The notes beneath the pieces were generated by a model. The model made no database searches. It was not told where the DNA came from and saw nothing but the letters and a program-made list of their open reading frames with translations. Shown in pieces: positions 1 through 37,143 of a DNA stretch of 37,143 nt (within the stretch, counting starts at the first letter, position 1; each line of letters opens with the position of its first letter). The stretch is from Deltaproteobacteria bacterium (GTDB taxonomy: Bacteria > Desulfobacterota > DSM-4660 > Desulfatiglandales > HGW-15): positions 1 through 37,143 of the forward strand of contig JAFDHO010000021.1 in assembly GCA_019308745.1 (NCBI GenBank), given 5' to 3'. Made by a program: the position numbers and the translations under genes.

Positions 1-884
1 GAAGCCACTATGATGGTAAATGAGGCAATATAGCTCACCACGACACCAAAATCCAAAGACGACAACAACCCAACCCCAAATACACCCGTCAAAACACGCA
101 CTATACTAAATACACCCACCTTCACCACCGCAACCGCATGCAACAAGGCACTGACCGGCGTAGGCGCAACCATCGCAGCAGGCAGCCAGGAATGAAACGG
201 CATCACAGCTCCCTTGGCAAAACCAAAAAGCATCATCAACACCAACACACCAATCAAAACCCCGGAACCCTTCCCGGCCAAAAAACCCCCGGCCGTAAAC
301 TCAAGGGTCCCCGCCAACCCGTAACAGATCACCATCGCAGGCAAAACAAGACCAATAGATCCACCCACAATGTAAAACAAATACTTCCTCCCGGAACCGC
401 GCGCCTCCAGGTCCTGATGATGCGTCACCAAAGGATACGTCGCAAAGGAAAGCATCTCGTAAAACAGATAGAGAGTCAGCAGATTGGCCGAAAAGGCCAC
501 CCCTATGGTCGCAGAGAGGGCCAGGGCAAAATAACAAAAATATCTCGTCTGACTGTGCTCGTCCAACCCCCGCATATAACCAATAGAGTAAGCCGACGTC
601 ACAATCCACAAACATGACGACACCAGCGCAAACAATAACCCAAAAGCATCAACCCTGAATCCAAGGGATACGCCCGGTACGATTTCAATTAAGGTGTAGG
701 TTATCTCTCTGCCTTGAAGCAGCAAAGGAACCATGGATAAAACAACGGAGAATTTTACGAGAGCGGCCAGAAAAGTGGAGGATTCTCTTAGGTTTTCTTT
801 ATCATGGAAGAGAATAATCAATAGGGGGGCAAAAAGAGATGCTCCAATGGCTATCAAAGGCCTGACAGATACTATCGTTTCCAT
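1..884 (-). CDS. Proton-conducting antiporter/complex I-type membrane subunit (MrpD/NuoL/HyfB-like), partial
   Basis: The minus-strand frame opens at an ATG (882-884) and stays open to the left edge, so the C-terminal part is outside the window. The visible 294 codons encode a very hydrophobic protein with successive membrane segments. Two hallmarks of the proton-conducting transporter family (PF00361) are visible: a membrane-embedded acidic residue in LYLFYEMLSFATYPLV, and the segment WLPAAMVAPTPVSALLHAV followed by VVKVGVF, which holds the conserved channel lysine. Such subunits translocate H+ or Na+ in complex I, Mrp antiporters and membrane-bound hydrogenases. Which of these applies cannot be decided from one partial subunit. 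Its direction matches the Hdr-like genes upstream, but a 560-bp gap with its own promoter suggests a separate transcript. The family call is firm; the subunit identity is open. Confidence 0.85.
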   Translation of the reverse strand, partial: METIVSVRPLIAIGASLFAPLLIILFHDKENLRESSTFLAALVKFSVVLSMVPLLLQGREITYTLIEIVPGVSLGFRVDAFGLLFALVSSCLWIVTSAYSIGYMRGLDEHSQTRYFCYFALALSATIGVAFSANLLTLYLFYEMLSFATYPLVTHHQDLEARGSGRKYLFYIVGGSIGLVLPAMVICYGLAGTLEFTAGGFLAGKGSGVLIGVLVLMMLFGFAKGAVMPFHSWLPAAMVAPTPVSALLHAVAVVKVGVFSIVRVLTGVFGVGLLSSLDFGVVVSYIASFTIIVA

Positions 885-913
885 GCTGAACCTTCAATCC
901 AGAAGCTGCTTGC

Positions 914-1209
914 GCTGAGAAACCAAACAATCGAACCACAGGAAGTATCAAAGTCCCCGTTCCACCTGATTAAGACATTTGTCAGTAGGTCCCCAGGAGC
1001 AAGTCCCTGTTCCCCCGAAGCTCACCCGGCTCCTCCTGCGGCTTCGAGGCAGTTATCCGTCCGGCTTGTAGTCACATTATTCGAAAACATACGCGCTTCT
1101 TGTACCTTCAACCACTGACAATCCGTGGTTTTCAGCCAGGACGCACAGGAGGAATAAACCCTGCCCTTGGGTCGTCAATCTTTCCTGAGAAGTAGGTTCC
1201 TGTCTCAGC
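914..1209 (-). other. Possible structured leader or small RNA
   Basis: This stretch lies between the promoter at 1323-1351 and the antiporter start, and I see no credible gene in it. Read on the minus strand, its ends are complementary (GCTGAGA, complement of 1203-1209, with TCTCAGC, complement of 914-920). A second nested pair joins 1122-1130 with 934-943 through one bulge. An internal hairpin closes CGAAGC with GCTTCG near 1013-1043. On the plus strand a 13-base near-repeat (AAGTCCCCGTTCC at 951-963, AAGTCCCTGTTCC at 1001-1013) may instead indicate a degraded REP-type element. I do not recognise a known riboswitch or RNA class. Confidence 0.25.
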
Positions 1210-1322
1210 TCTCTTTATCGAAATAATTCAACCCTGATTGAGGGGCATTAACTATCTGATATCATTATGGATTAATGCGACATGCCACAAAAAGATACAT
1301 CAACTGCCGAACAAAACAGGTG

Positions 1323-1351
1323 AATATATACAAATAGTAATTGGCTGTCAA
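1323..1351 (-). promoter_or_regulatory. Sigma-70-type promoter for the antiporter-like gene
   Basis: On the minus strand, a perfect -35 box TTGACA (complement of 1346-1351) and a -10 box TATATT (complement of 1323-1328) are separated by exactly 17 bases. Transcription would start near 1316 and run left through a leader of about 430 bases to the start at 884. It lies downstream of the HdrC-like gene, so the antiporter gene need not depend on the Hdr transcript. Confidence 0.6.
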
Positions 1352-1446
1352 CAGAAAAACCCCCATAGTCAGGGCCGCGGATCTGATTTCCTGATCGAGG
1401 ATATCAATGGGAGGTCTTGGGCGGCATGGAAAGCGAAAAACTCGTC

Positions 1447-2007
1447 TCAGGACTGGCTGACCGGCTCGTTCCCCTTCGCGCCGCCCTCCTTGGGCCAGCG
1501 GGCCGAACGATGGACTACCTTTCTGTAATGCTCCCTTTTGCATCTGAGACACGTAGCAAGCAATCCGTCATCTAATTTGGAGTCAGGCCTCTTTCTCAGG
1601 TATTCAAATTCTTTTGCGGGCATCAGGTAGGAACCGCACACGTCGCAAAAGCGAGCATGCTTCCTATATCCACGCTCTACAAGGTCTTCCCTCAGGCCTA
1701 TGATGAAGTTTTGAAATGTAACTCCCGAGGGGCAATACCGGGTACACTCATGGCAGGCAAGACAATACCACAGTGCCTCGGTTTCGGTGCCTTCAGGATC
1801 GATAATCAGTTGCTCTACCACACCCCTTGGAGAGCGTTCATAGGAATATTCGCCATAGAACTCCAACATGGGGCACAGAGCCGAACACTTCCCGCATTCC
1901 AGGCAGTAATTCAGCCCGTTCGCCGCGAACAGCTCCTCAATGACCTTTCTCAATTCAGGCCTGGAGTTCCTTTCCTCGTCAAAACTGTCTCTGCTTGTCT
2001 CACCCAT
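1447..2007 (-). CDS. hdrC: HdrC-like double 4Fe-4S ferredoxin subunit
   Basis: A 186-residue soluble protein resembling HdrC, the iron-sulfur subunit that carries electrons between HdrA and HdrB or another partner. Two 4Fe-4S motifs are clear: Cys35, 38, 41, 45 (CLECGKCSALCP) and Cys82, 85, 88, 92 (CLACHECTRYCP). An extra pair of CxxC motifs (Cys121/124 and Cys153/156) forms a possible zinc or rubredoxin-like knuckle after the standard HdrC region. The start at 2007 has a GAGGGA ribosome site about eight bases upstream. It lies 147 bases behind HdrA in the same direction, consistent with one transcript. HdrB, with its CCG domains, is not next to it. It could equally pair with a QmoC-like or other membrane partner; the iron-sulfur assignment itself is secure. 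Confidence 0.85.
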   Translation of the reverse strand: MGETSRDSFDEERNSRPELRKVIEELFAANGLNYCLECGKCSALCPMLEFYGEYSYERSPRGVVEQLIIDPEGTETEALWYCLACHECTRYCPSGVTFQNFIIGLREDLVERGYRKHARFCDVCGSYLMPAKEFEYLRKRPDSKLDDGLLATCLRCKREHYRKVVHRSARWPKEGGAKGNEPVSQS

Positions 2008-2134
2008 TGACCATTCCCTCTAGGGATCCCTTAACGGGCATTGACAGCCACCCGTTTTCCCTTCCCTGCCCTGGGCCTTTTACGGCAGCCTTCCACGTTG
2101 GTCCCGAGCTTTCCCGGCCGATCGTCCTCCAGGC

Positions 2135-2151
2135 GGCCAAGGTGCTTGGCC
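2135..2151 (-). other. Intercistronic hairpin after hdrA
   Basis: Directly after the hdrA stop codon, on the transcribed minus strand, is a perfect 7-bp stem with a 3-base loop (GGCCAAG, CAC, CTTGGCC). No U tract follows, so it is not a canonical terminator. It may stabilise the 3' end of the hdrA message or modulate expression of the downstream HdrC-like gene. Confidence 0.4.
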
Positions 2152-2154
2152 CTC

Positions 2155-3849
2155 CTAGTTTTCTACCATCGTATTTACCATCGCCAGTATCTCTTCGTCG
2201 GTATATCCCTTCAAGAAAAGGGCACTGCTCAGGCAGGAGGCAACGCATAATCCGCATCCCTTGCATTCCGCCGGATTAACATGGGCAGCATTCCCGTGAC
2301 CACCTGCTGAATCAGGCTCGGTCCAGTCAATGGCATTGAAGGGGCAGATTTCCAGGCACCTTCCGCAGCCCGAACATTTCAGGTTGTCCACGACCGCCGT
2401 ATAAGCTTCTGCGACAACCTTTTCTTGTGCCATGGGAATGGCGGCCTTTGCCGCTGCCGCATACCCCTGAGCAAGACATTCCGAGCCACTCGCAGGGAAT
2501 CTCGCACAGCCGGCTATATATATACCGTCGGATGGAAACTCCACGGGTCTCAGCTTCTGGTGGGCCTCCAGAAAAAATCCGTCGTTACCGATTGGGATTC
2601 GCATGACCTTTGAGAGTTTCTCGTTGTCTGCCTGTGGGATCATGGGCGTACTCAATACGACGAGATCCACGTCCAAGGATAGCTCCTTGCCGGTAAGTTC
2701 GTGGTACACCTCCACCTTTTCTGCCACGCGACCGATACCCAAGACCCGCGGCGGTCTGGCGGTATTGTAACGGATGAACCTGATTCCTGATCTGAGGGCT
2801 TGTCGATAATAGTCTTCATGTATGATCCCCGGTGCCATGATGTCCCTCTGGAGGATGCTCACTTCGGCACCGGGGTTTGACTCTTTGATCAGCAAGGCGT
2901 TCTTAAGCCCGGTCGTGCAACAGAAACGGCCACAATAGGTCCTTTCTTCCACCCTCGCTCCAACGCAATTTATCATGACCACCTTGTTCAGCCCCTGATA
3001 ATTGGCCGCGTACTTCTCCTCGAAGTCCAATTGCGTCAATACATTATCGAACTGCCCGTATCCAAAATTCCCCGCGGGTTTCAGTTCAGCCGCGCCCGTG
3101 GCAACGATAATGGTTCCGGCTTTGAGTTCCTCGATATGGGAGTTCGTCTTCACAACGGCCCTGAAATTCCCTATGAATCCCTTAACATCCAGCAATTCGG
3201 CACCAAGATGGATCCTGATCCTGTCGTGATCCGAGACTTCATGGATGAGAGGGTCCATAATCTTCGAGGAAGGCTCATTCTTGGGAAAGATCCGGCCCAC
3301 ATTCCTCAAGATTCCACCGAGCGTGCCCCTTTTCTCTACCAGCTCCACATTGTATCCCTGCTTGGCGAGCGTAATGGAAGCCGAAAGCCCTGAGATGCCA
3401 CCCCCAACAACCATGGCTGTGCGAAGTACACGAGATGTAAGATCCTCTTCAGGAGACAGAAGAGACGCCTTGGCAACCCCCATTCGGACGAGGTCTTTGG
3501 CTTTCTCAGTTGCTTCTTCAGGCATGTTCATGTGGACCCAGGAGCAATGTTCCCTGAGGTTGACGAACTCGAAGAGGTATTTGTTCAGACCTGCCAGCTC
3601 GCAGTTCTTTCGAAACAGCGGCTCATGGGTACGAGGTGTGCATGATGCAACAATGACACGATTGAGTCCTTCCTCCTGGATCTTAGTCCGGATTGATGCC
3701 AGACCATCCTCGGAACAGGTATAAAGGTTCCCTTCCGCGCATACCACGTTCGGCAAAGTGCGCGCGTATTCCACAACTTCGGGAACGGACACTATTCCGC
3801 CTATGTTGGTGCCGCAATGGCAGACGAAAACACCTATTCTCAATGACAT
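2155..3849 (-). CDS. hdrA: HdrA-type FAD and iron-sulfur protein
   Basis: A 564-residue protein of the HdrA family, the flavin subunit that in heterodisulfide reductase complexes splits electron pairs between low- and high-potential acceptors. The N-terminal part (1-135) begins RIGVFVCHCGTNIGG and holds VIVASCTPRTHE, as in HdrA. The FAD fold begins at VVGGGISGLSAS (147-158). The HdrA cysteine cluster is at Cys295 (NCVGAR) and Cys306, 310, 311 (TYCGRFCC). Some HdrA proteins carry selenocysteine here; this one has cysteine throughout. The C-terminus has two 4Fe-4S motifs, Cys492/495/498/502 and Cys529/532/535/539. The start at 3849 follows an AAGGG box. Only 14 bases separate it from the larger HdrA-like gene upstream, so the two are probably cotranscribed. 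Confidence 0.92.
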   Translation of the reverse strand: MSLRIGVFVCHCGTNIGGIVSVPEVVEYARTLPNVVCAEGNLYTCSEDGLASIRTKIQEEGLNRVIVASCTPRTHEPLFRKNCELAGLNKYLFEFVNLREHCSWVHMNMPEEATEKAKDLVRMGVAKASLLSPEEDLTSRVLRTAMVVGGGISGLSASITLAKQGYNVELVEKRGTLGGILRNVGRIFPKNEPSSKIMDPLIHEVSDHDRIRIHLGAELLDVKGFIGNFRAVVKTNSHIEELKAGTIIVATGAAELKPAGNFGYGQFDNVLTQLDFEEKYAANYQGLNKVVMINCVGARVEERTYCGRFCCTTGLKNALLIKESNPGAEVSILQRDIMAPGIIHEDYYRQALRSGIRFIRYNTARPPRVLGIGRVAEKVEVYHELTGKELSLDVDLVVLSTPMIPQADNEKLSKVMRIPIGNDGFFLEAHQKLRPVEFPSDGIYIAGCARFPASGSECLAQGYAAAAKAAIPMAQEKVVAEAYTAVVDNLKCSGCGRCLEICPFNAIDWTEPDSAGGHGNAAHVNPAECKGCGLCVASCLSSALFLKGYTDEEILAMVNTMVEN

Positions 3850-3863
3850 TTATCTATGTCCCT

Positions 3864-6575
3864 TCATGGAAGGCTGGCCAGTTTTTCGGCGACCTTGGCC
3901 GCCGCTGCTGAGGCCCTCAACACCGCATCAGGCACATCCATGGGCGACTGACAAAACCCGCATCCAAAAATCCCCTCTCTGGTCGTAACGAATGGGTCAG
4001 CCGGCTCTCCCGGCGCAACTACGAAGCCGAACTCATCTAACTCAACACCCAATGCGCTGGCAACTGCCATGTTATTGTGGGAAGGGACAAGGGCTTGAGC
4101 CAGCACGATCATATCGTACTCCGCGACCCTGTATTCCCTTTTCACCGTATCCTCGAAGTGGATCAGCAAGTTCTTGTTCGTCTCCTCCTCGGTGATCCTC
4201 CCGGGTCGGGATCTGATGTACTCCACCTCGTACTGATCCTTCGCCCTTCGGACATACTCCTGAAAACCCTTTCCGCTCGCTCTCATGTCCATATAGAATA
4301 TGGTCGACCTGATCCCCGGGACATGCTCTCGGGCCAGGATGGCCTGCTTGGTGGAGTGCATGCAGCAAACGGCCGAGCAGTACCTCTTGTGTCTCACATC
4401 CCTGGATCCTACGCATTGGATGAAAGCCAATCTCTTGGGTTCCATGTGGTCGGAGGGTCTGACCAAATGGCCTTCGGTCGGGCCGGAAGCTGACAACATC
4501 CTCTCGAACTGCATGGAGGTCAGGACGTTCTTCATTTTTCCCCAGCCGTATTCCATCAAAGGAGAGACGTCATAGAGATCGAACCCTGTTGCAAGAATGA
4601 CCGCACCCGCCTCTACCGAGATCACCTCGTCCCTTTGATGGAAATTCACGGCCTTCGCTTTGCATACCTCCACGCATTGATAGCACTCCGAGCACAGACC
4701 GCAATTCAGACATCTTTGGACCTCCGAAAAGGCGTCCCCTTCCCTGAGGCCGGCGCTGACTTCCTCAAAAGAGACCGTCCTCTCCCTGGCGGGTCCTTTG
4801 GGCATTGGCGCTCGACCCTTGCGCTCGATATCCTCCTCGATTTCCCTCCAGTCTCGACCCGTGTGTCTCTTACTTGAAAGTTCCTTTGCATAGACCTCCG
4901 GGTCCTCGCCGTTCAGGTACCGGTGTATCGATTCCCCAGCCCTTCGCCCGGAGGCCACGGCGTCGATCACCGTGGCCGGGCCGGTGACCAGGTCTCCGGC
5001 GGCAAAAACATCCGGCAGAGACGTCTGCATGGTGTCCGGGTTGACGACCAGATTGCCCTGCCGGCTTCTTTCGAGGCCCGAAAGGTCCCCGGCCCACCCA
5101 AGATCCGGTTTTTGGCCGATTGCAGGGATGATCGTATCGCAAGGGATGACATACTCTGAGCCTTCGATGGGTACCGGTCGTCTTCGGCCACTGGAATCGG
5201 GCTCTCCCAGTTGGTTCACTATGCACTCGCACCCTGTTACCTTTCCCTTGTTCCCGAGAAAGCGCACCGGTGATGTCAGGTAACGAATCTGTATCCCTTC
5301 CTCCAGGGCATCTTCGATCTCTTCCGGATAGGCAGGCATCTCTTCTCGGCTCCTACGATACACGATACTCACCTCTTCTGAGCCAAGTCGGAGGGCCGTT
5401 CTCGCGACGTCTATGGCGACGTTGCCTCCGCCAATGACAACGACCCGTTTACCCGGTATTCGCCTCTCCCCGAGATTCACCGCCCTCAAGAATTCAATGG
5501 CGTCCCGTATACCTTGCAATTCGTTCTCACCGGGCACCCTCAGCTTCAAACCCACATGGGCGCCAGTGCCCAGAAAGATCGCCCCGTATCCATCCCCTTT
5601 CAGATCATCCAGGCCAAAGTCCGGACCCAATCTCTTAGAGGTCTGCACCTCTATGCCAAGACTCAGGATATGATCGATCTCCTTGTCCAAGACTTCGGGA
5701 GGCAGGCGATAATCCGGGATGCCTACTCGAAGCATGCCCCCAAGGACCGCCAAGGCCTCAAACACGGTCACCTGGTACCCCTTGAGGCGCAGGTAATAGG
5801 CCGCTGTAAGCCCTGCCGGACCTGATCCTACGACCGCCACCCTTTCTTTCCGCTCTTTGATTTCGGGTCGGGGGAGTTTGTTCAAGTCCACTCTGTCGGC
5901 GGCAAACCGTTTCAAATCCCTTATCATCACGGGCTCGTCCACATCTTTCCTCCTGCACTTGGCTTCACAGGGATGTGGACACACCCGCCCGAGGACTCCC
6001 GGCAAGGGCAGGTGCTTCATGATGAGTTGAATCGCCTCTGTATACTTCTCCTGCCCGATGAGCTGAATGTAACCCTGGACATGTATGGCCGCCGGGCAGG
6101 TAAGGGTACAAGGAGCCCTGTCTTTTCTTGTCAGGACATACGTGGAAGGAACAGCTTGAGGGAAATACTTGTAGATGGCCCCCCTCTTACCCAGCCCTCC
6201 GTTGAAATCATCCGGGACTTTCACCGGGCAAACCTGGGCACAATCTCCACACCCAACGCATTTGTCTTCATCTACGTAGCGGGCCTTTTTGAGTATCCTG
6301 GCCCTGTAGTTCCCTGGTTTTCCCTTCACTTCGAGCAATTCGGAGTATGTCAAGAGGGTGATGTTTTCATGGTTTGCACACTCGATCATCTTCGGGGCAA
6401 GGATGCACATGGCACAATCATTTGTTGGAAATGTCTTGTCCAGTTGTGCCATGCGACCACCTATGCTGGGTTTCCTTTCAATGAGATAGACCTTGATTCC
6501 CATGTTTGCCAAGTCAATGGCGGCCTGGATTCCGGCTATACCTCCTCCTACAACAATCGCTGTCTTTTGTGACAT
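3864..6575 (-). CDS. HdrA-like protein with inserted NfnB/GltD-type NAD(P)H oxidoreductase module
   Basis: A 903-residue fusion. Residues 1-125 match the start of an HdrA flavin fold (VVGGGIAGIQAA at 7-18) with a 4Fe-4S motif at Cys106/109/112/116. Residues about 150-560 form a glutamate-synthase-small-subunit/NfnB-like module: cysteines 156, 160, 199, 203, 207, FAD site GSGPAG (250-255), nucleotide site IGGGNVA (381-387) and an FAAGD flavin motif (524-528). The HdrA fold then resumes, with cysteines 622-638 (RCLNCGLCSECYQC and onward), QCVGSRD (720-726) and YCSAVCC (732-738). The likely role is to feed electrons from NAD(P)H into the adjacent HdrA/HdrC pair; this is inferred. An upstream in-frame ATG at 6581 is directly abutted to the AAGGGG box. 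The ATG at 6575 has six bases of spacing, so I prefer it. Confidence 0.88.
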   Translation of the reverse strand: MSQKTAIVVGGGIAGIQAAIDLANMGIKVYLIERKPSIGGRMAQLDKTFPTNDCAMCILAPKMIECANHENITLLTYSELLEVKGKPGNYRARILKKARYVDEDKCVGCGDCAQVCPVKVPDDFNGGLGKRGAIYKYFPQAVPSTYVLTRKDRAPCTLTCPAAIHVQGYIQLIGQEKYTEAIQLIMKHLPLPGVLGRVCPHPCEAKCRRKDVDEPVMIRDLKRFAADRVDLNKLPRPEIKERKERVAVVGSGPAGLTAAYYLRLKGYQVTVFEALAVLGGMLRVGIPDYRLPPEVLDKEIDHILSLGIEVQTSKRLGPDFGLDDLKGDGYGAIFLGTGAHVGLKLRVPGENELQGIRDAIEFLRAVNLGERRIPGKRVVVIGGGNVAIDVARTALRLGSEEVSIVYRRSREEMPAYPEEIEDALEEGIQIRYLTSPVRFLGNKGKVTGCECIVNQLGEPDSSGRRRPVPIEGSEYVIPCDTIIPAIGQKPDLGWAGDLSGLERSRQGNLVVNPDTMQTSLPDVFAAGDLVTGPATVIDAVASGRRAGESIHRYLNGEDPEVYAKELSSKRHTGRDWREIEEDIERKGRAPMPKGPARERTVSFEEVSAGLREGDAFSEVQRCLNCGLCSECYQCVEVCKAKAVNFHQRDEVISVEAGAVILATGFDLYDVSPLMEYGWGKMKNVLTSMQFERMLSASGPTEGHLVRPSDHMEPKRLAFIQCVGSRDVRHKRYCSAVCCMHSTKQAILAREHVPGIRSTIFYMDMRASGKGFQEYVRRAKDQYEVEYIRSRPGRITEEETNKNLLIHFEDTVKREYRVAEYDMIVLAQALVPSHNNMAVASALGVELDEFGFVVAPGEPADPFVTTREGIFGCGFCQSPMDVPDAVLRASAAAAKVAEKLASLP

Positions 6576-6581
6576 GCTCAT

Positions 6582-7118
6582 CCCCTTCGCAACTCCGCGT
6601 TGTTAGGTCCGGAAAGGTCTCCCTCGGGGGCCCGGACCATGCGGACCATCAATTCTATCTCTGGGTACATGCGTTTATCTTAAATATCAAAACTGCGCAT
6701 ATTTCAACGAAAAAATTCACCCGTCCACAGCGTTAAGTTACACTCCAAGGGAAAAGAATTGGGAATCAGCCAAGAAGGGAGCCGTGTGCCGGACACGCAG
6801 GCGATGACTGCAGGAGCTGCGGGGAAAAGTGCGGCCCGAACCCGGAGGAATACCCGATGATGCGCCAGGTGCGCCAGGGCCCCGTGATAACCCCGATTCC
6901 GCGGATCCGCGAGCCGCCTGAGATGAAAGGAAAAAGCTCGAAAAGACATCTATTCATAGCAAATATCCAATATAGTCAATATGTTGAAGCCATTTTCGAA
7001 ATTCCCTTCCCCTCCCGCTTTTCCTTGCATCAAGCCATGACCTATGATAAACAACAACAGAAAACAAAAATGGCTCCTGTGGAGGAATTGCTCTTCTGGT
7101 AAGAAACAGTGATCAGGG
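6582..7118. other. Divergent intergenic region
   Basis: About 540 bases separate the leftward Hdr-like genes from the rightward yjbQ operon, and I see no convincing gene here. A weak leftward promoter is possible on the minus strand, with TTGAAA (complement of 6702-6707) and an A/T-rich -10 near 6679-6686, but the spacing is not good. Bases 6780-6910 are G/C-rich and hold a short cysteine-rich frame without a usual start codon. Confidence 0.4.
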
Positions 7119-7146
7119 TTGACTTTTACATTTTAGGGTTTATACT
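7119..7146 (+). promoter_or_regulatory. Sigma-70-type promoter of the yjbQ-phoH operon
   Basis: TTGACT (7119-7124) and TATACT (7141-7146) are spaced by 16 bases. Transcription would begin near 7153, about 140 bases upstream of the yjbQ-family start. The genes that follow up to 14813 are all rightward, with small gaps or overlaps, so this is the best candidate for the promoter of the whole housekeeping operon. Confidence 0.6.
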
Positions 7147-7292
7147 CTTGAACTGTTTAAGCCATTTCGACGTCATATAAAAGGGCGTAAGGCATGGATG
7201 ATCAATTTGAATGCCTTGCGCCTTTGTCCTTGAGGGAAACCGGTGCATATTTGCCACGCATCCTGATCTTTTTGGGGAGAGGCGATCCTGTT

Positions 7293-7712
7293 ATGGACAT
7301 AGAAACACGGGAATTTCATGTAAACACCACGGCCGGGACCGATATTATCGATTTGACCCCCACGGTCACGGAGGTCATTTCCGGGATAGGGATCTCCATG
7401 GGATCGGTTACCCTCTTCATACCGGGTTCAACCGCCGCCCTCACCACCATCGAATATGAAAAGGGCGTGGTCAATGACTTGAAGAGGGCCATAGAGAGGA
7501 TCGCCCCCGAGGACATCTATTATGAGCACGACAAGGCGTGGGGAGATGGCAATGGGTACTCTCATGTGAGGGCCGCGATACTCGGGCCGTCCCTGCATAT
7601 CCCCATCGTCAATGGTCTCTTGACCCTGGGCACGTGGCAGCAAGTGGTCCTACTGGACTTCGACAACAGGGCGAGGAAGAGGCGCGTCATTGTCCAGGCC
7701 ATGGGGGAGTGA
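7293..7712 (+). CDS. YjbQ/UPF0047 family protein
   Basis: A 139-residue cytosolic protein of the YjbQ (UPF0047) family, some members of which show weak thiamine-phosphate synthase activity; the physiological role is unsettled. The family signature is clear in the second half: a conserved histidine in YYEHDKAWGDGNGYSHV and then GTWQQVVLLDFDNRARKR near the C-terminus. The frame opens at 7194, but the ATG at 7293 gives exactly the usual family length and is preceded by a GGGGAGAGG box, so I chose it. It is first in the operon, and phoH starts three bases after its stop codon. Confidence 0.88.
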   Translation: MDIETREFHVNTTAGTDIIDLTPTVTEVISGIGISMGSVTLFIPGSTAALTTIEYEKGVVNDLKRAIERIAPEDIYYEHDKAWGDGNGYSHVRAAILGPSLHIPIVNGLLTLGTWQQVVLLDFDNRARKRRVIVQAMGE

Positions 7713-7715
7713 GGA

Positions 7716-8717
7716 TTGGAGGACAAACCTGCCAAGAAGATCCCGCTGGTTCGTAAGCAGATATCCTTCGAGGATCACGATCTGATAAGGATGCTTTGTG
7801 GCGAGCGCAATTCGCACCTGAGATTGCTGGAAGACAAAATAGGGGTTTCCGTTGATGTCAGAGGAAACAATCTAACCCTCCGGGGAGGAGACTGGGAGGT
7901 TGACCTCGCAGAAAGGGTCCTGTGCCAGCTCTACGAGATACTCAGCAATGAATACCCCGTATATGCCAATGACGTATCCTATGCCGTTCGCATACTGAGC
8001 GCCAATCCCTCGGCGGAACTCAAGAAGATATTCTTGGACAAGGTATACATCCCTTCAAACAAAAAGACTATCACTCCCAAGAGCATAAACCAGAAGGAAT
8101 ACATCGACAGCATCAGAAGATATGACATCGTCATCGGGATCGGCCCTGCCGGTACTGGAAAAACTTATTTGGCTATGGCCATGGCGATCTCTTCCCTGGT
8201 CAAGAAGGAGGTCAACAGGGTTGTGCTAACCAGGCCCGCGGTGGAGGCCGGAGAACATCTCGGTTTTCTGCCGGGAGACCTTTATGAAAAGGTCAACCCT
8301 TACCTGAGACCTCTTTATGACGCCCTGCGCGACATGATGGACTTCGAAGACGGCTCACGCCTCATTCAAAGGGGTGTCATTGAAGTGGCCCCCCTTGCCT
8401 TCATGAGAGGGAGGACCTTGAACGACTCATTCGTCATCCTGGATGAGGCCCAGAACGCAACAACGGAACAGATGAAGATGTTCTTGACGAGGCTCGGGTT
8501 CAGTTCTAAGGCGGTCATTACGGGTGACATAACTCAAACCGACCTGCCCGAGGGAAAGACATCCGGCTTGATCGAAGCCAGGGACGTACTCAAGGATATC
8601 AAGGGCATCAAGTTTGTATATTTTTCCAGGGATGACGTCATAAGACACCCCCTGGTCCAGGAAATCATCGATGCCTATGAAAGGATGGAGAAGGAAAAGA
8701 CCCCAAACTCCCATTGA
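7716..8717 (+). CDS. phoH: PhoH-family ATPase
   Basis: A 333-residue PhoH-like (YbeZ-type) P-loop ATPase/RNA helicase-related protein. Visible elements are an N-terminal KH-like nucleic-acid-binding region (about 15-100), Walker A in GPAGTGKTYLA, Walker B in SFVILDEAQNATTEQM and the downstream segment VITGDITQTDLP. PhoH proteins are linked to RNA metabolism and commonly sit beside ybeY, as here. The start codon is TTG, immediately after the GAGGA that overlaps the yjbQ stop region; no better in-frame ATG lies near it. It is followed by the 7TM-HD protein, a very common arrangement in bacteria, which supports the assignment. Confidence 0.95.
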   Translation: MEDKPAKKIPLVRKQISFEDHDLIRMLCGERNSHLRLLEDKIGVSVDVRGNNLTLRGGDWEVDLAERVLCQLYEILSNEYPVYANDVSYAVRILSANPSAELKKIFLDKVYIPSNKKTITPKSINQKEYIDSIRRYDIVIGIGPAGTGKTYLAMAMAISSLVKKEVNRVVLTRPAVEAGEHLGFLPGDLYEKVNPYLRPLYDALRDMMDFEDGSRLIQRGVIEVAPLAFMRGRTLNDSFVILDEAQNATTEQMKMFLTRLGFSSKAVITGDITQTDLPEGKTSGLIEARDVLKDIKGIKFVYFSRDDVIRHPLVQEIIDAYERMEKEKTPNSH

Positions 8718-8734
8718 TCTTACGAAGGTCTCAT

Positions 8735-11215
8735 ATGACAGACAAAGTTAAGATAGACTTACTCACCAAGGGAAAGGCACCCAAGAAGAATGACAGGGAA
8801 ACGACCCCTCGGAGCAAACAGTCCAAGATGAACGCTGCCAGGCCACCAACAGGGACCTTTGCATGGTGCGCCCTTCTCATCCTGAGCACTCTCATAGCCC
8901 TATTTCTCTTTCCTGATATCCTTGTGAGGAATGAGATCTATGATATAGGAGACATTGCTGAACGGGACATAAAGGCATCCGAGGATCTGCTCATCGAAAA
9001 CAAGGATTTGACCGAAAAGGAGAGGGAAAAGGCAGCCAAGGAAGTCCTCTCCGTGTACGACTTCGACAGGTCGGCTTCAAATGTTGCCCAAAGGATGGGA
9101 GAGGCCTTCAAAGCCGTACGAAGTCATCTGTCGACAGGAGGGCCAACGCAAGGTGAGGAACTGGGGCGAGAACTCAAAAAGGATGGCATTCCACCGGAGG
9201 TCTCCCCTTCAATTGATGAGTTGGAGGTCCTTTTCTTCAATATCCTCGAAATCCAGCCCTATGGCAGCCTGTTTGAGCAACTGCTTGAATTAGGGTTCCC
9301 GGTGAGGGTCCAAGAAACCGTCACGAGGGCCCTCACCAGGGTCTTTGCGAAGGGGGTGCTCGGGAACAGGGAAATGCTCCTCAACCAGATCGAAAGGGGG
9401 GGCATCATCCTTCATGATATCGGTTCGAAAAAGGAGACCACCGTCACCGACGCAAATCGGTTTTGCGACCCGGCCGAAGCAAAGTCCCTCATCGCGGAAC
9501 TCGTCAGGGAATTGGCCGGAGGCGAAGACACCGGGATCATGGAGACCTCCACTGCACTCGCCCAGGCACTTGTCAAACCAAACCTAACCTTTAATCAGCG
9601 CGAGACGGAAGCACGAAAGGATCTGGCCCGAAAGGCGGTTAAACCGAGCTATTATCAGATCAAGAAGGGCGAGATGATTATCCGGGAAGGAGAACGCATA
9701 GGATCCGAACATATCCTAAAGCTCTCTGCCGAGATGAGGCTGAGAAACCGGCTGGAGAGAATCGCCCCGATTCCGGCGATGGCCATATTACTGGGCTGTC
9801 TCCTTCTAGCCTTGCACATGCTGGGTTTCAAGGGAAACAGGACCACTTTGGTGGACAAAAAGACAATCCTCTTTGATGGGAGTCTCCTTTTCGGGATATT
9901 CCTCTTTATGTGGTCTTACAGCCTCATTGCTGAGGAGGCCGCAAGAGGATTCATAGGCATTCTATCATCCAAGACACTGCTGTATGCAATGCCTGTTGCC
10001 TGCGGCTCCATGCTGGTGGCCATCTTTCAGGGCCTGCGGAGTGCCATTGCCTTCTCTTTGGCCATCTCCGTGCTTTCCTGTATCTTGACCGGGGGGAGCA
10101 TTGAATTCTTCATCTATTTCCTTATTCCCTGTCTTGTGGCATCCTACGGTGTCAGGAATTGCAATGAACGGGGTATCCTCATAAAGACAGGCCTTTTCGT
10201 GGGTTTGGTGAATGTTGTGCTTGGTCTTTCTGTGATGACCATCCTCGGCTCCTCAAATTCCCTCGAACCCCTTTTGGTTGCCGCCTCCGCATTTGTCGGG
10301 GGGGTTCTTTCTGGGGTCATCGCTGCAGGGCTGATTCCCTTGATTGAGATGGCATTTGGTTTCACGACGGATATCAAGCTCCTGGAGCTGGCCAGTCTTG
10401 ATCAGCCCCTACTTCGAGAACTCATGGTGAGGGCCCCCGGATCCTATCACCACAGCGTCATTATCAGCAACATGGTGGAAGCGACGGCAAAGGCCGTCAA
10501 CGCCAATCCTCTCTTGGCAAAAGTAAGCGCCTACTACCACGACATGGGCAAGATGAAGAAGCCCCTCTACTTCATTGAAAACCAGAAGGGTGGAGAAAAC
10601 AGGCACGAGAAACTTGCCCCCTCCATGAGCGCCCTCATACTCATATCACACGTCAAGGAAGGTGTGGAGCTTGCCAAGGAGTATAAACTGGGCCGGGAAA
10701 TCATTGATATCATCCAACAACACCATGGTACGAGCCTGATCTCCTATTTCTATCACAAGGCAAAGGAGCGCATGGTGGCTAAAGGGGTCAAATCATCAGA
10801 AATCAACGAAGAAGACTTCCGGTACCCCGGACCCAAGCCCCAGACCAAGGAAGCAGGTCTGGTCATGCTCGCTGACATGGTAGAGGCATCCTCAAGGTCT
10901 CTCAAGGACCCCACACCCGCCCGAATCCAGGGTATGGTTCAAAAGATCATCAACAAGGCCTTCTCCGACGGCCAATTAGACGAATGCGAACTGACCTTGA
11001 AGGATCTCCACGAGATTGCCAAGAGCTTCAACACCACCCTGAGCGGGATCTTCCACCAGCGAGTGGAGTATCCCGAAGCTGACACAGTTCAAAAAACACC
11101 GAAAAGGGCGAGAAATGGCAATACTCATCAAATCCAAACGGAGAATCACCGGGCTGAGGAACCCGCGGATAAGACAGAGACTGGAAACGGTCTTAAGAGA
11201 CTTGGGTTGTCCTGA
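8735..11215 (+). CDS. pgpH: 7TM-HD membrane phosphodiesterase, PgpH/YqfF-like
   Basis: An 826-residue membrane protein of the PgpH family, whose studied members hydrolyse cyclic di-AMP. It has one N-terminal membrane helix (about 40-60), a large extracytoplasmic 7TMR-HDED domain (about 61-330), a seven-helix membrane region (about 340-560) and a cytoplasmic HD domain. The HD metal ligands are visible in SYHHSVIISNM (about 569) and SAYYHDMGKMKKP (about 600), then HHGTSLISYFY. I start at the ATG 8735, which has a GAAGG box; a TTG at 8714 in the same frame is less likely. The last 30 or so codons overlap ybeY and look like shadow sequence rather than a conserved tail. Cyclic di-AMP as substrate is inferred from the family. 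Confidence 0.92.
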   Translation: MTDKVKIDLLTKGKAPKKNDRETTPRSKQSKMNAARPPTGTFAWCALLILSTLIALFLFPDILVRNEIYDIGDIAERDIKASEDLLIENKDLTEKEREKAAKEVLSVYDFDRSASNVAQRMGEAFKAVRSHLSTGGPTQGEELGRELKKDGIPPEVSPSIDELEVLFFNILEIQPYGSLFEQLLELGFPVRVQETVTRALTRVFAKGVLGNREMLLNQIERGGIILHDIGSKKETTVTDANRFCDPAEAKSLIAELVRELAGGEDTGIMETSTALAQALVKPNLTFNQRETEARKDLARKAVKPSYYQIKKGEMIIREGERIGSEHILKLSAEMRLRNRLERIAPIPAMAILLGCLLLALHMLGFKGNRTTLVDKKTILFDGSLLFGIFLFMWSYSLIAEEAARGFIGILSSKTLLYAMPVACGSMLVAIFQGLRSAIAFSLAISVLSCILTGGSIEFFIYFLIPCLVASYGVRNCNERGILIKTGLFVGLVNVVLGLSVMTILGSSNSLEPLLVAASAFVGGVLSGVIAAGLIPLIEMAFGFTTDIKLLELASLDQPLLRELMVRAPGSYHHSVIISNMVEATAKAVNANPLLAKVSAYYHDMGKMKKPLYFIENQKGGENRHEKLAPSMSALILISHVKEGVELAKEYKLGREIIDIIQQHHGTSLISYFYHKAKERMVAKGVKSSEINEEDFRYPGPKPQTKEAGLVMLADMVEASSRSLKDPTPARIQGMVQKIINKAFSDGQLDECELTLKDLHEIAKSFNTTLSGIFHQRVEYPEADTVQKTPKRARNGNTHQIQTENHRAEEPADKTETGNGLKRLGLS

Positions 11216-11555
11216 CACTGAGTTGAGCATCCTGATAACCGGCGATGATGAAATAAAGGCCCTTAACGAGAGATACCGGGGGAAGAAGGAACCCACCAAT
11301 GTGCTGGCGTTCCCCATGTGGAAGGGACCCGGGCCTGACCCGGACACGGGTCTGCTCGGGGACGTCGTCATTTCAGCGGACAGGGCCCGGGAAGAATCAA
11401 GATGTATCGGAGAACCCGTGCAGGATACATTCTACCGTTTGCTGATTCACGGTCTCCTACACCTCCTGGGCTACGATCACGAAGGATCCGAAATGGAAGC
11501 TCGCCGCATGGAGGAAGAGCAGGCGCGGTTGCTCTCTTTGGTGAAGGAGGTTTGA
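11115..11555 (+). CDS. ybeY: Endoribonuclease YbeY
   Basis: A 146-residue YbeY, the metal-dependent endoribonuclease needed for 16S rRNA maturation and ribosome quality control. The zinc-binding motif is plain: HGLLHLLGYDHEGSE, preceded by the family segment LNERYRGKKEPTNVLAFP. The start ATG has a GGGCGAG box. It lies 101 bases before the end of the 7TM-HD gene, in another frame, and the N-terminal residues are needed for a full-length YbeY fold, so the overlap appears genuine. phoH, 7TM-HD and ybeY together form a widely conserved cluster. Confidence 0.95.
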   Translation: MAILIKSKRRITGLRNPRIRQRLETVLRDLGCPDTELSILITGDDEIKALNERYRGKKEPTNVLAFPMWKGPGPDPDTGLLGDVVISADRAREESRCIGEPVQDTFYRLLIHGLLHLLGYDHEGSEMEARRMEEEQARLLSLVKEV

Positions 11556-11559
11556 TTCT

Positions 11560-12279
11560 ATGGCACGATTGGCCGTCAACGTGGACCACGTAGCAACGGT
11601 TAGAGAGGCCAGGGGCATCGATGAGCCTGACCCTGTTCTGGCAGCCGGTATTGCCGAGCTTGCAGGCGCAGATGGGATAATCTGCCACCTGAGGGAGGAC
11701 CGGCGACACATCAAAGATCGGGATCTCCGGCTACTGCGTCAGGTGGTGAAGACCAAACTCAACCTGGAGATGGCGGCCGTAGAGGAAATGATCCGGATAG
11801 CCCGGGAGATCCTCCCGGACGTTGTCACATTGGTCCCGGAGAGGAGAGAGGAATTAACCACCGAAGGGGGTCTCGACGTGAAGTCTGACACCGACCATTA
11901 CAGGAGGGTCGTCGGTCGACTGCGAGAAAAGGGGATCAAGATCAGCCTTTTCATTGATCCTGATCCCGCCCAAATCGAGGCAGCCCACGGTGCGGGCGCT
12001 GACATTGTCGAGATTCATACCGGACATTATTCCGAAGCCCGCAATGAGATAGAGGCCCGGGAGCGTTTCGAGAGGATCGTCAAGGCGGTTGACGCCTCCT
12101 CTGATCTGAACCTGGCCATCAGCGCGGGCCACGGGCTCAATTACTCCAACATAAAGAGATTCGAGTCCCTCCCAAAAATAGAGGAGTACAGCATAGGGCA
12201 CAGCATAGTGGCGAGAGCGGTCCTGGTGGGCCTCGAGAGGGCAGTCAGGGACATGGTGGACCTGGTGAAAGATTTTTGA
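11560..12279 (+). CDS. pdxJ: Pyridoxine 5'-phosphate synthase
   Basis: A 239-residue PdxJ, which condenses 3-amino-2-oxopropyl phosphate with 1-deoxyxylulose 5-phosphate in the DXP-dependent route to vitamin B6. Conserved stretches are VNVDHVATVREARG near the N-terminus, HLREDRRHIKDRDL, VTLVPERREELTTEGGLDV and EIHTGHYSEA, then an ISAGHGLNY segment. The length equals that of the family. It begins four bases after the ybeY stop, with a GGAGG box inside the end of ybeY, and is followed by acpS, the same pdxJ-acpS neighbourhood seen in many proteobacteria. Confidence 0.96.
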   Translation: MARLAVNVDHVATVREARGIDEPDPVLAAGIAELAGADGIICHLREDRRHIKDRDLRLLRQVVKTKLNLEMAAVEEMIRIAREILPDVVTLVPERREELTTEGGLDVKSDTDHYRRVVGRLREKGIKISLFIDPDPAQIEAAHGAGADIVEIHTGHYSEARNEIEARERFERIVKAVDASSDLNLAISAGHGLNYSNIKRFESLPKIEEYSIGHSIVARAVLVGLERAVRDMVDLVKDF

Positions 12280-12295
12280 CCCCCCGCCCGGAATC

Positions 12296-12673
12296 ATGAT
12301 TTACGGAATCGGTATAGACCTCGTAGATATCCGCAGAATGGAAAAGGTCATCTCCAGGTGGGGAGATCGTTTCATAAACAGGGTCTTTACGAGAGATGAG
12401 ATCCAAACGTGCTATAAGAGGCCCTTCCCCCCGGCCTCCTTTGCCCTGCGTTTTGCGGCCAAGGAGGCATTTTCCAAGGCGCTCGGCCTCGGGATGAGAG
12501 GGGGCCTCCGGTGGCAGGATATCGAGGTGTTCCACTTTCCGGGAGGCAGGCCTGGCATCCGGCCTTTGGGACGTTCCTCGGAGATCTGCAAGGTGGAAAA
12601 GATATCAGGTTACCACCTCAGCCTATCGGACGAGGGTAACTACGGTGTTGCCATGGTAATACTGGAGAAGTGA
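12296..12673 (+). CDS. acpS: Holo-[acyl-carrier-protein] synthase
   Basis: A 125-residue AcpS, which transfers 4'-phosphopantetheine from coenzyme A to a serine of apo-acyl carrier protein. The family motifs are GIGIDLVDIRRME near the start, with the metal-binding aspartate, and FALRFAAKEAFSKALG, with the catalytic glutamate. The C-terminal HLSLSDEGNYGVAMVIL is typical. It sits between pdxJ and the NAD(P)HX repair gene, with one base separating it from the latter. Confidence 0.95.
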   Translation: MIYGIGIDLVDIRRMEKVISRWGDRFINRVFTRDEIQTCYKRPFPPASFALRFAAKEAFSKALGLGMRGGLRWQDIEVFHFPGGRPGIRPLGRSSEICKVEKISGYHLSLSDEGNYGVAMVILEK

Positions 12674-12674
12674 A

Positions 12675-14279
12675 ATGAGACTCGTGAAGGCCGCTGAAAT
12701 GCGGGACATGGACCGTCTGACTATAATGGAAGTGGGCATCCCCGGAATCGTCCTGATGGAGAATGCCGCGAGGGGTGCCACCAGGATATTCCTGGATCAT
12801 TTCCGTCCCCCAAGGGGTGCCTTTGTAGTTGCCCTTTGCGGTCCCGGCAACAACGGTGGAGACGGCTACGTCATGGCCCGGTACCTCAAGGAGACCGGCC
12901 TTAAGACAACTGTCCTGGTCCTGGCACCGGAGGAGAAGATCTCCGGCGACGCCTTGACAAACCTCAAGATCGTCAAGGGACTGGACCTGGAGGTCCATCA
13001 CATCATTGATGAAAGACTCTGGGATGAACACCGACAGCTTCTGGACCGGTGCGACTATATCCTGGACGGCATTCTCGGGACCGGTCTCAATTCGCCTGTA
13101 AAGGGGTTTTACAAGAGGGTAATTGATGAAGTCAATTCTCTTCAACGACCCGTAATGTCCATAGATATCCCCTCAGGTCTCAATGCGGATTCCGGGCAGG
13201 TCCTGGGTTCCGCGATCAAGGCCTCCTTGACCGTAACCTTCGGCTTTCCCAAGTTGGGGCACGTCATCTTTCCGGGTGCGGATTATGTCGGCCGCTTGGC
13301 GCGGATTGATATTGGCATACCGGCTTCTGTTGCCGCACGCATTCCTGAGAAGGCCCGACTGGCAGAGCCGTCTCATTTCACTGACCTGCTCGCCGTGAAA
13401 AGGAGAGACATCCACAAGGGTAGCCGCGGACACCTCCTTGTCCTGGCCGGCTCCACGGGCAAGACAGGGGCCGCCACCTTGGCCTCCATTGCCGCCCTGA
13501 GGGCAGGTGCCGGACTGGTGACCCTCGGCGTTCCAAAGAGCCTCAACCCCGTCCTGGAAGGCAAGTTGACCGAGGCCATGACATATCCCCTCCCTGAGAC
13601 ACCCGGGGGATCCCTCTCCCTCGAGGCCGAGGGGGAGATAAGGAGGCTCATGGAAGGGAAAACAGCCCTCGCCCTGGGGCCGGGACTCTCCACGGACGAG
13701 CAGACCTCCGCACTCATCCTGAGGATCGTTGAGACGAGCCCCCTTCCCATGGTCATCGATGCCGATGGCATCAACGCCCTTTCAAAGGATCCAAAGGCAC
13801 TGGCTGCCTGCAGGGACAAGGCCATCCTCACTCCCCACCCCGGCGAGATGGGCAGGTTGGTCGGAAGCAGTGCGGCCGAAATCCAGGCTGATCGTGTCAG
13901 GGCGGCCCTGAGTTTTGCAGAGAACTTTGGCTGTTTCCTTGTGCTCAAGGGGGCCCGCACCCTCATCGCCGGACCGGAGGGCAATCTGTTCGTCAATCCT
14001 ACCGGCAATCCGGCCCTTTCCAGCGGAGGGTCCGGAGATGTCCTCACGGGGCTGATCGGAGGCTTCCTGGCAAGGGGGTGGCCGATGGCGGAATCCGCTG
14101 TCGGAGGCGTTTACCTCCACGGTTTGGCTGCGGACCTACTGGCCGAAGACATGGGCGAATCAGGCATCCTTGCCGGTGACCTCCTGGATGTCCTCCCTGA
14201 ACTCATGGCCCCCTTAGCCCGCGGGGAGTGGCCCCTTCGAGACCCTCCCCCCCACCAGGACTTTTACCACGGCCTGTAG
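12675..14279 (+). CDS. nnr: Bifunctional NAD(P)H-hydrate epimerase/dehydratase
   Basis: A 534-residue fusion that repairs damaged NAD(P)H. The N-terminal YjeF_N part (1-215) is the epimerase, with GPGNNGGDGYVMARYL and SIDIPSGLNAD. The C-terminal ribokinase-like part (about 225-510) is the ADP- or ATP-dependent dehydratase, with HKGSRGHLLVLAGSTGKTGA, LTPHPGEMGRL and NPALSSGGSGDVLTGLIGG. The ATG at 12675 begins one base after the acpS stop. Pairing with tsaE immediately downstream is a common bacterial arrangement. Confidence 0.96.
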   Translation: MRLVKAAEMRDMDRLTIMEVGIPGIVLMENAARGATRIFLDHFRPPRGAFVVALCGPGNNGGDGYVMARYLKETGLKTTVLVLAPEEKISGDALTNLKIVKGLDLEVHHIIDERLWDEHRQLLDRCDYILDGILGTGLNSPVKGFYKRVIDEVNSLQRPVMSIDIPSGLNADSGQVLGSAIKASLTVTFGFPKLGHVIFPGADYVGRLARIDIGIPASVAARIPEKARLAEPSHFTDLLAVKRRDIHKGSRGHLLVLAGSTGKTGAATLASIAALRAGAGLVTLGVPKSLNPVLEGKLTEAMTYPLPETPGGSLSLEAEGEIRRLMEGKTALALGPGLSTDEQTSALILRIVETSPLPMVIDADGINALSKDPKALAACRDKAILTPHPGEMGRLVGSSAAEIQADRVRAALSFAENFGCFLVLKGARTLIAGPEGNLFVNPTGNPALSSGGSGDVLTGLIGGFLARGWPMAESAVGGVYLHGLAADLLAEDMGESGILAGDLLDVLPELMAPLARGEWPLRDPPPHQDFYHGL

Positions 14280-14300
14280 GAACCGGCCGGGTGGCTTGTC

Positions 14301-14813
14301 TTGGAACAATCAATGGCGTCCCTTACCGTATTGAGCAAGAGCGACAAAGAGACCATCGAGCTGGGGCGAATGCTTGGTCAACACCTTCAGGAGGGTGATA
14401 TCCTTGGCCTGGCAGGAGAACTGGGCAGCGGCAAGACATGCCTGACAAAGGGCATTGGACAGGGGCTGGGATTGGGGCCGGGGGAAGTCATCACCAGCCC
14501 CTCCTTTACCCTTGTAAACGAGTATCAGGGCAGGCACAGGTTCTTTCATATGGACGTATACCGCCTGGAGCACGTTTCGGAATTCCTGGGTGCGGGACTC
14601 GAAGAGTACTTCTACGAGCCGGCTGTTCTGGTCTTGGAATGGGCTGACAAGTGGCTGGAAATCCTGCCCGATCATAGAATCATGATTGAATTGCTTATCC
14701 TTGACCATACAAGGAGAAAGATCACCCTTACCGGAGAGCACCCCAGGGCGGAAGAGGTCATAGGATCCCTAAAGGAGGGGCTCGGTCTCCCCAATTCTTG
14801 GACCGAATCCTGA
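14301..14813 (+). CDS. tsaE: tRNA threonylcarbamoyladenosine biosynthesis ATPase TsaE
   Basis: A 170-residue TsaE, the P-loop ATPase that cooperates with TsaD and TsaB in making t6A at position 37 of ANN-decoding tRNAs. The P-loop is GELGSGKTCLTKG, followed by SPSFTLVNEYQG and FFHMDVYRL, all typical. The start is uncertain: a TTG at 14301 has GGGTGG at good spacing, while an ATG at 14313 has no clear box and would shorten the protein by four residues. Its partner tsaD is 6 kb downstream on the same strand; no tsaB is seen in the window. Confidence 0.94.
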   Translation: MEQSMASLTVLSKSDKETIELGRMLGQHLQEGDILGLAGELGSGKTCLTKGIGQGLGLGPGEVITSPSFTLVNEYQGRHRFFHMDVYRLEHVSEFLGAGLEEYFYEPAVLVLEWADKWLEILPDHRIMIELLILDHTRRKITLTGEHPRAEEVIGSLKEGLGLPNSWTES

Positions 14814-14987
14814 TCACGGGGATTGTCCGTCACCAACCCTTTCAGGGAGTCCAGGACGCCTCGTCAGGGCCAGTTTCTCGGTATGGAGTTCATGCAAGGC
14901 TTGGGTTTTCGGCCACGCCGGATAGGGCCTTAGGGCACTTTCCGGAGATTTATTACTTCGTGGTTCCAGTATTCCGACATTCCACTT

Positions 14988-15000
14988 GGGGCAAAGCCCC
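14988..15000 (+). other. Short hairpin upstream of the OsmC-like gene
   Basis: GGGGC, AAA, GCCCC form a perfect 5-bp stem just before the long purine-rich ribosome site of the OsmC-like gene. No U run follows, so it is more likely an mRNA leader element than a terminator. I see no clear promoter in the 210 bases between tsaE and the OsmC-like gene, so the latter may be read from the upstream operon. Confidence 0.3.
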
Positions 15001-15026
15001 GAAACCGCAAGGAGGGAGGAGAGGAT

Positions 15027-15500
15027 ATGGCGCCGGTACACACGTGTAAAATCCGTATTGAAAAGCATGAGGGCCCACACAGGACAGCACACATCGAAGC
15101 CTTCAGGGACCCACTTCATTTCGGTATTCATGGAGGCATCAGGCACTTCTATCAGGAGAAGTACGGCCGACAGATTGAGGGACCCGAGTATCCTGCTGCC
15201 CTGGATCACATCGTGGCCGGCGTGGCCGGGTGACTGACCGGGACATTGGGGACCGCGCTGGACGCGCGGGGGATTCCATCGGCCGGAAATGTCATTGCCC
15301 ATGTAGAAGGAGATATTGAGGAGATCGACGGTGTCCTCAGGATTACGAATATCCGTCTCGATTATCACCTGAAGATACCCGCAGGTACCAGAGAGAAAGC
15401 AGAGAGGGCCCTTGAGCTCTATGCCGAGAAATGCCCCGCCTACCAAACCGTAAAAGACTGCATCATGTGCTCTTGGCGTGCGGAAATACTGGAAGGTTGA
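15027..15500 (+). CDS. OsmC-like protein, probable selenoprotein with in-frame TGA (Sec69)
   Basis: One reading frame of 158 codons is interrupted only by TGA at 15231-15233. Both sides match an OsmC-like thiol peroxidase: before it, DPLHFGIHGG and PAALDHIVAGVAG; after it, LTGTLGTALDARGI, HVEGDIEEIDGVLRIT and LYAEKCPAYQTVKDC. In this family the residue at the TGA is the first catalytic cysteine, in a context like GxCLTGT. Codon 69 therefore most likely encodes selenocysteine, with the second redox residue in AEKCPAYQT. A SECIS-like hairpin follows at 15253-15269. A strong GGAGGGAGGAGAGG box precedes the ATG, and neither half shows decay. OsmC-like selenoproteins are known in bacteria. A nonsense mutation in a Cys-type gene is the alternative. 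The role, inferred from the family, is reduction of organic hydroperoxides. Confidence 0.8.
15253..15269 (+). promoter_or_regulatory. Bacterial SECIS-like hairpin
   Basis: CCGCGC (15253-15258) pairs perfectly with GCGCGG (15264-15269) around the loop TGGAC. The loop starts 25 bases after the TGA codon and has G as its second base. Both features fit the described bacterial SECIS pattern: an apical loop some 16-37 bases after UGA and a G among its first two bases. It lies inside the coding sequence of the OsmC-like gene, as bacterial SECIS elements do. Confidence 0.6.
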
Positions 15501-15545
15501 TCTGGGGCTTGGTCCCGCATCTCCGCCCGCCCCTTCCGCACCATG

Positions 15546-15573
15546 GAGGCACTGGCCTCCTTTCGCCTTTTTC
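15546..15573 (+). terminator. Rho-independent terminator after the OsmC-like gene
   Basis: GGAGGC and GCCTCC form a 6-bp stem around ACTG, followed by TTTCGCCTTTTT. It lies 46 bases after the OsmC-like stop codon and before the lysC promoter, so it plausibly ends the upstream operon. Confidence 0.6.
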
Positions 15574-15709
15574 AAAGGTCAGGACAAGCGGGATGCTGGG
15601 CCTAGGCCTATTTGATCCATATTGTTGTTAAATATGCAAATTTTAGAAATAATTCCTTGTCTTAATTTCATCCAGTGACCAAATTCTTCCATCCTCAATC
15701 GATCATGCC

Positions 15710-15738
15710 TTGAATCCTTTTCCCATTCCTGCTATATG
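15710..15738 (+). promoter_or_regulatory. Promoter upstream of lysC
   Basis: TTGAAT (15710-15715) and TATATG (15733-15738) are 17 bases apart, within an A/T-rich region; TATGAT at 15735-15740 is an alternative -10. Transcription would begin about 20-25 bases before the AAGAGGT ribosome site of lysC. Together with the terminator at 15546-15573 this marks a transcriptional boundary. Confidence 0.5.
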
Positions 15739-15770
15739 ATATCTTTTAATTATATGGAACAAGAGGTACA

Positions 15771-17009
15771 ATGTCCACGATCGTTCAAAAATACGGCGGG
15801 ACCTCAGTCGCCAGTATCGAAAAGATCCGTAACGTCGCCAAAAGGGTACTCGAATACCACAACCAGGGAATCAAAGTCGTGGTTGTGCTTTCGGCCATGG
15901 CAGGCCAGACAGATGGCCTGATCCAACTGGCCCATGAAATGACGGAGCAACCGGACCCGCGGGAGCTGGATGTGCTCATGGCCACGGGTGAGCAGCTTAG
16001 TGTCGCCCTCTTCACCATGGCAATAAAATCCATGGGCTACGATGCCCGTTCCTTTCTTGGATTCCAGGTCCCCATCCGCACGGACGACCTGCACGGAAGG
16101 GCCCGCATTCACGACATTGAAACCTCGGGCATCCTGAAAGAACTCGACGCCGGCAAAATAGTCGCGGTTGCGGGATTTCAAGGCCTCGACGAAAAGGGCA
16201 ACATAACCACTCTGGGTCGCGGAGGATCGGACACAACGGCAGTGGCCTTGGCAGCAGCCCTTCGTGCCGACCTATGCGAGATATTTACTGATGTTGAGGG
16301 TGTCTTCACGACGGACCCAAACCTGTGCCCCAAGGCACGGAAAATGGACTTCATCTCCTACGATGAGATGCTCGAAATGGCGAGCATGGGGGCAAAGGTC
16401 CTGGAAATCAGGTCCGTGGAGTTTGCCAAGAAATACAGCGTGCCCCTGCACGTCAGATCAACCTTTACGAATGGAAGAGGGACCATGGTAATAGCCGAGA
16501 CAAAGGACATGGAAAGGGTATTGGTTTCCGGTGTCACCTATAACAAGGATGAGGCCAGGGTGACCATTACGAAGGTGCCGGATATGCCGGGAATAGCCGC
16601 GAAGATCTTTCATCCTATCTTCAGATCAGGGATCGTAGTTGATATGATAGTTCAAAATACCAGCAGCGAAGACGGCAGAACAGACCTGACATTCACAGTG
16701 CCCAAGACGGAGTTCCATAAGACCATGGAGTTGGTCAAGGATGTTGCCAGGGATATTGGAGCGGAAAGGGTTATGGGAGACGAGAACATTGCGAAGGTAT
16801 CCATTGTGGGCGTGGGAATGAGGACCCATGCCGGAGTGGCCCAGCGCATGTTTCAAACCCTGGCCGGTGAGAATATCAATATAATGATGATCAGCACGTC
16901 CGAGATAAAGATCTCATGTGTCATTGAAGAGAAATATACGGAACTGGCAGTCAGGGAATTGCACAAAGCCTTTGGTCTTGATGATGATCAGATCCAAGAA
17001 GAATCCTAG
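15771..17009 (+). CDS. lysC: Aspartate kinase
   Basis: A 412-residue aspartokinase, catalysing the ATP-dependent phosphorylation of aspartate that opens the pathway to lysine, methionine and threonine. The catalytic domain starts with [16 protein letters not shown] and includes [15 protein letters not shown] and [15 protein letters not shown]. The C-terminal 150 residues hold two ACT domains that bind allosteric amino acids (ending in [16 protein letters not shown]). There is no fused homoserine dehydrogenase. The start follows an AAGAGGT box and its own promoter. The helix-hairpin-helix gene overlaps its end. Confidence 0.97.
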
Positions 17010-17547
17010 TCCAGGCGGGATCCTGGTCCTAGCCCTTGTCCTCCTGCTGGGCACTGGCGTCAGGATGCTCTTGAGAGAATCACCGGAGAGTGCTGTCCTC
17101 GTCCACAATCCCTCCTATGTCCAGGTTGACGGAAATATCAGGTTTCCGGGCGTATATCCCTTTGATACCAACAGACCCACCCTACAATTACTCGTCAAAA
17201 AGGCAGGAGGCCTGAAGGGGCGTAAGAGAGATCTTGAAGCCCTCCGTGGCGATATTCCCATCTCCCATGGGACAAGGATAACCCTCTTGGGAAGTGGAGA
17301 AAAGGAGGGGTTCCGGCGGGGCGAAATGGACCCATTCTATAAAGTCTCCCTCGGGATCCCTCTTTCTGTCAACAAAGCATCGGAGCTCGACCTGATCGCC
17401 GTTCCGGGCATTGGGCCACGGCTTGCTGATGCCATTGTGCGAGAAAGGGCCAGGAGAGGGAAGTTCCTCAGCCTCCAAGAGATACGGGAGATAAGGGGTA
17501 TCAACCAGGGGATCTATAGAAAGGTGCGACCCTATCTTACCCTGTGA
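16981..17547 (+). CDS. Helix-hairpin-helix (ComEA-like) membrane-anchored protein
   Basis: About 188 residues. After a short basic N-terminus comes one hydrophobic segment ([13 protein letters not shown]), so the protein is likely anchored in the inner membrane with its bulk outside. A middle part ([16 protein letters not shown]) resembles the SLBB domain of ComEA proteins. The C-terminal 65 residues carry the helix-hairpin-helix DNA-binding motif: [20 protein letters not shown] and [19 protein letters not shown]. ComEA-like proteins bind DNA at the cell surface during uptake. No other competence gene is present here. The frame opens earlier, at 16918, inside lysC; I chose the ATG at 16981, which overlaps lysC by 29 bases. 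The ribosome site is weak. Confidence 0.75.
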
Positions 17548-17601
17548 ACTCTGAGGCACCCTCCTCTTTCGCGGGATTGGGTCAAGGGTCTTGGCTGAAC
17601 A

Positions 17602-19914
17602 ATGGAGAGAATGAAAACCAAGGTTACCATTCCGGAATGGATCGTTGGTGCCCTTATCACCCTTGTCTTCCTGTTTGTTACCTTTACGGGGATATGGGAC
17701 TTCACCGATGTCTTTGAGAGGAAGGCCTACGACCTCAGGGCCAGGATGACCGCCCAGAAGGTGAGAAACCCCGCCATAGAGCTGGTCGTCATTTCTGAAA
17801 GGGATCTTGCCGAGTTCGGTCCCCTGCCCTGGAGAGGGGATATCATCGCCCAGGTCGTTAACAATCTCTCCCTCGCGGGTGCCAGGGTAATCGCCTTCAA
17901 CATCCCGTTCCGGGAGACGGCCGAGAATCTCCCCCTGAAGACCTTGAATGACCTCAAGAAATCCTATGAGCGCCTGGGTTTGGTCAAGGAAGGGCCCAAT
18001 CTCTCCTTCTACCATAGGCTCGTCCAGGCACTGGCCCAACTGGATCATGAGAAGAAACTGTACACAGCAATGAAAGAGGCCGGAAATGTTGTCCTGCCGG
18101 TCCATTTTGATGTCTCGACCCGGGAAAAGGATAAGGAGATCCCGGAATTCGTTCCAAAAAACGCCATCAAGAATATCAAGATCTCGGTTTCTCCTGGAAT
18201 CAGGGAACCTATCATCTTGGTATCCAAGATGGAGCCCATACCCCGGGCCCTTGCCCAGGTCGCCGCTGCAATCGGCTTTGACAACATCTTTCCCCAGGAT
18301 GACGGGCGTATTAGGGACCAGGTTCATGTCCTGAGATATCAGAGAGACATCCACTTCCCTTCGCTGGCCATTGCCATTGCAAAGGTATTCTTCGGTATTC
18401 AAGGAGAGGGACTCGGTCTGAGCCTCGGGAAAAATATCCTTCTCAAGCGGGACAAGCCGCCGGTATCAGTTGAGATACCCGTCACAGGTCCCCAGATGAG
18501 GTCCCTTATAAAATGGAACAGGGGGCCGGGTGCGGCCTTTCACCGGGTCCCCATTTCCAAGGTCCTCAAGAACGAAATTGCAACGGGTCTCTTCAAGAAC
18601 AAGATTGCCATTATCGGTACCTCTGGCGGGACCCCCCCGGGCCTGTTTGAGACCCCCCTATCGAGGGGCATTCCCGCGCTGGAGATCATTGCCAATTCCG
18701 TGGAAAATATCCTCGACCAGCGTTTCCTGTCACGGCCTGATTGGAGCAGATTTCTGGAGTTAGGGATTCTTGTTCTCTTCGGTCTTTTTCTCACTCTTTT
18801 ACTCCCGAGGATGGATACCTCCCTCGGCATCGCGGCCGCCCTGGGTCTTGCACTCCTCTATGGGATTACCGGCTTCGTTTCCTTTGTGTTCTTCAGCACC
18901 TGGGTCAAGGTTGCCCCCCCGATCATGATGCTGCTGTTCGGCGGCCTGGTCATCATCCTGGTAAAGAGATTGTCGGGCCTCGAGGCCCTTTCCGAACCTG
19001 TTGCCGCCATCGAGCTCACAGAGGTGGCGGAGCCCGTTCCAGAGGAGACCGCCCCAAAGCCGGCCCTTCGGGGCTTCAAACTGGGTGAAGAACTGGGTCG
19101 CGGCACTCTGGGAAAGGTTTACCGGGCCGTGGATCCCAAGACCGACCGGGTCTTTGCCGTCAAGACGATCCATCTCGGCAGTCTTCCAGAGGACATAGCT
19201 TCCGAAACAAAGGAACGACTCATCTCCGGTGTCCGATCGGCCAAGTTACTCAAGCATCCTAACATCGTCCGGGTGTTTGGCTACGGGTCCGAAGCTGAGA
19301 CCCTGTTCATTGTCATGACCTTTGTGGAAGGACGGAGCCTCGGCCATTACGTGCAAAAGGACCGGCTGTTGCCTCTCAGGGAGGCCCTCTCTGTTTGCGG
19401 TCAGGTCGCTGAGGGCCTGGAATACGCCCATGGCATGGGCATTGTCCACGGTAATATCAAACCCACCAATATCATTCTGGACGGGAGTGGTGGAATTGCG
19501 AGGATCACGGACTTCGGGATGGTGAATATTGCCCCCGCTTCAGGGACAAAGCCCGATTCCCCTGCCGGTTTGCCTCTCTATATGTCCCCTGAACAGGTGC
19601 TGGGCAAGAAAATTGACGGGCGATCGGACGTCTTCTCCCTGGGCGTCGTCCTGTATCAGTTATTGTGCCATGTAAATCCCTTTGCTTCCGAGGATATCAA
19701 CACGATCATGCGAAGGATCGTGAAGGACGAACCCATATCCGTCCGCAGGCTCAATCCTTCGGTCCCCTCGGTCGTTGAAATGATCATGGCGAAGGTCCTT
19801 CAAAAGGATCCTGATAAAAGGTACCAGAGATCGGGCCTCTTGGCCGAACACATCAAGAAGGTGGTTCAAAGGATCGATGAAATCTCTGAAAGAAACAGGG
19901 GCGGAGCACCCTGA
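17602..19914 (+). CDS. CHASE2-domain Ser/Thr protein kinase with HGN in place of HRD
   Basis: A 770-residue membrane receptor-type kinase. One helix (about 12-34) precedes a periplasmic CHASE2 sensor domain (about 40-390), three more helices follow (about 390-465), and then a cytoplasmic Hanks-type kinase domain (about 492-765). Kinase elements visible are a glycine loop in LGRGTLGKVYRA, Lys521 in FAVKTI, the DFG motif at Asp637 and YMSPEQV. The catalytic loop reads IVHGNIKPTNIIL: position 618, normally the catalytic aspartate of HRD, is asparagine. Phosphotransfer may therefore be weak or absent, although the ATP-binding residues remain. The adjacent PP2C gene makes a kinase/phosphatase pair. 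The CHASE2 ligand is unknown. Confidence 0.9.
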   Translation: MERMKTKVTIPEWIVGALITLVFLFVTFTGIWDFTDVFERKAYDLRARMTAQKVRNPAIELVVISERDLAEFGPLPWRGDIIAQVVNNLSLAGARVIAFNIPFRETAENLPLKTLNDLKKSYERLGLVKEGPNLSFYHRLVQALAQLDHEKKLYTAMKEAGNVVLPVHFDVSTREKDKEIPEFVPKNAIKNIKISVSPGIREPIILVSKMEPIPRALAQVAAAIGFDNIFPQDDGRIRDQVHVLRYQRDIHFPSLAIAIAKVFFGIQGEGLGLSLGKNILLKRDKPPVSVEIPVTGPQMRSLIKWNRGPGAAFHRVPISKVLKNEIATGLFKNKIAIIGTSGGTPPGLFETPLSRGIPALEIIANSVENILDQRFLSRPDWSRFLELGILVLFGLFLTLLLPRMDTSLGIAAALGLALLYGITGFVSFVFFSTWVKVAPPIMMLLFGGLVIILVKRLSGLEALSEPVAAIELTEVAEPVPEETAPKPALRGFKLGEELGRGTLGKVYRAVDPKTDRVFAVKTIHLGSLPEDIASETKERLISGVRSAKLLKHPNIVRVFGYGSEAETLFIVMTFVEGRSLGHYVQKDRLLPLREALSVCGQVAEGLEYAHGMGIVHGNIKPTNIILDGSGGIARITDFGMVNIAPASGTKPDSPAGLPLYMSPEQVLGKKIDGRSDVFSLGVVLYQLLCHVNPFASEDINTIMRRIVKDEPISVRRLNPSVPSVVEMIMAKVLQKDPDKRYQRSGLLAEHIKKVVQRIDEISERNRGGAP

Positions 19915-19931
19915 AACGCCTTGAAAAGACG

Positions 19932-20744
19932 ATGCAAATCAGAGCTGCGGGGAAGACAGACAGGGGCCTCCGACGTAAGACAAACCAGGATTACATCCTA
20001 GTCTCGCCCGAGTTGGGTCTCTTCGTAATTGCCGATGGTATGGGGGGGCATGTGGCAGGGGAGGTGGCCAGCCGCCTGGCAGTAGAGACCATGGGGGACT
20101 ATTGGCAAAAGGTGAGGGGCGGAAACCCTCCCCCTTTCCTCCACAGGGTGCACGACGATCTGCCGGAAGAGGCCAAGCACCTCATCAACTCCATCAGCCT
20201 TGCCAACTCCATCATCCACGAGGCCCAGAAGAAGCCTGAGTATCACAGCATGGGGACCACCATTTCTGCCATTCTTGTGGAGGGAGACTGTTTCTGGTGT
20301 GCCAACGTTGGAGACAGCCCGGTCTACGTGTGCGATCGGGGTCGCTTGGTCCAGATCTCCGAAGAGCACAGCGTGGAGGCGGAACAGAGAAGCCTTGGAA
20401 GGGGTGATACCTGGAGTTCAACCAATCCGATGCTGAAGAATATCCTCACGAGGGCCCTCGGCATAAGGGAAACGGTCAAGATATATATCACTCCCGTGCG
20501 CCCCGAGCCGGGTGACTATCTGTTAATATGCTCCGATGGACTGACAAACTACGTGTCCGAACCATTGATCCAAGACATCTTGAACGAATCTTCCATTTCC
20601 ATCCAGAGGAAGGTCGACCGCCTGGTCAATGAGGCCAACAAGCACGGGGGAGGAGACAACATCTCTGTGATCATCCTGGAGATCCTTAAGGAAAGGAAAT
20701 GGCGCAGGCTGAGGAAAACGTTCTTTGACCGGGACGGTTCCTGA
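19932..20744 (+). CDS. PP2C-type protein phosphatase
   Basis: A 270-residue soluble metal-dependent Ser/Thr phosphatase of the PP2C/Stp family. Metal-ligand motifs are RKTNQDYILV, VIADGMGGHVAGE, YLLICSDGLTNYV and GGGDNISVIIL, all intact; GTTISAILV and ANVGDSPVYV are also present. It begins 17 bases after the kinase stop codon, so it probably dephosphorylates the targets of, or the kinase in, that gene pair. The ribosome site is only moderate. Confidence 0.95.
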   Translation: MQIRAAGKTDRGLRRKTNQDYILVSPELGLFVIADGMGGHVAGEVASRLAVETMGDYWQKVRGGNPPPFLHRVHDDLPEEAKHLINSISLANSIIHEAQKKPEYHSMGTTISAILVEGDCFWCANVGDSPVYVCDRGRLVQISEEHSVEAEQRSLGRGDTWSSTNPMLKNILTRALGIRETVKIYITPVRPEPGDYLLICSDGLTNYVSEPLIQDILNESSISIQRKVDRLVNEANKHGGGDNISVIILEILKERKWRRLRKTFFDRDGS

Positions 20745-20750
20745 GAGATC

Positions 20751-21803
20751 ATGTTTGTCCTCGGCATCGATACCTCCTGCGATGATACCTCCGCTGCGGT
20801 GGTGGTCGATGGTCATCAGACCCTGTCCAGCGTTGTCCACTCCCAGATAAATATCCATCATCCCTATGGCGGCGTGGTCCCCGAGCTTGCATCGAGGGAA
20901 CACCTCCGCAACCTTGTCCCCGTGGCGGAAAAGGCCCTCTCAGGGGCAGGTATCCGGCCGGAGGATCTGCATGGTATAGCCGTAACCGTCGGGCCGGGGC
21001 TCATAGGGTCCCTCCTCATAGGACTCTACTACGGCAAGGCCCTCTCCTACGTACACAATATACCCCTTGTGGCCGTAAACCATCTTGAGGGTCATATCCT
21101 CTCCATATTCCTGGAAGATGAAATACCGGACTTCCCTTTCCTGACCCTGACCGTGGCTGGCGGCCATACCTCCATTGTCCATGTCAGAGGTTTCGGGAAC
21201 TACGAACTGCTGGGCCAGACCCTTGACGATGCCGCGGGCGAGGCCTTTGACAAGATCGCGAAAATCCTCGGCCTGGGTTATCCTGGAGGGGTCGTCATTG
21301 AAAGACTTTCCCAATCCGGGAGAAAGGACAGGATAGGCTTTCCCCGCGCCCTATTGTCCCCCGACTCCCTTGACTTCAGTTTCAGTGGTCTCAAGACCGC
21401 AGTGGCCTTGTTTGTCAAGAAGTGGCGTCAAGAAAAGAACCCTCCTGTCAAGTTGGAAGATATAGCTGCTTCTTTTCAAGAGGCCGTTGTAGATGTCCTC
21501 GTCCAAAAACTCATGCGCGCCAGGGAGAAGACGGGTGTCAATACCCTCGTCATTGCCGGGGGAGTGGCCTGTAATAAGGCCCTCAGGGAGAAATTGAGAG
21601 AAACGGCCGAAAGGAACGGATTCAAATTCTACTATCCCAGGCCGTCCTACTGCACTGATAACGGAGCCATGATCGCCCTTGCGGGTTATCACCGAATGCT
21701 GGACGGCCAAGTCGCGGACCTGTCCGTAGATGTTCGATCCCGGTTCCCTCTGAAGGACCTTCGGCCATTGAGCCACAGGGCAAAGGGGCCGGGTCCTTCT
21801 TGA
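20751..21803 (+). CDS. tsaD: tRNA N6-adenosine threonylcarbamoyltransferase TsaD
   Basis: A 350-residue TsaD (Kae1/YgjD), the catalytic subunit that transfers threonylcarbamoyl to A37 of tRNA. The start GIDTSCDDTSAAVV and the iron ligands in NHLEGHILS are typical. LTVAGGHTS, TLDDAAGEAFDK, GGVACNKALR and YCTDNGAMIA are also present. It starts six bases after the PP2C stop codon. TsaE is encoded upstream in the same window. Confidence 0.97.
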   Translation: MFVLGIDTSCDDTSAAVVVDGHQTLSSVVHSQINIHHPYGGVVPELASREHLRNLVPVAEKALSGAGIRPEDLHGIAVTVGPGLIGSLLIGLYYGKALSYVHNIPLVAVNHLEGHILSIFLEDEIPDFPFLTLTVAGGHTSIVHVRGFGNYELLGQTLDDAAGEAFDKIAKILGLGYPGGVVIERLSQSGRKDRIGFPRALLSPDSLDFSFSGLKTAVALFVKKWRQEKNPPVKLEDIAASFQEAVVDVLVQKLMRAREKTGVNTLVIAGGVACNKALREKLRETAERNGFKFYYPRPSYCTDNGAMIALAGYHRMLDGQVADLSVDVRSRFPLKDLRPLSHRAKGPGPS

Positions 21804-21969
21804 CAGGTCAGGTCGTCGGCCGGATTTTGATCGACCGCGAGAGGCCCATGAGGGTTTCAAAGAACCGCTTGAGCAGCACCCTGTCACCAAAGGGGAAACT
21901 AATGACGAAGTGATTTGGGCACCAACCTGCGGATAATTCTGTTGGAGTCCAACCAAGGACAAAACGCCA

Positions 21970-22827
21970 ATGGCCCTTCCAAGGTTCTTCCGCCCTGACA
22001 AGCGGCTGGGACAACACTTTATCCGGGACGCGGATCTCGTGGGCAAGATAATCGAGGGATCCGGGCTGGAGGAGTCCGACTCCGTGCTGGAGATCGGGCC
22101 AGGGATGGGCGATTTGACGATTCCCCTTTCAGGCTGCGTGGAACAGGTTGTCGCCGTTGAAAAGGACTCCCGGCTCCTCCCCATGCTCGAAGAAAGGCTG
22201 GCGAGCACCGGGGCGAACAACGTCAAGCTCATCAATGCAGACATCTTGAGGATCGACTTTCTTGACCTGCCCTTACCCTGGGACAGGAAGGTCCCCGTGG
22301 TTGGGAACCTTCCCTTCAACATCTCATCTCCCCTCCTGGAAAAACTGGTCCACTACCGAAAATGGATCAAGAAGGCCATTCTTATGTTTCAGATCGAACT
22401 TGCAAGGCGACTGACCGCTGCGCCCGGCACCCGAGAATACGGTGCCATTACGGTTATCCTGCGTTACTACGCCCACATCTCACCCCTCTTGGAGATCCCG
22501 CGGGAGGCCTTCTACCCGAGACCCAAAGTGGGCGCCCTTGTCCTCGAACTCGATTTTGACAGGCCCTATCCGAAAGAGCTCCTGGATGAGACCTCCTTTT
22601 CCAGGGTTGTTCATGCTGCCTTCGCCCATAGAAGAAAGATGCTCCTCAATTCCCTCAGGAGATCTTTCAGAGACCTGGACCCGGAGACCATCCTTCTGGC
22701 CTTGGAAAAATGCGGCATAGACCCCAAGAGGCGTGCAGAATCCCTGGATATGGAGGAATTCCTGTGTCTTGGCGACGCCTTTGCTTCCCTGTCCTTGACA
22801 AACGACGGTAGCGATGCTATTGGGTAA
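21970..22827 (+). CDS. rsmA: 16S rRNA dimethyladenosine transferase RsmA/KsgA
   Basis: A 285-residue SAM-dependent methyltransferase that dimethylates two adjacent adenosines near the 3' end of 16S rRNA. Motifs are RLGQHFIRDADLVGKI, VLEIGPGMGDLTIPL (SAM binding) and VVGNLPFNISSPLLEKL (catalytic motif IV, with Phe where Tyr is common). The C-terminal domain contains FAHRRKMLLNSLR. A gap of 166 bases after tsaD shows no clear gene or promoter. The metK-ahcY pair downstream supplies and recycles its cofactor. Confidence 0.96.
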   Translation: MALPRFFRPDKRLGQHFIRDADLVGKIIEGSGLEESDSVLEIGPGMGDLTIPLSGCVEQVVAVEKDSRLLPMLEERLASTGANNVKLINADILRIDFLDLPLPWDRKVPVVGNLPFNISSPLLEKLVHYRKWIKKAILMFQIELARRLTAAPGTREYGAITVILRYYAHISPLLEIPREAFYPRPKVGALVLELDFDRPYPKELLDETSFSRVVHAAFAHRRKMLLNSLRRSFRDLDPETILLALEKCGIDPKRRAESLDMEEFLCLGDAFASLSLTNDGSDAIG

Positions 22828-22905
22828 CATCCCATGGGACATTGACCCGGGAGTCGGGTTGGCAGGGAGAGCCGGCCACAGAGACTGAAAGTTTTGGCGC
22901 CTATC

Positions 22906-23556
22906 ATGATGGAGCATCATTACATCGTTATCGAAGGACCTCTCGGGGTTGGGAAGACCAGTCTCGCCATGATGCTCGCAGACAAGATAAATGCCCAAAC
23001 CTTGATGGAAGATGTTGACGAAAACCCTTTCCTGGTCAACTTCTATCAAAACCCCAGGAAATACGGCTTCCAGGCCCAGATCTTCTTCCTTCTCAGGCGT
23101 TACAGGTTGGCCATGGAACTGACCCAGATGGACCTCTTTAGGCGGGTCGTCGTATCGGACTATCTCTTTGACAAGGACCGAATATTCGCAGAGGCAAACC
23201 TTGGAGACAACGAGTTCTGGCTGTACGAACAGCTCTTCCAGATACTCAGGAGGCGAATCCCCTCCCCCGACCTGGTAATTTTCCTCCAGGCCAGGACAGA
23301 GGTCCTGATGGACAGGATAAGAAAGAGAAACAGAAAATATGAAAAGGCTATTAGTTTCAAATACCTGGAGAAAATCAACCAGGCCTTCAACGAGTTCTTC
23401 TTTCATTATGCTGACTGCCCCTTGCTGGTGGTCAATGCCTCGGAGATCGATTTTGTCCATGTCCCGGAGGACTTCGAAGACCTGATACGCAGGATAGGGG
23501 AGATGAAATCAGGGACCCAGTACTATGTCCCTGTCAGTGCACGGAAAAAGTCCTAG
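22906..23556 (+). CDS. Deoxynucleoside kinase (dNK family)
   Basis: About 216 residues. It is a P-loop kinase of the deoxynucleoside kinase family (dGK/dAK/dCK-like), which salvages deoxynucleosides by 5'-phosphorylation. The P-loop is IEGPLGVGKTSLA, followed by DENPFLVNFYQNPRKYGF and VVSDYLFDKDRIFAE. FLQARTEVLMDRIRKRNR matches the lid/arginine region. Start choice is uncertain: ATGs at 22906 and 22909 and a TTG at 22894 share the frame, and none has a strong ribosome site. Which deoxynucleoside it prefers cannot be read from sequence. It is followed by panC. Confidence 0.88.
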   Translation: MMEHHYIVIEGPLGVGKTSLAMMLADKINAQTLMEDVDENPFLVNFYQNPRKYGFQAQIFFLLRRYRLAMELTQMDLFRRVVVSDYLFDKDRIFAEANLGDNEFWLYEQLFQILRRRIPSPDLVIFLQARTEVLMDRIRKRNRKYEKAISFKYLEKINQAFNEFFFHYADCPLLVVNASEIDFVHVPEDFEDLIRRIGEMKSGTQYYVPVSARKKS

Positions 23557-23585
23557 AGGCCTCGATGGTCCGGGGGGCGAGAAGG

Positions 23586-24440
23586 ATGGATGTTATTGAA
23601 TCCTGTCGATCAATGCAGGAGAAATCCGAATCCCTCAGGATGGACGGCAAGATAACCGCCCTTGTCCCGACCATGGGCTTTTTCCACGAGGGCCACCTGG
23701 AGTTGATGAGGGTCGGGAAAAAGCATTCCGATAAACTCATCGTGAGTGTCTTTGTCAACCCGATCCAATTCGGTCCCAGCGAAGACTACGATACCTATCC
23801 AAGGGACCTGGAAGGAGATCTCGCCAAGGCCCGGGACGTCGGCGCGGACATTCTCTTTACCCCCTCGGTCAAAGAGATGTATCCGGAGGGATTCCAGACC
23901 AAGGTGGTCGTCGAAAGGGTCACCAAGTATCTGTGCGGGCTGTCGAGGCCCGGGCATTTCGAGGGTGTGACCACGGTGGTTGCCAAGCTCTTTCAAATAA
24001 CCAAGCCGCACCTTGCCGTGTTCGGCCAGAAGGACTACCAGCAGTTGACGGCCATCAGCCGGATGGTGAAGGACCTTTTCATGGACGTGAAGATAGTCGG
24101 GGTCGGCACTGTCAGAGAGCCAGACGGCCTTGCCATGAGTTCCAGGAACAGCTATCTGAGTCCAGAAGAGAGAACCTCTGCCCTCTGCCTCAAGAAGTCC
24201 CTGGACTTGGCCCATGGGATGTTCATGAAGGGCGTGAGAGATGCCGGAGAAATCAAGGGTGCCGTAGAAAATCTCATCCAGAAACACGCCCATACCGAGA
24301 TCGACTACGTGAGCCTCTGCAATCCGGTAACCCTTGAGGAGGTCGATACAGTCTCCAGGGGCAGCCTCCTTGCCCTTGCGGTCAAGGTGGGGGGCACCAG
24401 GCTCATAGACAATTGCATCATAGGCAGGGGCGCACACTGA
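23586..24440 (+). CDS. panC: Pantothenate synthetase
   Basis: A 284-residue PanC, joining pantoate and beta-alanine with ATP to give pantothenate for coenzyme A. Signature stretches are VPTMGFFHEGHLELM (HxGH nucleotidyl motif), FVNPIQFGPSEDY, FGQKDYQQL and MSSRNSYLS. The frame is open from 23565, but the ATG at 23586, with the G-rich GGGGGGCGAG box ahead, gives the usual length, so I prefer it. Pantothenate links to AcpS upstream, which uses coenzyme A. Confidence 0.96.
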   Translation: MDVIESCRSMQEKSESLRMDGKITALVPTMGFFHEGHLELMRVGKKHSDKLIVSVFVNPIQFGPSEDYDTYPRDLEGDLAKARDVGADILFTPSVKEMYPEGFQTKVVVERVTKYLCGLSRPGHFEGVTTVVAKLFQITKPHLAVFGQKDYQQLTAISRMVKDLFMDVKIVGVGTVREPDGLAMSSRNSYLSPEERTSALCLKKSLDLAHGMFMKGVRDAGEIKGAVENLIQKHAHTEIDYVSLCNPVTLEEVDTVSRGSLLALAVKVGGTRLIDNCIIGRGAH

Positions 24441-24461
24441 GTAAGCGGAAAGGAGAACCCT

Positions 24462-25628
24462 ATGAAAACAGACAACTTCTTATTCACCTCAGAGTCGGTG
24501 ACTGAAGGACACCCGGACAAGGTCGCTGATCAGATCTCGGATCATGTCTTGGACAGGATCCTCGAACAGGACAAGAAGGCCCGGGTCGCATGCGAGACCC
24601 TGGTGACGACAGGCCTGGCCATGATAGCCGGAGAAATAACCACCTCCGCCTACGTGCATCTGCCCGACGTGGTTCGTGATACCATAAGAGATATCGGATA
24701 CAACAACTCCTCCATGGGCTTTGATTGGGAGACTTGTGCCGTAATCTCCACCATCGACAAGCAGTCTCCCGATATTGCCATTGGGGTTGATGAAGGGACA
24801 GGCCTTTTCAAGGAACAGGGGGCCGGAGACCAGGGCCTGATGTTTGGTTATGCCTGCAAAGACACCCCAACCCTCATGCCCATGCCTATCTACCTGGCCC
24901 ACGGACTGACAAAGAGGCTCGCCCATGCCAGGAAATCAGGTAAGCTACCCTGGCTTCGCCCGGATGGCAAGTCCCAGGTCACGGTAGAGTATGTGGATGG
25001 AAAACCCCAAAGGGCGCACACCATCGTTATTGCCGCACAACACCATCCCGACGTTGACTATGACACCATGAGGGATGCCATTATCGAAGAGGTCATCAAA
25101 AAGGTGGTGCCTGCGGACATGCTGGACAAGGATACCCAGTATTTCATAAACACGACCGGCAGGTTCGTGGTCGGTGGCCCCATGGGAGACTGCGGCCTCA
25201 CAGGTAGAAAGATCATCATGGATACCTACGGTGGGTTTGGATACCACGGAGGCGGTGCCTTCTCAGGCAAGGATCCTTCAAAGGTGGACAGGAGTTCCTC
25301 CTACATGTGCCGCTATATCGTAAAGAATATCGTGGCTGCCGGCCTGGCCGAAAAGTGTGAGATCCAGATTGCCTATACGATCGGCCGCCCACAACCGGTC
25401 TCTGTCATGGTGGGGGCCTACGGGACGGGTGTTGTCCCCAGCAAGGAATTGACGGAAATCGTCAAGAAAGAATTCGATCTCCGGCCCGCAGCCATCATCG
25501 AAAGGCTCGACCTCCTGAGGCCCATTTACAGAAAGACGTGCAACTACGGCCACTTCGGGAGAGAACTTCCGGAGTTTACCTGGGAAAGAACGGATCTCGT
25601 GGACACCCTGAAAAGGGCGGTAAAGTAG
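24462..25628 (+). CDS. metK: S-adenosylmethionine synthase
   Basis: A 388-residue MetK that makes S-adenosylmethionine from methionine and ATP. All hallmark motifs are present: [27 protein letters not shown] and [16 protein letters not shown] (the phosphate loop). The ATG is preceded by an AAGGAG box with good spacing. AhcY, 370 bases downstream on the same strand, removes the product of SAM-dependent methylation, so the two form a methyl-cycle pair split by a repeat element. Confidence 0.97.
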
Positions 25629-25722
25629 AGACCCGGGGAGCCTTGGAACGCAGGAAAAGGCATCATTTCCCATACCGGGCCATCCCGGGATCTCACGGCT
25701 TGTTTTCAAAGAGAGGAATTTT

Positions 25723-25875
25723 GATGAACTCGTAAAAAGTCAAAATCGAGATGGCAAAGTAAAAAACTCCAAGTTCAAGGCGCGCGAATCTCGTGTGATG
25801 AGGCGTACTTAGCCTACGCCGCAATCACCACGAGATGAAGCGCAACGCAGAAATTGGACTTTTTACGAAGCCATC
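25723..25875. repeat. Palindromic MITE/REP-like element
   Basis: A 153-base intergenic element bounded by imperfect 19-base inverted ends: GATGAACTCGTAAAAAGTC (25723-25741) and its partner GACTTTTTACGAAGCCATC (25857-25875). An inner palindrome joins CTCGTGTGAT with ATCACCACGAG, and its core joins GGCGTA with TACGCC. The whole can fold into a long hairpin or cruciform. It encodes no protein. Such structures are typical of non-autonomous mobile repeats; copy number cannot be judged from this window. Confidence 0.75.
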
Positions 25876-26001
25876 AATTTTGATTGCTCTCACTCCGACA
25901 AACTCATAACGTTGGTAGAGCATTGCCGAGATCCTTATTCTTGATTCTGGATGCTGACTCCTGGATTCTTCATCACCACAAACCAAATGTGAGGTATATG
26001 A

Positions 26002-29168
<3,167 letters not shown>

Positions 29169-29306
29169 GGCATTTTGTTCTGCGCCATTCTCCTGTCCTG
29201 TGTCGCTCATCTCCGATCAGGACTTCACAAATGGAGGCGTTAATCCCAAGGAGAAAGACCAAATCCTCACATCCAATAATGTCTTAAAGAGGGGCTTTTT
29301 CCCGTT

Positions 29307-30422
29307 ATGTATGCCTATATCCTGCGCAGATTGGTGCTCATCGTACCCACCCTGTTCGGAATCATGATCATCAATTTTCTTGTGGTCCAGGCCGCGCCCG
29401 GTGGTCCCGTCGAGCAGATGATCGCCCGGATCAAGGGGGCTGCGGTAGAGGCAACGGCCCGGGTCAGCGGTGCAGGGCAGGCAGATACGGGCGCGAGATT
29501 CCGCCAGGGAGAGGCCGCGGCCCGATCAGACATCACCACCAAGTATCGGGGCGCGCGGGGCCTCGATCCCGAACTCATCAAAGAAATAGAGCGCCAGTTC
29601 GGTTTTGATAAACCTGCCCACGTGCGCTTCATCCAGATGATGCACAACTACCTGGTTTTCGATTTCGGCGATAGCTTTTACCGCGACCAGAGCGTAATCA
29701 GCCTTATCATCGATAAGATGCCCGTCTCCATTTCCCTTGGCCTGTGGACCACCTTCCTGGTGTATCTCATTTCCATCCCCCTGGGTATCTCGAAGGCGGT
29801 GCGGGACGGATCCCGTTTTGACGTATGGACCAGTACGGTGGTCGTGCTGGGCAACGCCATTCCCGGTTTTCTCTTCGCCATCCTGCTCATCGTACTCTTT
29901 GCAGGCGGGAGCTATTTTGACTGGTTCCCCTTGCGGGGCCTGGTATCCGAGAATTGGGCCGAGCTGAGCTGGCCCGCGCGCATTGGTGACTATTTCTGGC
30001 ACATCACTCTGCCGGTCCTCTCCATGGTCATCGGCGGGTTTGCCGGCCTCACCATGCTGACCAAGAACTCCTTCCTGGAGGAGATAAACAAGCAGTATGT
30101 CATCACCGCCCGCAGCAAGGGGCTGACAGAGAGACGCGTCCTTTACGGGCACGTGTTTCGCAACGCCATGCTCATCGTCATTGCGGGTTTCCCGGGTGCC
30201 TTCATAGGGGCCTTGTTCACCGGGTCTCTCCTCACCGAGATCATATTCTCCCTTGACGGCATGGGCCTCCTGGGATTTGAGGCCGCTGTGAACCGGGATT
30301 ACCCCGTGATGTTCGGGAGTCTGTATGTCTTTACCCTCTTGGGCCTGCTGTTGAACCTGGCCAGCGATCTGACCTATCATGTGGTAGACCCCCGGATCAC
30401 TTTTGAGGCGCAGGAGTCCTGA
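29307..30422 (+). CDS. yejB: Peptide ABC transporter permease, YejB-like
   Basis: A 371-residue inner-membrane permease of the oligopeptide type. The N-terminus is a membrane helix ([20 protein letters not shown]) followed by a long periplasmic loop, then about five further helices. The EAA loop contacting the ATPase is visible in [20 protein letters not shown]. The start follows GAGGGG. The 138-base gap after yejA contains no gene. Together with the next two genes it forms a complete importer. Confidence 0.93.
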
Positions 30423-30425
30423 ACC

Positions 30426-31472
30426 ATGCCAGAGAAGTTCCTCTTCTTCAGGATATCCCCCCTTACCCGCCGCCGGCTCATGAACTTTCGCGCGAACCGC
30501 CGCGGCTACTGGTCCCTGTGGATCTTCCTCGCCCTCTTCGTCATCTCCCTCTTTGCAGAGTTCATTGCCAACGACAAGCCCTTGATCCTTCGTTATGAAG
30601 GCAGGTTCTACTTCCCTGTCCTCGTCGAGTACCCGGAAACCACCTTCGGCGGCTTTCTTCCCACCGAGGCGGACTATCGGGACCCCGAGGTCATCGAACT
30701 CATTGAGGAAAAGGGTTGGATGCTCTGGCCGCCCGTCCCTTACAGCTACGATACCATCAATTACGATCTGAAGGTGCCTGCGCCGGCCCCCCCCTCTGGG
30801 GATAACTGGCTCGGCACGGATGACCAGGGCAGGGACGTGGTTGCCAGGCTCATTTACGGCTTCCGCATCTCCGTCCTCTTTGGCCTGGTCCTGACGGTGC
30901 TGAGCTCCATCATTGGCATCATAGCCGGTGCGGTCCAGGGCTATTTCGGGGGGTGGGTCGACCTTCTGTTCCAGAGATTCATCGAGATATGGTCAGGCCT
31001 GCCCATCCTCTACCTCCTCATCATCCTGGCCAGTGTGGTCGAACCCAACTTCTGGTGGCTCCTGGGGCTGATGTTGCTCTTCAGCTGGATGGCCCTGGTG
31101 GGTGTGGTCAGGGCGGAGTTTCTCCGGGTCAGGAACTTTGACTATGTGCGGGCCGCGAGGGCCCTTGGCGTCGGCAACACCATGATCATGTTCAGGCACA
31201 TACTGCCCAATGCCATGGTGGCCACCCTGACCTTTTTGCCCTTTATCCTGAACGGATCTATCACCACCCTGACTGCCCTGGATTTCTTGGGCTTCGGCCT
31301 GCCCCCCGGCTCCCCGTCCCTTGGCGAACTCCTCAACCAGGGCAAGAACAATCTGCAGGCCCCCTGGCTTGGCATAACCGCCTTCATGGTCCTTGCGGTG
31401 ATGTTGAGCCTCCTGATCTTCATCGGGGAGGCAGTGCGGGATGCCTTTGATCCCAGAAAGACGGAAACATGA
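30426..31472 (+). CDS. yejE: Peptide ABC transporter permease, YejE-like
   Basis: A 348-residue second permease of the importer. An N-terminal segment (SPLTRRRLMNFRANRRGYW) precedes the first helix. The characteristic periplasmic insert follows, with NWLGTDDQGRDVVARLIYGFR, and then the helices. The EAA loop is at VRNFDYVRAARALGVGN. It begins three bases after the yejB stop codon. Confidence 0.93.
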   Translation: MPEKFLFFRISPLTRRRLMNFRANRRGYWSLWIFLALFVISLFAEFIANDKPLILRYEGRFYFPVLVEYPETTFGGFLPTEADYRDPEVIELIEEKGWMLWPPVPYSYDTINYDLKVPAPAPPSGDNWLGTDDQGRDVVARLIYGFRISVLFGLVLTVLSSIIGIIAGAVQGYFGGWVDLLFQRFIEIWSGLPILYLLIILASVVEPNFWWLLGLMLLFSWMALVGVVRAEFLRVRNFDYVRAARALGVGNTMIMFRHILPNAMVATLTFLPFILNGSITTLTALDFLGFGLPPGSPSLGELLNQGKNNLQAPWLGITAFMVLAVMLSLLIFIGEAVRDAFDPRKTET

Positions 31473-31482
31473 GCCTCGAACC

Positions 31483-33120
31483 ATGAGTGAGAAACCTCTG
31501 CTGGAAATAAGGAATCTCTCGGTATCCTTCGGAAAGGGCCCGGCAGAAGTGGAGGCCGTTCGGGACGCCTCCCTGGACATCTCAAGGGGAGAGATTGTTG
31601 GCCTGGTGGGTGAAAGCGGCAGCGGGAAGTCAGTGACGGCCCTCTCGATCCTTCAGCTACTGCCCTATCCTCTGGCCCGGCACCCGAGCGGAAGCATCAT
31701 CTACCGTCACCGACAGGGGGGAGAACAGGAACTCCTCGGCGCTCCGCCTGCCCTGATGCGGGGGATAAGGGGCAACCACATTGCCATGATCTTCCAGGAG
31801 CCCCTCAGCTCCCTCAATCCCCTCCACAGTGTCGAGAAACAGATCAGCGAAGTCCTCTTTGTCCACAAGAACCTCAACAGGAAGCAGGCACGAGAGCGGG
31901 TCGTGGAACTCCTGCGCCTTGTGGGCCTTCCCGAGGCCGTGGATCGTTTAACCGCCTTGCCCCACGAGTTCTCCGGTGGTCAGCAGCAGAGAATCATGAT
32001 CGCTATGGCCCTTGCCAATGAGCCCGACCTCCTTATCGCGGACGAACCCACGACCGCCCTGGACGTCACTATCCAGGCCCAAATCCTGGAGCTCCTGAAA
32101 GACCTCAATCAAAGGCTCGGTATGGCCCTCCTGCTCATCACCCACGATCTGGACATTGTTCGCAGGACGGTCCAAAGGGTGTATGTCATGCACGAGGGCG
32201 AGATCGTCGAGCAGGGAGGAGTCGAGGACGTGTTCGAAGATCCCTCCCATCCCTATACCAGGAAACTGCTCGAATCAAGGCCCGGGGGCCGGCCCCATCC
32301 CCCGCCTTCAGGGGGGGAAACGGTCATCGAGTCCGAAGACCTGAAGGTATGGTTCCCCGTAAAGAGGGGCATCATCAGGCGCACCGTTGGACATGTCAGG
32401 GCCGTGGATGGCATTACCCTGCGGGTGAGGCAGGGGCAGACCCTGGGTGTGGTGGGAGAAAGCGGATCAGGAAAGTCCACCCTTGCCAGGGCCTTGATTC
32501 GCCTGGAGCGGAGCGACGGGGTCATCAAGTTTGATGGGCAGCAGATCCAGGGTCTCAGGCACAAGGCCATGCGCCCCTTGAGGCAGGAGATGCAGATGGT
32601 CTTCCAGGACCCCTTTGGTTCCCTCAGTCCCAGGCTCTCTGTGGGCCAGATCATCGAAGAGGGGCTCAAGGTCCACGGACTGGGCGGGTCCCCCGAGGAA
32701 AGGCGCGTACTGATTGGGCAGGTCCTGGAAGAAGTGGGCCTCGAACCCGGGATGCAGGATCGTTACCCCCATGAATTCTCAGGAGGCCAGCGCCAGCGTA
32801 TCGCCATAGCCCGTGCCCTGGTGCTGAAGCCCAGATTGATCATCCTCGACGAACCCACCTCGGCCCTGGACGTCTCTGTGCAATACCAGATCATCCAACT
32901 CCTCAGGGACCTCCAGAAGAGGCATGACCTCTCCTACATCTTTATCAGCCACGACCTCAGGGTCGTGAGGGCCCTGGCCCACGATATCATCGTGGTCCGG
33001 GACGGCAAGGTGGTGGAACAGGGCCCGGCAGAGGAGGTATTCCAAACCCCCAAGGCCGCCTACACGCGGGAACTCCTTGCGGCTGCCTTTGAGATGCGGG
33101 CCGCGGGAAATCTATCATAG
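31483..33120 (+). CDS. yejF: Peptide ABC transporter ATPase with two ATP-binding domains, YejF-like
   Basis: A 545-residue protein carrying two ABC ATPase domains in one chain, as in YejF. Domain 1 has Walker [14 protein letters not shown], signature [10 protein letters not shown] and Walker [13 protein letters not shown]. Domain 2 has [27 protein letters not shown] and [12 protein letters not shown]. All catalytic residues look intact. The frame is open from 31441, inside yejE. I chose the ATG at 31483, where ABC homology begins ([14 protein letters not shown]), although its ribosome site is weak. A stem-loop follows its stop codon. Confidence 0.94.
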
Positions 33121-33126
33121 CCACAT

Positions 33127-33171
33127 ACCCACACAGACAGGAGTTGTCTTTCTGTTGACTTCCGTGTGGGT
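33127..33171 (+). other. Stem-loop after yejF
   Basis: ACCCACAC (33127-33134) pairs with GTGTGGGT (33164-33171), enclosing a smaller AGACA/TGTCT hairpin. There is no U tract, so termination by it is unproven. The right arm is part of a short sequence (GTGTGGGTCTATGGCCAA) with near copies at about 33870 and 34320. Confidence 0.4.
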
Positions 33172-33219
33172 CTATGGCCAAATTCAGTATTTCTGGCTGT
33201 TGTAGCTGAGGTTTTTTGC

Positions 33220-33248
33220 TTGACTTTCCCGAGCTATTTCGACATATT
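33220..33248 (+). promoter_or_regulatory. Promoter of the tRNA-Gln/tRNA-Glu operon
   Basis: TTGACT (33220-33225) and CATATT (33243-33248) are spaced by 17 bases and lie just upstream of the tRNA-Gln 5' end at 33260, leaving about five bases of leader. The position is right for a stable-RNA promoter, although the -10 matches consensus at only four of six bases. Confidence 0.5.
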
Positions 33249-33259
33249 GTCAAGATTGC

Positions 33260-33333
33260 TGGGGGATCGTTCAGTGGTAGGACGACGGGTTCTGGCCCCG
33301 TTAACCGAGGTTCGAATCCTCGTCCCCCAGCCA
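33260..33333 (+). tRNA. tRNA-Gln (anticodon CTG)
   Basis: A complete cloverleaf with encoded CCA. The acceptor stem TGGGGGA pairs with TCCCCCA (33323-33329). The anticodon arm is ACGGG, loop TTCTGGC, CCCGT, giving anticodon CTG. The T arm carries GTTCGAATC. The D arm (TTCAGTGGTAGGA) is standard. One base separates it from tRNA-Glu. Confidence 0.95.
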
Positions 33334-33334
33334 G

Positions 33335-33410
33335 GGTCCCATCGTCTAGCGGTCTAGGATACCGGCCTCTCACGCCGGAGACACGGGTTCGAGTCCCGTT
33401 GGGACTACCA
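33335..33410 (+). tRNA. tRNA-Glu (anticodon CTC)
   Basis: A complete cloverleaf with encoded CCA. The acceptor stem GGTCCCA (33335-33341) pairs with TGGGACT (33400-33406) through one G-U. The anticodon arm is CCGGC, loop CTCTCAC, GCCGG. The T arm contains GGTTCGAGTCC. It is cotranscribed with tRNA-Gln. Its 3' part is the relative of the three truncated copies that follow. Confidence 0.95.
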
Positions 33411-33440
33411 GATAATTCTGATTCAGATGATGAAGATGGA

Positions 33441-33470
33441 GGTTACCACTACTGGTAGCCTTTTTTCTTT
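33441..33470 (+). terminator. Terminator of the tRNA operon
   Basis: GGTTACCA and TGGTAGCC form an 8-bp stem (one G-U) around CTAC, followed at once by TTTTTTCTTT. A textbook Rho-independent terminator 30 bases after tRNA-Glu. Confidence 0.85.
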
Positions 33471-33471
33471 A

Positions 33472-33533
33472 GGTCTAGGATATCCCGCCTTCTTAGGCGG
33501 GAAGACCGGGTTCGAGTCCCGTTGGGACTACCA
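33472..33533 (+). repeat. Truncated tRNA-Glu-like 3' fragment, copy 1
   Basis: Sixty-two bases match tRNA-Glu from the D-arm segment GGTCTAGGATA through the T arm and acceptor 3' strand to CCA. The acceptor 5' strand and the first half of the D arm are absent. The anticodon arm differs from the intact gene: TCCCGCC, TTCTTA, GGCGGGA forms a 7-bp perfect hairpin, three bases longer than normal. It cannot fold as a tRNA. It starts one base after the preceding terminator T run. Copies 1 and 2 are identical over all 62 bases. Confidence 0.85.
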
Positions 33534-33590
33534 AGGTCTTTCAGCATTTGCCGTCCATATGGAGTGAGGCAACCGTGTTGGCGCCATGTG

Positions 33591-33621
33591 GAGGTTACGA
33601 TTCGTAACCTCTTTTCTTTTT
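33591..33621 (+). terminator. Terminator hairpin between tRNA-like copies 1 and 2
   Basis: GAGGTTACG and CGTAACCTC form a 9-bp stem around ATT, followed by TTTTCTTTTT. Part of the 150-base repeat unit. Confidence 0.75.
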
Positions 33622-33683
33622 GGTCTAGGATATCCCGCCTTCTTAGGCGGGAAGACCGGGTTCGAGTCCCGTTGGGACTACCA
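33622..33683 (+). repeat. Truncated tRNA-Glu-like 3' fragment, copy 2
   Basis: Same 62 bases as copy 1, beginning exactly 150 bases after it and again directly behind a terminator. It contains the same altered anticodon-arm palindrome and ends in CCA. The spacer before it holds a segment (GCAACCGTGTTGGCGCCATGT) that recurs with few changes before copy 3. Confidence 0.85.
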
Positions 33684-33741
33684 GGTCACTCAAGGTTTAT
33701 CGTTAGCGTATGGAGTGCGCCAACCATATTGGCGCCATGTA

Positions 33742-33769
33742 GAGGTTACGATTCGCAACCTCTTTTTTT
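33742..33769 (+). terminator. Terminator hairpin between tRNA-like copies 2 and 3
   Basis: GAGGTTACG and CGCAACCTC pair with one A-C mismatch around ATT, followed by seven T. It is the diverged relative of the hairpin at 33591-33611. Confidence 0.65.
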
Positions 33770-33771
33770 GT

Positions 33772-33833
33772 GCCTAGGATATCCCGCCTTCTTAGGCGGG
33801 AAGACACGGGTTCGAGTCCCGTTGGGACTACCA
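33772..33833 (+). repeat. Truncated tRNA-Glu-like 3' fragment, copy 3
   Basis: The third copy starts 150 bases after copy 2. It differs slightly (GCCTAGGATA at its start, AAGACACGGG before the T arm, the latter as in the intact tRNA-Glu) and ends in CCA. The altered anticodon-arm palindrome is shared with copies 1 and 2, so the three descend from one variant. Confidence 0.8.
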
Positions 33834-33928
33834 CGTCTTTCTGAATCTGCCGTCCAGAATTCTTGTTTGTGTGCGTCTGTGGCCAACATCCTGCCGCCTC
33901 CAAATGCATTCCCCCCTCCCCCTCCTCG

Positions 33929-34302
33929 CTCGTCACTCGTATCTTGTCACTCGTCACTTTCCTTTTGGCAACCATGTTGCCGGTGTCCGCCTGTAGGAGC
34001 AACTTCCAGTTGCGATCCCTCCTATCTATCTATTACAAAAGCCCCTCCTGTTGGAGCGTAGGACCAGGGTTTCCCTCCGGTTGCTTGCTCGTCACTCGTA
34101 TCTTGTCACTCGTCACTTTCTTTTTGGCAACCGTGTTGCCGGTGTCCGCCTGTAGGAGCAACTTCCAGTTGCGATCCCTCCCCTATCGCTTGCAAAAGCA
34201 TCCTCTCGTTCGATCTTAGGACCAGGGTCTCCCTCCCCCTCCTCGCTCGTCACTCGTATCTTGTCACTCGTCACTTTCTTTTTGGCAACCATGTTGCCGT
34301 CC
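33929..34302. repeat. Tandem repeat of about 159 bases, 2.4 copies
   Basis: Units start at 33929, 34088 and 34246 with CTCGTCACTCGTATCTTG and continue to a GGCAAC/GTTGCC hairpin and TGTAGGAGCAACTTCCAGT, which holds a second small palindrome. The third unit breaks off after the first hairpin, near 34302. Short internal repeats of TCACTCGT are present. No gene is supported. The second palindrome resembles REP-type sequences. Confidence 0.75.
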
Positions 34303-34899
34303 CCAAAATATTTTTCTCCGTGTGGGTCCGTGGCCAACATCTGGCAAGCCCCTAAAGGCTGAGTGGCACATTCTGGAATCCGTATTCCCAACCGCCCTAT
34401 CACACGAAGGCCTCTTGAATGGTTCTCAACGTTTCGGGGCTCCTTTTGGTTTCCCTTTCGAGATATCTTGTTTGCTTGTTGATCTACGCTACGTATCTCA
34501 CCTTTGCTACTTCCGCTTCCAACGTTTCCAAAGGATTCCTACCCCTTTGATACAACATGCCTTTGACCTCTATCAACATGAGTCAAACGGAGACCTGAGC
34601 CGTCCACACGTCCCACTGATAGGGCTTTCCGGACAGCCCTGTTTTCCAATCATTTTACGCTGGAAATTATAACACGGGAAAAGGGCCGAAAAACGAAATG
34701 AACATCATATGACACGAAAATGATATCAAATGAACATCAGATTGCTATTGACAGGAGTTTTTTGGATCCCTTCCAACCTAATTGCGACAGTCAAAATACC
34801 CCGGCCCACTTCACCACCACACTTTGATTTATCGGAAGGCTTAGCCACGTGGTTTTTCGCGTCGGCTGCAGCGTCGAGTTGGGGCTTAAATCCATAATG
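34303..34899. other. Gene-poor intergenic stretch at the island edge
   Basis: I see no convincing gene in these 600 bases; an open frame at 34322-34672 has no recognisable features or good ribosome site. A hairpin AGGGCT/AGCCCT lies near 34621-34640. A 12-base direct repeat AAATGAACATCA occurs at 34696-34707 and 34728-34739, in an A/T-rich segment. Composition turns distinctly A/T-rich from about 34670. Confidence 0.4.
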
Positions 34900-35724
34900 C
34901 TAGAGATTAACTTCAACTACTTCAACTTCAGGTGCGTAGAATGCTCTAATTATGATAGCAGGTATTCTTTCGTTGAACAGCACATGCAGTTGAATAAGAA
35001 ATCCAGCAATCCCCGTTCTGAAGTTGTTTATCTTCTCAGCTAGCTCCCAAAAGGAACTGTCAAAACCAACTGATTTTGGATGAATTGACAGATGGTCTCT
35101 GACCTTCCTCAACTCCTGAAAATGCATCCAATTTGGGGCGCTTTTGTCAAGTTTTTTGCCACCCGTCATTTTGGGTATCCATACATCAATTTTATCATCA
35201 AAACGGACCTTATTTGTCGGAGAATCAATCAGTCGGTCTTGAGCGTTATCTCTATTCCACAGTTCTACACGATGATTGATATACGCCTCGATGCATGCAA
35301 CGCCATACACTATAGCAACTTGGAGTTCTGGGAAAGAGATCCTCTCCACTGCATTGTTCCTGGCCTTCCAGGCAGTCTCAAAATGTGCCCAATAGGTCGA
35401 CATGGAAATTGTACCCGGGCCATGAACTTCAAATTTCTTTTCACCAGTCTGTCTATCCACCAAACCGACTTTTGCACCTGGCGATATACTCCAGATGCTG
35501 CCAACTAAATTCTCAAAATAGGGAACGCTTTCATTGAAATTTCTGTACTGTCCAACCAGTGTTTGAAAATCAATACTGCGTTGTGCTAGATACCGTTTAG
35601 CATCTGCATCGGTTCTAAAAGTCACCTTGTCACCATGATTACTATGCTTTGCCAGCATAAGTATCATCTCATGAGAAGCCCTTCGGGAGATCTTGGGACG
35701 GGATTGTAATCCATATTCCTTCAT
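34900..35724 (-). CDS. Hypothetical protein with HEPN-like RX5H motif
   Basis: A 274-residue protein I cannot assign to a named family. No signal peptide or membrane segment is seen. The C-terminal half looks helical: VYGVACIEAYINHRVELW (about 139-156), then LRKVRDHLSIHPKS, where Arg209 and His215 form an R-X5-H motif. That motif and the preceding helix resemble HEPN domains, many of which are RNases in toxin-antitoxin or defence systems. This is a weak inference. The start has no clear ribosome site. The gene is more A/T-rich than the housekeeping genes and lies beside a broken helicase and an IS end, suggesting transferred DNA. No partner antitoxin is visible. Confidence 0.6.
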   Translation of the reverse strand: MKEYGLQSRPKISRRASHEMILMLAKHSNHGDKVTFRTDADAKRYLAQRSIDFQTLVGQYRNFNESVPYFENLVGSIWSISPGAKVGLVDRQTGEKKFEVHGPGTISMSTYWAHFETAWKARNNAVERISFPELQVAIVYGVACIEAYINHRVELWNRDNAQDRLIDSPTNKVRFDDKIDVWIPKMTGGKKLDKSAPNWMHFQELRKVRDHLSIHPKSVGFDSSFWELAEKINNFRTGIAGFLIQLHVLFNERIPAIIIRAFYAPEVEVVEVNL

Positions 35725-35892
35725 GACAACATAATCTTGTATGCTGATGCTGGACTGACGCGCGGTTCTGCTTACCTAAGATACGCGCTCCTGGGCCTGC
35801 TTAGATAGGCGGGTTCGTCGCGTCGAGCGTTGGTTCGCGCCGCGACAGCGGCAGGCCGCTTGTTGGCGACCTTCACGTCTTCCTTGCTTTGG

Positions 35893-37110
35893 CTATGCTT
35901 TATGGAACACTCCCTCTGCGTTGGCATCGGGAATCACGTCAATGAAACGCGACCGTCTCATATCTGGCGGCTTGCCCTTTCTGTAGATGCTCCTATGGAC
36001 AACAGCCCCGGACCGCTTGCGTGCATGGAATAGGTGGAGTTCGTTGATCGCCCTTGTCATGCTGACGAAGAAAAGGCGGCTTTGCTCTGCTAGGTATCCC
36101 TCGTCTCCTTCCCGTGGGAGAGTACCCTCTTCGACGCCGAGGACGCAGACCACCTTTGCTTCTAGACCTTTGGCCGCCTGAAAGGACATTATTCGCACGT
36201 TGGGGGGTTGACCGAACGTGGCCCCTTGCAAGCCGAGTTCGACCCAAGATGTCACTTCCCCGAGGAACTCAGGTATGTTGCTCCACGGTGCCAAGCTCTC
36301 TGTGATACTCGCGGAGAATTTTGGCAGAGATCCGCCCTCCGCGGACAAGGTAAGCAAGGCAGAGAAGGCGGTAAAAGCGGCTGAATACGCTGGCTCTTGA
36401 GATCGCGCACTGAGAGCGGCCCACAACCTTTCACGATCGCCTGCGAGGACATCCCGCCATAGATCTGAGAAGAGGCAGAAGGCATCTTCTCGCTGTTGTT
36501 TCTTCTCTGCCTTCCTGACTCGGCGCGAAGGGATCCCGCTGGCAGGGCTCTCCAAGAAGGCCTGCAGACAACGCCGGAAGGAAAGGCTGTCACCCGGGCC
36601 GCGGAGCCAAGTACTGAGTGTCGCAATCAGGGGCAGCCCGGATCCGGGCACACTGGCTGCAGCGCTAAACGGGATCTGTGCATCTCTGAGTGCATCAATG
36701 ACAGCCGTGGCGAACTGCCGTTGTGGATAGAGCACAAGCACATCCTGGGACGGAAGTGCGTTCTCTATCACGCGACGTACGACGATGGCCTCCTTGTCAT
36801 CGCTAGGTGTGTTGTAAATTTGGATCTTGGGACCGTCCTCAGCAACGTATTCGAACTCGCCTTTGGGAAGGCGTGCAGGTTCGAACTGCTCGACAACATG
36901 CATGGCACCCTCAAGCACATGTCGATGGCATCTGTAGGATTTCAGTAGTGGACTGACTTTGGCCTCTGGGCCAAAATCTTCTGCAAAATGGCGAATGAAC
37001 TCAGGTGACCCTCCGCGCCAGGAGTATATCCTGGATTTTGCACGATGAAGTAAAAAATACTTGAAAAACCATCTGGGGCTCCTGTTATTAAAGGTTTCAA
37101 ATAGAAACAA
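35893..37110 (-). pseudogene. C-terminal part of a UvrD/Rep-type helicase, N-terminus lost at an IS junction
   Basis: The 405-codon frame has the second half of a superfamily 1 (UvrD/PcrA-like) DNA helicase: a motif III remnant (RIYSWRGG, 27-34), motif IV (KSYRCHRHV, 57-65), motif V (MSFQAAKGLEAKVV, 308-321) and motif VI (EQSRLFFVSMTRA, 342-354). The Walker A and B halves needed for ATP hydrolysis are missing. The first 25 or so codons (FLFETFNNRSPRW and on) do not belong to a helicase and come from the sequence next to it, which looks like an insertion-sequence end. The product is probably inactive. The missing N-terminal half may lie beyond the element, outside the window. No ribosome site is apparent for this chimeric start. 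Confidence 0.75.
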
Positions 37111-37143
37111 AAAAAAATAGGAGGATACCCAGATGGTTAAAAG
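37036..37143 (+). mobile_element. Left end of a probable insertion sequence, with transposase start
   Basis: Helicase homology ends abruptly near 37032 and A/T-rich sequence follows. A GGAGGA ribosome site (37120-37125) and an ATG at 37133 (reading Met-Val-Lys) open a rightward frame that leaves the window. A possible promoter, TTGAAA (37061-37066) with TTATTA (37085-37090), has an 18-base spacer. I infer the edge of an IS with its transposase; the exact boundary, terminal repeat and family cannot be determined here. Confidence 0.45.
37067..37138 (+). promoter_or_regulatory. Inverted repeat able to sequester the downstream start site
   Basis: AACCATCTGGG (37067-37077) is the exact complement of CCCAGATGGTT (37128-37138), and CTCCT (37079-37083) can pair with AGGAG just inside it. 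In RNA spanning both arms, the GGAGG ribosome site and the ATG at 37133 would be base-paired. RNA starting from the internal promoter would lack most of the left arm. Confidence 0.6.

Follow-up and report, generated by a model that had tools for sequence, protein, structure and literature searches.

The OsmC-like gene and its surroundings

The window, a 37,143-nt stretch of DNA from a Deltaproteobacteria bacterium, carries on its forward strand a frame (15027–15500) that opens with ATG, runs for 68 codons to an in-frame TGA (15231–15233), continues for 88 more codons and closes with another TGA (15498–15500), which frame and homologues mark as the genuine stop of the same gene. Read through, the gene (stop codon included in the coordinates) encodes a predicted OsmC-like selenoprotein of 157 aa with selenocysteine (Sec) as residue 69. 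The ATG is preceded by a purine-rich, Shine-Dalgarno-like stretch (AGGAGGGAGGAGAGG; 15010–15024, plus strand), and GGAG-type motifs are found upstream of the starts of most homologues; a scan for promoters and terminators round the gene gave nothing usable. A 253-aa open frame on the opposite strand (14814–15575) appears to be mechanical, as the matching antisense frame has stops in most relatives.

The read-through product matches Pfam OsmC (PF02566) over residues 55–146, spanning the TGA (E=1.1e-13; 51.9 bits, above the gathering cut-off of 27.5). Residue 69 lies opposite the Cys of Thermus OsmC (1UKK; phmmer), and U69 and C136 lie opposite C59 and C125 of E. coli OsmC (hhalign). The Cys136 codon (15432–15434, plus strand; motif KCPAY) is invariant and corresponds in the alignments to the second, resolving Cys of OsmC. 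The original prediction, made from the letters of the window, had the frame running on past the TGA as OsmC and the TGA at the catalytic Cys position, and both points agree with these alignments. An AlphaFold model adopts the OsmC/Ohr fold (pLDDT 82.7), with E. coli OsmC (Foldseek E 2e-6) and Thermus OsmC as best PDB matches; the high rmsd of this single-chain model probably reflects different placement of elements that wrap around the partner subunit in the dimer.

The flanking genes are ordinary. Within 12675–21803, tsaE (14301–14813) and tsaD (20751–21803) lie 6 kb apart, and around and between them are genes for an NAD(P)H-hydrate repair enzyme, a lysC-type aspartokinase, a CHASE2-type Ser/Thr kinase and a PP2C phosphatase. 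Part of the novelty had originally been seen in the position of the gene after tsaE and before lysC. This context is uninformative, because no neighbour is conserved: no conserved partner gene emerged from about 25 other loci, and the neighbours lend no support to any pathway.

Decoding of the in-frame TGA

Homologues were matched in 9 of 61 relatives, in 12 of 85 class genomes and in 36 of 395 phylum genomes; a scan of named contigs added homologues in MAGs titled Deltaproteobacteria, Desulfobacteraceae and Planctomycetota. The same gene sequence is present at the HGW-Deltaproteobacteria-15 locus and in a genome of the window's family (G004). Searches of plasmid and viral contigs gave no relatives of the gene. 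Two groups can be distinguished: a close clade (clade 1; 13 sequences, ~70% identity, motif U-L-T/L/M-G-T) with tree support of 100/100, and a distant set (clade 2; 33 sequences, ~45% identity, U-M-M-G-T, with one U-M-T-G-T). The motif UxxG (ULTG, UMMG) is common to all 46. Every one of these 46 distinct coding sequences, the window's included, has exactly one in-frame TGA, at codon 69, and none has Cys (TGC/TGT), TAA or TAG there. Across the three samples (relatives, class and phylum), all matches at E<=1e-15 likewise have one TGA; a divergent member in another genome (G109), beyond the 46, carries TGA as well.

Relatives carrying TGC or random decay at this codon had been named as grounds for abandoning the selenoprotein reading; the close relatives all keep TGA. 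As is expected of a selenoprotein gene, the in-frame TGA is flanked on either side by conserved coding sequence, and pN/pS values of 0.17 5′ and 0.29 3′ of the TGA indicate purifying selection on both halves. An isolated in-frame stop usually signals decay, and draft assemblies such as this one, in 418 contigs, contain errors; a true stop, in a pseudogene or in an ordinary Cys OsmC gene altered by a sequencing or assembly error, is nevertheless a negligible prospect here, given selection on the downstream half and the hairpin covariation described below. Sequencing error, decay and chance are excluded by the TGA in 46/46 sequences, the compensatory stem changes and the low synonymous variation in the hairpin codons.

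The window genome (5.06 Mb, 418 contigs, 91.5% complete) encodes all four components that the original prediction had proposed to look for: tRNA-Sec (73.1 bits over the Rfam cut-off), SelB (642 aa, E=5e-112), SelA (E=8e-159) and SelD (E=2e-115). The selD gene (L041, G000:C211:27720-28646, minus strand) has an in-frame TGA of its own (context SGAGUASK), a sign that it too is a selenoprotein gene and, independently, that UGA is read as Sec in this genome. SelB matches were found in 17/17 further genomes with the OsmC-like gene, over the cut-off in 14 (including five reached via named MAGs); the three carriers with only below-cut-off, SelB-like matches are all MAGs of 69–83% completeness. SelA, with a match in 360/395 genomes of the phylum, is uninformative as a phylogenetic correlate.

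A bacterial SECIS-like hairpin (15253–15269, plus strand) follows the TGA, with a 6-bp stem (CCGCGC/GCGCGG) and the loop TGGAC. Its stem starts 19 nt past the end of the TGA codon (22 nt past its first base) and its loop 25 nt past the codon end; the loop had been placed correctly in the original prediction, while the stem start, put at 22 bases after the codon end, is here corrected to 19. By the bSECISearch rule, a loop about 16–37 nt after the TGA with a G among its first two bases is characteristic of bacterial SECIS elements, and the hairpin has both features. Of the 7493 in-frame codons in other window genes, 37 (0.5%) are followed by a comparable hairpin at a comparable distance, and of all the window's TGA read-through candidates the OsmC-like gene alone combines a 6-bp all-GC stem with a loop-initial guanine. 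The evidence for the hairpin is comparative, since the single-sequence folding energy of the region is not exceptional (z=-0.58) and an Rfam search of it found no matching model. In the 13 sequences of the close clade 98.7% of cells are paired in the 6-bp stem, and two of the six stem pairs show compensatory changes (AU:7/GC:5 at one, CG:12/GC:1 at the other), so that the predicted hairpin is conserved in close relatives; none of 500 shuffles and no slid register gave as high a covariation score. The stem-loop codons (76–81) have the lowest synonymous change of 145 windows along the gene. The stem contains an A-C mismatch in a single member of clade 1 (L025). The AU/GC pair couples a silent change at Ala77 (GCG/GCA) with an Ala-to-Val replacement at residue 80 (GCG/GTG), an instructive case of protein and RNA constraint acting on the same bases.

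In the distant set a separate 7-bp hairpin follows the TGA, with its loop 19 nt after the codon and less covariation. At the clade 2 loci L029–L032 and L055–L083 the hairpin sequence differs (CTGGCC.../GGCCGG-type) and the loop lies 19–22 nt after the TGA, as if the SECIS had been rebuilt and Sec retained.

The TGA at 15231 is thus very probably decoded as Sec, in keeping with the selenoprotein reading first proposed: the frame, the machinery, the conservation of the TGA and the hairpin are each established by comparison, and from them we infer insertion itself. SelB and tRNA-Sec, aided by the hairpin at 15253–15269, would decode the codon to yield the full 157-aa OsmC-fold selenoprotein. Reading of the TGA as Trp or Cys, whether by an altered code or by a suppressor tRNA, would equally leave the frame open, but is scarcely credible: TGA is not globally reassigned in the window genome, as it ends the OsmC-like gene itself, 26/46 homologues and other window genes such as tsaE, and the Sec machinery is complete, with the codon at the peroxidatic Cys position and a covarying hairpin at SECIS distance.

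Predicted activity of the protein

Six residues are invariant in 46/46 sequences (Arg19, Glu54, Asp60, U69, Cys136 and Pro137), and the two catalytic-cysteine positions of the OsmC/Ohr superfamily, the first as Sec, are therefore both kept in all of them. Ohr has Cys61, Arg19 and Glu51 as its catalytic triad, and the Arg loop lies close to the peroxidatic Cys (PMC5962072). The window lineage resembles Ohr (TIGR03561) in its invariant Arg19, which would likewise lie in the beta1-beta2 loop. It differs in having Sec and in lacking a clear alignment to the catalytic Glu, for which E54 and D60 are alternative counterparts; one relative scored 16.7 bits against TIGR03561 (cut-off 88.85). The Gly of the UxxG motif also recalls Ohr, which has Gly at +3 after the peroxidatic residue. 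With OsmC (E. coli OsmC, Thermus 1UKK; TIGR03562) the window protein shares the core fold and the aligned catalytic Cys positions; unlike OsmC, it has Sec for the first Cys, about 15–20% identity and an N-terminus of the lineage's own (HTS..I.IEKHEGPHR..IE...FGIHGGI..FY), and it scores 21 bits against TIGR03562, below the cut-off of 85.8.

By analogy with the family, the product probably reduces (organic) hydroperoxides in a selenium-dependent manner, Sec69 serving as the peroxidatic and Cys136 as the resolving residue, and most likely does so as a small stand-alone homodimeric peroxidase. The Sec69 selenolate would attack an (organic) hydroperoxide to give a selenenic acid, which Cys136 would resolve to a selenenylsulfide, and a dithiol such as lipoamide or thioredoxin would then reduce the latter. 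The selenolate would be activated by Arg19 in the beta1-beta2 loop and by the acidic Glu54/Asp60 before Sec69, in the roles that Arg and Glu have in Ohr.

A Sec-containing OsmC-fold protein that is not a hydroperoxidase, such as a thiol/selenol transferase or a YhfA-like protein, is a less probable but serious possibility, and perhaps one that handles reactive sulfur or selenium compounds in anaerobes. The Ohr/OsmC family has members with no known activity, such as E. coli YhfA (PMC5962072); the carriers include sulfate-reducer-type MAGs, the UxxG motif and HGGI..FY loop are specific to the window's lineage, and no peroxide-stress gene is a conserved neighbour. Against this, conservation of both OsmC cysteine positions, Arg19 and the acidic residues before Sec69 fits a peroxidase mechanism, and a hydroperoxide reductase is preferred.

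Relation to described OsmC-like selenoproteins

OsmC-like selenoproteins were first reported in 2005 from the Sargasso Sea, as three sequences with the motif UxxT, a SECIS-type hairpin after the TGA and Cys homologues in the same data (PMC1088965); they were found again in the GOS data in 2008 (PMC2398784), are listed in reviews (PMC13188914, PMC9312934) and have an NCBIfam model (NF041052, OsmC_like_Se). The original prediction was accordingly right that such proteins had already been described in bacteria. The window's protein is like the UxxT type in belonging to the OsmC family, in having Sec in place of the peroxidatic Cys and in the hairpin after the TGA; it differs in its motif, which is UxxG throughout the window's lineage, and in that Cys homologues, counted for the 2005 family (PMC1088965), were not found for this lineage. 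The window protein gave no match to NF041052 at E<=0.001, and the relatives tabulated reached at most 17.7 bits, where the model's cut-off is 95 bits (best E-value among 13 members, 1.7e-6). The phylum's NF041052 matches above the cut-off come from genes other than these: a ULLT member and a UMFS member, both with TGA, and a Cys member. Compared by motif and by this model, the window's lineage appears to be of the same kind as the published OsmC-like selenoproteins and of a different subfamily, which some authors may count under the same heading. The NF041052-type selenoproteins are L122 (G276; ULLT, a UxxT motif) and L123 (G118; UMFS), and G118 has two such genes.

To look for a Cys form of the window's lineage, a profile built from the two groups was run against 297 genomes (E<=1e-5). 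No full-length Cys form was found in these genomes, and all full-length matches carry TGA; the next-best profile matches were Cys proteins aligned over the core only (E about 1e-10 to 1e-12) and short rearranged fragments in one genome (G270). Long branches leave the tree without a firm branching order among clade 2, the divergent member in G109 and the Cys outgroups. The lineage looks like an unnamed Sec-only OsmC subfamily of the window's phylum (Deltaproteobacteria-type) and of Planctomycetota-titled MAGs. On balance, we favour an obligately Sec subfamily that lacks a full-length Cys form and occurs in about a tenth of the phylum genomes sampled as well as in the Planctomycetota-titled MAGs. 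The novelty, placed originally in this instance and its context, would then lie in the whole UxxG subfamily, which that reading had missed.

Searches that match a TGA to Cys in homologues have uncovered many bacterial selenoproteins; they presuppose that nearly every one has numerous Cys forms (PMC12013277). If the subfamily is Sec-only, it is a redox subfamily that would be hard to find by searches based on Cys homologues and would tend to escape them, and Sec could be functionally irreplaceable in it; standard gene callers would split or truncate its genes. With the OsmC/Ohr fold shared and one atom different, it would offer a clean system for asking why Cys cannot replace Sec.

Clade 1 members in Planctomycetota-titled MAGs (L034, L035, L037 and L040) group with Deltaproteobacteria-type members, which suggests horizontal transfer, mis-titled MAGs or contamination. 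G270 carries three copies of the N-terminal ~30–45 codons of the gene with near-identical upstream sequence (L115, G270:C118, near 3967 and 5087; L116, G270:C20:12231-12365), each running into unrelated sequence, and these look like a rearranged or decayed remnant that was duplicated together with its leader.
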